A DNA stretch of 64,000 nucleotides from Pseudonocardia sp. 73-21. GTDB taxonomy: Bacteria; Actinomycetota; Actinomycetes; Mycobacteriales; Pseudonocardiaceae. Positions 1 through 64,000 of this stretch are shown one piece after another; position 1 is the first letter of the stretch, and each line of letters opens with the position of its first letter. The notes beneath the pieces were generated by a model. It had not been told where the DNA came from and made no database searches. It saw only the letters and a program-made list of their open reading frames with translations. The position numbers and the translations under genes were made by a program. The DNA is taken from contig NZ_MKVV01000014.1 in the NCBI RefSeq assembly GCF_001899645.1, positions 146,897-210,896 on the forward strand, in the 5' to 3' direction.

Positions 1-1
1 C

Positions 2-79
2 CGGGTGCCCCCGACGGGGGTCGCCCCACACGGCGTCGGCCGCCGCCCCCAGTACGAGCCCCACTGCACGCGATCTCAC
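2..79 (-). CDS. cobD: Adenosylcobinamide-phosphate synthase, first 26 codons (cut by left window edge)
   Basis: Only the N-terminus is inside the window. The reverse strand from the GTG at 79 reads as a small hydrophobic start followed by ADAVWGDPRRGHP, the signature of the first helix of CobD/CbiB, the membrane enzyme that attaches aminopropanol to adenosylcobyric acid in cobalamin synthesis. The start is favoured because a TAGTTT hexamer (86-91, reverse strand) lies exactly 6 nt upstream, the leaderless arrangement seen at many genes here. It diverges from the flavin reductase at 108. The rest of the gene is outside the window, so the call rests on this short match. Confidence 0.75.
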   Translation of the reverse strand, partial: MRSRAVGLVLGAAADAVWGDPRRGHP

Positions 80-107
80 CCCGCGAAACTACGGGGAGGG
101 CGGGATC

Positions 108-773
108 ATGGTGGTCATGCGTACCGATCTGGATCCCGTGGAGGTGGGCGCGGGCCCCTTCTACAAGCTGATGACCTCGGTGATCGTGCCCCGGCCGATC
201 GCGTGGGTCTCCACCCGCTCGGCCGACGGCGTGAACAACCTCGCCCCGCACTCGTTCTTCACCGTCTCCTGCGTGGACCCGCCGATGATCCAGTTCACGA
301 GCGTCGGGAAGAAGGACTCGCTGCGCAACGCCACCGAGACGCGCGAGTTCGTGGTGTGCCTGGCCCCGGAGCCGCTGTTCGAGCAGGTCAACGCGACGGG
401 CACGAACTTCCCGGCGGGCGTGAGCGAGTTCTCCGAGGTGGGCCTGACCGAGGAGGCGAGCTCGCTGGTGGCGCCGCCGCGGGTGGCGGAGTCACCGGTG
501 GCGCTGGAGTGCCGCCTGCACCTCGCGCTCGAGCTGGGCGACTGCACCGTGGTGATCGGCCGCGTGGTGCACGCCGCCATCGACACCGACGTCTTCGACG
601 GCGAGCCGATGGGCCAGGACGCCGACGGGCACCTGATCCTGCCGGAGATCGACCGGCTCAAGCCGCTCGCGCGGCTGGGGCGCAACGAGTGGTCGACGAT
701 CGGCGAGCTGCTCGACATCACCCGCATCCCGTACAAGAACTGGCCCGGGCACTACTCGCCCCCGACCGCCTGA
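108..773 (+). CDS. Flavin reductase-like FMN-binding protein (DIM6/NTAB type)
   Basis: The 221-residue product matches the flavoprotein family that binds FMN in a split-barrel dimer and reduces flavins or acts as a small oxygenase. Supporting motifs are an N-terminal FYKLMTSVIVPRPIAWVST, then VNNLAPHSFF, and the RNATETREFVV segment typical of the FMN phosphate-binding face. No signal peptide or membrane segment is seen. A GGGAGGG Shine-Dalgarno lies about 7 nt before the ATG at 108; an in-frame ATG at 117 is an alternative. The gene diverges from cobD and its 3' end overlaps the small reverse-strand gene ending at 752. The physiological substrate cannot be read from sequence. Confidence 0.85.
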   Translation: MVVMRTDLDPVEVGAGPFYKLMTSVIVPRPIAWVSTRSADGVNNLAPHSFFTVSCVDPPMIQFTSVGKKDSLRNATETREFVVCLAPEPLFEQVNATGTNFPAGVSEFSEVGLTEEASSLVAPPRVAESPVALECRLHLALELGDCTVVIGRVVHAAIDTDVFDGEPMGQDADGHLILPEIDRLKPLARLGRNEWSTIGELLDITRIPYKNWPGHYSPPTA

Positions 774-952
774 CCCAGCCGCAGGCCGTGGAGGCGCTGG
801 GCCTCGCCGGCGATCCGGTGCAGCGAGCACGGCCAGAGTTCGCCCGACCCGCTGGAGTTGCGGCACGAGGTGCAGCGCCCCAGCCGGTCGGGCACGTGCG
901 CGGCGAGCAGCCGCCGCCACACCTCGGGCATCCCCGCCATGACGGCAGCCAT
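752..952 (-). CDS. Small conserved Cys-containing protein (66 aa)
   Basis: A short reverse-strand gene preceded by AGGGGG eight nt before the ATG at 952. The product reads VPDRLGRCTSCRN then WPCSLHRIAGEAQRL, a pattern (CxxC, a later WPC, then an amphipathic helix) that I recall from short actinobacterial proteins of unknown role. The CxxC and later Cys could bind a metal, which is inference. It converges on the flavin reductase with a 22-nt overlap. A longer upstream reading frame exists, but the Shine-Dalgarno favours this start. Confidence 0.6.
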   Translation of the reverse strand: MAAVMAGMPEVWRRLLAAHVPDRLGRCTSCRNSSGSGELWPCSLHRIAGEAQRLHGLRLGQAVGGE

Positions 953-1136
953 GGACTGGTCCCCCTGCTTGTCACTCACAAGTACCCCCAACCCGTGCGT
1001 GTGCCCGACCAATCCCCTCCGCGGAGGTCCCTCGGTGGACGGTGCAGCGTCCGCGGTGGGCGACTGCACCGTTCACCGTACTGTCGGGCACGACCGTTCG
1101 ACGTACCACCGCGGCCGTTCGACGGAAAGCCCTGCC

Positions 1137-2831
1137 CTACAGGGTGAACTCCCCCTCCGGCGTGGCCACGAGGGTGTCGGTGTCGGCTCCGTGCAGGTCG
1201 TTCTCCCGCCCCCGCAGCTCGACGCGGCGGATCTTCCCCGAGATGGTCTTGGGGAGCGGCGCGAACTCCAGACGACGGATCCGCTTGTACGGGGCGAGGT
1301 TGTCCCGGGCGAACTGCAGGATCTCCCGGGCCGTGTCCTCCGTCGGCTCGTAACCGGCCGCGAGCACCACGTAGGCCTTGGGCACCGCGAGCCGGACCGG
1401 GTCGGGCGAGGGCACGATGGCCGCCTCCGCGACGGCCGGGTGCTCGATGAGCACGCTCTCCAGCTCGAACGGGCTGATCCGGTAGTCGCTGGCCTTGAAC
1501 ACGTCGTCGGCGCGCCCGACGTAGGTGATGTAGCCGTCCTCGTCGCGGGATCCGACGTCACCGGTGTGGTAGACCCCGCCGGCCATGGCCTCGGCGTTGC
1601 GCTCGGCGTCGCCGTAGTAGCCGACCATCAGCCCCAGCGGCCGGGCCTCGAGGTCGACGCAGATCTCGCCCTCGGCCACGCCCTTCTCGCCGGTGGCCGG
1701 GTCGACGAGCACGATCGGGTAGCCCGGGATCGGACGCCCCATCGAGCCGGGCTTGACGATCTGCCCGGGCGGGTTGCCGATCTGCACGGTGGACTCGGTC
1801 TGCCCGAACCCGTCGCGGATCCGCACGCCCCAGGCCTTGTCGATCTTGTCGATGACCTCGGGGTTGAGCGGTTCCCCCGCGCCGACGACCTTCTGCGGCG
1901 GGTTCTTCAGCACCGACAGGTCGGCCTGGATGAGCATCCGCCACACCGTGGGCGGGGCGCAGAAGCTCGTGACGTTGCAGCGGTCCAGCACCGCGAACAC
2001 ACCGGCGGCGTCGAACTTCGTGTAGTTCATGACGAGCACGCACGCCTCGGCGATCCACGGCGTGAAGACGTTGCTCCACGCGTGCTTGGCCCAGCCGGGC
2101 GAGGAGATGTTGAGGTGGACGTCGCCGGGCTCCAGCCCGATCCAGTACATCGTGGAGAGGTGCCCCACGGGGTAGGACGCGTGGGTGTGCTCCACGAGCT
2201 TCGGCTTCGCCGTGGTGCCGGAGGTGAAGTAGAGCAGCAGCGTGTCGGAGCCGAACGTGGCGCCGTCGGGCGTGAATTCCGCGGAAGCCGCGGAGGCATC
2301 GGAGTAGTCGAGCCATCCGGACGGCGCGTCCCGGACGGCGATCTTCGTGTAGTCACCCTCGACCTCGTCGAACTTCCCGACGTCGGCACCGCCCACCACC
2401 ACGTGCTTCGCCGCGCCCCGGTCGAGCCGGTCGCGCAGGTCCGCGGGGGTGAGCAGCGTGGTGGCCGGGATGACGACCGCACCGAGCTTCATCGCGGCGA
2501 GGATGGTCTCCCACAGCTCGAACTGGTTGCCGAGCATCAGGATGATCCGGTCGCCGCGGGCCACGCCCTGGGCGCGCAGCCAGTTGGCCACCCGGTTCGA
2601 CCGCTCCGAGAGCTCTGCGTAGGTCCAGTGGGCCTCGCTGCCGTCCTGCTCGATGATCCACAGTGCCCGCTGGTCGCCCCGCTGGGTGGCGACGTTGTCG
2701 AAGTGGTCGAGCGCCCAGTTGAACTCCCCGATCTCCGGCCACCGGAAGTCGCGGTAGGCCCTGTCGTAGTCCTCCCGGTTGGCCATCAGGAACTCACGGG
2801 CCGTGTAGAAGGCCTCTGCCGACGCGTTCAT
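1137..2831 (-). CDS. AMP-forming acyl-CoA synthetase, medium-chain/aromatic (ACSM) type
   Basis: The 564-residue enzyme belongs to the ANL superfamily: it adenylates a carboxylic acid with ATP and transfers it to CoA. Visible motifs are the P-loop YFTSGTTAKPK, the adenine-binding DGFGQTE, the hinge YVGRADDVFKASDYRISP and the C-terminal lysine motif PKTISGKIRR. Overall shape (N-terminal YTAREFLMANR, then SSPGWAKHAWSN) resembles medium-chain and benzoate-type acyl-CoA synthetases more than long-chain FadD. The ATG at 2831 has GAGGTGG 6-7 nt upstream; the frame stays open far upstream but that extension looks non-coding. It stands alone, so the substrate is undetermined. Confidence 0.88.
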   Translation of the reverse strand: MNASAEAFYTAREFLMANREDYDRAYRDFRWPEIGEFNWALDHFDNVATQRGDQRALWIIEQDGSEAHWTYAELSERSNRVANWLRAQGVARGDRIILMLGNQFELWETILAAMKLGAVVIPATTLLTPADLRDRLDRGAAKHVVVGGADVGKFDEVEGDYTKIAVRDAPSGWLDYSDASAASAEFTPDGATFGSDTLLLYFTSGTTAKPKLVEHTHASYPVGHLSTMYWIGLEPGDVHLNISSPGWAKHAWSNVFTPWIAEACVLVMNYTKFDAAGVFAVLDRCNVTSFCAPPTVWRMLIQADLSVLKNPPQKVVGAGEPLNPEVIDKIDKAWGVRIRDGFGQTESTVQIGNPPGQIVKPGSMGRPIPGYPIVLVDPATGEKGVAEGEICVDLEARPLGLMVGYYGDAERNAEAMAGGVYHTGDVGSRDEDGYITYVGRADDVFKASDYRISPFELESVLIEHPAVAEAAIVPSPDPVRLAVPKAYVVLAAGYEPTEDTAREILQFARDNLAPYKRIRRLEFAPLPKTISGKIRRVELRGRENDLHGADTDTLVATPEGEFTL

Positions 2832-2957
2832 AGATCCACCTCGTGAAATAGCCGCTCTGCTCGCGATGCACCTTAATGATCGAGGGCCCCGGATCCCACC
2901 CGGACGTGCACCGTTCCTGGCCGGACAGGCAGTACTGCGGCGTCCTACGGTGATCGG

Positions 2958-3479
2958 GTGCATCTCCGCCCCCGGCTCGTCGTCCCGGCCCTGCTCGCCT
3001 GCCTGCTCGCCGGCTGCGGCACCCCGGTGGACGGCACGCCGTCGGCCGCGGAGTCGACCGCCTCCGCCATCCCGACGACGGGCGCGGCCCCCACGACGAC
3101 CGAGGAGCCGACCACCGGCCCGGCCCCCTCCCCCGCCTCGACGCTGCCGAGGCCGACCGTGAAGTCGTCCGGCGCCGCGGAGGCGGGCCCCGTCACCCTG
3201 CTGCCCTGGCCGACCGCGGACCCGAAACGCCTCCAGACCGCCGTGGACGGCGGCTCCCAGCCGTGGCTGCTCGACCCGTCCGACCTCGCGGACTCCTACG
3301 TCTCGGCCACCTACGGCTGGACCGCGGCCGACTCCACGCCGCGAGCCGGTGGCACGTCGGCGAGGACCGTCGTGGACGTCCGCAACGCCGACGGCGCCCG
3401 CCGCACCCTGACCGTCGCCCAGCCCGGTCGGAAGGGTCAGGGCGGGATCTGGCTGGTGACGGCGGACGCCAGGGGTTAG
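2958..3479 (+). CDS. Hypothetical lipoprotein with Thr/Pro-rich linker
   Basis: The 173-residue product starts with a type II signal peptide and a clear lipobox LLAGC, so Cys near residue 21 should be lipidated and the protein anchored outside the membrane. A Ser/Thr/Pro/Ala-rich spacer (about residues 25-75) leads to a small C-terminal domain of about 95 residues that I do not recognise. The GTG start fits a leaderless promoter: TACGGT at 2946-2951, then six nt, then GTG. It diverges from the acyl-CoA synthetase and its stop overlaps the end of the reverse-strand cytochrome b subunit by 4 nt. Confidence 0.75.
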   Translation: MHLRPRLVVPALLACLLAGCGTPVDGTPSAAESTASAIPTTGAAPTTTEEPTTGPAPSPASTLPRPTVKSSGAAEAGPVTLLPWPTADPKRLQTAVDGGSQPWLLDPSDLADSYVSATYGWTAADSTPRAGGTSARTVVDVRNADGARRTLTVAQPGRKGQGGIWLVTADARG

Positions 3480-4429
3480 TGCCTGCGGTACCAGTCGCGC
3501 CAGATGAGCCGGTGCACCGGCACCCACCGGGGGATCGAGCGCACCCCCGGGATGAAGGGGACCAGCACCAGTCCGAGGGTCAGCAGCATCATCAGGCCCC
3601 AGACCTGGGCGTCGGCGTTCTCCGACGTGGCGAACGGGGGCACCTGGTACCAGAACGTGTAGAGCCACATCCACGGCTGGCCGGGGTAGTTGCCCGTCTC
3701 GTTCATCATGCCCCACTGGTCGCCGCCGAGGCTGCGGGCGCGGGCCTGGTCCTCCAGGTAGGCGCCGTCGGCGAGCAGCAGCAGGCCGCGGGTGGCGTCG
3801 CCGCCGTAGAAGGTGCCGGAGGGATCCAGCGCCCCCTCGAGACCGCCGGTGCGCGCGAGCGCCAGGAACGACGACGCGATCACCGGGACGGGGCCGTAGT
3901 CACCCGGGGCCACGCCCGCGGGGTCGCCGTCCGGAGCGGCCGTCAGCGCGTCGGAGTAGGCGGTGCTCCAGGCAGTCCGCTGCTCGGGCGGGGCCGCGGC
4001 CCAGGTGTCGAGCGCGGCGGCCGTCGTGGGGTCGGCGGAGCGGCGCAGCGGGGCCAGCACCAGGTCCTGCGCCGGGTCGACCGGGATGGTGACGCCCGCC
4101 CAGCGCTGCAACGCCAGCGGGCCGAGGGTCTGGCCGGGACCGGCGTCGTTGTAGGGCGCGCCGTAGCCCGCGCTGGTGGTGGTGCCCGCGAGCTCGCCGG
4201 TGGCCGTCGCGACCACGTCGTTCGGCGCGGCCGCGGCCCAGCCGACCAGGCTGATCGGCTTCTCGTCGGGCGAGGAGAACACCGCGGCGAGCGCGATGGT
4301 GAGCACGAGCATCGCCACCAGGGCGAGGGTGAACTCCTTGACCAGGTCGTAGGGCCGGGTCGGGAAGGCGTGGGAGTCCGGCGTGCGGTCGCGGCCGGTG
4401 GGGCGCAGCGTGGAGGCCATCGTCATCAC
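3476..4429 (-). CDS. Cytochrome b C-terminal/subunit IV-like membrane protein
   Basis: The 317-residue product has one membrane helix near residues 31-50, a long extracytoplasmic Ala/Gly/Pro-rich domain, then WMWLYTFWYQVPPF and a second helix near residues 280-300 with a basic cytoplasmic tail. Its position after a cytochrome b N-terminal gene, and the PWMWLYTFWYQVPP segment, suggest the quinol-oxidising partner half of a split cytochrome b, like subunit IV of b6f complexes. The large soluble insertion is unusual for that family. It is the last gene of a three-gene operon, and its ATG overlaps the preceding TGA (ATGA). Function is inferred from context more than from similarity. Confidence 0.6.
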   Translation of the reverse strand: MMTMASTLRPTGRDRTPDSHAFPTRPYDLVKEFTLALVAMLVLTIALAAVFSSPDEKPISLVGWAAAAPNDVVATATGELAGTTTSAGYGAPYNDAGPGQTLGPLALQRWAGVTIPVDPAQDLVLAPLRRSADPTTAAALDTWAAAPPEQRTAWSTAYSDALTAAPDGDPAGVAPGDYGPVPVIASSFLALARTGGLEGALDPSGTFYGGDATRGLLLLADGAYLEDQARARSLGGDQWGMMNETGNYPGQPWMWLYTFWYQVPPFATSENADAQVWGLMMLLTLGLVLVPFIPGVRSIPRWVPVHRLIWRDWYRRH

Positions 4430-5100
4430 CCCGTGGTCGTGAGGTCGCGGGCGGCCGGAGCGACGGGGATCGGCCCGGTGGGTGTCGCACCGTCGTCGGG
4501 TCCGTCGAGCACCGCGTCGATGGGCGGGACCACACCGTGGCGCCGCACGAGCACGATGTGCGCGACGACGATCACGCCGACGACCAGCGGCAGCAGCGTG
4601 ACGTGCCAGAGCAGCATCTGCCCGGGATCGAGGACGTTGAAGAACGCCCCGATGCCGACGGAGTTGAGGCCGTCCTTGGCCTCACCCGCGATCCACTGCG
4701 AGTCGAAGTTGGTCTGCGAGAGGTAGCCGGTGAACGCGGTGCCGATCGAGCCCACGAACGCGACGGCGCCCGTCATCCAGGTCAGGGCCCGCTTGCCGCG
4801 CCAGGCCGCCATGAAGAACTTGCCCCACAGGTGGATCACCATCGTGGCGAAGAACAGCTCGACGCTCCACAGGTGCGTGGAGTTGACGAAGTGGCCCAGG
4901 CCCGAGGTGTGCCACCAGGTGACCCCGCCGATCGCGAGCACGCACCCGGTGCCGATCACGACGACCAGCGACGCGAGCGACAGCACCCCGAACACGTAGA
5001 TCCACGACGAGACGTACGCGGGCTGGCGGTCGGGCAGCAGTTCCCCCGGGGGCACCGTCCGGGCGAGCCGGGTGCGCAGGCCGACGGTCCAGCTGCTCAC
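4426..5100 (-). CDS. Cytochrome b N-terminal (b6-like) subunit
   Basis: The 224-residue protein has four predicted membrane helices and the two histidine pairs expected to hold two b hemes. In helix B the pair is HLWSVELFFATMVIH (14 apart) and in helix D it is HVTLLPLVVGVIVVAH (15 apart, the spacing typical of b6-type proteins). GTAFTGYLSQTNFDSQW matches the quinol-site loop region. It would carry electrons across the membrane in a quinol:acceptor complex. The GTG start overlaps the stop of the small membrane gene upstream (GTGA). No Rieske or cytochrome c gene is adjacent, which is unusual for a bc complex. Confidence 0.85.
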   Translation of the reverse strand: MSSWTVGLRTRLARTVPPGELLPDRQPAYVSSWIYVFGVLSLASLVVVIGTGCVLAIGGVTWWHTSGLGHFVNSTHLWSVELFFATMVIHLWGKFFMAAWRGKRALTWMTGAVAFVGSIGTAFTGYLSQTNFDSQWIAGEAKDGLNSVGIGAFFNVLDPGQMLLWHVTLLPLVVGVIVVAHIVLVRRHGVVPPIDAVLDGPDDGATPTGPIPVAPAARDLTTTG

Positions 5101-5240
5101 GAGGCGTCCCCGTCACCCGAGCCGGGCCCGTGGAACGGCACGAGCACCGCGAGCAGGAACACCACCACCATCACCGCGATGACGACGAGGTTCGCCACCG
5201 AGATGTGGACGACCCCCCAGTCCACGTAGCTGCCGTTCAT
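5097..5240 (-). CDS. 47-residue single-helix membrane protein, first gene of the cytochrome b operon
   Basis: This gene is read directly from the reverse strand. The ATG at 5240 opens MNGSYVDWGVVHISVANLV, followed by a strongly hydrophobic helix (about residues 14-35) and a short acidic Gly-rich tail. Its TGA overlaps the GTG of the cytochrome b gene, giving tight translational coupling. Codon third positions are almost all G or C, as in neighbouring genes. Tiny single-helix subunits are common in cytochrome bc and b6f complexes, so an accessory or assembly subunit is the natural inference. No family is recognised. Confidence 0.72.
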   Translation of the reverse strand: MNGSYVDWGVVHISVANLVVIAVMVVVFLLAVLVPFHGPGSGDGDAS

Positions 5241-5472
5241 GGCACGCACCTCCGGGTCGGGAACCGTGGACCCGCAGGCTCGTCTCCACGACGGGGTGAC
5301 GGCAGAGCCGCTGGACCCTGCCGGACGGGACCAAAGCCATCACGATGGGTGGGCACCATCACTGGTTCGAGTGAACAACGGCGGGAAGTGCAGCGTTCCG
5401 GCCGGAGCCGTCGATAGGCCAGTCAAGACCGGCGCACACCGCGCAGGGCACGATCCCTCGGGGGTTGACGAC

Positions 5473-5892
5473 ATGAGCAACGAGACCAGCACCGACTCGG
5501 TCCAGCAGGACATGTTCACCGTGCTGCACGGGCAGCCGGCCCCCGTCGTGACCCGCTGGAGCTACTGCGCCGCCGACCCGTACGCCGTCACGCTCGCCGT
5601 CCGGACCAGGCACGACCGCTGGGTCGAGTGGCTGGTGGGCCGGGACCTGGTCGCCGAGTCGCTGGAGGCGCCCGCGGGCATGGGCGACATCCGGATGAGC
5701 CCGCAGACCGTGCAGGGCTACGACATCGTCGAGATCGAGATCCGGTCCACCGACGGCCGGGCGATCCTCGAGGTCGACCGCGACCTGCTGCGGCACTTCG
5801 TCACGTCCACCACGGAGATCGTCGCTCTGGGTGACGAGACCGGCCGCATGGACCTCGACGGCGAGATCGCCCGGCTCACGCAGAACTGCTGA
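5473..5892 (+). CDS. SsgA/SsgB-like sporulation and cell-division regulator (SALP)
   Basis: The 139-residue product matches the SsgA-like protein family of actinomycetes, which help place FtsZ rings and steer peptidoglycan during septation or spore formation. Family hallmarks seen are RWSYCAADPYAVTLAVRT near the start, WLVGRDLV, and the C-terminal DGEIARL segment. No membrane segment is predicted. The ATG at 5473 has a G-rich stretch about 8 nt upstream; upstream in-frame codons look non-coding. It is monocistronic and converges on the DUF5313 gene. Confidence 0.88.
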   Translation: MSNETSTDSVQQDMFTVLHGQPAPVVTRWSYCAADPYAVTLAVRTRHDRWVEWLVGRDLVAESLEAPAGMGDIRMSPQTVQGYDIVEIEIRSTDGRAILEVDRDLLRHFVTSTTEIVALGDETGRMDLDGEIARLTQNC

Positions 5893-5896
5893 GCCG

Positions 5897-6289
5897 CTAG
5901 TCCTCGTCCCGGCGGTAGGGCTGCGTGAACCGTGCGATCCGGCCCGGGACGCGGGCCGCGAGCCGCCCGTCGCGCACCTGCTGCGCGACCCCGCGCAGGA
6001 ACCCCGCCTTGAGCGCCCGGCTCTCGGCCGCCTCGTCGAGGTAGGCCAGGGCGTAGATCATCCCGACCAGGACGCCGCCCGCGATCGCCATCAGGCGCAC
6101 CCACGGCTCCGACGGCACGAGCACGTAGATTCCCACGGCGACCGGCGCGATCTGCACGAGCGACCGGAACAGCGACCGCAACCGCCACCACCGCGCGGTG
6201 ACGTCGTGCAGCACCCACTGGCTGTAGCGGATGGGGAGCCGACCACCGAACGCGTACCAGAGCCAGCGCAGTGGATCCGGGCGTTTCAC
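5897..6289 (-). CDS. DUF5313-family small membrane protein
   Basis: The 130-residue product begins KRPDPLRWLWYAFGGRLP and continues with RYSQWVLHDVTARWWRLR, a pattern I associate with DUF5313, an actinobacterial family of unknown function. Two hydrophobic helices (about residues 46-64 and 68-86) form a hairpin, with both ends rich in Arg and probably cytoplasmic. GTG at 6289 is chosen because conservation starts there and the upstream frame is the antisense of another gene. It diverges from the kinase-like gene starting at 6328, leaving only about 40 bp for both promoters. Confidence 0.75.
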   Translation of the reverse strand: MKRPDPLRWLWYAFGGRLPIRYSQWVLHDVTARWWRLRSLFRSLVQIAPVAVGIYVLVPSEPWVRLMAIAGGVLVGMIYALAYLDEAAESRALKAGFLRGVAQQVRDGRLAARVPGRIARFTQPYRRDED

Positions 6290-6327
6290 CCCCGTCACGG
6301 TACCCGCGGCGTGGTCTGATGCGGGGT

Positions 6328-7323
6328 GTGAGAGCGCTGAGCACCAGGTCCGTGGCCGAGGGCATGCAGGCCCTCGCCCGTGCGACCGCCGACCCCACCA
6401 GCACCGTCTCCGAGGCGTGGCCCATGCCGGGCAACGCCGGGCTGTCCTTCGGCTGCGACGTGGTGGACCGCGACGGCACCACGCCGCTCGTGATCCGGCT
6501 CGCCCCGCCCGGCGTGCGCCGCCGCGGCAACACCGACGTGCTGCGCATCGTCCCCCTGCTCGACTCGCTCGCCGCCGCCGGTGTGCCGGTGGCGGCCGTG
6601 CGCTGGAGCGTCGACGACCCGCGGTGGTTCGGCACCGACGCCGTGGTCCAGGACCGCCTCGACGCGCTGCCGCTGCACATGGCCGACCCCGCGCTGAGCG
6701 CCACCGTCTCCGTGCCCCACGCGCTGGCCCAGGCGGTGGAGGTGCTGGCGCGCATCCACGCGACCCCTCCCCCGCCGGGCTGGCCGGAGCCCCGCCCCCT
6801 CGCCGAGGAGATCGACTTCTGGGCGCCGATGCTCGGCCGGTCGAGCGAGCCGGCGTGGACCGACGCCGGCACCGCGCTGCGCGACGCATTGCTCGCCGGG
6901 ATCCCCGACGACCCCGCCGTCGGCGTCTTCCACGGCGACTTCCACACCAACAACATCCTGTTCGACGCCGACGGCACGCTCGCCGCCGTCGTCGACTGGG
7001 AGATCTCCGGCGTCGGCGCGCAGCTGCTCGACCTGGCCTGGCTGGCGATGTTCACCGATCCCGGCTGCTGGGAGCCCGCTTTCGGCGCCCGGATGCGCGT
7101 GACGGCCGACCCGGCGTGGCTGCGCGAGCGCTACGAGACCGCCACCGGCCGGAGCACCGGGACGTTCGACTGGTTCCGGGCGCTGGCCTGCTACCGGTTC
7201 GGTGTCATCACCGTCTTCAACGTCTACCTGCACCGCAGCGGCAAGCGCGTGGACGCGACCTGGGAGGACCGGGCCCGGTCGATCCTGCCGCTGCTGCACC
7301 GGGGGCTGGAGTTCCTGCGATGA
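6328..7323 (+). CDS. Aminoglycoside phosphotransferase-like kinase family protein
   Basis: The 331-residue protein has the protein-kinase-like fold of the APH/choline kinase superfamily. The Brenner motif HGDFHTNNILF gives the catalytic Asp and Asn, and VVDWEISGVG supplies the metal-binding Asp. In actinomycetes many members act on acyl-CoA metabolism rather than antibiotics, and the coupled SDR gene downstream (ATGA overlap) fits a metabolic role. The GTG at 6328 is preferred because TCTGAT at 6315-6320 sits 7 nt upstream; the same GTGGTCTGAT string precedes the TetR gene at 8749. An ATG at 6319 is the alternative. The substrate is unknown. Confidence 0.8.
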   Translation: MRALSTRSVAEGMQALARATADPTSTVSEAWPMPGNAGLSFGCDVVDRDGTTPLVIRLAPPGVRRRGNTDVLRIVPLLDSLAAAGVPVAAVRWSVDDPRWFGTDAVVQDRLDALPLHMADPALSATVSVPHALAQAVEVLARIHATPPPPGWPEPRPLAEEIDFWAPMLGRSSEPAWTDAGTALRDALLAGIPDDPAVGVFHGDFHTNNILFDADGTLAAVVDWEISGVGAQLLDLAWLAMFTDPGCWEPAFGARMRVTADPAWLRERYETATGRSTGTFDWFRALACYRFGVITVFNVYLHRSGKRVDATWEDRARSILPLLHRGLEFLR

Positions 7324-8069
7324 GTGACCTCTTCGACCTGACCGGCCGCACGGCGCTGATCACCGGCGGCAGCCGTGGACTCGGTCGCGAGATGGCCCTG
7401 GCCTTCGCCCGCGCGGGCGCCGACGTCGCGGTCGCCTCCCGCCACCTCGACGCCTGCGAGGCCGTGGCGGACGAGGTCCGCGCGTTGGGCCGTGAGGCGT
7501 CCGCGCACGCGTGCCACCTCGGGCGCTGGGACGAGATCGGCGCGCTCGCCGACGCCGTGACCGCACGGTTCGGCCGCGTCGACGTGCTGGTCAACAACGC
7601 CGGGAAGTCACCCCTCTACGACCGGCTCACCGACCTCACCGAGGCCCAGTACGACAGCGTGCTGGATCTGAACCTCAAGGGCCCGTTCCGGCTCACCGCC
7701 CTGCTCGCGGAGCGGATGCAGGCGGCCGGGCGCGGCTCGGTGATCAACATATCGAGCATCGGGGCGCTGCGGCCCGACCCGTCCGCCGCCCCGTACTCCG
7801 CGGCCAAGGCCGGCCTCAACGCGCTGACGGTGGCGCTGGCCCACACCTACGGGCCCGAGGTCCGGGTCAACGCCATCGCGCCCGGCGCGTTTGCCACCGA
7901 CATCGCCCGGGCCTGGACGCCCGACGTCGTGGCCGCGCTGGAGGCGCGCACCGCGCTGCACCGGGTGGGCCGGCCGTCGGAGATCGTCGGCGCGGCGCTC
8001 TACCTCGCGAGCGACGCGTCGACGTACACGACGGGCACGATCCTGCAGGTGGACGGGGGGACGCGCTAG
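7320..8069 (+). CDS. SDR-family NAD(P)-dependent oxidoreductase (classical, FabG-like)
   Basis: This 249-residue classical short-chain dehydrogenase has the cofactor motif TGGSRGLG near residues 15-22, NNAG, the catalytic Ser in INISSIG, and the YSAAK pair of Tyr and Lys. PGAFATDIARAW and the C-terminal YTTGTILQVDGG are standard for the family. The ATG overlaps the stop of the kinase-like gene (ATGA), so the two are co-translated and probably act in one pathway on an alcohol or 3-oxoacyl substrate. The substrate cannot be deduced. Confidence 0.88.
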   Translation: MSDLFDLTGRTALITGGSRGLGREMALAFARAGADVAVASRHLDACEAVADEVRALGREASAHACHLGRWDEIGALADAVTARFGRVDVLVNNAGKSPLYDRLTDLTEAQYDSVLDLNLKGPFRLTALLAERMQAAGRGSVINISSIGALRPDPSAAPYSAAKAGLNALTVALAHTYGPEVRVNAIAPGAFATDIARAWTPDVVAALEARTALHRVGRPSEIVGAALYLASDASTYTTGTILQVDGGTR

Positions 8070-8076
8070 CGCGCTC

Positions 8077-8679
8077 CTAGAGGCCCGAGCCGGGGCCGAC
8101 GTCGTCGCGGCCGGACGCGGGGGCGGCCGCCCCACCGGCGTCGCGGAACGAGTCGATCACGGCGGCGGGCTCGCGCAGCGCGTGGCGACCGGTGGGCACG
8201 TCCTCGGCGGCGTCCCGGGCCGCGTCCTCGAAGGCCGGGCCGCCCGCCGCGTCCACCGCCGCGTCGGCCTCCGGGTCCGCCGGCACCACGATGGCGGGCT
8301 CGGTCTCGACGGGCCGTGCCCCGTCCCCCACGTCGTGCACGGCCGCCTCCTCGGCGGAAGCGGCGCCGCCGTCGATGCCGACGTCGGTGCCCTCCCCGTC
8401 CGCCGTGCCGTCGGCCACCAGCCGCCCCGCCCGCTCGTCGTCCACCGGGAGCTCGTCGGGCTGCTCGCGGCGCAGCCGCTCGTCGAGGCTGTCGCCGCCG
8501 CGCATCCCGGCTCCGGTGACACCGTCCTCGTCGAGGCCGTACGGGCGGTCCGGGGGCACGTAGCCCGCGTCGAGCGCGTCGGCGCCGCCGGCAGGCCCGT
8601 CGAGGGTCTCGGCGTTGTCGAGCTGGACGGCGGCCCCCAGGTCGGGGGACTGCGGCTGCTGGTCGTCGGGGTGGGCCAT
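8077..8679 (-). CDS. DUF5709-family acidic hypothetical protein
   Basis: The 200-residue product is strongly acidic and predicted soluble, with much Ala, Gly and Asp. It carries the stretch DLGAAVQLDNAETLDGPAG and then DAGYVPPDRPYGLDEDGVT, which I recognise as DUF5709, and a later GIDGGAASAEEAAVHDV. These actinobacterial proteins have no established function. ATG at 8679 begins the conserved region; the longer open frame upstream runs antisense to the TetR gene and is ignored. It converges with the SDR gene with a 7-nt gap. Confidence 0.78.
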   Translation of the reverse strand: MAHPDDQQPQSPDLGAAVQLDNAETLDGPAGGADALDAGYVPPDRPYGLDEDGVTGAGMRGGDSLDERLRREQPDELPVDDERAGRLVADGTADGEGTDVGIDGGAASAEEAAVHDVGDGARPVETEPAIVVPADPEADAAVDAAGGPAFEDAARDAAEDVPTGRHALREPAAVIDSFRDAGGAAAPASGRDDVGPGSGL

Positions 8680-8748
8680 GGCGGCGGTGTACCCGGACCG
8701 CGCCGGGGCCACACCCTGGCCCGTCATCCGATGTGGTCTGATCCGGGC

Positions 8749-9360
8749 ATGACATCGGCGCGGCCGTCCGGGCCCATCCGGACGAGGGACGCCGCCGCGA
8801 CCCGCCGCGCGCTCCTCGCCGCGGGGCGGGAGCTGTTCGCGTCGGAGGGCTTCGACCGCACCACGGTCCGCGCGGTGGCCGAGCGGGCCGGGGTCAACCA
8901 GGCCCTGCTGTTCCGCTACTTCGGCAACAAGGAGGGCCTGTTCGCGGAGGCCATCCGCGACGACGCGCTGGAGGTGCTGGAGGCGGGCCCCCGTCGCGAC
9001 CTGCTGGAGCGCACCGTCGCGACGTTGTTCCACGCCTCGTCCGCCGCGGACGCCGAGCCGCTGCTGGCCGTGCTGCGGGGGGCGAGCAGCTCGCAGATCG
9101 GCGCCGAGGTGCGCCAGCAGCTCGCCGACTCCTACGTCTCCGCTTTCGCCGACCTGGTGGACACACCCGACCGGGCCGACGCCGTGCTGCGCGCCGAGCT
9201 GTTCCTGAGCTGGCTGCTGGGGATCTCCCTGTCGCGCTCGGCCGACCTGCCCGGGCACAGCCTCGACGAGGTAGCGGCGCAGGCCCACCTGCTGAGAGCG
9301 GCTCGGGCCCTGCTCGGGCCCCTCCCCGCCACCCTCGCCACTGATCCACCGGGTTCCTAG
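8749..9360 (+). CDS. TetR-family transcriptional regulator
   Basis: The 203-residue regulator has an N-terminal TetR helix-turn-helix: ALLAAGRELFASEGFDRTTV followed by VAERAGVNQALLFRYFGNKE. The C-terminal ligand domain is generic. The start is supported by TCTGAT at 8737-8742, six nt before the ATG, which would make the mRNA leaderless. It diverges from the DUF5709 gene (about 70 bp apart) and converges on an SDR gene. Its target is not evident, though divergent or self-regulation is usual. Confidence 0.88.
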   Translation: MTSARPSGPIRTRDAAATRRALLAAGRELFASEGFDRTTVRAVAERAGVNQALLFRYFGNKEGLFAEAIRDDALEVLEAGPRRDLLERTVATLFHASSAADAEPLLAVLRGASSSQIGAEVRQQLADSYVSAFADLVDTPDRADAVLRAELFLSWLLGISLSRSADLPGHSLDEVAAQAHLLRAARALLGPLPATLATDPPGS

Positions 9361-9388
9361 CGTCGCCACCGACGGCCGCCGGGGGCGG

Positions 9389-10336
9389 TCAGCCCGTGAG
9401 CTCCTGGCACAGCGTCCAGAGGCGTTCCCGGTCGGCGGGGGTCTCCCGCGTCCACGGCACGTAGTGCTCGGGCCGGGCCCGCCGGTCGTGCCAGAAGCGC
9501 CCGGTGCCGATCACCGCGGCGGGTGCGGCGCTGAGCCACACGGCGGTGTCGGCGCCCTCGTCCGGGGTGCGCAGGAGCGGCCCGACGACCGTGCGGAACG
9601 CGGGCAGCGAGCTGGTGACCCCGGGGGTGTCGGCCCAGCCGGGGTGCGTGGCGTGCACCGACACCCCGGACGCCGCGAGCCGGTCGGCCCACAGCCCGGT
9701 GAGCACCACCTGCATCCGCTTGGTGCGGGCGTAGGCGGCGGTGCCGCTGTAGGGCACCTTCGTCGACTCGACGTCGTCGAGCTCCAGCTTCTGCGCGTAC
9801 ATCCCGCCCGACGAGACGAACACGACCCGGCCGTCCGGGGCCAGCGACGGCGCGAGCAGCGAGGTGAGCAGGTGCGGGCCGAGCACGTGGGTGGCGAACG
9901 CCAGCTCGTGCCCCTGCGGCGAGAGCGTCCGGGACGGCGGCAGCACCCCCGCGTTGTGGATCAGCACGTGGGGCCCGGTGTCGGCCAGCTCCTTCGCGGC
10001 GCGGCGCACGTCGTCGAGGTCGGACAGGTCGCACAGCGTCACGTGCAGGTCCGCGCCCGGGACGGCGGCCGCCACCGCGTCGCGGGCCGCGGCGCCGCGC
10101 CCGGCGTCGCGGACGACGAGGTGCACGGTGGCGCCCAGCCGTGCGAGGCCCTCCACCGTCGCGAGGCCGAGCCCGGAGCTCGCCCCGGTGACGAGGACGA
10201 CGCGGCCGCGCAGGGCGTCGGGGGCGGGGTCGCCGCGGTCGCCGACGAAGCCCGCGGAGCGCAGCAGGTAGCCCAGCCGCGAGTAGCCGGGCGCGATGGT
10301 GCGGTCGAGAACGGTGTCGACGATGCGCGCGAGCAT
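9389..10336 (-). CDS. SDR-family oxidoreductase, DHRS12-like
   Basis: A 315-residue SDR with an N-terminal extension of about 45 residues before the cofactor motif VTGASSGLG. It has NAG (IHNAGVL), catalytic Ser in VFVSSGG, and YARTK for Tyr/Lys. SVHATHPGWADTPGV and the C-terminal HDRRARPEHYVPWTRET resemble the DHRS12/retinol dehydrogenase-like group. AGGGAG lies 8 nt before the ATG. It diverges from the alpha/beta hydrolase at 10381, suggesting a shared lipid-related role, which is only contextual. Confidence 0.85.
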   Translation of the reverse strand: MLARIVDTVLDRTIAPGYSRLGYLLRSAGFVGDRGDPAPDALRGRVVLVTGASSGLGLATVEGLARLGATVHLVVRDAGRGAAARDAVAAAVPGADLHVTLCDLSDLDDVRRAAKELADTGPHVLIHNAGVLPPSRTLSPQGHELAFATHVLGPHLLTSLLAPSLAPDGRVVFVSSGGMYAQKLELDDVESTKVPYSGTAAYARTKRMQVVLTGLWADRLAASGVSVHATHPGWADTPGVTSSLPAFRTVVGPLLRTPDEGADTAVWLSAAPAAVIGTGRFWHDRRARPEHYVPWTRETPADRERLWTLCQELTG

Positions 10337-10380
10337 GATTGCGTCTCCCTGTTCCGGTGATTGCCCACTAGCCTGCCCGG

Positions 10381-11241
10381 ATGGGCAGAACTGCGCTCCT
10401 CGTGGGCACCTCCGACGGCACGCGGCTGGTCGGGCAACGCTGGACGGTCGACGGGGAGGCGCGGGCCGCGCTCGTCCTCGTCCACGGGATGGGCGAGCAC
10501 TCGCTGCGCTACGACCGTGTGGGCAAGGCGCTGGCCGCCGCCGGCATCGAGGTACTGGCCGTCGACCAGCGCGGGCACGGCCGCACCGCGGGCATCTCCG
10601 GCGAGCCGCTGGGTTCGCTGGGCAAGCCCGGCTGGGACGGGCTCGCCGCCGATCTCGCCCTGGTGGTGCGCAGCACCCGCGGGGAGCGGCCGGAGATCCC
10701 GATCGTCGTGCTCGGCCACAGCATGGGCTCCTGGGTGGTGCAGCAGTACCTGCTGGAGCACTCCGACGACATAGCCGCCGCCGTGCTCACCGGCACCGCC
10801 GCGCTCGACCAGGTGGTGACGGTGGTCGACCCCACCAAGGAGGTGGACCTCAGCGCGTTCAACGGGCCGTTCGCCCCGGCCCGCACCGACTTCGACTGGC
10901 TCTCGCGCGACGAGCAGGAGGTGGACGACTACGTGGCCGAGCCGCTGTGCGGCTTCGGCCTCGACACCGACGCCACCGTGGGCATGGTCGCCGCGGCGCC
11001 CCGGCTCGCGGACGTGTCCTCCCTGCGCAAGGGCCTGCCCGTCTACATCGCGGTGGGCTCGGCCGATCCCGTCAACGCGGGCGGCGCCTGGCTGGCGCCG
11101 CTGCTGGAGCGCTACGAGGCCGCGGGGGTCGACCTCACCACGAAGGTCTACGACGGCGCCCGCCACGAGGTGTTCAACGAGACCAACCGCGACGAGGTGG
11201 TGGCCGACCTGATCACCTGGCTCGACGCGAAGCTCGCCTAG
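10381..11241 (+). CDS. Alpha/beta hydrolase, monoacylglycerol lipase-like
   Basis: The 286-residue enzyme has the alpha/beta hydrolase fold. The oxyanion motif is VLVHGMGEHSLRY, the nucleophile elbow GHSMGS places Ser at about residue 117, the Asp is in VGSADPVN and the His in DGARHEVFNE. The lysophospholipase/monoacylglycerol lipase subgroup is suggested by HGMGEHSLRYD and VDQRGHGRT. A leaderless promoter is likely: TAGCCT at 10369-10374, six nt before the ATG. Its TAG shares a CTAG with the stop of the convergent gene. A signal peptide is not seen, so it should be cytoplasmic. Confidence 0.87.
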   Translation: MGRTALLVGTSDGTRLVGQRWTVDGEARAALVLVHGMGEHSLRYDRVGKALAAAGIEVLAVDQRGHGRTAGISGEPLGSLGKPGWDGLAADLALVVRSTRGERPEIPIVVLGHSMGSWVVQQYLLEHSDDIAAAVLTGTAALDQVVTVVDPTKEVDLSAFNGPFAPARTDFDWLSRDEQEVDDYVAEPLCGFGLDTDATVGMVAAAPRLADVSSLRKGLPVYIAVGSADPVNAGGAWLAPLLERYEAAGVDLTTKVYDGARHEVFNETNRDEVVADLITWLDAKLA

Positions 11242-11546
11242 CGTTCGACGTGCACCTGAACGGACCGGCCGTCCCCGGACAGCCAGCCCTTCTTCTCCGC
11301 GTAGCCGGTCATGGCGCTCCAGCGCTCCGCCCAGTCGGGCGCCGTGGCCAGCAGCGCGGCGCGGGAGCGCAGCACCGCGAGATCCAGGTGGGCGTTGTCG
11401 GAGTCCACCAGCTCCCCGGTGCCCGTGGTCCTCAGCGCCGTGCGCAGGGCCGCCTCGTCGAGATCGGTCTCCAGGTGCAGCCGGCCGCAGTCGTCGGCGT
11501 CGCTCACGACGGCGCCGTCCTTCCCCACTCGCACGATCATGGCCAT
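11238..11546 (-). CDS. Conserved hypothetical protein (102 aa)
   Basis: A small, soluble, slightly acidic protein with two alternating parts: a probable beta region (MIVRVGKDGAVVSD) and an alpha region ending in WAERWSAMTGYAEKKGWLS. No motif suggests catalysis, and I do not recognise a named family. It ends in a CTAG tetranucleotide that also supplies the stop of the convergent hydrolase gene. It lies about 75 nt downstream of the FhuF-like gene on the same strand, so read-through from that iron-regulated promoter is possible but unproven. Confidence 0.6.
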   Translation of the reverse strand: MAMIVRVGKDGAVVSDADDCGRLHLETDLDEAALRTALRTTGTGELVDSDNAHLDLAVLRSRAALLATAPDWAERWSAMTGYAEKKGWLSGDGRSVQVHVER

Positions 11547-11620
11547 AGTCTTCCACCCGTGGCACTCCCCGAGGAGATCTCGGTGGTCACCGTCGGGCGG
11601 GCAGCCCGCTCACCGGCTGA

Positions 11621-12508
11621 TCAGGGGGACCGGCGGCGCTCCCACCAGTACACCTGACGCTCCTCGCAACCCGCGGCGTCGCGCAGGGAGCAGGTTCCGC
11701 AGTAGAGCGGCTCGCCTGCGCGGCGCGGGAACCGCTCCCGGTAGGCCCGCGTCTCGGCGTCCAGCGTGGCCGGGTCGGGCTCGGGGCCCGGCGGGGTCTG
11801 GTAGCTGAGGCAGCAGCCCGCCTTGCGTCCGAGGTAGAGCGGGCCGATGGCGGTCTCGGCCACCCGCACCGTCGGGCGCTGCCGCCACGGCGCGCCGGGC
11901 GCGTCCAGCGCGGCCCGCACCGCGTCGACGGCGCGCTGGTCCACGGGCAGCCCGGGGACGTGGAGCACGGCCGAACCCACGCCGTCGGCCACCTCCGTCC
12001 ACGCCGCGGACCGCCCGACGCGGCCGAGCCGCCGGCAGGCCTCCACCAGTGGCCCCGCCACGTCGACCAGTGCCGCCAACGCCGGCGCCGTCGGGTCCTC
12101 GACGACCCGGACCCCGTCCATCCCCGCCCACGGATGCCCGGCGGCGACGGCCACGGCGACCGGGCCGGGATCGACACGCCCGGGCCTGCCGTCGGCCTCC
12201 ACCCGCCACCGCACCGCGTCGGCCTCCACGAGCAGCCCGGCCGACGCCGTCGCCAGCGTGAATGCGACGGCACCGGCGAGCTCCCCCGCCACCCAGCTGA
12301 CCAGCCACTTCGCCGCGGCGGCCGGGGTCGCGTCGTACTCGCCGACCAACCGGGCGTGCACCGCGGGCAGGGAGGCGAGCACCGCCTCCGGGCCCGCCCA
12401 GCTACCCGTGGACCCGGCCGCGTCGTAGCGACCCGTGAAGACCGGCAGCTGCGCGGCGAACCACCGCGACGGCGACGGGGCGGCGAGCAGGAGATCGGAG
12501 GCACTCAC
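11621..12508 (-). CDS. FhuF-like (2Fe-2S) ferric siderophore reductase
   Basis: The 295-residue protein ends with the FhuF-type iron-sulfur motif: GCCLSYQ, a spacer, then GTCSLRD, giving CC-x(n)-C-x2-C style ligands (here CC ... CGTC, followed by another Cys in GCEERQ). FhuF-like proteins reduce ferric iron from imported siderophores. The N-terminal part has the DATPAAAAKWLVSWVAGEL helix common in this family. The GTG start has TAATTT exactly 6 nt upstream, and a 19-bp iron box overlaps that promoter, so iron repression is expected. The gene stands alone rather than with siderophore transporters. Confidence 0.85.
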   Translation of the reverse strand: MSASDLLLAAPSPSRWFAAQLPVFTGRYDAAGSTGSWAGPEAVLASLPAVHARLVGEYDATPAAAAKWLVSWVAGELAGAVAFTLATASAGLLVEADAVRWRVEADGRPGRVDPGPVAVAVAAGHPWAGMDGVRVVEDPTAPALAALVDVAGPLVEACRRLGRVGRSAAWTEVADGVGSAVLHVPGLPVDQRAVDAVRAALDAPGAPWRQRPTVRVAETAIGPLYLGRKAGCCLSYQTPPGPEPDPATLDAETRAYRERFPRRAGEPLYCGTCSLRDAAGCEERQVYWWERRRSP

Positions 12509-12517
12509 GCCGTCAAA

Positions 12518-12536
12518 TTAGGACAGCCTTGCCTCA
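12518..12536. promoter_or_regulatory. Iron box (IdeR/DtxR-type operator) of the FhuF-like gene
   Basis: The sequence TTAGGACAGCCTTGCCTCA agrees at 15 of 19 positions with the actinobacterial iron-box consensus TWAGGTWAGSCTWACCTWA. It overlaps the TAATTT hexamer six nt before the FhuF-like GTG, so Fe-loaded IdeR/DmdR would block RNA polymerase directly. The other end overlaps the last codon of gntP, which reads in the same direction and is probably unaffected. Confidence 0.75.
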
Positions 12537-13874
12537 TACGACCAGTCCGAGCAGCAGGACGAACACCAGCCCGACCACGGAGATGATCGTCTCCATCACC
12601 GACCACGTCTTGATGTTCTGCCCGACACTCAGCCCGAAGTATTCCTTGACCAGCCAGAACCCCGCGTCGTTGACGTGGGAGAAGAACAGCGAGCCGGCGC
12701 CGATGGCCAGCACCAGCAGCGAGGTCTCCCCCGGGTCGAGGGTGCTGACGAGCGGCGCCAGGATCCCCGCCGCCGTCACGGTCGCGACCGTCGCCGAGCC
12801 GGTGGCCAACCGGATCAGCACCGCGATGAACCACGCCAGCAGCAGCACGGAGACACCGCTGCCCGCCACGAAGCCGGCGATGAGGTCGCCGATCTTGGTG
12901 TCCACCAGCGTCTGCTTGAACCCGCCACCCGCCGCGACGATGAGGAGGATGCCCGCGATCGGCGGCAGCGACTTCTCGATCGACGACGAGACGCCGCGCA
13001 CGCCCATCCCGCGCCCGAGCGTGAACATCGCGACGACGACGGCGATCAGGAGCGCGATCAGCGGCGTGCCGACGAAGTCGAAGACCCCCCGCATCAGGTC
13101 GCCCTTGGCCGTGAAGATGTCGACCAGCGCCTTGCCCATCATGAGGACGACGGGCAGCAGCACGGTGGCCAGCGTGAGGCCGAACGTGGGCCGGACGCGC
13201 GTCTCGACGGCCGTGCCCCCGCCGGACGGGGCCTCGGAGAACAGTTCCGGCGCCGGCACGTCCACCCACCGCGCGGCGACGCGGGCGAACAGCGGCCCGG
13301 CGATCGCGATGGTCGGGATGGCGATGAGCACGCCGAGCCCGAGCGTCAGCCCGAGGTTCGCGTTGAGCGCGGCCACGGCCACGAGGGGGCCGGGGTGCGG
13401 CGGGATGAACCCGTGCATCGCCGACAGGCCGGCGAGTGCGGGGATGCCGACCGCGATGATCGACAGTCCGGAGCGCCGGGCCACCAGGAAGATCACGGGC
13501 ATCAGCAGCACGAGGCCGATCTCGAAGAACATCGGCAGCCCGATCAGGGCCCCGACCAGCGCCATCGCCCACGGCAGCGTGCGCGTGCTGGAGCGTCCGA
13601 TGATCGTGTCGACGATCTGGTCGGCCCCGCCGGAGTCGGCCAGCAGCTTGCCGAACATCGCGCCGAGCGCGATCAGCGTGCCGACGCTCGCGGCGGTGTC
13701 GCCGAACCCCTTGGAGAAGCCCGTGACGGCGTCGCCCACGGGCCTCCCGGCGATCGCGGCGACGACCAGCGAACCGACGGTCAGCCCCAGGAACGGATGG
13801 ACGTGGAAGCGTGTGATGAGCAGGACGATGACGGCGATGCCGACGAGCGCGGCCGCGATGAGCTGGAACGCCAC
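12534..13874 (-). CDS. gntP: GntP-family gluconate:H+ symporter
   Basis: The 446-residue permease has about 12-14 membrane helices. GntP-family motifs are present: HPFLGLTVGSLVVA at the start, GFGDTAASVGTLIALGAMFGK, and FSHVNDAGFWLVKEY near the C-terminus. It imports gluconate or a related sugar acid with protons. It follows gntK by 2 nt on the same strand, with GGAGGT inside the end of gntK serving its GTG start. Regulation should come from the GntR encoded divergently. The gluconate assignment rests on the kinase partner. Confidence 0.9.
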   Translation of the reverse strand: MAFQLIAAALVGIAVIVLLITRFHVHPFLGLTVGSLVVAAIAGRPVGDAVTGFSKGFGDTAASVGTLIALGAMFGKLLADSGGADQIVDTIIGRSSTRTLPWAMALVGALIGLPMFFEIGLVLLMPVIFLVARRSGLSIIAVGIPALAGLSAMHGFIPPHPGPLVAVAALNANLGLTLGLGVLIAIPTIAIAGPLFARVAARWVDVPAPELFSEAPSGGGTAVETRVRPTFGLTLATVLLPVVLMMGKALVDIFTAKGDLMRGVFDFVGTPLIALLIAVVVAMFTLGRGMGVRGVSSSIEKSLPPIAGILLIVAAGGGFKQTLVDTKIGDLIAGFVAGSGVSVLLLAWFIAVLIRLATGSATVATVTAAGILAPLVSTLDPGETSLLVLAIGAGSLFFSHVNDAGFWLVKEYFGLSVGQNIKTWSVMETIISVVGLVFVLLLGLVV

Positions 13875-13876
13875 GG

Positions 13877-14395
13877 TCAGACCTCCGATCCGGTGGTGAC
13901 GGCGAGGTAGTCCTCGACGAGCTCGTCGACGGTCCGGTCGAGGCCCAGGGCCACGCCGTTCTCGTCGGGGCCGAGCGGTTCGAGGGTGGCGAACTGCGAG
14001 TCGACGAGGCTGGCCGGCATGAAGTGCCCGAGGCGGCCCTGCACCCGGCGGGCGACCACCTCGGGGCTCCCGTCGAGGTGCACGAAGAACTGTGTGGGCG
14101 CGGCGTCGCGGAGGACGCCGCGGTAGGAGCGCTTGAGCGCCGAGCAGCTGACCACTCCGCCGCCGTCGGCGTGCGCGGCCAGCCAGGCGCCGATGGTGTG
14201 CAGCCAGGGCAACCGGTCGGCGTCGTCGAGCGGCACTCCGGCGGCCATCTTGGCGACGTTCTCCGGCGGGTGGAAGTCGTCGGCGTCGGCGAACGGGACG
14301 CGCAGACGCTGGGCCAGCGCGGCGCCGACGGTGGTCTTGCCGGAGCCGGAGACGCCCATGACGGTGAGCAGCGGCGGCGAGGGTGGGACGTGCAT
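13877..14395 (-). CDS. gntK: Gluconokinase
   Basis: The 172-residue kinase phosphorylates gluconate to 6-phosphogluconate, feeding the pentose phosphate pathway. The Walker A motif GVSGSGKTT is at about residues 14-22. Family motifs DADDFHPPENVAKMAAGVPL and CSALKRSYRGVLR follow, as does GHFMPASLVDSQFATLEPL. The length is typical of the small GntK family. It is first in an operon with gntP. The upstream region holds a GntR operator candidate at 14439-14449. Confidence 0.95.
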   Translation of the reverse strand: MHVPPSPPLLTVMGVSGSGKTTVGAALAQRLRVPFADADDFHPPENVAKMAAGVPLDDADRLPWLHTIGAWLAAHADGGGVVSCSALKRSYRGVLRDAAPTQFFVHLDGSPEVVARRVQGRLGHFMPASLVDSQFATLEPLGPDENGVALGLDRTVDELVEDYLAVTTGSEV

Positions 14396-14438
14396 CGTTG
14401 CGGTCCTCTCGTGAACGGTGTCCCCAGAGTCCGCTTAT

Positions 14439-14449
14439 AAGTACTACTT
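14439..14449. promoter_or_regulatory. Operator for the divergent GntR regulator
   Basis: AAGTACTACTT is a perfect palindrome (AAGTA, C, TACTT) and fits the GT-n3-AC core typical of FadR/GntR-type operators. It lies midway between gntK and gntR in an unusually A+T-rich stretch. A TTGCAA (14450-14455) and GATATT (14471-14476) downstream could be the -35 and -10 of gntR, so one bound dimer could control both directions. Confidence 0.65.
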
Positions 14450-14508
14450 TTGCAAGACTGGATCGGTTTAGATATTACGAATTGCTGATGCGGTGCCAGG
14501 ATGAGCCG

Positions 14509-15237
14509 GTGACGCTCCCGCAGAACGGACTGCACGCCGACATGCTCGACCGGATCGGCGTGCTGCTGGCCTCGGGCGAGCTCGCCGAGGGCCAGGTCCT
14601 GCGGGCCGACGACCTGGGGGTGCGTTTCGGCGTCTCGCGCACCGTCGTCCGCGAGGCCGTGCGCGTCCTGGAGTCGATGGGCATGGTCAGCAGCCGCCGC
14701 CGCGTGGGCACCACCGTCGCGCCGCGGTCGCGCTGGAACGTCTACGACCCCCTGCTCATCCGCTGGCGCCTCGCCGGCCCCGGCCGCGACGACCAGCTGC
14801 GCTCGCTCTCGGAGCTGCGCGCCGGGTTCGAGCCGGTGGCCGCCCGCTACGCCGCGGGGCGCGCCACCCCCGAGCAGTGCGGGGCGCTCACCGGCGCCGT
14901 GATGGACATGGCGGTGCACGGCCGCTCCGGCGACCTCGACGCCTACCTCGACGCCGACGTCCGCTTCCACCGCGCCCTGCTGGAGGCCACGGGCAACGAG
15001 ATGCTGGCCGCACTGGCCGACGTCGTGACCGAGGTGCTCACGGGCCGCACCCACCACGGCCTGATGCCCGCCCTCCCGGAGCCGGCCGCGATCCGCCTGC
15101 ACGGCGACGTGGCGGAAGCCGTGGGGTCCGGCGACGCCGACGCCGCGGAACGGGCCATGCGGGCGATCATCAGCGAGGCCGCCGGGGCGATGCTGGGGCC
15201 GGACCAGGCGGTCGGTGGTCGCGGGACCCGACCATGA
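14509..15237 (+). CDS. gntR: FadR-type GntR regulator (FCD domain), probable gluconate repressor
   Basis: The regulator has an N-terminal winged helix (GELAEGQVLRADDLGVRFGV then SRTVVREAVRVLESMGMV) and a C-terminal FCD ligand domain with the conserved metal-binding pattern (DADVRFHRALLEATGN and a later RLHGDVAEAV). It is transcribed away from gntK-gntP and a palindromic operator lies between them, so it probably represses gluconate uptake until ligand binds. GTG at 14509 is preferred because AGGATGAG precedes it by a few nt; an in-frame ATG at 14488 is possible. Length from 14509 is 242 residues. Confidence 0.85.
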   Translation: MTLPQNGLHADMLDRIGVLLASGELAEGQVLRADDLGVRFGVSRTVVREAVRVLESMGMVSSRRRVGTTVAPRSRWNVYDPLLIRWRLAGPGRDDQLRSLSELRAGFEPVAARYAAGRATPEQCGALTGAVMDMAVHGRSGDLDAYLDADVRFHRALLEATGNEMLAALADVVTEVLTGRTHHGLMPALPEPAAIRLHGDVAEAVGSGDADAAERAMRAIISEAAGAMLGPDQAVGGRGTRP

Positions 15238-15283
15238 GCGGGAGAGGCTGCCTGCGCCCTCCGCGCCGGGCAGGATGACCCCC

Positions 15284-17476
15284 ATGGAGCTGCCCCCCGG
15301 ACTGACCGTGACGCAGAAGGCCGCACTGTGCCTCGGATCGGACTTCTGGCACACCGCCCCGGTCCCCGGGCACGGCATCGAGGCGATCATGGTCTCGGAC
15401 GGCCCGCACGGCCTGCGCGCCCAGCCCGAGCAGGGCGACCACGTGGGGCTGTCCGGCAGCACCCCCGCCACCTGCTTCCCGACCGCGTCGGCGCTCGGCT
15501 CGTCGTGGGACGTGGGGCTGGCCCGGGAGATCGGCGCCGCGATCGGGGTGGAGGCGCGCGAGCAGGGCGTGGCCGTGGTGCTCGGGCCGGGCGTCAACAT
15601 CAAGCGCTCGCCGCTGTGCGGCCGCAACTTCGAGTACCTCTCCGAGGACCCCCTGCTCGCCGGGCACCTCGGGGCCGCGCTGGTGGAGGGCCTGCAGTCC
15701 CAGGGCGTCGGCGCGTCGGTGAAGCACTTCGCCGCCAACAACCAGGAGACCGACCGGCTGCGCGTGAGCGCCGACGTCGACGAGCGCACGCTGCGCGAGA
15801 TCTACCTGCCCGCGTTCGAGCACGTCGTCACGACGGCGGGGCCGTGGACGGTGATGTGCGCCTACAACAAGGTGAACGGCGAGTACGCCTCCCAGCACCA
15901 CTGGCTGCTCACCGACGTGCTGCGCGGCGAGTGGGGCTTCGACGGGCTCGTCGTCTCGGACTGGGGCGCCGTGCACGACCGCGTCGCCGCCCTGGTCGCG
16001 GGGCTGGACCTGGAGATGCCGCCCCACCTGGGCGTGAGCGACAAGGCCATCGTCGACGCCGTGGCCGACGGGTCCCTGGACGAGGCCGTGCTCGACACGA
16101 CGGTGGGCCGCGTGCTCGGCCTCGTTGAACGCGCCCGCTCCCGGCAGCCCGCCACGGTGGACGTCGCGACGACTGCCGGGGCCCACCACGCCCTCGCCCG
16201 CCGGGCCGCCGCCGACTGCACGGTGCTGCTGCGCAACGACGACGGCGTGCTGCCGCTGGTCGACCGGCCCGGGCTGCGGGTCCTCGTGGTCGGCGAGTTC
16301 GCCCGCACCCCGCGCTACCAGGGCGCCGGCAGCTCCCAGGTGAACCCGACGCGGGTCGACAACGCCCTCGACGCGCTGCGCGCCGCGCTGCCGTCGGCGG
16401 AGATCACCTTCGGCGGCGATGCGGCCGGCTCGGACGTGATCCTCGCCTTCCTCGGCCTGCCGCCGGAGGCCGAGTCGGAGGGATTCGACCGCACCCACAT
16501 CGACCTGCCCCCCGAGCAGCTCCGCCTGGTCGCCGACCTCGCCGAGTCCGGCGTGCCGATCGTCGCCGTCCTCGCCAACGGCGGGGTCGTGCGCACCAGC
16601 ACGTGGGAGCACCACGTCGCGGCCGTCGTCGAGTGCTGGCTGGGCGGCCAGGCCGCGGGCTCGGCCGTGGCCGACGTGCTGACCGGCGCCGTCGACCCCG
16701 GCGGCCGGCTCGCCGAGACGATCCCGCTGCACCTGCTGGACCACCCGTCGTCGCTCAACTTCCCGGGCGAGGAGGGCCACGTCCGCTACGGCGAGGGCGT
16801 GTTCGTCGGCTACCGCGGGTTCGACGCCACCGAGCGCGACGTCGCCTACCCGTTCGGCCACGGCCTGTCCTACACGACGTTCGCCCACCGCGACCTCACC
16901 GTCACGACCACGGGCACCCACGACGGCGGCGACCTGGCGCTGACCGTGGAGGTCACCGTCGGCAACACCGGCGCCCGCGCCGGGCGCGAGGTGGTGCAGC
17001 TCTACGTCGGCGACCCGGAGTCGACCGTGGCCCGGCCGCCGCGCGAGCTGAAGGGCTTCGCGAAGGTGACGCTGGCGCCCGGCGAGGAGCAGCGCGTCAC
17101 GTTCACCCTCGGTGCGCGCGACCTGTCGTACTGGTCGACGGAGTTCGGGCGCTGGGTGCTGGAGGGCGGCGAGTTCGGGATCGCGGTGGGCGCATCGTCG
17201 CGGGATCTGACGCAGCGCGCCACCGTCACCGTCGACGCCATCCCGCCGCACCGGCCGTTGACCGGGATGTCGACGCTGCAGGAGTGGTTGGCCGATCCGG
17301 AGGGCGCCGCGGCGCTCGTCGCGGCCGTCGGCACCGGCCCCGACGGCCGCCCGCTCGGCGTCCTCGGCAACGCGGAGATGCTCCCCGTGATCGGCAACTT
17401 CCCGCTCGCCGTCCTCGCCGCGTTCACCGGCCTCGGGATCGACGCCGACGCGCTCGCGAAGCTCGGGGTGGAGTAG
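15284..17476 (+). CDS. Glycoside hydrolase family 3 beta-glucosidase-type enzyme
   Basis: The 730-residue enzyme has the three GH3 parts: an N-terminal barrel with KHFAANNQETDRLR and the nucleophile Asp at about 226 in VVSDWGAVHD, a second sandwich domain (SEGFDRTHIDLPPEQLRLV), and a C-terminal fibronectin-III-like domain (GREVVQLYVGDPEST). A further tail of about 85 residues after it resembles a helical cap. No signal peptide is seen, so it probably hydrolyses imported oligosaccharides. CAGGAT lies 7 nt before the ATG at 15284, suggesting leaderless expression; an ATG at 15275 is an alternative. Nearby gntR suggests a sugar-use neighbourhood. Confidence 0.9.
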   Translation: MELPPGLTVTQKAALCLGSDFWHTAPVPGHGIEAIMVSDGPHGLRAQPEQGDHVGLSGSTPATCFPTASALGSSWDVGLAREIGAAIGVEAREQGVAVVLGPGVNIKRSPLCGRNFEYLSEDPLLAGHLGAALVEGLQSQGVGASVKHFAANNQETDRLRVSADVDERTLREIYLPAFEHVVTTAGPWTVMCAYNKVNGEYASQHHWLLTDVLRGEWGFDGLVVSDWGAVHDRVAALVAGLDLEMPPHLGVSDKAIVDAVADGSLDEAVLDTTVGRVLGLVERARSRQPATVDVATTAGAHHALARRAAADCTVLLRNDDGVLPLVDRPGLRVLVVGEFARTPRYQGAGSSQVNPTRVDNALDALRAALPSAEITFGGDAAGSDVILAFLGLPPEAESEGFDRTHIDLPPEQLRLVADLAESGVPIVAVLANGGVVRTSTWEHHVAAVVECWLGGQAAGSAVADVLTGAVDPGGRLAETIPLHLLDHPSSLNFPGEEGHVRYGEGVFVGYRGFDATERDVAYPFGHGLSYTTFAHRDLTVTTTGTHDGGDLALTVEVTVGNTGARAGREVVQLYVGDPESTVARPPRELKGFAKVTLAPGEEQRVTFTLGARDLSYWSTEFGRWVLEGGEFGIAVGASSRDLTQRATVTVDAIPPHRPLTGMSTLQEWLADPEGAAALVAAVGTGPDGRPLGVLGNAEMLPVIGNFPLAVLAAFTGLGIDADALAKLGVE

Positions 17477-17676
17477 CCCGAACGGACCTGGGTGGACGAA
17501 CGAACGGCGCACGGAAGCGTCCACGACGCCGACGACCGGCCCATCGGACGAGCCGAGCGGCAGATTGGACCGAACGGGTGACGACCGGCGAGCGGGCGAA
17601 CAGCATCTAGAGGGCCTTTTCCTCGAGGAGTAGTAATGCAGCTCCACTCCGTCATGCATTGGAGGGTCGTTCGATC

Positions 17677-19035
17677 GTGGAACCCGCCCACCCGTACCGG
17701 TCCCGCCGTGGACCGGTCCACCCGGTCTCCGTCGCCGAGCTCGTGTCGCTGCACACCGGGCCGCCGGGGACCCCGGAGCGGGTGTCGGCGACGGGCGCTC
17801 CGCTCTCTGTGGGCGCGCTGCTGCGCCGCGAGGGCCGCGCACCCCACGCGTTCGACCGCCCGACGGTGCCCCGCGGCCACTCCCGGCCACCGGAGGAGCC
17901 GCCCGCCGCGCCGCCCGCCCAGGGCTCCCGAAGGGCGTCGGCGGCCACCGGGGCGCTGCTGATGGTGGGTGCCGTCCTCGGCACCGCCGTGGTTGAGCAG
18001 TCGGTCGTGTCCCTGCCGGAGGCCTCACCGGAGCTCGGCGAGCCGGCGGGCGACGCTCCCGCGCCGGCGCCCGCCCGCCCGGCGCCGTCCGCGGGCCGGA
18101 CGGTGCCTGTGTCCTTCGCCGGCCCGCTGACCAGCGAGGTCCCGGTCACGACGTTCGACCTGCCGGTCGCCTCCGGCGCGTCGATCGGACGCGGGGCGCT
18201 CGGCGGTGCGCCGACCGGGACGCCGACCGGGACGCCGACCGGCCCGACCGCCCCCGGTGCGGCCGGGGCCCCACCGGTCGTCACCCCACCCGTCGCCACC
18301 CAGCCCGACGTCGTCATCCCGCAGCCGCGTCCACCCGTCGAGACCCCGCCGGCCGGCGCGGGGCCGGTCGTCATCGGCCCGGTCGCGATCGGCCCGGTCG
18401 GCCCGGCGCCGGCCGGAACCCCGCCTCCGCCGCTGGTGACCGTGACCCCTCCCGGGGTGGGGAGGCCGGTCGTCGAGCTCCCGCCGGTGACGGCGCCGAC
18501 GGTGCTCGGCCCGGTCACGACCCCCGGCGTGTCGGCCTCCCCCGTGGCGGTCACCCCGCCGGCCGTGGCCGTGTCCACATCGGACGGTCTGGCTGTGACG
18601 ACCACGCCCGCCGAGGTGGTGACGCCGGACGTCGGGGTCGGGCCCGTGGCGGCCGGCCCCGTCGCGCTGTCCCCGACCACGGTGGGCCTGCCGGACGTGG
18701 CCGTCTCGCCCGCGAAGGTCGACCTCGCACCCGGCGGTGCGGGCGTCACCCTGCCGTCGGTGGCCGTGTCGCCGACGGCCCTCACCACGCCGGACCTGAA
18801 GGTCGGCGCGGCCGAGGTGCCCCTCCCCGACGTCACGCTCCCGGCCGTGAGGGTGCCGGCGGTCTCGCTGCCGGTGCCGGAGCCGGTGGCGAAGGCCGTC
18901 GAGCCGGTGGCGGAGACCGTCACCCAGGTCGCCGAGCCCGTGGTCGCGGCCGTCGAGCCGGTGGCGAAGGCCGCGGCCGAGCCGGTCACCGCCGTGACCG
19001 GTGCGGTCGGCGGCCTCCTCGGCGGGAAGAAGTAG
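17677..19035 (+). CDS. Pro/Val/Thr-rich low-complexity membrane-anchored protein
   Basis: The 452-residue product has a basic cytoplasmic N-terminus (HPYRSRRGPVHPVSVAELVS, a motif I associate with Pseudonocardiaceae proteins of unknown role), one membrane helix near residues 90-110, and then about 340 residues of low-complexity sequence. That region is rich in Pro, Val, Thr and Ala, with short repeats such as GTPTGTPTGTPTGPT and GPVAIGPVGP, and ends in EPVAK/EPVAE repeats and GGLLGGKK. It looks like an extended wall-spanning stalk. GTG at 17677 has GGAGGG about 10 nt upstream. No domain suggests catalysis. Confidence 0.7.
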   Translation: MEPAHPYRSRRGPVHPVSVAELVSLHTGPPGTPERVSATGAPLSVGALLRREGRAPHAFDRPTVPRGHSRPPEEPPAAPPAQGSRRASAATGALLMVGAVLGTAVVEQSVVSLPEASPELGEPAGDAPAPAPARPAPSAGRTVPVSFAGPLTSEVPVTTFDLPVASGASIGRGALGGAPTGTPTGTPTGPTAPGAAGAPPVVTPPVATQPDVVIPQPRPPVETPPAGAGPVVIGPVAIGPVGPAPAGTPPPPLVTVTPPGVGRPVVELPPVTAPTVLGPVTTPGVSASPVAVTPPAVAVSTSDGLAVTTTPAEVVTPDVGVGPVAAGPVALSPTTVGLPDVAVSPAKVDLAPGGAGVTLPSVAVSPTALTTPDLKVGAAEVPLPDVTLPAVRVPAVSLPVPEPVAKAVEPVAETVTQVAEPVVAAVEPVAKAAAEPVTAVTGAVGGLLGGKK

Positions 19036-19038
19036 CGC

Positions 19039-19206
19039 CTATGTCGACACGCACACGCACCCGCGGTTCATGCCCCGCGAGGTGGTGATCGCACAGAAGC
19101 GCAGGCCGATGGGATCGTGGTCCTCGAGCGGGTGCGGGCAGGCGTCGCAGGTGGGAACGGGGAGGGCGGGAACATCGGGAAGGTCGGTGTCCGGGCTGGT
19201 GGTCAT
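19039..19206 (-). CDS. RGCVC-family mini-protein (55 aa, four or more Cys)
   Basis: Read from the reverse strand, the product contains TCDACPHPLEDHDPIGLRFC, then AITTSRGMNRGCVCVST at the C-terminus. The CxxC, C and RGCVC signature matches a short actinobacterial family named after the terminal motif. The Cys/His pattern suggests a small zinc-binding fold. Its ATG overlaps the stop of the desaturase gene (ATGA), so it is co-translated with it. Function is unknown. The 3' end lies 3 nt from the convergent membrane protein gene. Confidence 0.75.
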   Translation of the reverse strand: MTTSPDTDLPDVPALPVPTCDACPHPLEDHDPIGLRFCAITTSRGMNRGCVCVST

Positions 19207-20288
19207 GCGTCGTCTCGTTCCGTCGTGGAGGCGCGCAGGGGTGCCCCGATGGTGTGCAGGTGGCGCAGGACGTCGGCGTAGGAGCGCACCAGCGAGCAGT
19301 GCGTGTAGCCGATCCCGCGCTCGACGCAGAACGCCTCGATGAGTGGCTGCGCGCGGCGCAGGTTGGGCCGCGGCATCGTCGGGAAGAGGTGGTGCTCGAT
19401 CTGGTAGTTCAGCCCGCCGAGAGCGGCGCCGGTCCAGCGTCCGCCCACGTCACGGGAGGTCAGGATCTGCCGGTACATGAAGCTGGTGGTGTCGCCGGCC
19501 GACATCGTCTCCATGCCCTTGTGGTTCGGGGCGAACGAGCACCCCATGTAGAGCCCCCACAGGCACTGGTGCACCGCGACGAACGCGAGGGCCAGCGGCC
19601 ACGGCAGCACCACGAACACCGCCGCGAGGTAGACCACCACGTGGGCGACCACGAGCACCCGCTCGAGCGTGCGCCGCCTCAGATCGCCCCGGAACGCGGC
19701 GTCGAGGCTCGCCCAGTGCAGCGCGAACCCCTCCAGCAGCAGGAGCGGGAAGAACAGGTACGCCTGGTGCCCGGCCGTCCAGTGCCGCAGCCCCCGCCGG
19801 CCCCGGCTCTGGTTCTCGGTGAAGGCCAGGATCGGGATGTCGAGGTCGGGGTCGGAGTCCTCGTTGTTGGGGTGGGCGTGGTGGCGGTTGTGCTTGGCCA
19901 CCCACCAGCCGAAGCTCAGCCCGACGAGCGCGGCGTTGAGGTGCCCGACCGTGTCATTGGCCCGCTTGCCGCGGAAGATCTGCTTGTGGCCGGCGTCGTG
20001 GCCCAGGTAGGACAGCTGCGTGTAGACCACCGCGAGCGCGACGGCCACACCGAGCTGCCACCAGCTGTCGCCCAGCGCCGCGAACAGCACCCAGAGGCCT
20101 GCGAACGCGGCGAGCGTGGCGGCGAGAGAGAGCGCGTAGTAGCCGTAGCGGCGGTCCAGCAACCCGACGGCGCGGATCGTGCGGGACAGTTCGCCGTACT
20201 CGACCTGACCCCGATCGGAGGTGATCGTGGCAGTGGTACTGGCCTGGGTACTGGCCTGGGTACTGGCCTGGGTAGTGGCCTGGGTCAT
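19203..20288 (-). CDS. Membrane fatty acid desaturase (acyl-CoA/lipid type)
   Basis: The 361-residue integral membrane enzyme has the three His boxes that bind the di-iron centre: HDAGH (97-101), HNRHH (133-137) and QIEHH (296-300), with four to six hydrophobic helices. The QxxHH third box and LGHDAGH resemble linoleoyl-CoA/delta-type desaturases such as mycobacterial DesA3; regiospecificity cannot be read. ATG at 20288 has GGAAGG 8 nt upstream. Codons 2-17 are four copies of a 12-nt repeat encoding TQAS/TQAT. The RGCVC gene is coupled downstream. Confidence 0.9.
   Translation of the reverse strand: MTQATTQASTQASTQASTTATITSDRGQVEYGELSRTIRAVGLLDRRYGYYALSLAATLAAFAGLWVLFAALGDSWWQLGVAVALAVVYTQLSYLGHDAGHKQIFRGKRANDTVGHLNAALVGLSFGWWVAKHNRHHAHPNNEDSDPDLDIPILAFTENQSRGRRGLRHWTAGHQAYLFFPLLLLEGFALHWASLDAAFRGDLRRRTLERVLVVAHVVVYLAAVFVVLPWPLALAFVAVHQCLWGLYMGCSFAPNHKGMETMSAGDTTSFMYRQILTSRDVGGRWTGAALGGLNYQIEHHLFPTMPRPNLRRAQPLIEAFCVERGIGYTHCSLVRSYADVLRHLHTIGAPLRASTTERDDA
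20238..20285 (-). repeat. Four tandem 12-nt repeats in the desaturase N-terminus
   Basis: On the coding strand the unit ACCCAGGCCAST recurs four times without interruption directly after the start codon, encoding TQAT-TQAS-TQAS-TQAS. The unit is a multiple of three, so copy-number change would lengthen or shorten the N-terminal tail without a frameshift. Confidence 0.9.
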
Positions 20289-20396
20289 CCAAGACCTTCC
20301 GCGTAGCGCCGAATGGCGCACCGGGGTCTCGGGCGAAGCCACGTCGCGAGGCACGCGACCATGGCCCACACTACCGGGTGACCGCTGGGAGGGCGC

Positions 20397-20759
20397 GTGG
20401 ACGCGGAACGTCTGAGGGAGGAACACGAGTCGACGGCCGGGCGGATCGCCTCGCTGGCCCGGCAGGTCGACGCGCTCGCCGAGCAGCAGGCGCTGACCAC
20501 GCACGACGACGAGCACGATCCCGAGGGTGTGACGATCGGCTTCGAACGCGCCCAGCTGCAGGGGCTGCTGGCCGGCGCCCGCCGCGACCTCGACGCCCTG
20601 GATCGGGCGTCGAGGCGCCTGGCCGAAGGCACCTACGGCCGGTGCGTCTTCTGCGGCGAGGCCATCCCCGACGCCCGGCTGGAGGCTCTGCCCGCCGTCG
20701 AGACCTGCCTGGCCTGCTCGGGGCGGCGCGTCGACCCGAGGAGAGTCAGCCCAGCGTGA
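20397..20759 (+). CDS. DksA/TraR-type zinc-finger protein
   Basis: The 120-residue protein has an N-terminal coiled coil (about residues 1-75) and a C-terminal four-Cys zinc finger: CVFCGEAIPDARLEALP followed by CLACSG. DksA/TraR proteins bind the RNA polymerase secondary channel; actinobacterial members of this size are mostly uncharacterised. GTG at 20397 follows GGGAGGG closely. The 3' end overlaps the convergent aldehyde dehydrogenase gene by 14 nt. Confidence 0.85.
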   Translation: MDAERLREEHESTAGRIASLARQVDALAEQQALTTHDDEHDPEGVTIGFERAQLQGLLAGARRDLDALDRASRRLAEGTYGRCVFCGEAIPDARLEALPAVETCLACSGRRVDPRRVSPA

Positions 20760-22221
20760 ACGGGTCGCGGGTGCCGCCCGTCAGCTCCACCCACACCGAC
20801 TTGTTCTCCAGGTACTCGTCGAGCGCGCCCACGCCGTTCTCGCGGCCCAGCCCGGACAGCCCGAACCCGCCGAAGGGCACGCTGGGGCTCACCACCCGGT
20901 AGGCGTTGATCCACACCGTGCCCGCGCGCAGCTTCGCGGCGACCCGGTGGGCGCGGTGCACGTCCTTCGTCCAGACGGCTCCGGCCAGGCCGTACGGGGT
21001 GTCGTTGGCGAGCTTGAGCGCGTCCTCCTCATCGGTGAACGTGTAGGCCGAGAGCACCGGCCCGAACACCTCCTCGCGCACGATCGTCGACTCCGCGGTG
21101 ACGCCGGTGAGTACCGTGGGCTTGACGAACAGCCCGCCGAGCCCCTCGTCGGCCGCGCCGCCGTAGGCCACCGTGGCGCCCTCGGACTCGGCCGTCTTCA
21201 GGTAGCCCAGCACCTTCTCGTACTGCGGCCGGTTGGCGACCGGACCCATCTCGGTCTCGGGGTCGTTGGGGTCGCCGAGCCGGATCTGCGCCGCCCGCGC
21301 CGCCACCAGCCGCACGAGCTCGTCGTGGACGTCGGCGTGCACGATCAGCCGGGAGCCCGCCATGCAGGTCTGCCCGGTGGCCGCGAACACGCCCGCGACC
21401 AGGCCGTTCGCGGCGGCCTGCAGGTCGGCGTCGGGGAAGACGATCTGAGGGCTCTTGCCGCCGAGCTCCAGGGTGACCTTGTTCAGATTCTCCGCCGCCG
21501 CGTGGGCGACCGCGCGGCCGGTGGCCGTCGAGCCGGTGAACGCGATCTTGTCGACGCCCGGGTGGCCCGCCAGCGCCGCGCCCGTCTCGCGGGAGAGACC
21601 GCTCACGACGTTGACGACGCCGGGCGGGAAGCCGGCCTGCGCGAACAGCTCCGCGAACCCCAGCGTGGAGGCCGGCGAGTGCTCCGACGGCTTGACGACG
21701 AACGTGCATCCCGCGGCCAGGCCGGGGGCGAGCTTCCAGGTGAGCAGCAGCAGCGGCGAGTTCCACGGCGTGATCGCACCGACCACGCCGACCGGCTCGC
21801 GGCGGGTGTAGACGAGGTAGTTCGGGTTGGGCGTCGGGATCTGGCGGCCCTCGATGGTGGCCGCGAGCCCCGCGTAGTACTGGTACCAGCCGCCCAGGCC
21901 CGTGAGCTGGCCGATCATCTCGCGGTAGAGCTTGCCCGAGTCGTTGACCTCCAGGCGCGCGAGCCGCTCGGCGTTCTCGGTGATGAGGTCGGCCAGCCGG
22001 CGCAGCAGGGCCGCGCGGGCGAACCCGGTGAGCTGCCCCCACTCCCCGTCCAGCGCCGCGCGGGCGGCGGTGACGGCGGCGTCCACGTCCGCCGGACCGC
22101 CGTCGGGCACCGTGGCCCAGGCCTCGCCCGTGTAGGGGTTCTGCGACTCGAACGTCGCACCCGACGCCGCGTCCACCGGCTCCCCGCCGATCAGCATCCG
22201 GAACCGCTCCAGCTCAGCCAT
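20746..22221 (-). CDS. NAD(P)-dependent aldehyde dehydrogenase
   Basis: The 491-residue enzyme has all hallmarks of the ALDH superfamily: TPWNSPLLLLTWKLAPGLAA for the Rossmann region, FTGSTATGR, the general base Glu in LELGGKSP, and the catalytic Cys in GQTCMAGSR, with a final PFGGFGLSGLGRENG. It oxidises an aldehyde to a carboxylate in the cytoplasm. GAGGAGGA gives a strong Shine-Dalgarno before the ATG. It is monocistronic and diverges from ltrA; the substrate is undetermined. Confidence 0.93.
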   Translation of the reverse strand: MAELERFRMLIGGEPVDAASGATFESQNPYTGEAWATVPDGGPADVDAAVTAARAALDGEWGQLTGFARAALLRRLADLITENAERLARLEVNDSGKLYREMIGQLTGLGGWYQYYAGLAATIEGRQIPTPNPNYLVYTRREPVGVVGAITPWNSPLLLLTWKLAPGLAAGCTFVVKPSEHSPASTLGFAELFAQAGFPPGVVNVVSGLSRETGAALAGHPGVDKIAFTGSTATGRAVAHAAAENLNKVTLELGGKSPQIVFPDADLQAAANGLVAGVFAATGQTCMAGSRLIVHADVHDELVRLVAARAAQIRLGDPNDPETEMGPVANRPQYEKVLGYLKTAESEGATVAYGGAADEGLGGLFVKPTVLTGVTAESTIVREEVFGPVLSAYTFTDEEDALKLANDTPYGLAGAVWTKDVHRAHRVAAKLRAGTVWINAYRVVSPSVPFGGFGLSGLGRENGVGALDEYLENKSVWVELTGGTRDPFTLG

Positions 22222-22264
22222 GTGAAGTCCTCCTCGACCACGTGCCGTAGCCCACACTGTCGTC

Positions 22265-23089
22265 ATGCGACTGCGCATGGGCAAGGTGCAGGCTCCGGGC
22301 GACGAGCCCGTGACGATGCTGGAGCTGTTCTTCGACCTGGTCTTCGTCTTCGTGATCACGCAGATCACCACCCTGATCACCGCCTCCGACGGCTGGACGG
22401 GCTACGGGCACGCGGCCCTGGTCCTGCTGGTCACGTGGTGGATGTACGACGGGTTCGCGTGGCTGGCCAACAACGTCTTGCCCACCGCCACCCGCCTGCC
22501 GATGCTGCTGGCGATGACGTGCTTCCTCGCGATGGCCGCGGTGGTGCCCGACGTGTTCGACACCGGGGCGTGGATCTTCGGCGTCAGCGTGCAGGGATCG
22601 CTGGGCCGCCCCCTGGTGCTCGGCGCGTTCGTGCTGGCGATGGTGCTGATCAGCGCGCTGTGGTGGGTCTACTTCGGCACGGGTGACGACGAGCGCGGGC
22701 TGCACGCCGTGGAGGCCGCGCCCGCCGACCGGCGGGCCGGGCTGTGCCTGCGCGCGTTCGGCCACGACCACCTGCTGCACATCACCGGGCTCGTGCTGGT
22801 GGCGGCCGGGCTGCACGAGATCGTCCACGATCCGGCCCACCACCCCTCGTGGGCGTTCGCGATCACCTGTTCCGGCGGCGTCGCGGCGTTCCTGCTCGGC
22901 CAGGCCGGGTTCCGCCGGACGCTCGGCACCGGGCCGGTCGGTGTGCTCCTCACCGGTGCCCTGCTCGCAGTGGCCCTCGCTCCACTGGGCGTGCTGGTCG
23001 CCGGGTTCGCGCAGCTGGTGGGGCTGGCCGTGGTGGCGGCCGGGGCGGCGGCGCTGATGGTCCGGCAGCACTCCCCCGTCGCGGCCTGA
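22265..23089 (+). CDS. Low temperature requirement A (LtrA)-like membrane protein, short form
   Basis: The family start motif MLELFFDLVFVFVITQ is present, followed by about seven to eight membrane helices. Typical LtrA proteins are nearly 400 residues, while this one has 274, with the central helices apparently missing. The function of the family is unclear despite the name. The promoter may be leaderless (CACACT at 22253-22258, six nt before ATG). Its TGA overlaps the ATG of the IclR gene (TGATG). Confidence 0.82.
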   Translation: MRLRMGKVQAPGDEPVTMLELFFDLVFVFVITQITTLITASDGWTGYGHAALVLLVTWWMYDGFAWLANNVLPTATRLPMLLAMTCFLAMAAVVPDVFDTGAWIFGVSVQGSLGRPLVLGAFVLAMVLISALWWVYFGTGDDERGLHAVEAAPADRRAGLCLRAFGHDHLLHITGLVLVAAGLHEIVHDPAHHPSWAFAITCSGGVAAFLLGQAGFRRTLGTGPVGVLLTGALLAVALAPLGVLVAGFAQLVGLAVVAAGAAALMVRQHSPVAA

Positions 23090-23832
23090 TGGCGCGCTCC
23101 CCCTCCGGCGAGTCCGTGCTCGAGCGCGCGGTGCGGATCTTCGAGGCCTTCACGCCCGGGGAGACGGCGCTGCGCGTCGCGGACATCGCGCGGCGCGCCG
23201 GGCTGCCGCCGGCCACGGCATCACGCATGGTGGCGGAGCTGGTGGAGCACGGCCTGCTCGCCCGCGACGACGACCGGCGCGTCCGGGTCGGGGTGCGGAT
23301 GTGGGAGCTGGCGCTACGTGCGTCACCCACGCTGAGCCTGCGCGACGCGGCCATGCCGTTCCTGGAGGACCTGCACGCCGTGGTCGGCCACCACGTGCAG
23401 CTCGGTGTCCTCGACGGCGACGAGGTGCTCTTCGTCGAGCGGCTCTCCGCCCCCGGCGCCGTCATCAACTACACGCGCATCGCCGGGCGGCTGCCGCTGC
23501 ACGCGTCGTCGTCGGGACTGGTGCTGCTGGCCCACGGGCCCCGTGAGCTGCAGGAGAAGGTGCTGGCCGGGCCGCTGCCCGGCTACACCGCATACACGAT
23601 CACGACCCCGGCGCGGCTGCGCGCGACACTCGCCGGCGTGCGGCGCGACGGCCACGCGTTCTGCCCCGGCCACATCCATCCCGACGCGCTGGGCGTCGCG
23701 GTTCCGGTGCGCGCGGGCGGCCGGGTGGTGGCCGCGGTGGCGGCGATCGTCCCCAACGACGCGGACGGCCGCGCGGTCGTCCCGGTGCTGGGGGCGACGG
23801 CCCGTGGGATCGGGCGGACGCTCATTCAATGA
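23089..23832 (+). CDS. IclR-family transcriptional regulator
   Basis: The 247-residue regulator has an N-terminal winged helix (ALRVADIARRAGLPPATASR) and the C-terminal IclR ligand domain (GRLPLHASSSGLVLLAHGP, then LGVAVPVRAGGRVVAAVAAI). Members commonly control catabolism of aromatic compounds. It lies just upstream of, and in line with, the reductase and P450 genes (44-nt gap), so it is the likely regulator of that pair. It is coupled to ltrA by TGATG, which may be incidental. Confidence 0.9.
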   Translation: MARSPSGESVLERAVRIFEAFTPGETALRVADIARRAGLPPATASRMVAELVEHGLLARDDDRRVRVGVRMWELALRASPTLSLRDAAMPFLEDLHAVVGHHVQLGVLDGDEVLFVERLSAPGAVINYTRIAGRLPLHASSSGLVLLAHGPRELQEKVLAGPLPGYTAYTITTPARLRATLAGVRRDGHAFCPGHIHPDALGVAVPVRAGGRVVAAVAAIVPNDADGRAVVPVLGATARGIGRTLIQ

Positions 23833-23876
23833 GATGTGTGTCGCGGCGGACGGCCCCGCCACGGCATCGTCGGCGC

Positions 23877-24824
23877 ATGGACACGCTCGCGGTGACGGAG
23901 CTCGTGGTATCCGAGAAGGCCGAGGTCGCCGACGGCGTCGTCAGCCTGGTGCTGGCCCGTCCCGACCGGCTGCGGCTGCCCGACTGGACCCCCGGCGCGC
24001 ACATCGACCTCGTGCTCCCCGACGGCACCGTCCGCCAGTACTCGCTCTGCGGCGACCGCTGGGACGCCCACACCTACCGCGTCGGCGTCCTGCGCGAGCC
24101 CTACGGCCGCGGCGGCTCCGCGTTCGTGCACGACGAGCTGCGCGTGGGCGACCGGGTCGGCGTCGGCGGGCCGCGCAACCACTTCCCGCTCGTGCCGTCC
24201 GCCCGGTACCTCTTCATCGCCGGGGGGATCGGGATCACGCCGCTGCTGCCGATGATCCGGCAGGCCACGGTGCTCGGCGCGGAGTGGGACCTCGTCTACG
24301 GCGGACGGCGGCGGGCGTCGATGGCGTTCGTGGACGAGCTCGGCCCGTCGGACCGGGTCCATCTCGTGCCCGAGGACGAGCAGGGCCTCATCGACCTTCC
24401 GGCCTGGCTCGGCACGCCCCGCGACGGCGTGCGCGTCTACTGCTGCGGCCCCGCGCCGCTGCTCGCCGCCGTCGAGGAGGCGTGCGCCGCGTGGCCACCG
24501 CACACCTTGCGCGTCGAGCGCTTCACCGCACAGGAGCAGGGCCCGCCGGTGCGCAGCACGCCGTTCGCGGTGGAGCTGGCCCGGACCGGCGCGACGGTGA
24601 CCGTGGACCCGTCCGTGTCGGTGCTCGAGGCCGTCCGCGCCGCCGGGGCCGCCGTCCTCTCGTCGTGCCGGGAGGGCACGTGCGGCACGTGCGAGACCGG
24701 CGTCGTCTCGGGCGTGCCCGACCACCGCGACTCCATCCTCGACGACGCCGACCGCGCGGCCGGCGACTGCATGTTCGTCTGCGTCTCCCGCTCGATCGGC
24801 GACAGATTGGTGCTGGACCTGTGA
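23877..24824 (+). CDS. Phthalate dioxygenase reductase/VanB-type flavin and 2Fe-2S oxidoreductase
   Basis: The 315-residue protein has an N-terminal FMN domain (RQYSLCGDRW), an NAD domain (AGGIGITPLLPMI and YCCGPAPLL) and a C-terminal plant-type ferredoxin with Cys ligands in CREGTCGTC and CMFVC. This order (FMN-NAD-2Fe2S) is that of phthalate dioxygenase reductase and VanB. It passes electrons from NAD(P)H to an oxygenase, here most likely the P450, with which it shares a GTGA stop/start overlap. ATG at 23877 is chosen because CATCGT lies 6 nt before it and similarity begins there. Confidence 0.9.
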   Translation: MDTLAVTELVVSEKAEVADGVVSLVLARPDRLRLPDWTPGAHIDLVLPDGTVRQYSLCGDRWDAHTYRVGVLREPYGRGGSAFVHDELRVGDRVGVGGPRNHFPLVPSARYLFIAGGIGITPLLPMIRQATVLGAEWDLVYGGRRRASMAFVDELGPSDRVHLVPEDEQGLIDLPAWLGTPRDGVRVYCCGPAPLLAAVEEACAAWPPHTLRVERFTAQEQGPPVRSTPFAVELARTGATVTVDPSVSVLEAVRAAGAAVLSSCREGTCGTCETGVVSGVPDHRDSILDDADRAAGDCMFVCVSRSIGDRLVLDL

Positions 24825-26008
24825 TCACGCTGCTTCCCTCGACCGACGTCGACCCGTTCGGGCCCGAGGTCCTGGAGGACCCCCGGCCGTTCCACGCGCA
24901 GCTGCGCGACGCCGGGCCGGTGGTGCACCTGACCCGCTACGACACCTACGCGATGGCGCGCTACGAGCACGTCCACGCGGCCCTGGTGAACTGGCAGGGC
25001 TTCCAGTCCGGGGCCGGGGTCGGGCTGTCGAACTTCCACACCGAGAAGCCGTGGCGGCCGCCGAGCCTGCTGCTGGAGTCCGACCCGCCCGGCCACGACG
25101 CCCCCCGTCGCGTGCTGGGCGCGATCCTGAGCCAGCGGGCCCTGCGCCGGCTGCGCGAGCAGTGGTTCGCCGCCGCGGAGGAGCTCGTGGACGCGGTGCT
25201 GGCCGCCGGGCCGGAGCTCGACGCGGTTCCCGCGCTGGCCGAGGCGTTCCCGCTGCGGGTGTTCCCGGACGCCGTCGGGATCCCGGACGAGGGTCGCGAG
25301 AACCTGCTGCCCTACGGCGACTTCCTGTTCAACGCGTTCGGCCCCCGCAACGAGCTGATGGAGGCCGGCCTCGCCGACGCCGGTCGGCTCGGGGCGTGGG
25401 TGAACGAGCAGTGCCGGCGCGAGGTGCTCGCCCCCGGAGGATTCGGCGCGGCCATCTGGGCGGCCGCCGACCGTGGCGACATCACCCCCGGGCAGGCGCC
25501 GCTGGTGGTGCGCTCGCTGCTCTCGGCCGGCGTCGACACGACCGTGCAGGGCCTCGGCGCCGTGCTGCACGCGTTCGCGACCCACCCCGGGCAGTGGCGG
25601 CGGCTGCGCGCCGACCCGCGGCTCGCGCGGGTGGCGTTCGACGAGGCCGTGCGCTGGGCGTCACCGGTCCAGACGTTCTTCCGCACCGCCACCACCGAGG
25701 TCCGGGTGGCCGACACGGTGATCCCCAGCGGCCAGAAGATCCTCATGTTCCTCGGGGCCGCGAACCGCGACCCCCGCCGCTGGGCCGACCCCGACGCCTT
25801 CGACCTGGCCCGTGACCCGTCCGGCCACGTCGGCTTCGGCATGGGCATCCACCAGTGCGTCGGCCAGCACGTGGCCCGCCTGGAGTCCGAGGCCCTGCTC
25901 ACGGCCCTGGCGGCGCGGGTGGAGACGATCGAGCTCAGCGGGCCCACCCGGCGCCACCACAACAACACGATGCGCGCCTGGGCGTCACTACCGATGCGCC
26001 TCGGCTAG
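24821..26008 (+). CDS. Cytochrome P450, CYP199-like (para-substituted benzoate O-demethylase type)
   Basis: The 395-residue P450 has the heme loop FGMGIHQCVGQHVARLE, the I-helix SAGVDTTVQGL with the Thr pair for oxygen activation, and the K-helix ExxR region (FDEAVRW; the motif reads EAVR). The segment EKPWRPPSLLLESDPPGH and FPLRVFPDAVGIP are close to CYP199A enzymes that demethylate 4-methoxybenzoate. Electron supply would come from the coupled reductase upstream. Substrate class is inference from similarity I recall, not from an alignment. Confidence 0.88.
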   Translation: MITLLPSTDVDPFGPEVLEDPRPFHAQLRDAGPVVHLTRYDTYAMARYEHVHAALVNWQGFQSGAGVGLSNFHTEKPWRPPSLLLESDPPGHDAPRRVLGAILSQRALRRLREQWFAAAEELVDAVLAAGPELDAVPALAEAFPLRVFPDAVGIPDEGRENLLPYGDFLFNAFGPRNELMEAGLADAGRLGAWVNEQCRREVLAPGGFGAAIWAAADRGDITPGQAPLVVRSLLSAGVDTTVQGLGAVLHAFATHPGQWRRLRADPRLARVAFDEAVRWASPVQTFFRTATTEVRVADTVIPSGQKILMFLGAANRDPRRWADPDAFDLARDPSGHVGFGMGIHQCVGQHVARLESEALLTALAARVETIELSGPTRRHHNNTMRAWASLPMRLG

Positions 26009-26095
26009 TTGTGATGTCCCGCCACGTGGAGATCAGCCACGCGCACACCTCGGGCACGGGTGACGTCGTCCACCGTGGGGGCGAGGCTGGCCGCC

Positions 26096-26161
26096 CATGA
26101 TCAGCGGTTCGGCGCAGAATCGGCCGGATCTGGCCGGAAACGCGCCGAACTCCTGATCATG
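26096..26161. repeat. Long imperfect palindrome between convergent genes
   Basis: Two 20-nt arms (26096-26115 and 26142-26161) match at 18 of 20 positions: the left is CATGATCAGCGGTTCGGCGC and the right is its near-complement ending in CTGATCATG. A 26-nt loop separates them. It lies just past the P450 stop and the end of the reverse-strand transporter pseudogene, so it could be a bidirectional terminator or a dispersed palindromic repeat. A second, unrelated-sequence element of the same design is at 35227-35282. Confidence 0.8.
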
Positions 26162-26199
26162 CAGCTCGCCGCGACCGCCGCAGACCTCACCCCTCGCCA

Positions 26200-27282
26200 C
26201 GCCAGGGACACGCCGCTCATGGAGCTGGTCGGGCAACCGGTGGAGCCGAGCCACGAGCACCGGCACGACCGTCGCCACGAGCGCGAACGGGTAGCCGTGT
26301 GACGCCGCGAGGGACTGCCGGATCAGCGGGTTGAAGGCGGCGGGACAGTTCCCGAGCTGATAGGTGAGGCCGGGGTGGAAACTGCGGATCGTGTCCGGGA
26401 CATCTCGGTCAGACGAACCGGAATGACGCCCCACGCGCCCTGCACCATCACCTGCATGAGGAACGATCCGAGGCAGCGGAATCCCGCTGTCGTGGAGAGC
26501 GCGAACAACGGCACGATCGGCAGCCCGATCACCGCGGCGAACGCGATCGTGTGGCGGCGGCCGAACCGTTCCGACAACGACCCGAGGGCGCCGCCGATCG
26601 TGGCACCGATGTGGTAGATCACCGCGATCCCCGTGGCGGTGGCCGCGGAAAGGCCGGCGCCGCCGTCGTCGGTGGCCCCGGGGAACGTCGGGTAGAGCTG
26701 CCACACCTCCGGCTCGTGCACCGGGTCCGGATCAGCAGGCTGATCAGCGCCGGGACGATGCCGAGCGCGAACAGCCAGCGCCACGGCAGCCCGAGATCCG
26801 TCGTGACCAGCAACGACGCGCGCGACGCCAGCAGGTAGCCGAGCGAGTGGCCCTGCTGCAGCACGCCGGAGAAGAAGCCGCGGCGCTTCGCGGGGATCCT
26901 CTCCGCCGCCGGCGCCGCCGATGCCGTAGAGCAGGCGCAGCACCAGCAGCACCAGCAGCACCGTGAAGTCCGGCGCGTACGCGCACAGGACGCCGACCAC
27001 GGAGGAGCACGTGACGTCGACGAGCAGCGGGACGCGCCGGCCCCTCCGGTCGGCCCACAGCCCGAAGATGACGGCCCCCACCGGGCTCATCAGCAGCGTG
27101 GCCGTGGTCAGGAACGCCATCTGCGTGAGCGAGACGCCGAAGTCCCCGGCGATGTCGGCGTCGACGAACACGACAATGGAGTAGTCGAACGTGTCCATCA
27201 TCCGGCCGGGCAGCGCGGCGGTGAAGGAATTGCGTTGATCGGGTGTGAGCGGAGTGGCGGTCGAACCGAACATTCGCGGCAC
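26200..27282 (-). pseudogene. MFS metabolite:H+ symporter, broken by at least three frameshifts
   Basis: Pieces of one transporter are spread over three reverse frames. The N-terminal part reads [20 protein letters not shown] down to LRLLYGIGG (frame break near 26910). A middle piece reads [20 protein letters not shown] (break near 26735). The next piece covers [20 protein letters not shown] to IPVRLTEMS in the first frame (break near 26405). The final piece reads [12 protein letters not shown] with [18 protein letters not shown]. Together they match the sialic acid/shikimate-type MFS family. Either the gene is dead or the assembly has indel errors here. Boundaries are approximate. Confidence 0.85.
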
Positions 27283-27376
27283 GCGACGCGCGGAAATCCG
27301 ACCTCACCGGGCCGGAATCACCGTTGTCCGAACCGTCCCTTTCGACCGCGGGAACAATTCCTTCTATCGTCGGGCC

Positions 27377-29122
27377 ATGACGCTGCGACGAGGGTGGCCG
27401 CTCGCGGCCGTGGCCGTGCTGGCCGCCCTCGCCTACGGCCGGGCGATGGTCCGCGAACCCCTGGGGCCCTACGACGCCGCCGCGGTGCGCAGCATGGCCG
27501 GCAGCTGGCACGACGTCGTCTTCGGCGCGTTCGACCCCGCAGGCACGGTCTCGCTCGACAAGCTGCCGGGCGCGTTCTGGCTGCAGGTCCTCTCGGCGCG
27601 GCTGCTGGGCGTCCACACCTGGGCGCTCGTGCTGCCGCAGGTGGCCGAGGGCGTCCTGACGGTCCTGGTGCTCCATCGCGTGGTGCGCCGCTGCGCCGGG
27701 CGGCCCGCCGGGCTCGCCGCGGCGGCGGTGCTGGCCGCCAGCCCCGCCGTCGTCGCGCTGAACCGCGGCAGCATCTCCGGCTCCCTGATGATCCTGCTCG
27801 TCGTCCTGGCCGCCGATGCCGTGGTGGGCGCCCTCCAGGACGGCCGCGCGTGGCGGCTCGCCCTCGCGGGCGTGTGGATCGGGCTGGCGTTCCAGGCGAC
27901 GATGATCGAGGCGTGGCTCGTGCTGTCGGCGCTCGCGGTCGCGGTGCTCGTCGCCGCCCCCGGTCCGCTGCGGCGCCGGATCGGCGGGGTGGCCGTCGGC
28001 GGTGTCACCACCGCGGTCGTGTCGCTGCTGTGGATGGGCGCGGTGAGGCTGGTGCCCGTCGCCGCCCGCCCCTACGCGGACGGGAGCGTCACGAACTCGG
28101 TCTTCGAGCAGGTCCTCGGTTACAACGGCCTGGCGCGTGTCGGTGCGCAGAGCCCGTTGCAGGTCCTCCCCGGCCAGGGCCTCGACGTCGCCGCCGGCGC
28201 TCCCCCGGGCTGGGACCGGCTGCTCACCGGCGACCTGGGCCGCGACACCGGCTGGCTGCTGCCCGTGGCCCTCGTCGCCGCCGTCGCCCTGCTGCTGTCG
28301 CGGCGCGGCGAGCCCCGCACCGACCCGGTCCGGGCGGCCGTCCTGCTGTGGGGCGTCTGGGCGGTCACGCTCGGCGTCGCGTCCTCGTGGGCCGCCACGA
28401 TCAACGGCTCCTACACGGCCGCGCTGGCGCCCGCGGTCGCCGCGCTCTGCGGGATCGGCGCCGCGACGGCGTGGGCGCACCGCGCCGAGGCCCCGACGCG
28501 GGTGGCCGTCGTGGTGGCGGTGCTCGGCGCGGCGGTCTACGGGGCCGCGCTGCTGTGGGAGTCCACCGCCCCCGCCTGGCTGCTGCCCACCCTGGTCGCG
28601 GTCTCGCTCGCCGCCCTCGTACTGGTCGCGGTCCGGGTCGAGCGGGTCGGGCTGGGGGTGGCCGCCCTCGCCGTGCTGCTGGTGCCGGCCACGGCGTCGG
28701 TGTCGCTGGTCCTTCACGGCTACGGGGCGTTCGACACGCCGTTCGAGTCGAGCACCGCGGCCCGGGGAATCCACCGGCTGTTCGTCGCCACACCGGCCCG
28801 GGCGGCTCGCCCGCTCCCGGCCCTCGGGAAGGCCCGGGCGGGGGCGCCCGACCTGCCCGCCGGGCCGTCGTCCGCCGTCACGTCGGTGGTCAGCTACCCG
28901 ACGGCCCAGGAGGTGCTGCCCATCGGCGGGTCCACCGGCACCCAGCCCGTCCGACGCTCGACGGGCGGCGCGCCGACATCGCCCGCGGTGCGTTCCACCT
29001 GGTACTCGCGTTCCCGGGCGACGACCCCTGCTGGTCTGGATCGCGACGCACCGCCGGGCGGTCGACGCGCGACACCGCCGCTCAGGAGCTACTACTGCCT
29101 ACCCGCCGACGCGACCGGGTGA
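27377..29122 (+). CDS. Membrane glycosyltransferase (PMT/ArnT, YkcB-like) with scrambled 3' end
   Basis: The protein has about 12 membrane helices and the GT-C fold of lipid-linked sugar transferases: an early PYDAAAVRSMAGSWH loop, then GTVSLDKLPGAFWLQVLSAR, as in YkcB/ArnT-like proteins. ATG at 27377 has TATCGT six nt upstream, so it is probably leaderless. After about 28945 the likely native reading moves to a second frame (TLDGRRADIARGAFHLVLAF), then a third (LVWIATHRRAVDAR), and returns to the first for SYYCLPADATG at the stop. Three same-sign single-base indels would explain this. Activity of the C-terminal soluble part is therefore doubtful. Confidence 0.75.
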   Translation: MTLRRGWPLAAVAVLAALAYGRAMVREPLGPYDAAAVRSMAGSWHDVVFGAFDPAGTVSLDKLPGAFWLQVLSARLLGVHTWALVLPQVAEGVLTVLVLHRVVRRCAGRPAGLAAAAVLAASPAVVALNRGSISGSLMILLVVLAADAVVGALQDGRAWRLALAGVWIGLAFQATMIEAWLVLSALAVAVLVAAPGPLRRRIGGVAVGGVTTAVVSLLWMGAVRLVPVAARPYADGSVTNSVFEQVLGYNGLARVGAQSPLQVLPGQGLDVAAGAPPGWDRLLTGDLGRDTGWLLPVALVAAVALLLSRRGEPRTDPVRAAVLLWGVWAVTLGVASSWAATINGSYTAALAPAVAALCGIGAATAWAHRAEAPTRVAVVVAVLGAAVYGAALLWESTAPAWLLPTLVAVSLAALVLVAVRVERVGLGVAALAVLLVPATASVSLVLHGYGAFDTPFESSTAARGIHRLFVATPARAARPLPALGKARAGAPDLPAGPSSAVTSVVSYPTAQEVLPIGGSTGTQPVRRSTGGAPTSPAVRSTWYSRSRATTPAGLDRDAPPGGRRATPPLRSYYCLPADATG

Positions 29123-29293
29123 GGAGAGCGTAGAGTTCACCACAAGGTCGTCGGTTTCGGTTGTCGTGTCATGCACGCCCATTGGGACGAGATGGTGGGC
29201 GAGTGCGATGTCACGAGGACGTCGTGTGGACCCATCTGGTCGGCCGGGACAACCCGCACAGTGCGGGGGTCCCATCGAACAGGAGTTCATCGC

Positions 29294-29497
29294 ATGGCAC
29301 AGGGCACCGTGAAGTGGTTCAACGGCGAGAAGGGCTTCGGCTTCATCTCGGTCGACGGTGGCGGCGCTGACGTCTTCGTCCACTACTCCGAGATCGACGC
29401 GGGCGGCTTCCGCTCGCTCGACGAGGGCCAGCGCGTCGAGTTCGAGGTCGGCCAGGGCGCCAAGGGCCCCCAGGCCACCGGCGTGCGCGTCGTCTGA
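29294..29497 (+). CDS. cspA: Cold-shock domain protein
   Basis: The 67-residue product is a single cold-shock domain, a five-strand beta barrel that binds single-stranded RNA and DNA. RNP1 reads KGFGFISV and RNP2 reads VFVHYSEI. An AGGAG at 29281-29285 lies 8 nt before the ATG. The 170-nt upstream region holds a short 7-bp-arm palindrome at 29253-29267, which could act in the mRNA leader. A strong intrinsic terminator follows the stop. Confidence 0.95.
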
Positions 29498-29510
29498 TCC
29501 ACAGCACACC

Positions 29511-29544
29511 AGAGCCCGTCTCCCTCCGGGGAGGCGGGCTCTTT
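29511..29544 (+). terminator. Intrinsic terminator of the cold-shock gene
   Basis: A 14-bp stem (29511-29524 with 29529-29542, one U-G pair) built on AGAGCCCG/CGGGCTCT and CTCCC/GGGAG, with a TCCG tetraloop and a short T run. It starts 13 nt after the cspA stop and also lies at the 3' end of the convergent TetR gene. Confidence 0.9.
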
Positions 29545-29549
29545 GCGTG

Positions 29550-30095
29550 TCAGCCCAACAGCACCGAGACGAGCCCCCTCGCCCAGTCGGCATCCGCCGG
29601 GCGTCCGGTGAAGATCGCCCGGTAGTACAACGGGCCGAGCAGCAGGTCCGCGGCCCGCTCGACGTCCGGGGCGCCTCCCCCGCGCTCCAGGATCGCCGCG
29701 AGCTGCGCGTGCCGGTCCGCGACGCAGGCGCACCCGCCCTCCTCCCCCACCCCGATGGCCGCGCGCATCACCGCGAGGGTGTCGGGATCGGCGAGGTCCG
29801 TGGCCACGTCGGCCATCCAGGTCTCGAGGTCGCCGCGCAGCGAGCCCGTGTCCGGCACGACGATGTCGCCGCTGAACCGGCTCGCCGCCACCGACGCGAG
29901 CAGCTCACCGAGCGTGCCCCAGCGCCGGTAGACCGTGGTGGGGTGCACGCCGGCCCGCGCCGCGATCACCGGCATCGTCAGCGCCTCGGGCGAGCTCTCG
30001 GTCAGCAGCTCCTCCACCGCACGGTGGACGGCGGCACGCACCCGGGCCGAGCGGCCGCCGGGACGCGGGGGAATACCTGGGGTCACGCCAGCCAT
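29550..30095 (-). CDS. TetR-family regulator, divergent from an MFS transporter
   Basis: The 181-residue regulator has the HTH segment TMPVIAARAGVHPTTVYRRWG near residues 40-60, of the PsrA/TetR type with a basic Pro-rich start. The C-terminal part includes GPLYYRAIFTGRP, typical of TetR_C ligand domains. It diverges from the MFS gene at 30137 with only 41 bp between them, holding a palindrome, so it very probably represses the transporter and itself. Confidence 0.9.
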   Translation of the reverse strand: MAGVTPGIPPRPGGRSARVRAAVHRAVEELLTESSPEALTMPVIAARAGVHPTTVYRRWGTLGELLASVAASRFSGDIVVPDTGSLRGDLETWMADVATDLADPDTLAVMRAAIGVGEEGGCACVADRHAQLAAILERGGGAPDVERAADLLLGPLYYRAIFTGRPADADWARGLVSVLLG

Positions 30096-30105
30096 TCTCC
30101 CTAAC

Positions 30106-30119
30106 GCAACGATCGCTGC
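30106..30119. promoter_or_regulatory. Operator candidate between tetR and the MFS gene
   Basis: GCAACGATCGCTGC matches its own reverse complement at 12 of 14 positions and is centred in the 41-bp divergent gap. That is the usual place for a TetR dimer to block both promoters. Confidence 0.5.
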
Positions 30120-30136
30120 AGAACTGGGAGTGCCAC

Positions 30137-31357
30137 ATGCTGTCCCGCTCCGTCTCCTTCGTCGCCGTCACGGCGATCACGGCGCTGTTCATGGCCGCCT
30201 CCAGCGCCCCGACGCCGCTGTACGTCGTCTACCAGCAGGCCTGGGGCTTCTCCGCCGCCACGCTCACCGTCGTCTTCGCCGTCTACGTGCTGGGGCTGCT
30301 GGGCTCGGTGCTGGTGGTCGGCGCACTGTCCGACCACGTCGGACGCCGGCCCGTGCTCGCCGTGGCCCTCGCCCTGGAGATCGCGGCGCTGGTGCTGTTC
30401 CTGCTGGCCGACGGCGTCACGGTGCTGCTGGTCGCCCGGCTCGCGCAGGGCATCGCCACCGGGGCCGCGATCACCACGCTCGGCGCGACGCTGGTGGACC
30501 TCGACCCGCCGCACGCCCCCGGCCGCGCGGGCACCACCAACGGCGTGGCGACCGTGGGCGGCCTGGCCGTCGGGGCCGTCGGGTGCGGCGCGCTCGTCCG
30601 GTTCGCGCCCGCTCCCACCCACCTCGTGTACGCGCTGCTGCTGGCCGGGATGGTGGCAGCGGCCGTGGTCGTGGCCCGGATGCCGGAGACGTCGGCGCGG
30701 CGGCCCGGTGCGCTCTCCTCCCTGCGCCCCCGCGTCGGGCTGCCGGCGCGGCTGCGCCCGGAGTTCCTCGCCGTGGTCCCGACGGTGATCGCCAGCTGGG
30801 CACTGGGCGGGCTCTACCTCTCGCTCGGCCCGTCGGTGGCGGCCACCCTGTTCGGCCTGCGCGACCACCTCGTCGGCGGGTTCGTGGTGACGCTGCTGTG
30901 CGGCACGGGGGCGGTCACCGCGTTCGCGCTGCGCCACCGCGCCGTCCCCCGCGTGCTCCTGGCCTCGTCGGTCCTGCTCGCCGCCGGTACGCTGGCCACG
31001 CTCGGTGGCATCGAGGCCGGCTCGGTCGCCCTCGCCGCGGGCGGCACCGTCGTCGCGGGCGTCGGGTTCGGCGCGGCCGCGCTCGGCACCTTCGGCACGT
31101 TCGCCCGCATCGCCGCCCCGGCCGAGCGCGGCGAGCTGTTCGCGGTCGCCTACACGATCGCCTACCTGGCGTTCAGCGTCCCGGCCGTGGCCGCCGGCGT
31201 GGCCACCGGCCTGGTGGGGCTGCGACCCACCGCCGAGGTCTACGGGTCGGCCGTCGTGCTCCTGGGCGTCGCCGCGCTCGTGGCCCAGGGCCTGCTCGCC
31301 CGGAGGCTCGCGATGCAGGGGCGCGTCAGTTCGCCGGTGGCGGCCCCGCGCTCGTGA
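30137..31357 (+). CDS. MFS transporter, probable drug/metabolite efflux
   Basis: The 406-residue protein has 12 predicted helices and the MFS loop motif GALSDHVGRRPVL between helices 2 and 3. The start SSAPTPLYVVYQQAWGFS is typical of actinobacterial drug-resistance-like MFS exporters. A divergent TetR gene suggests induction by its own substrate. Its 3' end overlaps the convergent PBP gene by 32 nt. Confidence 0.87.
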   Translation: MLSRSVSFVAVTAITALFMAASSAPTPLYVVYQQAWGFSAATLTVVFAVYVLGLLGSVLVVGALSDHVGRRPVLAVALALEIAALVLFLLADGVTVLLVARLAQGIATGAAITTLGATLVDLDPPHAPGRAGTTNGVATVGGLAVGAVGCGALVRFAPAPTHLVYALLLAGMVAAAVVVARMPETSARRPGALSSLRPRVGLPARLRPEFLAVVPTVIASWALGGLYLSLGPSVAATLFGLRDHLVGGFVVTLLCGTGAVTAFALRHRAVPRVLLASSVLLAAGTLATLGGIEAGSVALAAGGTVVAGVGFGAAALGTFGTFARIAAPAERGELFAVAYTIAYLAFSVPAVAAGVATGLVGLRPTAEVYGSAVVLLGVAALVAQGLLARRLAMQGRVSSPVAAPRS

Positions 31358-33689
31358 AGATCGTGATCGGGGTGCCCGCACCGACGTTGCCCTGCGGGCT
31401 CTGGCCCACCACCGTGCCGCGCGGCGAGAGCGATCCGATCATCTGCTGCGTGGACGGGTAGCCGGCCTGCTGCAGCGCCTGCGCCGCGGCCGGCCCCGCC
31501 TGTCCGATGACGAACGGCACGATCTGGCCGTGGTCGCCCTCGGTGAGGTAGGCGGGGTCCGGTCCCGGGACGGGCACGTCGGGCTGCCCGGCGAGGATCT
31601 GGTTCATGGCGTCGAAGTAGGGGGGCGCCGCCACCGTGCCGCCGAACGCGCCGTGCCCGCAGTTGCCCAGGTGCACCGGCGTGCCGGGGCAGACCTCCTG
31701 CGGGTGCGAGCCGTCGGCGAAGACGAACGACGCCGCCGCGTAGTGGTCGACGCCGCCGACGAACGCCACCGACTCGCTCTCGTTCGTGGTGCCCGTCTTG
31801 CCGATGTCGGGATGGTGCCAACCGGCGCGGGCCGCCGCGGCGGCCGAGGTGCCCTTCGTCGTGTCGGCGCTCAGGCCCGCGGCCAGGGTGTGCGCCAGCC
31901 CCGGCGACACCACCTGCTGGCACGGCTCCTGGTCGACCTGCACCGGCTTCCCGTCGCGGTCGGTGACCGAGAGGATCGGGTTGGGCGGGCACCACACACC
32001 GTCGCTCAGGATCGTGGCGGAGACGTTGGACATCTCCAGCGTGCTGACGGGGCTGTCACCGAGCGTGAACGACAGCAGCCCCTGGAAGTACCGCGACATC
32101 GGCTCGTTGTACTGCGGGTCCTTCGACTGCGGGTCGGCCGGGTCGGTGATCGGCGTGCCGCCCGCGTCGTTGGCCGCCAACGTGTGGCGCAGCCCGAGGC
32201 GCTCGGCCATCTGCACCACCGCCGGCATGCCGGTGCGCGACTCCAGCCCGACGAACGCGACGTTGGGCGAGGTGGCCAGCGCGTCCTGCAGGCTGATCGG
32301 GTTGGGGTAGCTCGTGCCGTCGTTGGCCACCGGGTAGCACCGGGTGTAGCGGTTGGTGACGGGCGGGGTGAAGCAGTCCGAGCCCGGGTTGGGCAGGGCG
32401 GAGGTGAAGCCCACGGTGCCGGCCTCGAGCGCCGCCGCCGTCGTGAAGATCTTGAACGAGGAACCGGCGCCGAACACGTTGCTCGGGTCGGCCACGATGT
32501 TGGTGGAGCGCTCCCCCTGCGTCGCGTCGGTGCCGAAGTTGCGGTTGGACACCATGGCCAGGACCTGGTGGCCGGTCTGCCCGGGCTGGATCAGCGAGAA
32601 CGTGTTGGCCACGCCGTCCTGCGTGGTGGGCACGTTCTTGTCGACCGCGTCCTTGATCGTCTGGCTGGCGGCGGGGTCCATCGTGGTCTTGATCGTGTAG
32701 CCACCGGTGGAGATCTCGTCCGACGACAGGCCGGACTGCTTGAGGTAGGTCACGACGTAGTTGCAGAAGAACCCGGCGTCGGGCGCGGCGGACATGCAGG
32801 TGCTGCCCGGCACGACCGGCCCGTTCGGGACCACACCCAGCGGCGCGGACTTGGCGGTGTTCCCGGCGTCGGCGGCCAGCGAGCCGCTCTGCACCATCGC
32901 GTCGATCACGGTGTTGCGCCGCTGCAGCGCCTGCCCGGGATGCGTGTAGGGGTTGTAGAGGTTCGGGTTGTTCACCATTCCGGCCAGCAGAGCCGACTGC
33001 GGAATGGTCAGTTTGTCCGACGTGGTGCCGAAGTACGCCTTGGCCGCCGCGCCGACTCCGTACACGTTGCCGGAGAACTCCACCACGTTGAGATAACCGG
33101 TGAGAATGTCCTCCTTCGGCACGCTCTGCCCGATCTGCAGCGCGAGCTCGGCTTCCTTGACCTTGCGGGAGAACGTGTCGGCGCGGTCCTGCTGCTGGGC
33201 GGCCGGGTTCTGCCGGTCCACGACGTTGATCAGGTAGTTCTTGACGTACTGCTGGGTGATCGTCGACGCGCCCTGCGTGCTGCCGCCGGAGCTGTTGTTC
33301 AGCGCCGCGCGCAGCACGGCGCGGGGGTCCACGCCGGCGTCCTGGAAGAACCGGCGGTCCTCGATCGCGATGATCGCCGCGTCCATCGGGCGGGATATCT
33401 GCTGGTAGGTGACCGGGAGCCGGTACTGGTCGAACAGCTGGGCCAGCAGGCCGCCGTTGCGGTCGAGCACCGTGGTGACGAGCGGCATGTCGGTGGAGGT
33501 GATCTGCGAGGTGTCGACGCCGGACGCCGCGTCGTCGACCGAACCGTTGACCTGGTTGGACAGCAGACCCGCTCCGAGCACCACCGGCGAGAGCAGCCCC
33601 GCCAGCACCACACCGGCGAGCGCACAGGCCCCGAGCAGGAGGGCGAGCGACCGCCCACGACGAATCCGCGGCCTCGTGTCGTGCTGCAT
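31326..33689 (-). CDS. Class A penicillin-binding protein with C-terminal PASTA domain
   Basis: The 787-residue bifunctional peptidoglycan synthase has a basic cytoplasmic start, a membrane helix (about 14-40), a GT51 transglycosylase domain with the catalytic Glu at about 110 in EDRRFF and GASTITQQYVKN, and a transpeptidase domain with the Ser nucleophile at about 410 in the SSFK motif (GAGSSFK), SPN in TSPNVAF, and KTG in GKTGTTNE. One PASTA domain (about 720-785) follows. It builds and cross-links cell wall. ATG at 33689 is chosen because the upstream frame lacks signal or domain features. Confidence 0.93.
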   Translation of the reverse strand: MQHDTRPRIRRGRSLALLLGACALAGVVLAGLLSPVVLGAGLLSNQVNGSVDDAASGVDTSQITSTDMPLVTTVLDRNGGLLAQLFDQYRLPVTYQQISRPMDAAIIAIEDRRFFQDAGVDPRAVLRAALNNSSGGSTQGASTITQQYVKNYLINVVDRQNPAAQQQDRADTFSRKVKEAELALQIGQSVPKEDILTGYLNVVEFSGNVYGVGAAAKAYFGTTSDKLTIPQSALLAGMVNNPNLYNPYTHPGQALQRRNTVIDAMVQSGSLAADAGNTAKSAPLGVVPNGPVVPGSTCMSAAPDAGFFCNYVVTYLKQSGLSSDEISTGGYTIKTTMDPAASQTIKDAVDKNVPTTQDGVANTFSLIQPGQTGHQVLAMVSNRNFGTDATQGERSTNIVADPSNVFGAGSSFKIFTTAAALEAGTVGFTSALPNPGSDCFTPPVTNRYTRCYPVANDGTSYPNPISLQDALATSPNVAFVGLESRTGMPAVVQMAERLGLRHTLAANDAGGTPITDPADPQSKDPQYNEPMSRYFQGLLSFTLGDSPVSTLEMSNVSATILSDGVWCPPNPILSVTDRDGKPVQVDQEPCQQVVSPGLAHTLAAGLSADTTKGTSAAAAARAGWHHPDIGKTGTTNESESVAFVGGVDHYAAASFVFADGSHPQEVCPGTPVHLGNCGHGAFGGTVAAPPYFDAMNQILAGQPDVPVPGPDPAYLTEGDHGQIVPFVIGQAGPAAAQALQQAGYPSTQQMIGSLSPRGTVVGQSPQGNVGAGTPITIFTSAGPPPAN

Positions 33690-33940
33690 CCCCACGGCAC
33701 AAACGTACGCCCGGCCCCCGTGCTTTGCCGGTGCCACCCGTTCCCACCTGCGACGAATCGGAATTCCGTGACGATAAGGTCGGGAGCCTGTCGGCACGTC
33801 GTCGCTGCGACGGCACGCGCGAGGACGGCACGTTCCGCGACACGGTGGTCCTCGGCGTCCCGGCCGACGGGTGGCCGACCGTGCGTGCGGTAGTCGGGCG
33901 TCACAGCGCGGGCACCCGGACCGGCCGGGATACTGGCGGT

Positions 33941-35206
33941 ATGTCCGTCGACGTACAGGCCTCCCCTCCCGCCCGCACCGACGTCCTCGTCGTCGGGGCC
34001 GGGCCGGCCGGGGCGGCCGCCGCGGCGTGGTCCGCCCGCGCCGGTCTCGACGTGGTGCTCGCCGACGCCGCGGTGTTCCCGCGCGACAAGGCCTGCGGCG
34101 ACGGGCTCACCCCCCGCGCCATCGCCGAGCTGGACAGGCTCGGGCTGGGCGGCTGGATCGACGGCCACGGCACCAACCGCGGGCTGCGCGCCGCGGGCTT
34201 CGGCCAGGAGCTGATGCTGCCCTGGCCGGGCGGGTCGCTGCCCGACCACGGCAGCGCCGTGCCGCGCCTGGAGCTCGACGCCCGCATCCGCGACGTGGCG
34301 CTCAAGGACGGCGCGGTGCCCGTGGAGGGCGCCCGCGCCGTCGACGTCACGCGCGACGGCGGGCGCGTCACCGGCGTGGTGTTCGCGGACGGCCGGACGA
34401 TCGCGTGCAAGCGCCTGGTGGTGGCCGACGGCGCGAAGTCGACGCTGGGCCGGCTGCTCGGCCGCGAGTGGCACCGCGACACCGCGTTCGGGGTGGCCGC
34501 CCGCGGCTACATCAGGAGCGGTCGCAGCGACGACGAGTGGATCTCCTCGCACCTGGAGCTGCGCGGTGAGCAGAACGAGGTCCTGGCCGGGTACGGCTGG
34601 GTGTTCCCGCTCTCGGACGGCGAGGTCAACATCGGCGTCGGCACGCTGGCCACCGCGAAGCGGCCCGCCCAGATCCGTCTGCGCAGCCTCATCGAGCACT
34701 ACGCCGACGCGCGCCGCGGGGACTGGCAGCTCGACGGCCCCGTCCGCGCGCCGTCGTCGGCGCTGCTGCCGATGGGCGGCGCCGTGTCGCACGTGGCGGG
34801 CACGAACTGGGCCCTGATCGGCGACGCGGCGGGGTGCGTCAACCCGCTCAACGGCGAGGGCATCGACTACGGCCTGGAGACCGGCCGCCTCGTCGCGGAG
34901 CTGATGGCGCAGGAACGCCACCTCGGCACGGGCTGGCCCGCCACCCTGCGCCACCACTACGGCCAGGCGTTCTCCATCGCCCGCCGCCTCGCCGGCCTGC
35001 TCACGCTGCCGAAGCTGCTGCCCCTGGCCGGTCCGGTCGGGATGCGCTCCACGGCACTGATGACCGTGGCCCTGCGGGTGATGGGCAACCTCGTGACCGA
35101 GGAGGACCGCGACGTCACGGCCCGGGCCTGGCGGGCGGCCGGCACGCTCTCGCTGAGGCTCGACGACCGCCCCCCCTTCCCTGCGGCCGACCTGCGCACG
35201 GCCTGA
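33941..35206 (+). CDS. Geranylgeranyl reductase-family flavoprotein, MenJ-like menaquinone reductase
   Basis: The 421-residue FAD enzyme has VVGAGPAGAAAAA at its start, the family motif FPRDKACGDGLTPRA, and GDAAGCVNPLNGEGIDYGLE for the FAD ribityl site. The closest known type is mycobacterial MenJ (Rv0561c), which saturates one isoprene bond in menaquinone. Probable leaderless start: GATACT at 33929-33934, six nt before the ATG. It is monocistronic and converges on an SDR gene across a strong palindrome. A polyprenyl substrate is likely, but menaquinone itself is inferred. Confidence 0.85.
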   Translation: MSVDVQASPPARTDVLVVGAGPAGAAAAAWSARAGLDVVLADAAVFPRDKACGDGLTPRAIAELDRLGLGGWIDGHGTNRGLRAAGFGQELMLPWPGGSLPDHGSAVPRLELDARIRDVALKDGAVPVEGARAVDVTRDGGRVTGVVFADGRTIACKRLVVADGAKSTLGRLLGREWHRDTAFGVAARGYIRSGRSDDEWISSHLELRGEQNEVLAGYGWVFPLSDGEVNIGVGTLATAKRPAQIRLRSLIEHYADARRGDWQLDGPVRAPSSALLPMGGAVSHVAGTNWALIGDAAGCVNPLNGEGIDYGLETGRLVAELMAQERHLGTGWPATLRHHYGQAFSIARRLAGLLTLPKLLPLAGPVGMRSTALMTVALRVMGNLVTEEDRDVTARAWRAAGTLSLRLDDRPPFPAADLRTA

Positions 35207-35226
35207 GCACGGCCCGGGCACGCCGC

Positions 35227-35282
35227 GATCAAGGCGACATGGTCGCCCGTGGTGCTCCACGGACGACCATGTGCCCTTGATC
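35227..35282. terminator. Long palindrome, likely bidirectional terminator
   Basis: Outer arms 35227-35245 and 35264-35282 match at 17 of 19 positions (GATCAAGGCGACATGGTCG on the left). The inner bases continue the stem (CCGTGG/CCACGG) to a TGCT loop, making about 26 base pairs. It is located between the convergent MenJ-like and SDR genes, so it should stop transcription from both. No T run follows, so termination strength is uncertain. Confidence 0.75.
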
Positions 35283-35303
35283 ACCGCACAGGGGGCTGGC
35301 CGG

Positions 35304-36128
35304 TCAGCGCTCGTCGACGAAGAAGTCGAGCTCCGGGTCGTCGGTGCCGCCGTACGGGCTCAGGTCCGTGACGCCGGCCGCCGCGAGGACGTCCACGTCG
35401 ATCAGCGTCTGGCCCGTCGGCTTCGCCGGGTCGGCCAGCAGCGCCACGGCGGCATCGCCCATGATCTCCGGCGTGCGGGCCCGGCTCGCCGCCTCCGCGC
35501 CGCCCAGCAGGTTCACCACGGCAGCGGTGGCGATCGTGGTCTGCGGCCACAGGCAGTTGGCGCGGATGCCGGCGTCGGCGAACTCCGCCGCCCACCCCAG
35601 CGTCAGCAGGCTCATGCCGTACTTGCTGATCATGTAGGCCGGGAACCTGCCCAGCCACTCCGGCGCCAGGTTGATCGGCGGCGAGAGCGTGACGATCTGC
35701 GCGTCCGGCGACTTCCGCAGCGCACCCAGGCACGCCTGCGTGAGCAGGAACGTGCCGCGGGCGTTGATCTGCTGCATGAGGTCGAACCGCTTGGCGGGCA
35801 ACGCCTCCGTGCCCGCCATGTTCAGCGCGCTGGCGTTGTTGACCACGATGTCGATGCCGCCGAACGACTCGACGGCCGTGGCCGCCGCCCGCGCGACGTC
35901 GGCCTCGACGCGAACGTCCCCGACGACGGCCACCGCCTTGCCGCCCGCGGCCTCGATCTCCTCCACCGCGGTGTGCACGGTGCCGGGCAGCCGGGGGTCG
36001 GGGGTGTCGGTCTTGGCCAGCAGCACCGCGTCGGCGCCCTCCCGGGCCGCGGCGAGCAGGATGGCGAGGCCGATCCCCCGGCTCCCGCCGGACATGACGA
36101 TGGTGCGACCCGCGAGCCGACCCGCCAT
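35304..36128 (-). CDS. SDR-family oxidoreductase, HSDL2-like
   Basis: The 274-residue protein has the cofactor motif SGGSRGIGLAI, NNASALN, a catalytic Ser region TLSPPINL, and YMISKYGMS for Tyr/Lys. The loop AKTDTPDPRLPGTVHTAVEEI is distinctive of HSDL2-like and citronellol-dehydrogenase-like SDRs. It probably oxidises a fatty or terpenoid hydroxyl. It is coupled to the thiolase upstream (TGATG), pointing to a beta-oxidation-like pathway. Confidence 0.87.
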   Translation of the reverse strand: MAGRLAGRTIVMSGGSRGIGLAILLAAAREGADAVLLAKTDTPDPRLPGTVHTAVEEIEAAGGKAVAVVGDVRVEADVARAAATAVESFGGIDIVVNNASALNMAGTEALPAKRFDLMQQINARGTFLLTQACLGALRKSPDAQIVTLSPPINLAPEWLGRFPAYMISKYGMSLLTLGWAAEFADAGIRANCLWPQTTIATAAVVNLLGGAEAASRARTPEIMGDAAVALLADPAKPTGQTLIDVDVLAAAGVTDLSPYGGTDDPELDFFVDER

Positions 36129-37261
36129 CAGATGAGCTCGAGGATGGTGGCGTTGGCCTGGCCACCGCCCTCGCACATCGTCTGGAGGCCGTAGCGGATG
36201 CCGTTGTCGCGCATGTGGTGCACCAGCGTGGTCATGAGCCGCGCACCCGAGCCGCCGAGCGGGTGGCCCAGCGCGATCGCGCCGCCGTTCGGGTTGAGGG
36301 ACTTCGCGTCGGCCCCGATGTCCTTGAGCCACGCCATCGGCACGGGCGCGAACGCCTCGTTGACCTCGAACGCGCCGATCTGGTCGATCGAGAGGCCCGA
36401 GCGCTTCAGCGCCTTGACCGTGGCCGGGATCGGCGCGGTCAGCATGATCACCGGGTCGGCGCCCGCGAGGACCGCGGTGTGCACGCGCGCGATCGGGGTG
36501 AGCCCCAGCTCCGCCGCCTTCTCGCTGGTCATCATCAGCAGCGCGGCCGAGCCGTCGGAGATCTGCGAGCTGTTGCCCGCCGTGATCACGCCGCCCTCGG
36601 GCTTGAACACCTTCTTGAGCCCGGCGAGGCTCTCCACCGACGACCCGCGGCGGATGCCCTCGTCCTTGCTGACGTCGCCGACGGGGGCGATCTGTGCGTC
36701 GAAGCGGCCCTCGTCCTGCGCCGCCGCGGCCTTCTCGTGCGACGCCGCCGAGTACTCGTCGACCTGCGTGCGGGAGAAGCCCCACTGCTCGGCGATCATC
36801 TCTGCGCCGACACCCTGGTTCGGTCGCACGTGGTTGTAGCGCTCCGCGAACGCCACGCCGAACGGGTCGGCACCCTGCAGCGTGGAGCCCATCGGCACCC
36901 GGCTCATCGACTCGACGCCGCCCGCGACGACCACGTCGTACTGGCCCGCGATCAGCCCGGCCGCGGCGAAGTGCACCGACTGCTGGCTGGAGCCGCACTG
37001 GCGGTCGACCGTGACGCCGGTGACGGTCTCCGGCCAGCCCGCCGCCAGCACCGCGTTGCGGGCGATGTCGAACGTCTGCTCGCCGGCCTGGGAGACGCAG
37101 CCCCAGACGACGTCGTCGACCAGTGCGGGATCGACCCCGCTGCGCTCGGCCAGCGCCGTGAGCACGTGGGCCGACAGGTCCACCGGGTGCACCCCCGAGA
37201 GCCCGCCGTTGCGCTTGCCGACCGGCGTGCGCACGGCCTCCACGATCACTGCGTCCCGCAT
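36128..37261 (-). CDS. Acetyl-CoA C-acyltransferase (thiolase)
   Basis: The 377-residue thiolase has the acyl-accepting Cys in DRQCGSSQQ, the His in NGGAIALGHPLGGSGAR, and the second active Cys in CEGGGQANA. It either cleaves 3-oxoacyl-CoA or condenses acetyl-CoA. The sequence resembles FadA-type degradative thiolases of actinomycetes. GAGGGAG precedes the ATG. It is first in an operon with the SDR gene. Confidence 0.93.
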   Translation of the reverse strand: MRDAVIVEAVRTPVGKRNGGLSGVHPVDLSAHVLTALAERSGVDPALVDDVVWGCVSQAGEQTFDIARNAVLAAGWPETVTGVTVDRQCGSSQQSVHFAAAGLIAGQYDVVVAGGVESMSRVPMGSTLQGADPFGVAFAERYNHVRPNQGVGAEMIAEQWGFSRTQVDEYSAASHEKAAAAQDEGRFDAQIAPVGDVSKDEGIRRGSSVESLAGLKKVFKPEGGVITAGNSSQISDGSAALLMMTSEKAAELGLTPIARVHTAVLAGADPVIMLTAPIPATVKALKRSGLSIDQIGAFEVNEAFAPVPMAWLKDIGADAKSLNPNGGAIALGHPLGGSGARLMTTLVHHMRDNGIRYGLQTMCEGGGQANATILELI

Positions 37262-37341
37262 GACGACTCCCTCGTTGCAGCCCGGTTCGGTTCGCCCACT
37301 GTAGCGGTCATCGCTGACTGTTTCACTGTGACGTCACACCT

Positions 37342-37824
37342 TTACGGGGACACACCGAGATGCTGGAGCAGGTTGGCCGAGAAGCGGTCGCCCATCCGCT
37401 GCATCGTCTCCTGCATCACGGTCGTGACGGCGGGCGAGGCGAGCCGGGGCAGCGGCAGGTCGACGTCCAGGGTGAGGCTGATCGCGAGGTGCGTGCCGCC
37501 CTCGACGTCGGCCAGCACGTAGCTGCCCTCGGCGCCGGTGCGCTCGCCTCCGCCCTTCGGTGGCTCGTGGGTGTAGTCGATGCGCTTCTCCGCGTCGAAG
37601 ATCATCCGCTCGGTGAACACCGGGCTGATGCCGATGCCCAGCACCGACAGGCCGACCAGGTGCCACCGCCACAGGTCTCCCTCCGAGTCGCGGCCGGTGT
37701 CGATCCGGCGCAGCAGCGGCGTGAGCTTCGGGAGCAGCACGGGATCGGTCAGGACCGTCCAGATGGCGGAGCGCTCGGCGGCCACGACGGCCTCGGACTC
37801 GGTGGTGGCGGAGAAGCGGCTCAT
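37342..37824 (-). CDS. SRPBCC (START-like) ligand-binding protein
   Basis: The 160-residue protein has the helix-grip fold signature: an initial strand with VVAAERSAIWTVLTDPVLLPKL, followed by alternating strands and a long C-terminal helix (VTTVMQETMQRMGDRFSANL). Such domains bind hydrophobic ligands or act as cyclases; here there is no catalytic hint. It diverges from the 84-residue gene, with only 17 bp between start codons, so the promoters overlap. Confidence 0.82.
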   Translation of the reverse strand: MSRFSATTESEAVVAAERSAIWTVLTDPVLLPKLTPLLRRIDTGRDSEGDLWRWHLVGLSVLGIGISPVFTERMIFDAEKRIDYTHEPPKGGGERTGAEGSYVLADVEGGTHLAISLTLDVDLPLPRLASPAVTTVMQETMQRMGDRFSANLLQHLGVSP

Positions 37825-37841
37825 AGGACGATTGTTGTCGC
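37825..37841. promoter_or_regulatory. Overlapping divergent leaderless promoters (17 bp)
   Basis: Only 17 bp separate two divergent ATG codons. Rightwards, GATTGT (37830-37835) lies six nt before the ATG at 37842. Leftwards, AACAAT (reverse of 37831-37836) lies six nt before the ATG at 37824. The two -10 hexamers are nearly the same base pairs, so the polymerases must compete. Confidence 0.55.
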
Positions 37842-38096
37842 ATGAGTTCTGAAGCGCCCCCCGGGACGCCGGGCCACGGCGGCGGGATCACCAGCGTCCG
37901 CCGCCACGCCGGCAAGGTCCACCGCTCCGACGAGACCGACGAATGGGTGATCCGGTACGAGGTGATCTGCCCGGACTGCGGCGACGACGGCGGACCGTTC
38001 GACGAGCAGCCCGCCCCCGTGCAGCAGGTCCGCGGGCCCTACCCGGACTTCGTGGAGGCCCGGAAGGCCGTGGCCCGGCACACGGGGGCGGGCTGA
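37842..38096 (+). CDS. Conserved hypothetical protein (84 aa) with CPDCG motif
   Basis: The product has a Gly-rich start, then HAGKVHRSDETDEWVIRYEV, CPDCGDDGGPFDEQ and a C-terminal helix PDFVEARKAVARHTG. The single CxxC is not enough for a zinc finger on its own. Function is unknown. It is a likely leaderless gene and is expressed divergently from the SRPBCC gene. Confidence 0.7.
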   Translation: MSSEAPPGTPGHGGGITSVRRHAGKVHRSDETDEWVIRYEVICPDCGDDGGPFDEQPAPVQQVRGPYPDFVEARKAVARHTGAG

Positions 38097-38107
38097 GCCC
38101 GGCCCCC

Positions 38108-39685
38108 TCAGGCGCCCGGGCGCAGCGCCCAGATGTCGCACCCGTTCGCGGCGCTCGTGCGCACCGGCTGCGCGTTGGTCGCGAGCCAGGCGGCCAGCGG
38201 GCTGCCGGCCGGCACCAGGTCCGGCTCGTAGTTGACGAAGAACTTCGCACCCTGCTGGGCGTAGCCGGCCAGGAACGACGGCTGGAGCTGGTCCGCGGCG
38301 AGGCTCCAGCCCTTCCGGTCGGCCAGGTAGAAGATCGTCGGCTCCTCGTAGTTGTTGGCCGTGCCGCGGTCGACCGCCAGGCTCGTGGTACTGACCACCA
38401 CGAGGTCACCGGGCTGCGAGACCTGGTCGAGCTGCGCCGAGCACGCCCCGTACACGCCGCTCTGGTCGCGGAAGGACGCGACGAAGACCATCGCGCTCTG
38501 GGTGAACAGCGCCAGTACCGCGACGACCGCCGCTGCGATGCGCACCGTGAGCGACACGCGGCCGCGCAGCCACGCGGCGATCCCCTCGGCGCCGATCGCG
38601 ATCAGGATCGCGGCGAACGGCAGCGAGAAGATGTGGTACTGCGGCCCCAGCTCGGAGCTGTAGCGCGCCACGGCGAAGTAGAAGACGACCAGCGCCGGGA
38701 ACCCGGCGGCCAGGATCACCGGGCCCCGGGCCTTCCACGCCAGCCAGGCCCCGAGCAGCGCCACCGGCACGCCGATGATGCCGTAGATCAGCGTGGCCTC
38801 GATCGTCACGTTGCCGGTGTAGAACAGCGACGACGTCCAGATGGCGAGGTTCCCGAACTTGCTGTCGCCGCCGGAGATCACGCCGAACGTGTTGCCGTAG
38901 GTGACGTAGAGCTCGTGGGCGTGCCACAGCCACAGCGCGGGCAGCACCAGCGACGCGAGCGCCGCGACGTAGAGGGAGGGCCGCTTGAAGCGGTCGCGCG
39001 CCGAGATCGCCAGCCAGATCAGCAGGATCAGGAAGACGTGCAGCGAGGTGGGCTTGGCCAGCGCGGCCATCGACGCCGCCGCGGCGGCCGCCACGAGGTG
39101 GACCAGGCGGTCCTGCGTCAGCCACCGCTCGAAGAACAGCAGCGTGAGCAGGTAGAAGAACAGGACGGTGACGTCCGGCATGAACGCGTTGCCGTAGGTC
39201 ATCACCGCGGGTGAGACGACGTAGGCGATGAGCGCCCAGCGGGCCGTCCGCGGCGGGACCAGCCGCTTCACCAGCGTCCAGAACACCGCGAGGCCGCCCA
39301 CCGTGAACGCCAGCGAGACCAGGCGCCCGACCCACGCGTGCTCCCCGAACACGTGGAACAGCGCCGCGGAGATCCAGGGCAGGATCTGCAGCTCGGCCTC
39401 GACGTAACCGGGGCCCGAACCACCCCAGTTGACCTGCGGGTAGAAGAGGTTCATGCCGCCCACGAAGAAGTTGTGGGCGATGGTCGCGGTGTCGGCCGGG
39501 CGCCAGATGTCACCGAGCCAGGGCATCGGGAGGAAGGCGCGGACCACCGAGAGGACGACGACGACGCCGACCACTCCCAGGGCCGCACGTCCGAGGCCGT
39601 CGCCCCGCAGGGCGGGGGCCGGGCCGCCGGGGGGCGGAACGGGCTTCTCGAGCGTGCCCGTGCCGCGGCTGTCCGTACTTGACAT
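38108..39685 (-). CDS. Membrane glycosyltransferase, PMT/ArnT-like (GT-C)
   Basis: The 525-residue protein has about 11-12 membrane helices. After helix 1 it has WLGDIWRPADTATIAHNFF and then GPGYVEAELQILPWISAALF, the acidic loop position of GT-C enzymes such as PMT and ArnT that use polyprenyl-phosphate sugars. YGNAFMPDVTVLFFYL is a typical second loop. The C-terminal soluble part of about 90 residues is unassigned. ATG at 39685 has AGGAG 8 nt upstream. It lies in a surface-polymer locus, divergent from the NRPS-like gene. Confidence 0.85.
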   Translation of the reverse strand: MSSTDSRGTGTLEKPVPPPGGPAPALRGDGLGRAALGVVGVVVVLSVVRAFLPMPWLGDIWRPADTATIAHNFFVGGMNLFYPQVNWGGSGPGYVEAELQILPWISAALFHVFGEHAWVGRLVSLAFTVGGLAVFWTLVKRLVPPRTARWALIAYVVSPAVMTYGNAFMPDVTVLFFYLLTLLFFERWLTQDRLVHLVAAAAAASMAALAKPTSLHVFLILLIWLAISARDRFKRPSLYVAALASLVLPALWLWHAHELYVTYGNTFGVISGGDSKFGNLAIWTSSLFYTGNVTIEATLIYGIIGVPVALLGAWLAWKARGPVILAAGFPALVVFYFAVARYSSELGPQYHIFSLPFAAILIAIGAEGIAAWLRGRVSLTVRIAAAVVAVLALFTQSAMVFVASFRDQSGVYGACSAQLDQVSQPGDLVVVSTTSLAVDRGTANNYEEPTIFYLADRKGWSLAADQLQPSFLAGYAQQGAKFFVNYEPDLVPAGSPLAAWLATNAQPVRTSAANGCDIWALRPGA

Positions 39686-39741
39686 CAGAGAACTCCTGCA
39701 GAGAGAAGACGGTGGGAAGGACGCGCAGAGATGCAGGACGT

Positions 39742-40167
39742 CTATGTGCGCATGATGCAGAGCAGGTGGGACGCCGGAGCCCGGGCGGTCGGCCCTCCCT
39801 CGACGGCGACGGGACGCGCCGCCCCGACGTCCGGGCGGTGGATGCCGGCCACCACGACGACCGGCAGATCGCGGGTGGTGGTGCCGCCCTGCGCCACGAC
39901 CGCCGCGGGGTGGTCGCCCCGGTGGCCGCACCCGTCGCCCGGGCCGTCGGCGTTCTGGTCCGGCGGATCGCCGACCACGGCCCCGTCGGCGAGGGCGTCG
40001 GGGGTGACGCCGAGGCCTGCGGCGGCGACGCGGCCCGCCCCGTGCGCGGAGGTGTGCTCCTCGAAGCAGCAGCACAGCGTGGCGAGGCCCACCAGCAGAC
40101 CGGCCACGACGGCCGTGACGACCACGGAGTCCGTCACGAACCGGTTCCTCCGCACAGCGGTCGCCAT
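39742..40167 (-). CDS. Hypothetical single-helix membrane protein (141 aa)
   Basis: The product starts with a basic stretch, one hydrophobic helix (SVVVTAVVAGLLVGLATLCC) and an outside region rich in Gly, Ala and His (CGHRGDHP). Third codon positions are almost wholly G or C throughout, so it is probably a real gene although no family is recognised. GGAAGG lies about 9 nt before the ATG. It precedes the GT-C gene by 57 nt on the same strand and may share its transcript. Confidence 0.6.
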   Translation of the reverse strand: MATAVRRNRFVTDSVVVTAVVAGLLVGLATLCCCFEEHTSAHGAGRVAAAGLGVTPDALADGAVVGDPPDQNADGPGDGCGHRGDHPAAVVAQGGTTTRDLPVVVVAGIHRPDVGAARPVAVEGGPTARAPASHLLCIMRT

Positions 40168-40714
40168 TCCGTGGACCTTCCCGGCCGTTTCGAGCAGTTC
40201 TCCGACATCGTGGTGCGAATTCGCCGAAGCGTCCCCCACCGCGGCTGTGGCGGGCAGCTTAGGGGACCGTCGCTGAGCCCCCGCTGAGGAACCGACGGGG
40301 CGGATCGTCCGGGGATGCCCGGACACCCGGCCCGTTCGGGAACCCGGCGCCGACTACGGGCCACGACATCCGCTGCTCCCCCTGCGGACACTCCCCGTGA
40401 CCTGCGGCCACCCGCTCTCACCCGACGGATCGGGCAGCTACCGAGCCCACCTCTCCCAGTCGGGTAACGGTTCGTGATCGGTACTCGATACGATGCCTGC
40501 GACAACTTCACAGTTCCCGCGGGATGGGAACGGCGTAGATCATCGAGACTCCCCAGTCGGTGACGTGCGGCCCACCATCGCCGGAAGATCAATGATGATC
40601 GACGGGCCCCTCCCGCGCTGCGCCACCTTTCCGCCCCCGACACGGCACGACCTGCGGCCCCGCTCCCCCACCGTGGCCCGGTTGTCCCGCCCGTAACCAG
40701 GGAGAGCCTCGAGC
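40168..40714. other. Long regulatory gap before the A-T-TE synthetase gene
   Basis: No convincing gene lies in these 547 bases. Two palindromes stand out: GTTCCC-n7-GGGAAC at 40513-40531 and GATCA-ATGA-TGATC at 40588-40602. Local composition is less GC-rich than the coding DNA. The size and palindromes suggest a regulated divergent promoter region for the two arms of the surface-polymer locus. Confidence 0.5.
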
Positions 40715-43396
40715 ATGACGATCGCCGCCACCACCTCGGAACCGCAACCACTCGTCGTCCCCGGTGAGGTGCGGTCGGTCGTCGGGAGATGGCGCCTCGT
40801 GGCCCGGGCGCTCGGCGACTCACCGGCCATCAGCTCCCCGGACGCGAGCTACACGTTCGCCCAGGTCGACGCGCTCAGCGACGCCGTGGCGGCCCGCCTG
40901 CTCGCGGCCGCGCCCGCCGACGGCACCCCCGTGGTCACCGTCCTCGACCACGGCGCCACCGGCATCGTCGGCCTGTGGTCGGTGATGAAGGCCGGTCGCA
41001 TCCTCGTGGCGCTCGACGCCCACCTGCCCGCGGAGCGGCTGCGCCAGATCGTCGACCTCGCCGGGGCCACCACGTGCGTCGCCGACGCCGACCACGCCGA
41101 TCTGGCCGCCGAGCTCGGCATCCCGAACGTCCTGCGGCTCGACGAGCTCACGGCCGACGTGGACACCACCGACCCGCTCGCGCTGGCCACCCACCGCGCC
41201 GCGCTCGCCGACGTCCCCGTCGCCGACCACGACGACATCCTCAACATCGTGTTCACGTCGGGGTCCACCGGTGTGCCCAAGGGCGTGATCACCACGCACG
41301 GCTCGGCCCTCAACGACGCCTACGCCGGCCAGACGCAGTTCGGCATCGGCACCGACGACCGCCTCACCCAGGTGCTGCCGCTGTCGTTCGCGGCCGGGTT
41401 CACGATGATGATGATGGGCCTGCTCAACGGCGCCGGGATCTGGGCCTACGACCCGCGCGACCGCGGCGTCCGGGGCCTGGAGCCGTGGATCGCCCAGAAC
41501 GGGCTCACCACCCTGCACTGCACGCCCCACCTGCTGCGCTCGCTCGTGAGCACCCTGTCGGCCGGCCAGACGCTGTCCACCGTGCGCCTCGCCGCCACCG
41601 TCGGCGAGGCCGTCTACGGCCGCGACTACGAGGCGTTGCGCCCGCACCTGCGCCCCGGCGCGTCGTTCTTCAACTGGACCGGGTCGTCCGAGGTCGGCAA
41701 CCTGTCCTGCCACGAGATCCCCTTCGGAGCCCCGGAGCAGGAGGGCGCCGTCCCGGCCGGGCGCGTCGTGCCCAACAAGGAGCTGCGCGTCCTCGACGAG
41801 AACGGCGACCCCGTCGCTCCCGGTGAGGTCGGCGAGCTGGTCGTCGTCTCGGACTTCCTGTCGGGCGGCTACTGGCGCAACCCGGAGGCGGCCGCCACCA
41901 AGTTCGGCCGCAACGACCGGGGCGAGCGGTTCTGCAAGCCCGGCGACATGGGCCGCGTCGAGGACGGTGTGCTGTCCTTCGCGGGCCGCACCGACGCCGC
42001 GGTCAAGATCCGCGGCTACCTGGTGGACCCCAGCGAGGTCGAGGCCGCCGTGCTCGACTCCGACGCCGTGAGCGAGGTGTCGGTGATGGCCGTGGTGCGG
42101 CCGCCGGCGGCGAGCTACCTGGTGGCCTACGTCGCGGCCGACACCCGCTTCCGCGCCGAGTCCCCCGCGATGATCCGCCGCCGGCTGCGCCTGCGGCTGC
42201 CCGAGTACATGGTGCCGTCGGTGATCGTGCAGGTCACGTCGCTGCCGCGCAACGAGCGCGGCAAGGTCGACCGCCAGGCGCTGCCCCCGGCCGAGCCGGC
42301 CAAGCCCACCGCCCCGCCCACCACGCAGTGGGAGATCGTGCTGTCGGACCTGTGGGGCGAGGTGCTCGGGCTCGACTCCGTCGGGCTCGACGACGACTTC
42401 ATGGAGGTCGGCGGCGACTCGCTCACCGCCGAGGAGATGTTGACGCTGGTCAACGACCGGCTCGGCATCGCGCTCGTCTCGTCCGATCTGATCGAGGCGC
42501 CCACCCTGCGCCAGTTCACCCAGCGCGTCACGCTCGGCTCGGCCTCGCTGCCCAGCCACCCCGACGTCGTCGCGCTGCGCACCGGCGGCGCCGGCACCCC
42601 GGCGTTCTGCTTCGTCGGCGGCGGCTCGCTCGCCCTGACGTTCGTGCCGATCGCGCGCCATCTCGGCGACCGCCCCGTCTACGCGTTCCAGGCCCACGGC
42701 CTCGAGCAGCGGGCCATCCCGGACAAGAGCGTCGAGGCGGCGGCCGCGCGGGCACTGCAGATGATGCGCGTGATCCAGCCCCGCGGCCCGTACGTGATGG
42801 TCGGCCACTCCTTCGGCGGCCTGGTGGCCCTGGAGGCGGCCCGGCAGCTGGAGCAGGCGGGCGAGACCGTCCAGCACGTCACGCTGCTCGACACCTACCA
42901 GCCCGGCAACTCGGTCGGTGCGCTCGCGCCGTCGGCGTCGGAGCAGCCGTCGCTCACCACCCGCCCGGCCGGCCCGCGGTCGGTGGTGCGCCGGAGTCTG
43001 AGCACCGTCGCGCGCCCGGTCAAGTCCCAGATCGAGGCCCGGCTCGTGTCCGTGCTGCCCGACGGCCTGCCCGAGCTCGAGCAGCTCGGCGACCGGGTGC
43101 GTGCGCGCCTGGCGGGCATCGTGCCGTTCTCCGGGCAGCGCCAGTTCGACGCCTTCTTCGACCACTCCGGGCTCGTCGCCCGCAAGTACGCGCTGCGCCC
43201 GCTCACCACGCCGGTGCTGCTCGTGCTGGGCGACAACAACCCCGACGGCGCCGACGCGTGGAGGCCGCTGCTCACCGGGCCCCACACGATCGTCGAGATC
43301 CAGGCCGAGCACAGCTCCCTGATGCGCGAGCCGCACGCCACCACGGTGGGCGAGCTCATCCAGGCGGAGCTCGACAAGGCACCCGGCGGGTCGTGA
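40715..43396 (+). CDS. Free-standing NRPS-like synthetase, A-T-TE architecture
   Basis: The 893-residue enzyme has an adenylation domain (about 20-515; motifs FTSGSTGVPKGV, GDMGRVEDG, GRTDAAVKIRGY, RNERGKVDRQAL), a carrier domain (about 535-600; Ser in GGDSL) and a thioesterase domain (about 625-885; nucleophile Ser in GHSFGG, His in EHSSL). There is no condensation domain. The A4 region reads PLSFAAGFTMM, so the Asp that normally binds an amino group is replaced, hinting at a non-amino carboxylate such as a keto or hydroxy acid. Compare bacterial furanone synthetases and fungal quinone synthetases of this layout. It heads a likely operon with a flippase and two GH16 genes. Confidence 0.9.
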   Translation: MTIAATTSEPQPLVVPGEVRSVVGRWRLVARALGDSPAISSPDASYTFAQVDALSDAVAARLLAAAPADGTPVVTVLDHGATGIVGLWSVMKAGRILVALDAHLPAERLRQIVDLAGATTCVADADHADLAAELGIPNVLRLDELTADVDTTDPLALATHRAALADVPVADHDDILNIVFTSGSTGVPKGVITTHGSALNDAYAGQTQFGIGTDDRLTQVLPLSFAAGFTMMMMGLLNGAGIWAYDPRDRGVRGLEPWIAQNGLTTLHCTPHLLRSLVSTLSAGQTLSTVRLAATVGEAVYGRDYEALRPHLRPGASFFNWTGSSEVGNLSCHEIPFGAPEQEGAVPAGRVVPNKELRVLDENGDPVAPGEVGELVVVSDFLSGGYWRNPEAAATKFGRNDRGERFCKPGDMGRVEDGVLSFAGRTDAAVKIRGYLVDPSEVEAAVLDSDAVSEVSVMAVVRPPAASYLVAYVAADTRFRAESPAMIRRRLRLRLPEYMVPSVIVQVTSLPRNERGKVDRQALPPAEPAKPTAPPTTQWEIVLSDLWGEVLGLDSVGLDDDFMEVGGDSLTAEEMLTLVNDRLGIALVSSDLIEAPTLRQFTQRVTLGSASLPSHPDVVALRTGGAGTPAFCFVGGGSLALTFVPIARHLGDRPVYAFQAHGLEQRAIPDKSVEAAAARALQMMRVIQPRGPYVMVGHSFGGLVALEAARQLEQAGETVQHVTLLDTYQPGNSVGALAPSASEQPSLTTRPAGPRSVVRRSLSTVARPVKSQIEARLVSVLPDGLPELEQLGDRVRARLAGIVPFSGQRQFDAFFDHSGLVARKYALRPLTTPVLLVLGDNNPDGADAWRPLLTGPHTIVEIQAEHSSLMREPHATTVGELIQAELDKAPGGS

Positions 43397-43445
43397 GATC
43401 GAGCGCGCCACGGCGACGGGTGCCCGCGCCGCGGCGGGCGAGCTG

Positions 43446-44987
43446 ATGAGCCGCCACCGCGCGGACGCCCCACCCCGACACGCACCGGCCGACCCCGAGA
43501 CCGTGGCGTTCCGGTCCGTCGGAAAGGACCCGACCGACCTCGACACCGTCGTGCTGCCCGTCGTCGCCGGCGGTGGCGGCAGCGCGATGTCCGGCCTGTT
43601 CGGTCGCGGCCTGCTCTACGCGATCGTGCCGGCGTTGCAGCTGCTGTCGGCCACGCTCGTCTCACCGGTGCTCGCTCACCTGCTCGGCCCGTCGGAGTTC
43701 GGCGACCTGGCCACCGCCATCGCCGTACACCAGCTGCTCGTGGTGCTGGCCGTCATCGGTCTCGACCAGGCCCTGGTGCAGCAACGGGCCGAGGACGGCG
43801 ACGACCACACCGCTCGCGGCCTGGTCATGGTCGGCGCCGTGCTGTCGGGCGCCGTCATGGTGGCGGTGTTCCTCACCGGCCCGCTGTGGAGCCCTCTGCT
43901 GGGCTTCGGCGGCGGCTTCACCGGCGTCGTCGTCGCGATGGTGCTGTGGACGCTGCCCGCCGCGACCAATCAGATGATCATGGGCCTGCTGATGAGCCAG
44001 GACCGCTTCCCGCGGTTCGCCGTGATCAGCATGCTGTCGGCCGTCGGCGGGCAGGTCGTCGGCATCGGGCTCGTGGTCGTGTCGGGCAGCGACTCCGCCG
44101 CGGTCTACGCGTGGGGCACCGTGATCAGCCAGTACCTCGCGCTGCTGATCGGCATCGGCTACGTCCGGCCCGCGCTGCGGGGGCTCGTGGACACCGCGGC
44201 GATCGGGCGGGCCGTGCGTCTCGGCGTTCCGCTGATGATCACGGTGCTGTTCGCGTTCGTGCTGAACGCGGGCGACCGCGTGCTCATCCAGCGCATCCTC
44301 GGCGCCGAGGAGACCGGCCGCTACCAGGTGGCCTACACCGTCGGTTACGTCGTGGTGCTCCTGATCGGCTACACCACCCAGGCCTGGACGCCGCGCATCT
44401 CCGCGATCTCGGACGTGCGCGAGCGCTGCGGGGTGATCGCGCAGTCCCGCGACGAGCTCTACAAGCTGCTCGTGCCGGTGATCCTCGGCATCACGCTCGC
44501 CTCGCCGGTGCTGCTGCGCATCGTGGCCCCCGCGAGCTTCGACCCGGAGACGCTGCTGGTGGTGGTCTACCTGGTGGCGCTCGCGGCGTTCCCCGTGGCC
44601 GCCAGCAACGGGACCGGCCGGCTGCTGGTCACCCAGCGCCGCGGCAAGCCGCTCGCGCTGTGCGCGTTCGCCGCCGCGGCGGTGAACATCGCGCTCAACG
44701 TCGTGCTGCTGCCGGTGATGGGCATCGCCGGCGCCGCGCTGGCCACCGCGATCGCGTTCGGGCTGGAGGCGCTGCTGCTGCGCCGGGTCGTCCCGCGCCT
44801 GCCCCACCTGGACCGTACGCCGCCCGTGCTACTCATCACCGTGGTGGCCGCGTGCGCGGTCGCCGGGGCGTCGTGCGCGCTGCCCCAGACGCTGTGGTGG
44901 AACGTGGCGCGCTTCGCGATCGCGCTGGCCTGCTTCCCGTGGCTGCTGGTGCGGCTGCGCGCGTCCCGTCAGGCGGCGGCCGCGTAG
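43446..44987 (+). CDS. Wzx-type lipopolysaccharide/oligosaccharide flippase
   Basis: The 513-residue protein has about 14 helices and the MOP-superfamily pattern: an N-terminal GRGLLYAIVPALQLLSATLVS, the VLAHLLGPSEFGDLATAIAV loop, and a central NAGDRVLIQRILGAEETGRY. Such flippases move lipid-linked sugar units across the membrane. The first 45 residues are a disordered cytoplasmic tail, longer than usual. Only 49 nt follow the NRPS-like gene, and 13 nt separate it from the first GH16 gene, so one transcript is likely. Confidence 0.87.
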   Translation: MSRHRADAPPRHAPADPETVAFRSVGKDPTDLDTVVLPVVAGGGGSAMSGLFGRGLLYAIVPALQLLSATLVSPVLAHLLGPSEFGDLATAIAVHQLLVVLAVIGLDQALVQQRAEDGDDHTARGLVMVGAVLSGAVMVAVFLTGPLWSPLLGFGGGFTGVVVAMVLWTLPAATNQMIMGLLMSQDRFPRFAVISMLSAVGGQVVGIGLVVVSGSDSAAVYAWGTVISQYLALLIGIGYVRPALRGLVDTAAIGRAVRLGVPLMITVLFAFVLNAGDRVLIQRILGAEETGRYQVAYTVGYVVVLLIGYTTQAWTPRISAISDVRERCGVIAQSRDELYKLLVPVILGITLASPVLLRIVAPASFDPETLLVVVYLVALAAFPVAASNGTGRLLVTQRRGKPLALCAFAAAAVNIALNVVLLPVMGIAGAALATAIAFGLEALLLRRVVPRLPHLDRTPPVLLITVVAACAVAGASCALPQTLWWNVARFAIALACFPWLLVRLRASRQAAAA

Positions 44988-45000
44988 GGAGGAGGTCGGG

Positions 45001-45801
45001 ATGCGGCTCCTCGCGGCCCTCCTCGCCCTCGCCCTCGTCGTCACCGCGTCGGACCCGGTGGCCACCGGCGCGCAGGCCGGCGCCACCATCGGGGCGGCGG
45101 GCAACTACCTCTTCGACGACGAGTTCGACGGCACCGCCGTGGACACCTCGGTCTGGAGCGTGCTCAGCCGCGGCGGCGACGCCAGCAACCACGAGGCCCA
45201 GTGCTACGTGCCGGGCAACGTGAGCGAAGGCGGCGGCAACCTGCAGATCACGTCGAAGGTCGACTCCTCCTGCCGCGGCTACCGCTACACCTCCGGCATG
45301 GTGCAGTGGACGAACGCCACGTTCACCTACGGCACGATCGAGATCCGCGCGAAGGAGTCCGGCGGGCAGGGGTCGTGGCCGGCCCAGTGGCTGCTCGGGG
45401 CGAAGTGCCAGGTCGCCAACCTCACCACGGACGAGAACGTGGGCGGCTGCGACTGGCCGAATCCCGGCTCCGACGAGATCGACATCGCCGAGTTCAAGAC
45501 GAGCGGGCCCGGTACGGTGCTGCAGAACGTGATCTCCGGCCGCAGCGGCTTCCTGACCTGCGCCGAGACGATCTCGCCCGCCGACGCGAACTGGCACGTC
45601 TACGCCCTGACCAGGACGCCGACCGCGGTCACGTGGAGCGTCGACGGCGCCACGACCTGCACCCAGCGCACCGTCGTCCCCACCGACCCGATGTTCCTGA
45701 TCATCAACAACGCGATGGGCGGCGACGGCGGCGGCCGCATCGACCCGGGCGACTTCCCGCAGACGATGCTCGTCGACTACGTCCGGGTGAAGAAGTCATA
45801 G
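45001..45801 (+). CDS. Secreted glycoside hydrolase family 16 enzyme, copy 1
   Basis: The 266-residue product has a signal peptide (about 24 residues) and a GH16 beta-jelly-roll domain. The catalytic motif DEIDIAEF places Glu159 as nucleophile, Asp161 and Glu164 as acid/base, matching the ExDxxE pattern of family 16 (beta-1,3/1,4-glucanases and relatives). GGAGGAGG lies 5-6 nt before the ATG, close behind the flippase gene. It is a paralogue of the next gene, by eye about two-thirds identical. It probably cuts a beta-glucan outside the cell. Confidence 0.9.
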   Translation: MRLLAALLALALVVTASDPVATGAQAGATIGAAGNYLFDDEFDGTAVDTSVWSVLSRGGDASNHEAQCYVPGNVSEGGGNLQITSKVDSSCRGYRYTSGMVQWTNATFTYGTIEIRAKESGGQGSWPAQWLLGAKCQVANLTTDENVGGCDWPNPGSDEIDIAEFKTSGPGTVLQNVISGRSGFLTCAETISPADANWHVYALTRTPTAVTWSVDGATTCTQRTVVPTDPMFLIINNAMGGDGGGRIDPGDFPQTMLVDYVRVKKS

Positions 45802-45930
45802 CGCGACGGCGAGTATGAGCAGGTCACACCCACATGCACCCCATGAGCCCCATCCGTGTCATTGCTGCGCCCGAATCGCTGACATAGCGTCACGGAGCCC
45901 GCACCGAATGCAGCACGAGGGGAAATTCCA

Positions 45931-46758
45931 GTGCGCTTCTCTCCGTTCGCCCGCCGTCTCGCCCAACTGGCCGTCGCGGGTTCCGTGCTGCTCGCCGTGA
46001 CCGCCGCACCGGCACTGGCCGACACCCCCACGAGCGAGCCCGCCCCGACCGACCTGTCGGGCTACCTGTTCGACGACGAGTTCAACGACACCACCGTGGA
46101 CCCGGCGGCCTGGGGCATCCTCGACCGCGGCGGCGACGCCAGCAACGCCGAGGACCAGTGCTACAAGCCCGGGAACGTCGCCGAGAAGGGCGGCTTCCTC
46201 CAGATCACCTCGAAGGTCGACTCGTCCTGCAAGGGCTACAAGTACACCTCCGGCATGGTGCAGTGGAAGAAGTTCAACTTCACCTCGGGCACGATCGAGA
46301 TCCGCGCCAAGCAGTCGGGCGGCAAGGGCTCGTGGCCGGCGCAGTGGCTGCTCGGCTCCGACTGCCAGGCCGCCAACCTCACCACCGAGGAGAACTCCTA
46401 CGGCTGCAACTGGCCCAAGCCCGGCTCCGACGAGATCGACATCGCCGAGTTCAAGACGAGTGGCCCGTCGTCGGTGTGGCAGAACGTCGTCTCCGGTGAC
46501 AGCGGCTTCAAGACCTGCCGGCCCGACGTGTCGGCGTCCAACGACAACTTCCACGTCTACTCGCTGACCTGGCACGCGAAGTCGCTCGTGTGGAAGGTCG
46601 ACGGCAGGACCACCTGCACCCAGACCGACGTGGTACCCACGCAGGCTATGTTCCTGATCATGAACAACGCGATGGGCGGGGGCGGTGGCGGGCAGATCGA
46701 CCCCGCCGACTTCCCGCAGACGATGCTCGTCGACTACGTCCGCGTGAAGAAGATCTAG
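45931..46758 (+). CDS. Secreted glycoside hydrolase family 16 enzyme, copy 2
   Basis: The 275-residue paralogue of the previous gene has its own signal peptide, ending near ALA at about residue 30, and the same catalytic motif DEIDIAEF (Glu168, Asp170, Glu173). The conserved Cys residues in SSCKGY and GCNWPK are shared with copy 1. GTG at 45931 follows AGGGG by 8 nt. A 129-nt gap, perhaps with its own promoter, separates it from copy 1. Differences are concentrated in surface loops, suggesting divergent substrate range or redundancy. Confidence 0.9.
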   Translation: MRFSPFARRLAQLAVAGSVLLAVTAAPALADTPTSEPAPTDLSGYLFDDEFNDTTVDPAAWGILDRGGDASNAEDQCYKPGNVAEKGGFLQITSKVDSSCKGYKYTSGMVQWKKFNFTSGTIEIRAKQSGGKGSWPAQWLLGSDCQAANLTTEENSYGCNWPKPGSDEIDIAEFKTSGPSSVWQNVVSGDSGFKTCRPDVSASNDNFHVYSLTWHAKSLVWKVDGRTTCTQTDVVPTQAMFLIMNNAMGGGGGGQIDPADFPQTMLVDYVRVKKI

Positions 46759-47471
46759 TGGCGCCGGGGCCGGTCGCACTGGTCGGGAGCGGCGAGTACC
46801 TGCCGGTGATGGCGGGCGTCGAGGGCGCCCTCCTCATCGGCCGCCCCCCGCGCTACGTCCAGATCCCCACGGCGGCCACGCTCGAGAGCCGGGCGTCGGT
46901 CGACCGGTGGGTGGCCCTGGGCGTCGAGCAGGCCGCCCGGCTCGGCGTGGAGGCCGTACCGGTGGTCGTCCGCAACCGCGACGACGCCGACGACCCCGCG
47001 CTCGCCGCCCTCGTCGAGGGGGCCGGGCTCGTCTACCTCTCCGGCGGCAGCCCCGTCCACTGCGCGTCGACGCTGCGCGGCACCGCCGTCTGGGACGCGG
47101 TGCTCGCGGCCTGGCGCGGCGGTGCGGCGCTCGCCGGGTGCAGCGCCGGGGCGATGTCGCTGACGTCGTGGGTGCCCGACCTGCGGCACCCGTCGCGATC
47201 CGCCGACCCCGGCCTCGGGATCGTGCCGGAGGTCCGGGTGATCCCCCACTTCGACAGGTTCGCCGGCTGGGTGCCCGACATCATCACCCGCTACCTGACG
47301 CGTGCACCCGAGGGCACCGCGGTGGTGGGCGTCGACGAGGACACGGCCGTGGTCTGGGACGGGACCAGCTGGACCGTACGTGGCCGGCAGTCCGCGTGGC
47401 TGCTGAGCCGGGCCGGGCGCGTGGGCCACGCCGACGGCGAGACCGTGGAGATGCCCGGCCCGATCCTGTAG
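46758..47471 (+). CDS. Peptidase S51/cyanophycinase-like Ser hydrolase
   Basis: The 237-residue protein has the class I glutamine amidotransferase-like fold of peptidase family S51: VALVGSGEYLPVM at the start, the nucleophile Ser in AGCSAGAMSLTSW, and the His in VIPHFDRFAGW. S51 members cleave Asp dipeptides or cyanophycin. No signal peptide is seen. Its GTG overlaps the stop of GH16 copy 2 (TAGTG), so it is co-translated and belongs to the same locus. Its substrate there is unknown. Confidence 0.82.
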   Translation: MAPGPVALVGSGEYLPVMAGVEGALLIGRPPRYVQIPTAATLESRASVDRWVALGVEQAARLGVEAVPVVVRNRDDADDPALAALVEGAGLVYLSGGSPVHCASTLRGTAVWDAVLAAWRGGAALAGCSAGAMSLTSWVPDLRHPSRSADPGLGIVPEVRVIPHFDRFAGWVPDIITRYLTRAPEGTAVVGVDEDTAVVWDGTSWTVRGRQSAWLLSRAGRVGHADGETVEMPGPIL

Positions 47472-47490
47472 TTGAGTTCTCAAGTACAGT
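47472..47490 (+). promoter_or_regulatory. Palindrome plus leaderless -10 of the LLM gene
   Basis: TTGAGTTCTCAA (47472-47483) is a perfect inverted repeat with a 2-nt centre. TACAGT (47485-47490) follows at once, six nt before the ATG at 47497. The repeat touches the presumed -10, so a bound regulator would control this gene. Confidence 0.55.
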
Positions 47491-47496
47491 CGGGGC

Positions 47497-48531
47497 ATGC
47501 ACATCGGCATCGACAGCTTCGTCTCGACCGTGACCGACCCGGACACGGGCCGCGTGGTGAGCCCGGAGGACCGCGTCGCGGACCTGCTGGAGGAGGTGGA
47601 GCGCGCCGACCAGGTGGGGCTCGACTCGTTCGGCATCGGCGAGCACCACCGTCGCGAGTACTACGACTCGGCGCCGTCGATCCTGCTGGCCGCGGCGGCC
47701 GCGCGCACCAGCCGCATCCGGCTCAACAGCGCCGTCACCGTGCTCAGCGCCGACGACCCGGTTCGGGTGTTCCAGCAGTTCGCCACGCTGGACCTCGTCT
47801 CGCGCGGGCGCGTCGAGATGGTCGTCGGACGCGGGTCGTTCACCGAGGCGTTCCCGCTGTTCGGGCTGGCCCTGGAGGACTACGACTCGCTGTTCGCCGA
47901 GAAGCTCGACCTGCTGCTGCAGATCCGCGACTCCACCGCCGTGCACTGGTCGGGCAAGCACCGCGCCCCGCTGACCGGGCAGGAGGTCTACCCCCGCCCA
48001 CTGCAGGAGCAGCTGCCGATCTGGCTCGGCGTGGGCGGCACGCCGGAGTCGTTCGTGCGTGCGGGCGTGCTCGGACTGCCGCTGATGGTCGCGATCATCG
48101 GCGGCGAGCCGCGCCGGTTCAGGCCGCTGATCGACCTCTACCGGGAGGCCGGCAAGCGCGCCGGCCACTCCCCCGGGCAGCTCAAGGTGGGCCTGCACTG
48201 CTTCGGCTTCGTCGGCGACACCGACCGGCAGGCAGCCGACGACTTCTACCCCGGCTGGGCGGAGCAGTTCACGAAGATCGGCCGCGAGCGCGGCTTCCCC
48301 CCGCCCAACCGGATGCAGTTCGACGCCACGACGGGCCCGACCGGCGCCTACTTCATCGGCGCCCCGGAGACGGTCGCGGCGAAGATCGTCGCGGTCTCCG
48401 AGGCGCTGGACGGCATCGACCGGTTCTCCCTGCAGATGACGAACATGCGCCTGGCGCACCACAACCTGCTGCACGGCATCGAACTGCTCGGCACCGAGGT
48501 GGCCCCGGCGGTCCGCGTCAGCGTCGGATAG
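47497..48531 (+). CDS. LLM-class flavin-dependent oxidoreductase
   Basis: The 344-residue protein has the TIM-barrel luciferase fold. Motifs are GLDSFGIGEHHRREYYDSAP, SAVTVLSADDPVRVFQQFAT and LPIWLGVGGTPES, as in bacterial luciferase-like, FMN-dependent monooxygenases. The Cys, Arg and the EHH motif fit the family's flavin site. It is expressed from a leaderless promoter with a palindrome upstream. It converges on the mftD-like gene with a 14-nt overlap. Confidence 0.88.
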   Translation: MHIGIDSFVSTVTDPDTGRVVSPEDRVADLLEEVERADQVGLDSFGIGEHHRREYYDSAPSILLAAAAARTSRIRLNSAVTVLSADDPVRVFQQFATLDLVSRGRVEMVVGRGSFTEAFPLFGLALEDYDSLFAEKLDLLLQIRDSTAVHWSGKHRAPLTGQEVYPRPLQEQLPIWLGVGGTPESFVRAGVLGLPLMVAIIGGEPRRFRPLIDLYREAGKRAGHSPGQLKVGLHCFGFVGDTDRQAADDFYPGWAEQFTKIGRERGFPPPNRMQFDATTGPTGAYFIGAPETVAAKIVAVSEALDGIDRFSLQMTNMRLAHHNLLHGIELLGTEVAPAVRVSVG

Positions 48532-49717
48532 CGCTCGCCTCGGCCCGGATCCCCAGGTCGCGCCGGAACCCCGGCGGCACCACGACGTCCTCCGGGGAGA
48601 GGTCCTGCACCGACGAGTGGCCCAGGCCGAGCACGGCGGAGTCGATGCCGCCGCGCAGGATGTCGAGCACGTTCTCGACGCCGGCCTGGCCACCGGCCGC
48701 GAGACCCCAGAGGTAGGCGCGGCCGATCAGCACCGCCTTCGCCCCCAGCGACAGGGCCTTCACCACGTCGCTGCCCCGGCGGATCCCGCCGTCGAGGAGC
48801 ACCTCGACCTGCTCCCCCACGGCCTCGGCCACGGCGGGCAGCACCCGGATCGTGGCCGGGGTGCCGTCGAGGTTGTTGCCGCCGTGGTTGGACACCGAGA
48901 TGGCCGTGACGCCCGCGTCGACGGCGCGCCGGGCGTCGTCGACCCGGGTGATGCCCTTGAGCATGAACGGCCCGCCCCACTGCTCGCGCAGCCACGCGAC
49001 GTCGTCCCAGGTCGGGAGCGGCGTGCCCATCCACTCGCCGTACGCGCCGAAGAACGTGGGCGCGGTGCCGCCGGGCGGGGTGAGGTTGGGCGTGGTCAGG
49101 TCGGGGATCTTCCCGGCCTTGGCGAAGTCCAGCAGCCAGCCCGGCCGCAGCGCGCACTCCGGCCCGAACTTCAGCGCCGCCTTGAGGTCGACCTTCTCCG
49201 GGATGGCCGGGCTGCCCCAGTCGCGCCCGTTGGAGAACGACCAGTCCAGCGTCATGATCAGCCCGACCGCGCCGGCCTTGCGGGCGCGCTCCATGCGCTG
49301 CACGAGGACGTCTCGGGTGCCGACCCAGTACATCTGGAAGAACGTCTGGGGGTTGGCCGCCGCCACCTCCTCGATCGACTTGCTCGCGAACGAGCTCAGC
49401 CCCATCGGGATCCCGCGCGCCGCCGCCGCCCGCGCCACCGCCACCTCGCCGTCGGGGTGCACGGCCTGCACGCCCGTCGGGGAGATGAGAACCGGCATCG
49501 AGGCGGGCTGCCCCATCACGGTGGTGGCCAGGTCGCGGGTGCCCGACAGCCCGGCGACGTGGGGTGCGAAGCCCAGCTCCCCGAACGCCGCGATGTTGTC
49601 GTCGATGGTCAGGCCCCGTTCGGACCCGGCCACGAGGGCCCCGTACACCGACTTGGGCAGCCGCTTCTTCGCGCGCCGCTGCGCCTCCGCCACCGTCTCG
49701 AACCAACCGCCCGCCAT
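48518..49717 (-). CDS. mftD: MftD-like FMN-dependent alpha-hydroxy-acid dehydrogenase family enzyme
   Basis: The 399-residue protein has the FMN-dependent alpha-hydroxy-acid oxidase fold. Its wording is that of mycofactocin-system MftD: WFETVAEAQRRAKKRLPKSV, ELGFAPHV, SFASKSIEEVAAANP, ISVSNHGGNNLDGTP and GVENVLDILRGGIDSA. MftD oxidatively deaminates a precursor to pre-mycofactocin. The catalytic His-Arg pair (NHGGNN, GGIRRG) is present. A strong GAGGAGG precedes the ATG. No mftA, mftB, mftC, mftE or mftF is adjacent, which is unusual, so a paralogue with another role is possible. Confidence 0.82.
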   Translation of the reverse strand: MAGGWFETVAEAQRRAKKRLPKSVYGALVAGSERGLTIDDNIAAFGELGFAPHVAGLSGTRDLATTVMGQPASMPVLISPTGVQAVHPDGEVAVARAAAARGIPMGLSSFASKSIEEVAAANPQTFFQMYWVGTRDVLVQRMERARKAGAVGLIMTLDWSFSNGRDWGSPAIPEKVDLKAALKFGPECALRPGWLLDFAKAGKIPDLTTPNLTPPGGTAPTFFGAYGEWMGTPLPTWDDVAWLREQWGGPFMLKGITRVDDARRAVDAGVTAISVSNHGGNNLDGTPATIRVLPAVAEAVGEQVEVLLDGGIRRGSDVVKALSLGAKAVLIGRAYLWGLAAGGQAGVENVLDILRGGIDSAVLGLGHSSVQDLSPEDVVVPPGFRRDLGIRAEASAIRR

Positions 49718-49752
49718 CGGACCTCCTCGCCGTCGAGTCTTTGGCCGCATTA

Positions 49753-49767
49753 TGGCACCGGATGCCA
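49753..49767. promoter_or_regulatory. Operator candidate upstream of the mftD-like gene
   Basis: TGGCACCGGATGCCA is an inverted repeat with 5-bp perfect arms and a 5-nt centre. On the reverse strand it touches a CATAAT that could be the -10 of mftD, so a regulator here would affect that gene. Confidence 0.5.
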
Positions 49768-49956
49768 ATTGGGTGCGCCCCTACGAACGGACGGTTAGCG
49801 CTCCTGACCCTGGCCCTGGACCGCCGTCCGGTACCCGACCGCCTGCGGGGTCAGCGAGCCGGTCGGCCGGGATCGGCTCGGGCTCCTCAGGTGCGTCCTT
49901 CAAGCGGTCAGGAACGAAGAAGCACCCGGCCGGTCGGCGTCCCTAGGGTTCGTCCC

Positions 49957-50193
49957 ATGAAGACGATGACATGCAAGCACATGGGCGGACCCTGCGACCT
50001 CGCGATACACGGCGGGACGGCCGACGAGATCATCAAGGCGCAGGACCGGCACCTCCAGGCCGCGGTCGCGGACGGCGACACCACGCACGCCGACGCGCTG
50101 GCGAGCATGAAGGGCCGGTGGAAGCGGCCCATCGCGGGAATGGGGTGGTACCGGCAGATGAAGCGCGACTTCGCCGCGCTCCCCGACGACTGA
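49957..50193 (+). CDS. DUF1059-type small protein (78 aa)
   Basis: The product opens MKTMTCKHMGGPCDLAIHGG, the signature of DUF1059, followed by a helix (ADEIIKAQDRHLQAAVADG) and an unusual C-terminal tail. The two Cys residues are conserved in the family, whose function is unknown. TAGGGT at 49944-49949 lies 7 nt before the ATG, suggesting a leaderless start. It converges on the TetR gene at 50199. Confidence 0.75.
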   Translation: MKTMTCKHMGGPCDLAIHGGTADEIIKAQDRHLQAAVADGDTTHADALASMKGRWKRPIAGMGWYRQMKRDFAALPDD

Positions 50194-50198
50194 GCGCG

Positions 50199-50930
50199 TC
50201 ACCGGGTCCCGTCGGTCGCCCGGTCGATCCTGGCCGTCAGCCCGTCCAGCACCATCTCCAGGCGTCGCTCGAACACCACGTCCGGATCAGGGAAGTCCTC
50301 GGCCTCGACGATCAGCCGCTCCAGGTACGGGTGCTCGCCCTCGTCCAGGAGTTTCGCGAGGAACGGCCCGGTCCGGCGCTGGTAGGCCGCGAAGTCCAGG
50401 CCGGTGCGCCGCTGCGCCTCGACCTCACCCAGCTCCTGCTCGACGAAGCCCCGGGTGAACGCCATGGCGGTGGACAGCAGGTCCAGCATCCCGTCGATGT
50501 CGAGACCGAGCCCGTCCACGCAGGCCAGACCGGCTTCGGAGAACCGCCGGGCGTGGGGCCCGAGGGTCGGGCGGTGCCCGAACCGGGCGATCCACGGGTG
50601 GGCGTGGTGGAGCCGGCGGGTCTCCCGGGCCAGCCGGGCGACGTCGTCGCGCCAGCGTCCGGACGGGATCCCGGTCAGGTCCAGCTCGCCCAGCACCGCG
50701 TCGTACATCAGCTCGGTCAGGTCGTCCTTGCTGCCGACGTGCCGGTAGAGCGCCATCGCGCTGTGGTCCATCCGTCCGGCGATGCGGCGCATGGAGACCG
50801 CGTCGACCCCGTCGGCGTCGGCCAGGGCGACCGCGACCGCGGTGATGGCCGCGTGGTCGAGCGTGCGCGCCGGCCCGCGCCCCTGGGTGGACAGGCGCGC
50901 CCAGATGACGGGTGGCGGTTCGTCGACCAC
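50199..50930 (-). CDS. TetR-family regulator with TetR-class C-terminal domain
   Basis: The 243-residue regulator has the HTH SMRRIAGRMDHSAMALYRHVG, then KDDLTELMYDAVLGEL, in line with the TetR_C domain of the tetracycline repressor class. GTG at 50930 is chosen because AGGAG lies 7 nt before it; the frame stays open 15 codons further, into the operator region. It is divergent from a TetX-like monooxygenase at 51020 with a 27-bp inverted repeat between them, so it probably represses that gene. Confidence 0.88.
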   Translation of the reverse strand: MVDEPPPVIWARLSTQGRGPARTLDHAAITAVAVALADADGVDAVSMRRIAGRMDHSAMALYRHVGSKDDLTELMYDAVLGELDLTGIPSGRWRDDVARLARETRRLHHAHPWIARFGHRPTLGPHARRFSEAGLACVDGLGLDIDGMLDLLSTAMAFTRGFVEQELGEVEAQRRTGLDFAAYQRRTGPFLAKLLDEGEHPYLERLIVEAEDFPDPDVVFERRLEMVLDGLTARIDRATDGTR

Positions 50931-50965
50931 GGCAGGACTCCTCGGGTCGTTTACGATGTACATTT

Positions 50966-50992
50966 CTGGACGCATACGCCGTACACGTCCAG
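50966..50992. promoter_or_regulatory. Operator candidate for the TetR/TetX-like divergent pair
   Basis: CTGGACG and CGTCCAG form a perfect 7-bp inverted repeat separated by 13 nt, in the 89-bp region between the two divergent start codons. Two TGTACA-like steps lie nearby. The size and location fit a TetR-dimer site. Confidence 0.55.
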
Positions 50993-51019
50993 GCCCACCG
51001 ATTCTACCGAGGTGTCGAC

Positions 51020-52177
51020 ATGTCCCACTCCTCCATCGCCGTCGTCGGCGGCGGCCTCAGCGGGCTGGTGCTGGCCCGCATCCTGCAGCGCCACGACATC
51101 GCCTGCACCGTCCACGAGCTCGACGCCACCGCCGGCGCCCGCAGGCAGGGCGGCCTGCTGGACCTGCACGTCGGATCGGGCCAGCTGGCCCTGCGCGAGG
51201 CGGGGCTGTACGAGCAGTTCCGCCGGCTCATCCGGCCACAGGCCGAGGCCATGCGGGTGATGGACAAGGCGGGCACCGTCTTCATCGACCAGGCCGCCGC
51301 GGGCAACTCGGGACGACCCGAGGTCGACCGCACGGAACTGCGCGCCCTGCTGCTGGACTCGCTCCACCCCGGCACGGTCGTCTGGGACCACAAGCTCAGC
51401 CGGGCCGAGCGCCGCGACGACGGCCGGTTCGAGCTCGTGTTCGCCGACGGCACGCGCGAGACCGCCGACCTGCTGGTCGGGGCCGACGGCGCCTGGTCGC
51501 GGGTCCGGCCCCTCGTCTCGGACGCCGTCCCCGGGTACACCGGGATCAGCTACGTCGAGGTCCACGTCACCGACGCCCCGGCCACCCTGCCCGCCTCGGC
51601 CGCCCTGGTCGGCACCGGGAGCCTGTTCGCCCTGTCGGACAACAAGAACCTCGGCGGGCACGGGGGCCGCGACCTGCATCTGGGAGCGCAACTGCGGGTC
51701 GCCGAGGACTGGCTCGACACCCGCGGCGTCGACTGGTCGGACCCGGCCGCCGCCCGCACCGCCCTGCTGGCCGAGTTCGCGGACTGGACCCCGGCGCTGA
51801 CCGACCTGATCCGCCACTGCGACGACGAGATCGTCGCCCGCCGGATCCACGCCCTGCCCACCGGCCACGCGTGGCCGCGCACGCCGGGCGTGACCCTGGT
51901 CGGCGACGCCGCCCACCTGATGTCGCCGTTCGCGGGCGAGGGCGCGAACGCCGCGATGCTCGACGGGTGCGAGCTGGCCCTGGCCCTGGTCGAGCACGGT
52001 GACGCCGTCGAGGCCGCTCTGCGGGCGTACGAGACGGCGATGTTCCCGCGCTCCACCGACGCGGCCCGGCGGTCCGCCCGCGGGCTCGACCTGTGCTTCG
52101 CCGACGACGCCCCCCGGGGCATGGTCGAGTTCTTCGGCCGGATGGGGGTCCCGGTCGCCTCGGCCGGGCGCCCGTAG
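51020..52177 (+). CDS. FAD-dependent monooxygenase, TetX-like
   Basis: The 385-residue flavoprotein has VVGGGLSGLVLARIL (FAD-binding, residues 8-22), GGLLDLHVGSGQLALREAGLY, ADLLVGADGAWSRVR and GDAAHLMSPFAGEGANAAML, the last two being the DG and GD motifs of class A FAD monooxygenases. The GGLLDLHxGSGQ motif is characteristic of TetX and relatives, which hydroxylate tetracyclines. Whether this one acts on tetracyclines or on other phenolic compounds cannot be read. Divergent TetR and an operator suggest induction by substrate. Confidence 0.87.
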   Translation: MSHSSIAVVGGGLSGLVLARILQRHDIACTVHELDATAGARRQGGLLDLHVGSGQLALREAGLYEQFRRLIRPQAEAMRVMDKAGTVFIDQAAAGNSGRPEVDRTELRALLLDSLHPGTVVWDHKLSRAERRDDGRFELVFADGTRETADLLVGADGAWSRVRPLVSDAVPGYTGISYVEVHVTDAPATLPASAALVGTGSLFALSDNKNLGGHGGRDLHLGAQLRVAEDWLDTRGVDWSDPAAARTALLAEFADWTPALTDLIRHCDDEIVARRIHALPTGHAWPRTPGVTLVGDAAHLMSPFAGEGANAAMLDGCELALALVEHGDAVEAALRAYETAMFPRSTDAARRSARGLDLCFADDAPRGMVEFFGRMGVPVASAGRP

Positions 52178-52577
52178 ACCCTCGCCGGCACGGACAACGA
52201 CGTCGTCTCCCGTCGTCCCGTGCGGACCGCGTCCGATGTGCCGTCGCGCGCCGGCGTCGGGAATGGGTGGAGCAGCCACGACCCCCCGCCCGGGCGTTCC
52301 GGGCGGAGGCGCCGCGCTATGGCACGCACCCCGCTCCTGCGGGTGGCGCCGCTGGTCTGCCCCCGCCCACGGCAGGTACCCATCGTCGAGGCCTGCTGAC
52401 TCAGCGGGCTCGGGGCGACGGTCCCGTTCTGCCCTCCGGCGGTCCACCCGCTTTCCCGAAAGGCGCAGCTCAGACGACAGCCGTTCCCCCGGATGACGGG
52501 AGCGGGTGCCATTCGCCGACCTGCGGTGGGGCGTCCGACCCTTGGTGACGGAACGGTCGCCGGGACAGCATCGCCCG
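52178..52577. other. Intergenic region, 400 nt, no gene seen
   Basis: No frame here has convincing coding bias or a recognisable motif. Nothing else was seen apart from the likely promoter of the next gene. Confidence 0.6.
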
Positions 52578-53102
52578 ATGACCTCTGACGCCTCCACCGG
52601 CCGGCCCGACCCACCCGTGCGATTCCCCGACGTCACCGGGCGGACCCTCCTCGACGAGGAACTGCGGTTGCCCGCAGACCTACCCGGCGTCCGGACCCTC
52701 GCCGTCGTCGCCTTCCGGCGCCGGCACCAAACCACAGTGGACCGTTGGATCGACCGGGCGGTCGCCGCCGGCATCCCGCCGACCAGCCGCGGCGCGGCGG
52801 GACCGCTGCGGGTCGCCGTCGTCGAGGTCCCCGTACTGGGTGCGCAGTGGCGGGTCGCCCGCCGGGTCATCGACGGCGGCATGTCCTCAGCCATCCGCGA
52901 CCCCGACGTGCTGGCCCGCACGATCACCGTCTACACCGACGCCACCCGCTTCCGCCGGTCCCTGGGGATCCGCGGCGGCGGTGAGGTCCAGGCGCTGGTC
53001 GTGGACCGCGAAGGCTCCGTGCTCGCCCGCGCGAGCGGCGAGCCCGATGACGCCGCCTGGGCCGGGCTCGCCGCCGCACTGGACGCTCGGGGTGACGCCT
53101 GA
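52578..53102 (+). CDS. Atp10-like/thioredoxin-fold hypothetical protein
   Basis: The 174-residue protein reads VRFPDVTGRTLLDEELRLP, PGVRTLAVVAFRRRHQTTVD, VVEVPVLGAQWRVARRV and TITVYTDATRFRRSLG, a pattern I associate with bacterial relatives of the ATP10 assembly factor, which have a thioredoxin-like fold but lack the redox CxxC. No signal peptide is visible. It is isolated at the edge of the accessory region. Function is unknown. Confidence 0.65.
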   Translation: MTSDASTGRPDPPVRFPDVTGRTLLDEELRLPADLPGVRTLAVVAFRRRHQTTVDRWIDRAVAAGIPPTSRGAAGPLRVAVVEVPVLGAQWRVARRVIDGGMSSAIRDPDVLARTITVYTDATRFRRSLGIRGGGEVQALVVDREGSVLARASGEPDDAAWAGLAAALDARGDA

Positions 53103-53180
53103 CTCCGGTCCCGAGGCCGCGACGGCATCACCTACAGCGGGACCGGCGCGCTGCGACCCTACGCACAGGTCCTCCACCAC

Positions 53181-53208
53181 CTGCAACACCGTCGCTGCAA
53201 CACCGTCG
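53181..53208 (+). repeat. Perfect 14-nt tandem duplication
   Basis: CTGCAACACCGTCG occurs twice in direct succession in a 213-nt gap with no gene. It may mark a slipped-strand event or the remains of a mobile insertion. Confidence 0.85.
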
Positions 53209-53315
53209 GATCGCCCCTGCGCCGCCCCGCCGCCGGCTTGTCGGGCCCCATGTCGCGGGGCAGGACCACGATCCGGTCTCGAGCCCTGGTCGGAAGTCGG
53301 GCACCGGGCCGACGG

Positions 53316-53777
53316 TCAGTCGACGAGCAGGTGTCGGGCCCGCTTCGCCACGGCGTCCGTCAGAGCGGTGCGCGAGAGGGTCCGCGGCCCGCACTCGCAA
53401 CCTGCGGGCAGGTCGTCCTCCTGGTTCGGGATGTCCCCCGTGTCGAGGAAGTCGACGAACGGGCGGCCGTGCGCACCGGTCCCGTGACCGGTGTCGACGC
53501 GGTCGTTGCTGCCGTGGCTGTGCGGCCCGATCGTGGTCGCGTAGATCAGGAGGCCGTCGGGGGACTCCATGACCGCGGCGACGTGGTGGCCGCTCGCACA
53601 CCGCACCTCCAGCCGGGTCCGCTCGTGCCGCGGGCCCAGAGCGGCGAGTGCGGCATGGGCCCGATCACGGCGCTCGCCGGGCGAGAGCTGCTCCAGTGGC
53701 CTGCCTCCACCCGGGCGGGACGTCCCGTCCACACGGTCGGGAACACGTCGCTGCGGCATTCGGCTCGGCGTTGTCAT
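53316..53777 (-). CDS. Hypothetical protein (153 aa) with CxC and C-terminal helix
   Basis: The product has a basic Pro-rich start, a middle with VRCASGHHVAAVMESPDGLLIY, and a C-terminal AGCECGPRTLSRTALTDAVA. The Cys residues (VRCASGHH, AGCECG) could bind metal. Third-position GC is high across the gene. The family is not recognised. It lies in decayed surroundings, so its activity is uncertain. Confidence 0.6.
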   Translation of the reverse strand: MTTPSRMPQRRVPDRVDGTSRPGGGRPLEQLSPGERRDRAHAALAALGPRHERTRLEVRCASGHHVAAVMESPDGLLIYATTIGPHSHGSNDRVDTGHGTGAHGRPFVDFLDTGDIPNQEDDLPAGCECGPRTLSRTALTDAVAKRARHLLVD

Positions 53778-53859
53778 GCCGCCGAGCGTCGTCCTCCCGG
53801 TGGCGAGCGGAAAGGGCCGATGCACCCTCCGGTGGCAGGACGATCGTCCCGCGTCCGCA

Positions 53860-54098
53860 TCCACGACGCCGCGGCCACGGCCGGTTCCACATCGCGGACG
53901 GTCCGGCCGATCGCCCGTGCCCGAGCAGGTCGAGGCCGGCACGTCCACGTGCTCACCCGGCAAGGGCAACACCGCCGACCAGGCCGCCGGGCTGCCGGCC
54001 GGCCCGTGCAGCAGCACCACGACCCGGCCGCGACGTCCGGCTCCGGTCTCCCGGTACCGCACGCGCCGGCCGCGCAGCATGATCTCCCGCCGGAACAC
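53860..54098 (-). pseudogene. Alpha/beta hydrolase fragment with frameshift
   Basis: Two consecutive frames match the start of an alpha/beta hydrolase: MLRGRRVRYRETGAGRRG and VVVLLHGPAGSPAAWSAVLP in one frame, then DLLGHGRSAGPSAM in the next. The catalytic Ser region and everything after it is missing. The break lies near 53935. It is a remnant, not an active gene. Confidence 0.7.
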
Positions 54099-54160
54099 CC
54101 GCGATCCCGGTGTCGGGCGCGGCAGCCGGAGTGGTCGCCCGAGCACCGGGGCCGAGGCTC

Positions 54161-54322
54161 CTAGCGGATCTTCTCGGGGATGTGGTCGAGGGCTTGCAGG
54201 ACGTGCCGGGCGAGCTCGACCGCGGTCGCGCGGTCGAGGGTCGAGTGCCCGACGATCGCATCGGCGACCAGGTTGACGCGCTGGTCGTGGACCGAGACAT
54301 AGACATGGGGCGTGGCGGTCAT
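54161..54322 (-). CDS. DUF6307-like mini-protein (53 aa)
   Basis: Read from the reverse strand: a start with TPHVYVSVHDQRVNLVADAI, then HSTLDRATAVELARHVLQAL and a terminal DHIPEKIR. I recall this as DUF6307, a short actinobacterial family of unknown function. Its ATG overlaps the TGA of the DUF5994 gene upstream (ATGA), so they are co-translated. The start is clear because the coding bias begins there. Confidence 0.7.
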   Translation of the reverse strand: MTATPHVYVSVHDQRVNLVADAIVGHSTLDRATAVELARHVLQALDHIPEKIR

Positions 54323-54807
54323 GATCGGACTCCTCGTGGGGTGCGGTGGTGGTCGGTGGTCCCGGTTCCGAGCAGTTCATCGACGGCCCCGGTGTCACCA
54401 GGGTCGGCGGCGGCGTCCAGCACCCGTTCCGCTGCCGCGGGTGCGGTGTCGGGTGCGATCACGAGGAGGGTGAGCCGCACGTGGGCGCTGATCACATCGA
54501 GGGTGTCGGGGTGCTGGGTGTGGTAGCCACCCAGGCGCACCGACGACCCGGCCGTCACCAGCCGGCGTGTGGTGCAGTCCCAGTCGGACAGGTGGTAGGT
54601 CACCTGCTCGATCTCCCCGGCCCGCGGGGCAAGGGCCTCCAGCAGAGCCGGTAGCTCGGCGGTGAGGTCGCGTGACAGCGGCCACCACGCGCCGTCGACG
54701 TGGCCGGTGGTGGGGCCGGGCGGCTTGAGCCGCACCCGCGCCGCAGGCCGCAGCCGCGTCGCAGCGACCTCGCCTGCGACCGGCCGGGTCAGTGCTGTCA
54801 TCGCCAT
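54319..54807 (-). CDS. DUF5994-family protein
   Basis: The 162-residue protein reads RVRLKPPGPTTGHVDGAWWP, LSRDLTAELPALLEAL, IEQVTYHLSDWDCTTRRL and VRLGGYHTQHPDTLDVI, which is DUF5994. These actinobacterial proteins have unknown function and are often found in short operons with other small DUFs. GGGAGG lies 7-8 nt before the ATG. It is coupled to the DUF6307-like gene. Confidence 0.78.
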   Translation of the reverse strand: MAMTALTRPVAGEVAATRLRPAARVRLKPPGPTTGHVDGAWWPLSRDLTAELPALLEALAPRAGEIEQVTYHLSDWDCTTRRLVTAGSSVRLGGYHTQHPDTLDVISAHVRLTLLVIAPDTAPAAAERVLDAAADPGDTGAVDELLGTGTTDHHRTPRGVRS

Positions 54808-55919
54808 GTCGTTGCCTCCCGCCGGAGCCTTCCCAGGGCCACTGGACGTGCCAGCGAGCTGCGCCCGGCCGCCGTCGTCTCGCCGTCGAGTCGATGATCT
54901 CTCGACACCGTGGGCGGGAGCAGAGCCGTTGGTCCCGGGAATCCGGTGCCGGACGGCGATCGTCAGTCGCGCGGGACGGGCAGGACCGGGCGGAGCACCT
55001 GTTGTAAGGCACTGGGGGCAGGATCCGGTCGAAGCCGTCGTCGTCGAGACCGCCGTCCAGCTGGCCGAGGCCGGCCTGGACCTGGTGCTGGTGGCCCGCC
55101 GCGCCCGCGTCCGGATCATGGGCTCGGTCATGGCCGGGATGACCGGCCACCAGCGCGCCGCGGCCCCGTCGTGATCGTCCTCGTACACGGGGTCCCCGAG
55201 ACCGCCGCCCTGTCCGCGACGCCCGGCGAGGCACCACCGTCGAGCGCGGCTACGGGGGCTCGGTGCCGCCACGTCCGCGCACAGATGAGCGCCCCACGGT
55301 CGAGGCCGGCAACCTCCAGGCCGCCGGTCGCGCGTCCCTCTCGGGGGATTTCGACGAGGCGAACCGGGTGAATCGACCAGACCTCTGTCGCAGCCGACAC
55401 CGAGCTGCCACGCCACGTCACCACTATTGAGGAGTCGACGCCCCGTCCAGCCGAAGGCGCGACGGAACCCTTCGTCGAGAGGCGCCCGAGTGACAGGCGC
55501 AGTCGCTGGTCCAGCATCGCGACCGAGCATCGAGCCAGTGGGACGACGCTGCACATCAGCGGCGATCTCGAGTTCCAGATCGTCACGCCCGACGAGGTTG
55601 CTGAATCCGGCGAGTCCGACGCAGCTGGTTGCCGGCCGCCGTCGCGCCCCGCGAACGCCGTCCCACGTGATCTCGTAGGACACGACCGTCGCCTTCGGGA
55701 GCCGGCCCGGGCGTGGCCAGCATCGGGGCGATCGGAGCTGGTAGGTCGCCGGTTACGACGATCCCGCAGCTTGCGGTCGCCCGATGTGGTCCGGCTCGGC
55801 CCGGTTCACCCGGTCAGCGTCACCACCTACGTCGATGCCGCCAACCTCAGGCTTCCCTGGCCCATGCGGGTGCGTGTCGACAGCGCACGAGCAATGGTCA
55901 CGACCTGTGGATGAAGATC
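54808..55919. other. Decayed region with hydrolase-like fragment, no intact gene
   Basis: About 1.1 kb with no intact gene. A short plus-strand stretch near 55170-55210 reads VIVLVHGVPETAAL, the start of an epoxide-hydrolase-type alpha/beta hydrolase that breaks off at once. Other frames show only short coding-like scraps. A long reverse frame beginning near 55683 has no recognisable content and is not reported as a gene. Confidence 0.55.
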
Positions 55920-56060
55920 TTCTAGGCGGCTTCGGTTGGTGGTCGCCGGGCCGCTCCACGAGCTTGCCGTCGACGAACGTGGCGCCGGCGCGGACGAGTG
56001 TGACCAGGCGCGGTCCGTTGACCGCGCGCGAGCGGTCCTGGCGGCCTCGATGAGCGTGAA
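55920..56060 (-). mobile_element. IS256-family transposase C-terminal remnant
   Basis: In three interleaved reverse frames one reads LAMAFTLIEAAR, AVNGPRLVTLVRAGATFVDG, KLVERPGD and TEAA before a stop, which resembles the C-terminus of IS256/mutator-type transposases of actinobacteria. At least two frameshifts and the lack of any upstream part show that it is a dead fragment. Confidence 0.6.
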
Positions 56061-56326
56061 CGCCATCGCCAACCCCGCCGCGCGTGAGCGGGCCCTCGGG
56101 TGATCGTCATGCGGTGCCAGCTTCGGCAGAAGATGACAGCCCCGCGTCGATCGGGCCTCCGCTCGTTACCCCGAACCGGTTGCCCAAGTCCCCATGCCAC
56201 CGGGACCTCGGGCCCCTGACCGGCGTGAGTGGGTCAGACAATGGTGGACCCGGATGGGCCAGCTGGCGCTGCGGCGCCGTTGCCGACCCGGGTCCGGATG
56301 ACACGTCACGTGCGAGGAGGATCGAC

Positions 56327-56773
56327 ATGCCGACGCACTCGCTGCGAAGGTGGACCGCGACATCAGCCTTCCTGCGGCTCCAGAGCCGGACAATGAACCG
56401 GGTAACCCGGCCGTTGGCCCGCGCCGGTATCGGCCCCTGGTCGCTGGTCCGGCACGTCGGACGGCGCTCCGGCCGGACCTACGAGACACCGCTGCTGATC
56501 GCCAGGGTCCCCGACGGTTTCATCATCGAGCTGACCTACGGGCCAGAGGTGGACTGGTACCGCAACATCGTCGCCGCTGGATGCTGCGTCATCGTGTACC
56601 GCGGCATCGAGTACCCGATCGACCGGATCGAGCCCCGTTCCGCCGTGGACGGCCGCGCCGCGTACCCCGGCCGGCTGCCGCGGCTCGTACTGCGTCTGCT
56701 GGGTAGCGATGAGTTCCGTTTTCTCCACATCGCGCCTCGGTCCGTCGGTCAGGGGAACCCTACGTCTCGGTGA
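56327..56773 (+). CDS. Deazaflavin (F420)-dependent nitroreductase (Ddn)-like protein
   Basis: The 148-residue product has HVGRRSGRTYETPLLIARV, the F420-binding signature of the Ddn/nitroreductase family, then EVDWYRNIVAAGCCVIVYRG. The ATG has GAGGAGG 6 nt upstream. The extreme C-terminus (about 10 residues) is not family-like, because the gene runs into an AraC-type fragment near 56755. It may thus be a truncated gene. It lies in a debris zone but keeps its reading frame. Confidence 0.8.
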   Translation: MPTHSLRRWTATSAFLRLQSRTMNRVTRPLARAGIGPWSLVRHVGRRSGRTYETPLLIARVPDGFIIELTYGPEVDWYRNIVAAGCCVIVYRGIEYPIDRIEPRSAVDGRAAYPGRLPRLVLRLLGSDEFRFLHIAPRSVGQGNPTSR

Positions 56774-56952
56774 CGGCGGACCAGATCGCGTTGAAGCGGA
56801 TGTCGCGGGCCCGCGAGGTGCTGGACACGACCGCGCTGCCCGTCTCGCTCGTCGCTCGGGGCGTCGGGTACGACGACCCGTTCTACTTCTCGCGCGTCTT
56901 CCGCCGCGTCCACGGCCTGACCCCTCGGGACTACCGGCAGCGTCCTCGGTGA
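56758..56952 (+). pseudogene. AraC-family regulator, C-terminal HTH fragment
   Basis: The frame from about 56758 reads YVSVTADQIALKRMSRAREV, SLVARGVGYDDPFYFSRVF and RRVHGLTPRDYRQ, the second helix-turn-helix of AraC regulators. The N-terminal two-thirds is absent, and the fragment starts inside the end of the Ddn-like gene. It is not a complete regulator. Confidence 0.8.
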
Positions 56953-57032
56953 CGCTTCTATGTAAGTCGAGTGCTCCGGCGGCTCAGATCGCGATGATCA
57001 TGGTGGTTGTGAGGGTGCGGTAGAGCTCGCGG

Positions 57033-57263
57033 GTGATGTACACCGGCGTCTCCCTCGGCTTCAACATCGGCGGCGTGATCGGCTCCGGTCTCGTCTCCGT
57101 CATCGCGACGTCACTCGTCGCGGCCACGGGGAACACCCTCGCGCCGGCCGGCTACCTGCTCGTCGCCGCCGTCGTCGGCCTGGCGGTGGTGAGCACGATG
57201 CCGGAGACCTCGACCTCGGACCTGTCGGCCGACCAGCCCGTGGCCGCCGGACAACGAACCTGA
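57033..57263 (+). pseudogene. MFS (MHS-type) transporter, C-terminal fragment
   Basis: The 76-residue frame reads YTGVSLGFNIGGVIGSGLVS and AGYLLVAAVVGLAVVSTMPET, the last two helices of a metabolite:H+ symporter of the MHS family. The other ten helices are missing, so it is a remnant. An 8-bp-arm hairpin (57269-57295) follows and may be the former terminator. Confidence 0.8.
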
Positions 57264-57268
57264 CGGCT

Positions 57269-57295
57269 CCGCCGACATCGGATCCACGTCGGCGG
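57269..57295. terminator. Hairpin after the transporter fragment
   Basis: CCGCCGAC and GTCGGCGG form a perfect 8-bp stem with an 11-nt loop, just after the stop of the MFS fragment. No T run follows. Confidence 0.5.
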
Positions 57296-57410
57296 TGGCG
57301 ATCGAAGGGTGCCACCATCCAGGCCGCGATCCAGGCCGTCAGGCCAGGCCGGGTTAGACCGACCGGCGTTCGGCGGTGATCGCCGGATCGACGTCCACCT
57401 TCGTCAAAGG

Positions 57411-57436
57411 GGCTCTTCGATCTTGACCGGGCAACC
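57411..57436. repeat. Left inverted repeat of the ISL3-type element
   Basis: GGCTCTTCGATCTTGACCGG starts with GGCTCTTCG, the usual end of ISL3-family insertion sequences, and lies about 90 nt upstream of an ISL3 transposase reading frame. The right repeat was not found. Confidence 0.65.
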
Positions 57437-57497
57437 TGAGGTTTGGCCTGTGCGGCGCGCCTGAACGAGGGCGGCCCGCGACTCACCGATCCTCGCT

Positions 57498-58075
57498 GTG
57501 TCGTGGAGCAGCGAAGGGAGAGCCGCGGGCCGCAGCGATGATGCGCCGTGTCTGTTGGGACTCGAGGGCTTGGCAGTGGAGCGTGTCGTGCGTACCGCGC
57601 TCGGGACGAGGGTCGTGCAGTTGGTCACCGACGATCCGGACGCGGCGCGCTGCCCGGGCTGTCGGGTGGTCTCGACCTCGGGCAAGGACTGGGTGCTGAC
57701 CCGCCCGCACGACCTGCCCGTGGTGGCGGGCAGGTCGCGGTGCAGTGGCGCAAGCGGTGCGGGCGCTGCCGCACGATCCTGTGTCCACTACAGACGTTCA
57801 CCGAGCAGGTTGCGCACGTTCCGGCCGGGATGCGCACCACCACGAGGCTGCGCACAGCGCTCGCGGTCGCCATGGAGGACGGCCGAGACCAGTCCGAGGT
57901 CGCGGCGGCGCGTCAGGTGTCGTGGCCGACGGTGCAACGCGCCGTCGAGGTCCTCGCTCTGGCGGAGCCCGCCGAGCCCGAACCCGAACGCGTGCTGGGT
58001 ATGGACGAGACCCGGTTCGGGCGGCCGATTGAGTCAGGCATCGGCACGACCACGGTGTTCCGCTACGTCCAAGAG
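57498..58075 (+). mobile_element. ISL3-family transposase fragment (frameshift, truncated by Tn3 insertion)
   Basis: The first frame reads CLLGLEGLAVERVVRTALGT and RCPGCRVVSTSGKDWVLTRP, the N-terminal zinc-finger part of an ISL3 transposase. Near 57725 the match moves to another frame: QVAVQWRKRCGRC, RTALAVAMEDGRDQSEVAAA and VLGMDETRFGRP, the last holding the first catalytic Asp. The match stops at 58075, where a Tn3-type end begins. Over half of the usual length of about 430 residues is missing here. Confidence 0.85.
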
Positions 58076-58113
58076 GGGGTTGAAGGTCCATCCGGTGCAA
58101 AACCAACGCCAGG
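58076..58113 (+). repeat. 38-bp left inverted repeat of a Tn3-family element
   Basis: Beginning GGGGTTGAAGGTCCATCCGG, this is exactly 38 nt long, starts with the GGGG of Tn3-family ends, and finishes in ACGCCAGG, close to the ACGCTAAG-like inner end of the family. It lies inside the ISL3 reading frame and 80 nt before tnpA. The five bases before it (AAGAG) would be the target duplication. The right copy is not recognised in the window. Confidence 0.65.
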
Positions 58114-58193
58114 GCCGTTGAGGTGGAGGCGATGACCCGGGTCTAGGGTCCGCGATCACCGTCGGTGATCGTGCCCGCAGCCTGGGGGGTCTG

Positions 58194-60710
58194 GTGTCGG
58201 CCCGTGATGTGTTCTCCGTGCAGGAGCTGGCGCAGCTGCGCGGGTTCCCGAGGATCTCCGCGGAGGAGCTGATCCGGTTCTTCACGTTGAGCGGCGCGGA
58301 TGAGGCGTTCGTGCGGTCGATGCGCCAACCGGCGACGATGCTGGGTGTGACGGCGCAGCTGTGCAGCCTGCCCTGGTTGGGGTTCGTGCCCGATGAGGTC
58401 GCCGCGGCGCCGGTGGTGGCGGTGGAGCGGCTGGCGGCCCGGCTGGGGATTTCGCCGGCCGGGTTGGCCGGCTACGGGCGCCGCGAGCAGACCCGCACCG
58501 ATCATCTGCGGGCAGTGATGGCGTATCTGGGCTGGCGCACGACCGACGGGTTGTCGCTCAAGGAGCTCGATGAGTTCCTGCTGGCCAGGGCGATGGAACA
58601 CGACTCGCCCGGCCTGCTGTTCCGGCTGGCGTGCGAGCATCTGATCACTTCGCGGGTGGTGCGGCCTGGCCCGGTGAAGTTGCTGGAGCGGGTCGCGTCT
58701 GCGCGGGCCCGGGCGGAGCGGGAGACCTGTGACCGGGTCGCGCACCTGCTGACCCCGACCCGCCCCGGTGAGCTGGACGGGTTGTCGGTGGTCGATCCCG
58801 AGATCGGCATGACCCGGCTGCGGTGGCTGTCCACCGGTCCGACCGAGGCCTCGGCCGCGGCGGTGAAGACCGAGGTCCGCAAGCTGGAGTTCCTGCGCGG
58901 TCTCGACGCGCACACCGTGGACCTGTCGAGTCTTCCGGCGGAGCGGCGGCGGCACCTGGCCGCGGTGGGGCGGTGCAGTTCGGTACCGGCGCTGACGCGG
59001 CGTGACCCGCCCCGCCGCTACGCGATCGTGCTCACCCTGCTGGTGCAGTCGGCGACCGACGTGCTCGACGAGGTCGTGGCGCTGTTCGACCAGGCCGTGT
59101 CCGCGCGCGAGTCACGCGCCCGGCGCAAGCTGACCGACCAGCTCGCCGAACGCGCGCGGCGCGGTGAGGACAAGCTCGCGTTGGCCGAGGAGATCCTGCC
59201 GGTGCTGGCCGACCCGACGATCCCCGACGAGCAGGTGGGTGGGCTGTTGCGGGAACGGATCGGGATGAGCCGGCTCCGCGCCGCCCTGGCCACACCCGCT
59301 ACCGCGCGGCAGCCCCGCGATCACGGCCACGTGCTGCGGGTGCTGACCTTCGCCGGCGGGCCGTCCGCAACAGAACCGTTGGCGGCGGTCGAGGTGCTGC
59401 GCGGGCTCACCGCCACCGGGACGCGCAGTGTCCCGGCCGACGCCCCGACCGGGTTCGTGCCGGCCCGCTGGCGCGGCTACCTCGACGACGCGATCGCCGC
59501 CGGCGCCACCGCGGCCTACCGCCACTACTGGGAACTGTGCGTGTTGTTGTGCCTGCGTGACGCGCTGCGCAGCGGCGACGTGCACGTCCCCGGATCGCGC
59601 CGCTACGCCGACCCGACCGCCCACCTGATCCCGACTCAGGCGTGGCCGGCGCAGCGCGCCGAGTTCTGCGCCCTGGCCGGCGCGAAACCGGACCCAGCCA
59701 CAGCGCTGGCCGGGGTGGACACCGAGCTGAATGTCGCGCTGGGCGAGCTCGAGCAGGTCCTGGCCGGCGGGCAGGGACCGGTCCGGGTTGACGAGCACGG
59801 CGAGCTGGTGATCGGCCCACTATCGGCCGAGGACCTGCCCGCCGAGGCGCAGCAGCTGCGCGAGGAGCTGACCGCGCTGTTGCCGTTCGCGCCGATCGCG
59901 TCGGTGCTCATCGAGCTCGACCGGCGCACCGGGTTCCTGGACTGCTTCACCCACGCTGGGGGCGCCACCCCGCGCTCGCGGGAGCTGAAACGCAACCTGC
60001 TGGCGGTGATCATCAGTCAGGCCACCAACCTGGGGTTGTCGCGGATGGCCGACGCCTCGGGCATCGCCTACGACAGCCTGGTCTGGACCGCCGAGTGGTA
60101 CGTGCGGGAGGAGACCCTGCGCGCGGCGAACCTGGCCGTAATCGGCTATCACCAACAGCTCCCACTCGCCGCGGTGTTCGGCGGCGGAACCCTGTCCTCC
60201 AGCGACGGGCAACACTGGGACGAGATGCTCCGGGTCGCAGCGTCGCTGAAGTACGGGCACGTGACCGCGTCGCTGATCGTGGGCAAGCTGTCGCGCGCGG
60301 ACCGGCAGAACGGGCTGGCCGCCGCGCTCAACGAGTACGGGGCGCTGCGCCGCACGGTCTACGCCGCCCAGTACCTGTCGAGGGAGGACTATCGCCGCAA
60401 GATCTCCCGCCAGCTCAACAACGTGCACCGACGGCACCTGCAGGCCCAGACCGAGCAGGCGTGGTGTCTGACGCTGGCCACCAACGCGATCACCGCCTGG
60501 ACGACCGAATACCTGGGCTTGGCCGTGGCCGAGCAGCGCGGCCGGGGCCGGCGCGTGGACGATGTTCTGCTCGCGCACCTGTCCCCGGCGCACAGCGAGA
60601 ACATCGGTTTGTTCGGCACCATCACCGTCGACATCGACGCCGAACTCGCCCAGCTCGACCCCAGCGGGCACCGGCCTTTGCGTCGAGCGGCCGCGAGCGC
60701 GGCATCATGA
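58194..60710 (+). mobile_element. tnpA: Tn3-family transposase TnpA with two in-frame deletions
   Basis: The 838-residue product is a Tn3 transposase: N-terminal DUF4158 region (about 1-170), then the catalytic part with the first Asp in SSSDGQ at about residue 670, HWDEMLRVAASLKYGHVTAS and EQAWCLTLATNAITAWTTEY. Full-length relatives have about 960-1000 residues. Between SSSDGQ and HWDEML about 120 residues that hold the second catalytic Asp are gone, and after ISRQLNN the segment with LHALRRDLLYAHEG is gone too. The frame stays open, so the protein is expressible but should not catalyse transposition. Its stop overlaps the LAL gene start. Confidence 0.9.
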
Positions 60711-63520
60711 CGCCGCCGGCGGTGTTGTGTCCGGTCGTGATCGGCCGTGACGCCGAGCTCGCCGGCCTGTGCGCGGCGCTGGACGCGGCGGTCGCCGGCC
60801 GGGGTGGGCTGGTGTGGCTGGTCGGGCAGTCGGGCATCGGCAAGTCGCGGCTGGCTCGAGAGCTGGCTGATCGAGCCCGGGCCGGCGGGAGCGCAGTGGC
60901 GGTGGGCCGCGCGGTACCGGCCGGCGGGTCGACGCCGTACCGGCCGTGGACCGAGGCGTTGCTGGCGCTGCTGCGTGATCACCGCCTCCCCGCCGACGCC
61001 GAGCTCCATGGATGGTTGCCGGCGCTGGCCGCGATCGTGCCGACGATCGCCGTGAGCGCTACCAGCGGTGATGGTGGTGAGGTGTCGGCGGCGGTCCGCG
61101 GCGAAGCGGTCGTTCAGCTGCTAGGTCGACTCGCGCGCCCCGACGGCCTGCTGATCGTGCTGGAGGATTTGCACTGGGCCGACCCGGACACCCTCGCGGT
61201 CCTGGAGTACGTCGCCGACAACGTCTCCGCCGAGCGGGTGTTGTGTGTGGCGACCAGCCGCGACGAGCCGGCCAGCGCGGCGATGGAGCTGATCGGGCGC
61301 CTGCACTCCCGCCGCGCCGCTGCGTTGATGCCGCTGGACCGTCTCGATGAGGTCCAGGTCGCGGCGATGGCGCGGTTGTGCGCCCCGGGGGCGGATGAGC
61401 GGCGTCTGAGCCAGGTGGCGCGGACTGCGGACGGGGTGCCGTTCCTGGTCGAGGAGCTGCTGGCCGCGCCCGGGATACCCCGCTCGTTCGCCGACACCGT
61501 GCGGGCCCGGCTCGCCGAGCTGGGCGAGGCCGAACGGTCGGTGGTGGAGGCGGCCGCGGTGCTCGGGCGCCACTTCGATTGGCGGCTGCTACCCCCGATG
61601 ACAGGGCTGGGACCGGAACCGGTGTCCGCGGCGCTGGCCCGGGGGGTGGAGTGTCTGCTGTTGGTCGTGGACGGGGCCGGGTTCGGGTTCCGGCATGCGC
61701 TGACCCGGCAAGCGGTGCTCGCTGAGGTGCTGCCGCCACGGCGGGCCGCGCTGGCCGCGGCCGGGCTGCAGGCACTGACCGCGGCCGGGCCGCGGCTGGA
61801 TGAGACCGGGGCGGAGGTCGCCGCCGATCTCGCCGCCCAGGCCGGGGACCTGCACCGGGCCGGGGTGCTGCTGGGCGACGCCGGGCGGGCTGCGCTGCGC
61901 CGCGGCGCGCTGCAGACCGCAATCGACACGCTGCACCGCGCGGGCGAGGTGCTCGACGAGCCCGCCGGGCGCGGTGAGGTGGACCGGTTGTTGATCGAGG
62001 CGCTCGCGGCCGCGGGGCGGGTCGACGACGCGCTCGCCACGGGTGAGAGGGCATTGAACGAGATTGCGCAACGGGGCGGCGCGGCGATCGAGCGCGGCGA
62101 GCTGCATCTGCAGCTGGCCCAGGCCGCGGTGACCGGGACCCGGTGGTCGGTGGCCACCGCCCATCTGCACGCCGCCCGGGACGCCGTGGCCGGGAGCGCC
62201 TCCGGCGCGGTGGCCGCCCAGCTGGCGGTGCTGGAGGCGGAGATCGCGTTCGCCGCCGATGACATCGAACGGGCCGCCGCCCTGGCCGAGACGGCCCGCG
62301 CGATCCCGCAGGCCGGCCCGGAGGCGATCTGTCATGCCCTGGAGGTGATCGGTCGGGCCGCCCGGACCCGGGACCTCGCCGTGGCCGGGCGCGCGTTCGA
62401 GACCGCGCTGGCCACCGCGGACGCCGCCGGCCTGCCGCTGTGGCGGCTGCGCGCGCTGCACGAGCTGGGCACGATCGAGCTGTTCACCGAGGCCGGGACC
62501 GGGCGGCTCTGGCAGGCCCGCCGGCTCGCCGAGCAACTCGGGGCATGGAGCACCGCCGCGGTGGTGGACCTGCAGTTGTGCGCCGCCGTGCAGACCGTGT
62601 TCGCCCTGGACGCCGCCGCCGAGCACGCCCGCCGCGGCCTGGCCTTGTGCGAGCGACTTGGGCTCGATCGGCTGCGGGCGCGGCTGCACTACTTCCTGGC
62701 CGAGAATCACGCCTTCCGCCGGGAACGCGCCGAGATGGAGCACCACCTCGCGCTCGCGCTGGCCGGCGCACCCGGTGATCTCGTGGAAGACGCGTTCGCC
62801 TGGGGAGGCGCCCGCGGGATGCTCGCCCTGCTCGACGGCGACTGGGACGGCGCCCTGGACTGTCTCGCGCGCGCCGCGGTGCTGCTGCGGCGCACCCCGC
62901 ATAGCGAACCGGCCGAGTTCCGGGCGTTCTGGCCGCTGCTGCTCACCGCCGTCGACGACCGGCGCGCCGCCTCCGAACTCGCCCACGCCGACCGCGCGAA
63001 CCTCACGATCATGTTCTGCAACCGGGGCCTGCTCGGCTACGCCCACGCCATCGCGGCCGGCCGCGACGGTGATCGTGTCCGGGCCGGCGAGCTGGCCCGG
63101 GCGGCGGACACCGCGCTGATCCGCGCCCCGGTGTGGGGGCATCTGGCCCGGTTATGCGCCGCCGGCCCCGCCCTGACCGACGGCTGGGGGGACCCCCAGC
63201 AGTGGTTGCCCGAAGCGCTGGAATGCTTCACCGAGCACGACCTGCACGGCCTGGCCCTCCGCTGCCGCGACCTGCTCGGCCGTCCGCACACGGCCCGGTG
63301 GGATCGCTATCGGTTCACCGCCCGCGAGGCCGACGTGCTCGAGCTGGTGGTGGCGGGGCTGGCCAACAAGCAGATCGCCACCCGGCTGCGGCTCTCGCCG
63401 CGCACCGTGGAGAAACACGTCGAGAGCCTGCTGCGCAAGACCGCGACCCGGTCGCGCACCCAGCTGGTCGCCCTGCTCAACGCGCCCGCCGACCCCACCG
63501 ACCGGCCGCGACCCCGATAG
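60707..63520 (+). CDS. LAL-type (large ATP-binding, LuxR-family) transcriptional regulator
   Basis: The 937-residue regulator has an AAA/STAND ATPase at the start (Walker A VGQSGIGKS near residues 40-48, Walker B LLIVLEDLHWAD), a long TPR-like helical middle, and a LuxR helix-turn-helix at the end (FTAREADVLELVVAGLANKQ, RLRLSPRTVEKHVESLL). LALs activate antibiotic and sugar-metabolism genes. Its ATG overlaps the stop of tnpA (ATGA), so it is translationally coupled to a transposase, which is very unusual. It could be transposon cargo or a gene stabilised by insertion. It converges on the cupin gene. Confidence 0.9.
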   Translation: MTPPAVLCPVVIGRDAELAGLCAALDAAVAGRGGLVWLVGQSGIGKSRLARELADRARAGGSAVAVGRAVPAGGSTPYRPWTEALLALLRDHRLPADAELHGWLPALAAIVPTIAVSATSGDGGEVSAAVRGEAVVQLLGRLARPDGLLIVLEDLHWADPDTLAVLEYVADNVSAERVLCVATSRDEPASAAMELIGRLHSRRAAALMPLDRLDEVQVAAMARLCAPGADERRLSQVARTADGVPFLVEELLAAPGIPRSFADTVRARLAELGEAERSVVEAAAVLGRHFDWRLLPPMTGLGPEPVSAALARGVECLLLVVDGAGFGFRHALTRQAVLAEVLPPRRAALAAAGLQALTAAGPRLDETGAEVAADLAAQAGDLHRAGVLLGDAGRAALRRGALQTAIDTLHRAGEVLDEPAGRGEVDRLLIEALAAAGRVDDALATGERALNEIAQRGGAAIERGELHLQLAQAAVTGTRWSVATAHLHAARDAVAGSASGAVAAQLAVLEAEIAFAADDIERAAALAETARAIPQAGPEAICHALEVIGRAARTRDLAVAGRAFETALATADAAGLPLWRLRALHELGTIELFTEAGTGRLWQARRLAEQLGAWSTAAVVDLQLCAAVQTVFALDAAAEHARRGLALCERLGLDRLRARLHYFLAENHAFRRERAEMEHHLALALAGAPGDLVEDAFAWGGARGMLALLDGDWDGALDCLARAAVLLRRTPHSEPAEFRAFWPLLLTAVDDRRAASELAHADRANLTIMFCNRGLLGYAHAIAAGRDGDRVRAGELARAADTALIRAPVWGHLARLCAAGPALTDGWGDPQQWLPEALECFTEHDLHGLALRCRDLLGRPHTARWDRYRFTAREADVLELVVAGLANKQIATRLRLSPRTVEKHVESLLRKTATRSRTQLVALLNAPADPTDRPRPR

Positions 63521-63573
63521 CGCAGTCCGCGGGCGGCCAGGCGGGTTGCCCCGCGCCGGGCACGCTCAGGAGT

Positions 63574-64000
63574 TCAGCGGGGCTGGTTCAGGAAGGCGTG
63601 CGCCTCGTCCTCGGTGATCGAGGCGCCGACGGTGGTGATGTCGTGCGCGGCCATCGCCCGCGACAGCACCTGCATGCCCGGCCCGCCCGTCGCCACCGGC
63701 AACCCGATGGCGGCGGCCGGCTGGCCCAGCTCGCGCACCAACCGCAGGAAACTGTCCTCGGCCAGCACGATCAGGATCCGCGCGGCGCGGCCGCCCACCA
63801 CCCGGAACGAATGCGCCACCCCACGCGGCATCGACACCCAATGCCCCGGCCCGGCCAGCCACTCCCGCCCGCCACAGCGCACCACCAGCTGCCCGTCGAG
63901 CACATACCAGCTGTCATCGGCGTCCTGGTGCACGTGCAGCGGCGGGGAGGCCCCGGCCGGCAACGTCACCTCCAACACCACCGGCCCGGTGTCGGTCCCG
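63574..64000 (-). CDS. Cupin-domain protein, N-terminus beyond the window
   Basis: The visible frame reads LEVTLPAGASPPLHVHQDAD and DSWYVLDGQLVVRCGGREW, then HWVSMPRGVAHSFRVVGG, the two metal-binding motifs of a single-domain cupin. It continues upstream to the right edge without a stop, so an N-terminal part is missing. The C-terminus has a helical tail with MAAHDITTVGASITEDEAH. It converges on the LAL gene with a 53-nt gap. A regulatory or dioxygenase role cannot be told apart. Confidence 0.82.
   Translation of the reverse strand, partial: GTDTGPVVLEVTLPAGASPPLHVHQDADDSWYVLDGQLVVRCGGREWLAGPGHWVSMPRGVAHSFRVVGGRAARILIVLAEDSFLRLVRELGQPAAAIGLPVATGGPGMQVLSRAMAAHDITTVGASITEDEAHAFLNQPR

Follow-up and report, generated by a model that had tools for sequence, protein, structure and literature searches.

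The window analysed here, a stretch of 64,000 nucleotides, carries the genes of an NRPS-like A-T-TE enzyme, a Wzx-type flippase and two secreted GH16 enzymes, with further genes on both sides. Open reading frames and a Pfam scan confirmed the gene order, coordinates and families that a first-pass annotation had given:

38108-39685, minus strand: GT-C glycosyltransferase-like membrane protein, PMT_2-type, 525 aa (PMT_2 65.7 bits); a neighbour, not core
39742-40167, minus strand: small one-TM protein, 141 aa, without Pfam family, with a 38% relative in locus L015; a neighbour
40168-40714: gap of 547 nt between the small one-TM protein (minus) and the A-T-TE gene (plus)
40715-43396, plus strand: A-T-TE enzyme (adenylation, carrier and thioesterase domains), 893 aa (Pfam AMP-binding 194.6, PP-binding 48.5, Thioesterase 85.6 bits)
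43446-44987, plus strand: Wzx-type flippase, 513 aa (PF01943 83.4, PF13440 79.9 bits); alternative start at 43503
45001-45801, plus strand: GH16a, secreted beta-glucanase-like, 266 aa (PF00722 45.6 bits)
45931-46758, plus strand: GH16b, secreted beta-glucanase-like, 275 aa (PF00722 50 bits)
46758-47471, plus strand: S51-type peptidase (PF03575 50.7 bits, scored on a longer frame from 46590)

The A-T-TE and Wzx genes are 49 nt apart, Wzx and GH16a 13 nt, and GH16a and GH16b 129 nt, and GH16b runs into the peptidase gene by a TAGTG overlap. With PF01943 and PF13440 both over cut-off, the flippase belongs to the Wzx/PST group. Both GH16 proteins combine PF00722 with the E-x-D-x-x-E motif of the family, here EIDIAE, and each has a single N-terminal hydrophobic segment; the best solved-structure matches of GH16b were laminarinases and endo-1,3-beta-glucanases. 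Among the ten window proteins scanned, Pfam recognised neither a polymerase nor an initiating sugar transferase, and no Dlt-type membrane acyltransferase was present; contig C60 carries a sugar transferase. AlphaFold models of the A-T-TE enzyme (mean pLDDT 56.9 from 4 sequences) and of Wzx (38.4 from 2 sequences) were unusable, and two flippase alignments used as profile queries against solved structures matched nothing usable.

The A, T and TE domains of the synthetase follow each other in the order of NRPS-like A-T-TE enzymes, and in alignments the A10 Lys, the carrier Ser and the Ser and His of the TE domain are all present. Ala takes the place of Asp235, which sets the A domain apart from those activating alpha-amino acids, and Asp235 is missing in 56 of the 59 aligned family members. 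Pocket and A5 region are also unlike EntE, outside the EntE/DhbE group of siderophore aryl-acid enzymes; the aryl-acid type was hence assigned via genomic neighbours and not via this lineage. From the loss of Asp235 and the aromatic-acid genes beside relatives, the window A domain probably activates a small aromatic acid. AHBA synthase adjoins the A-T-TE gene in 5/7 loci of one Frankiaceae clade, and GriI/GriH/PobA-like genes lie beside it in L231 and L248. A paralogue on contig C60, in which Arg replaces the A10 Lys, is found in an operon of the order salicylate synthase, A-T-TE, cupin. The scanned window neighbours included no recognisable aromatic-acid gene, and plasmids had no A-T-TE relative at E 1e-80. 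We rejected 3-amino-5-hydroxybenzoate as the substrate of the window enzyme, since the genome has no AHBA synthase. Rejected as a shared partner was also an FMN dehydrogenase that adjoins A-T-TE in six Frankiaceae loci and resembled the window gene at 48518-49717 (36-37% identity over most of the length, and in one case 54% over 138 residues); with 719 bits against a cut-off of 471, this window gene is a pre-mycofactocin synthase.

Within the genus, close relatives of the A-T-TE enzyme, of Wzx and of this GH16 type occurred in the same two of 62 Pseudonocardia genomes. In L015, the nearest relative, a two-component pair lies between Wzx and GH16, and the 13-nt junction of the window is not conserved. 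The 547-nt gap, previously described as regulatory, is present; its alignment with L015 is confined to roughly the final 20 nt, continuing into the gene, and to a 21-nt piece at E 0.03, which gives no support for a conserved regulatory gap. Since GltX, too, is most similar in the L015 genome (89% vs 88% for others), synteny within the genus may reflect one inheritance. GT-C relatives were found in 11/62 Pseudonocardia genomes and, with a two-seed model, in none of the positions beside A-T-TE outside the genus, and GT-C was rejected as a core partner. BLAST at E 1e-4 found no relative of the S51 peptidase in any other A-T-TE locus examined, and the peptidase probably lies outside the module. 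Thus, from the gene set first proposed, the A-T-TE, flippase and GH16 genes recur, and the peptidase and the divergent GT-C gene fall outside the conserved core.

For a wider comparison, we counted 61 A-T-TE loci, namely those with flanks retrieved from two overlapping lists of 38 and 45 matches; several matches of the former and G067 of the latter were left out, and some flanks end at contig ends. Second A-T-TE copies inside L220, L222 and L226 were not counted separately, and L230 and L245 were kept although the gene finder called no A-T-TE there; the tree has 59 rows. Among the 43 loci outside Frankiaceae, a flippase-like gene lay within 8 kb in 18, GH16 in 17, both in 12, either in 23 and neither in 20, and all 18 Frankiaceae loci were without flippase or GH16 over the same distance. 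Outside Pseudonocardia, one or both accompanied A-T-TE in 20/40 loci. None of 33 control stretches was positive, 13 of them from ten of the same genomes. The models for GH16, flippase and GT were built partly from counted loci, seeds making up 11/26 GH16 and 6/21 flippase hits. Pfam confirmed all 26 GH16 calls, and the 15 non-seed GH16 still exceeded the controls (p 7e-5 vs 615 kb, 0.009 vs a matched 248 kb), where all p values are too small because loci within one family are related. The L219 flippase call, a self-hit that neither Pfam nor profile comparison supported, was dropped, giving 18 instead of 19 flippase loci and 23 instead of 24 with either gene; it is still inside the control comparison and the sign test. 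In this test, joint changes of flippase and GH16 along the tree did not significantly exceed chance.

Five family-level groups repeat the association of A-T-TE with GH16, flippase-like and GT genes. Relatives of the window Wzx at 47-49% stand beside A-T-TE in L216, L217 and L220, and in L163 an esterase, the A-T-TE and a GT2 gene follow each other, near or overlapping. Four loci from a single family encode A-T-TE and a flippase-like membrane domain in one reading frame; these membrane domains gave no Pfam hit and resemble flippases by profile comparison only. The GT calls adjoining A-T-TE were weak in L218, with 36 bits, and in L250, with 31 bits. Next to the first Nakamurella copy, a polysaccharide-pyruvyl-transferase match spanning 38 profile positions was also weak and was set aside. 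The first-pass annotation had staked its reading on co-occurrence in relatives, and the genes do co-occur, both within the genus and in other families, where there are also fusions and overlapping operons. The genomic linkage of A-T-TE, flippase and GH16 is well supported.

Because of this co-occurrence, an acylated surface glycan, as suggested earlier, stays the best reading; acyl transfer to the glycan would be its conjectural step, and an aromatic acid, now the most likely acyl group, had not been proposed before. We give an even chance to the locus of this soil actinomycete being a module that aryl-acylates a glycan and exports it. The A domain would adenylate a hydroxy- or amino-hydroxybenzoate, a substrate class suggested by the Asp235 loss and the aromatic-acid genes of relatives. 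The aryl group would be loaded on the T domain, whose motif is present, and in the cytoplasm the TE domain might transfer it to a lipid-linked sugar or repeat unit, at a hydroxyl or an amine. The Wzx-type flippase could then move the decorated lipid-linked glycan outward, as its family and genomic coupling suggest. Outside, the secreted GH16, judged by family, motif and signal-like N-terminus, may trim or remodel a beta-glucan-like chain.

Several points weigh against such a module: the 18/18 Frankiaceae loci and 20/43 other loci without partners, the unconserved Wzx-GH16 junction, the fused membrane domain without Pfam hit and the A10 Arg of the C60 paralogue. To these we add that the window scan recognised no polymerase, initiating transferase or aromatic-acid gene, that the genome is without AHBA synthase and that flippase and GH16 show no joint change on the tree.

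The A-T-TE enzyme might instead make a free aryl ester, depside or chelator exported by the flippase-type protein, with glycan genes nearby because the same variable regions collect such loci. This is possible, if rather unlikely. Frankiaceae members sit with AHBA synthase and an ABC exporter, without flippase or GH16, and the salicylate operon on C60 and the FMN dehydrogenase adjoining A-T-TE in one family would also suit a small molecule; the recurrence across five family-level groups against empty controls argues otherwise, as does the fact that GH16 substrates are polymers and not small aryl esters. We find it quite doubtful that a single lipid-linked sugar or short glycoside is acylated without any polymer, giving a glycolipid or glycosylated small molecule while GH16 serves a separate matrix glucan, as GH16 lies within 8 kb in 17/43 loci outside Frankiaceae; the direct coupling of A-T-TE to glycosyltransferases in L163, and several loci with GT or flippase-like genes and no GH16, would agree with it. 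The same gene types around A-T-TE outside the genus (either in 20/40 loci) and the fusions make it very improbable that the window genes are adjacent by inheritance only, without joint function, as the GltX relationship to L015 and the unconserved Wzx-GH16 junction might suggest. A quinone or furanone synthetase condensing two aryl-pyruvates like fungal A-T-TE enzymes, as the common domain order and the missing Asp235 might suggest, is hardly credible, since the neighbouring pathways of relatives yield benzoates and not aryl-pyruvates.

To return to the aryl-acylation module, acetyl, pyruvyl, succinyl and amino-acid groups are known decorations of surface glycans. If the proposal is true, decoration with aromatic acids by a flippase-coupled NRPS-like enzyme would be new chemistry for bacterial envelopes and would tie secondary-metabolite enzymes to glycan export. 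With less confidence, we may speculate that Actinomycetes have a recurrent, so far undescribed class of aryl-decorated surface glycans. Here A-T-TE enzymes would attach amino- or hydroxybenzoates to lipid-linked glycans right at the flippase, with which they are fused in one family, and envelopes would gain phenolic groups able to bind metals or to cross-link on oxidation. Aminophenols and salicylate bind iron and oxidised aminophenols cross-link; such glycans could thus matter for iron supply and desiccation. An orphan NRPS-like gene family would also be re-labelled, whose members genome mining would count as small-molecule clusters.

In an open-access full-text library we found no description of an A-T-TE, flippase and GH16 combination. 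Fungal enzymes of the AlfA type have the A-T-TE domain order. AlfA, an NRPS-like enzyme, makes polyporic acid from phenylpyruvate (PMC12105029). Unlike the window locus, it is not known to come with glycan genes. For bagremycin and ferroverdin (BagE/FevW with BagB/BagC), a GriI/GriH-type pair is described as making 3-amino-4-hydroxybenzoate, and an adenylating enzyme is proposed to esterify it; there the product is a free small molecule, and FevW is phenylacetate-CoA-ligase-like, not A-T-TE (PMC6692506). With Wzx-dependent exopolysaccharide export and a secreted GH16 of the ExoK/EglC type, the window shares a PF01943 flippase and GH16 enzymes related to the EglC/ExoK models, which score far under the ExoK/EglC cut-offs. 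To our knowledge, an NRPS-like partner enzyme is not part of these systems. In Dlt (teichoic acid D-alanylation) and Alm (lipid A glycylation), carrier and acyltransferase are separate proteins; the window carrier lies within the A-T-TE protein itself and is thus not Dlt-type. We know of no flippase fusion in systems of the Dlt/Alm type. The likeness lies in adenylation and a carrier feeding a surface polymer, DltA and AlmE being described as adenylation enzymes that with a carrier supply its acyl group (PMC11253843); Dlt and Alm transfer an amino acid, whereas the proposed module would transfer an aryl acid.

The window belongs to contig C14 of genome G000. The gene positions given in the first-pass annotation were borne out for the following genes.

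38108–39685, minus strand, GT-C protein, divergent from A-T-TE
39742–40167, minus strand, small one-TM protein, divergent from A-T-TE
40715–43396, plus strand, A-T-TE (NRPS-like adenylation–carrier–thioesterase enzyme)
43446–44987, plus strand, Wzx-type protein, 49 nt after A-T-TE
45001–45801, plus strand, GH16a, 13 nt after the Wzx-type gene
45931–46758, plus strand, GH16b
46758–47471, plus strand, S51-type protein

The divergent pair is spaced 547 nt from the A-T-TE gene. GH16a and GH16b alike carry a hydrophobic N-terminal segment and an EIDIAE motif, and among solved structures GH16b best matched laminarinases and endo-1,3-beta-glucanases. Another GH16 of the window type (61%), on contig C29 of the same genome, G000 (100118–100585), is interrupted by an internal TGA stop. 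The small one-TM protein matched no Pfam family; it features a CCC run and a conserved end, HLLCIMRT in the window and HLLCVMRT in L015, the locus on contig C397 of the congeneric genome G191. Further along the window, 48518–49717 (minus strand) encodes pre-mycofactocin synthase MftD (TIGR03966, 719 bits versus a cut-off of 471).

Among 62 Pseudonocardia genomes, a close A-T-TE (at least 70% identity) was found in G000, with two copies, and in G191. The same pair alone holds the window-type Wzx protein at 76% or more, with 32% matches in two further genomes, and the window GH16 type (at least 61%). Any A-T-TE match at E 1e-60 occurred in 16 of the 62 genomes, the 14 besides this pair at no more than 46% identity, and GT-C in 11. 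In L015, A-T-TE adjoins Wzx, followed by a two-component pair and a single GH16 at the contig end. Since G191 is the nearest genome to G000 by GltX (89% versus 88% for the next), the genes shared by the two could, taken alone, reflect a single inheritance. In two other genomes the thiolase and luciferase-like genes that border the window block are separated by about 2 kb and the block is missing, which fits its gain or loss. A family-wide search (150 genomes, E 1e-100) matched the window genome only.

A profile from five A-T-TE members retrieved the enzyme class-wide from 27 of 394 genomes (E 1e-170) and order-wide from 35 of 397 (E 1e-130). We annotated the flanks of 61 loci with home-made profiles, removing one unsupported flippase call (L219), which the control comparison and tree counts still include. 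Within 8 kb of A-T-TE, 18/61 loci had a flippase-like gene, 17/61 a GH16, 12/61 both and 28/61 a glycosyltransferase; flippase and/or GH16 genes occurred in 23 of 43 loci outside Frankiaceae and in none of the 18 Frankiaceae loci. The same models found no GH16, flippase or glycosyltransferase gene in 33 control stretches, namely 13 taken from ten of the A-T-TE-bearing genomes (248 kb) and 20 around the thiolase gene in Pseudonocardia (367 kb), against 26, 21 and 50 such genes in 670 kb of A-T-TE flanks. Fisher p values for either neighbour were 6e-8 versus all controls, 3e-4 versus the 13 matched ones and 7e-4 versus the matched ones with Pseudonocardia loci removed, all of them too small because the loci are related. 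Of 47 proteins scanned against Pfam, PF00722 was matched by all 26 GH16 calls, PF01943 by 12 of 17 unfused flippase calls and PF00535 by all four GT2 calls. Mapped onto a 59-member tree, the flippase and GH16 labels require 11 and 8 changes, respectively, so these neighbours were gained or lost repeatedly; a sign test for joint change of both labels on this tree was not significant. Members of 630–660 aa in L238–L241 and L252 align without a TE domain, and A-T forms therefore exist. A protein of about 970 aa with a weak A-T-TE match lies upstream on the opposite strand in L223, L225, L235 and L236.

The coupling extends to gene fusion. In four loci of one family (L229, L231, L242, L243), A-T-TE is preceded by a membrane domain within a single frame, 1244–1297 aa for the whole protein (unbroken frames of 1294–1401 aa in the genome search). 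Hydropathy gives this domain about 12 segments in the two proteins examined. This domain had no Pfam match; that of L229 is 34–39% identical to standalone proteins, one adjoining the L248 A-T-TE and two on contig C60 of G000. The group to which this domain belongs matched the window-type Wzx group in a profile comparison (94%, E 1.4e-7, 348 columns), and a smaller one with the four fused domains only gave no match (0.5%). Close operons comprise A-T-TE, Wzx, GH16, GH16 in the window; esterase, A-T-TE, GT2 in L163, with 4-nt overlaps at each junction; overlapping GT4, membrane protein (not confirmed as a flippase), GT4, GT4, A-T-TE in L219; and A-T-TE, weak GT14, flippase-like in L250. Both termini of Wzx are cytoplasmic, and the A-T-TE part of the fusions should hence face the cytoplasm, the site of ATP and nascent lipid-linked glycan. 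In the simplest reading, the TE would hand an aryl group to this glycan before or during flipping, the flippase would carry the acylated glycan, and GH16 might trim and remodel the chain outside the cell.

Asp235, the residue that holds an alpha-amino acid by its amino group (PMC11253843), is missing in 56 of 59 members; conserved are the A10 Lys (58), the carrier Ser (59) and the TE Ser (54). Aromatic-acid genes of three kinds adjoin members. On C60, a second A-T-TE, 70% identical to the window enzyme, forms an operon with 4-nt overlaps with a salicylate synthase (TIGR03494, 418 bits, cut-off 325) and a cupin akin to gentisate 1,2-dioxygenase (80 bits, cut-off 442). In one Frankiaceae clade, 5/7 loci contain a 3-amino-5-hydroxybenzoate (AHBA) synthase (567 bits to 1b9h versus 186 for the next non-AHBA entry), and the contigs of the other two end too early. 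These loci also hold DHQ-synthase, shikimate-dehydrogenase and ROK-kinase relatives, all below NCBIfam cut-offs, further genes identified by eye, and an ABC exporter. In L231 and L248, a 4-hydroxybenzoate-3-monooxygenase-like gene accompanies DeoC-type aldolase and DHQ-synthase-II genes of the BagB/BagC kind, reported to make 3-amino-4-hydroxybenzoate (PMC6692506). The window enzyme shares 7/10 pocket residues with AHBA-clade enzymes and 3/10 with the C60 paralogue, two positions being unsurely aligned, at overall identities of 40% and 70%. AHBA synthase was not found in G000 or G191 (one of 62 Pseudonocardia genomes has one), nor salicylate synthase in G191. Six Frankiaceae A-T-TE (L156–L161) have a differing pocket and an FMN dehydrogenase immediately downstream, and probably a different function.

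The main rival is that A-T-TE releases a free small aryl compound, which the Frankiaceae loci and the C60 operon favour. Around the C60 A-T-TE lie a GH16, two GH6, a GlxA-type oxidase, glycosyltransferases and a PF13440 flippase; Arg replaces the A10 Lys of this A-T-TE, and the activity of the enzyme is therefore in doubt. About 12 kb from this salicylate-linked gene on C60, a cellulose-synthase-kind glycosyltransferase, a GlxA-type copper oxidase and a GH6 stand consecutively (L066:12927 to L011:2796), an arrangement that resembles the cslA-glxA-GH6 locus of Streptomyces.

No description of an aryl A-T-TE combined with a flippase and GH16 came up in open-access full texts, which leave out most subscription papers. 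Surface polymers are known to be decorated with D-alanine and glycine through adenylation, with DltA and AlmE (PMC11253843), and in bagremycin an adenylating enzyme is proposed to form an ester from an aminohydroxybenzoate (PMC6692506).
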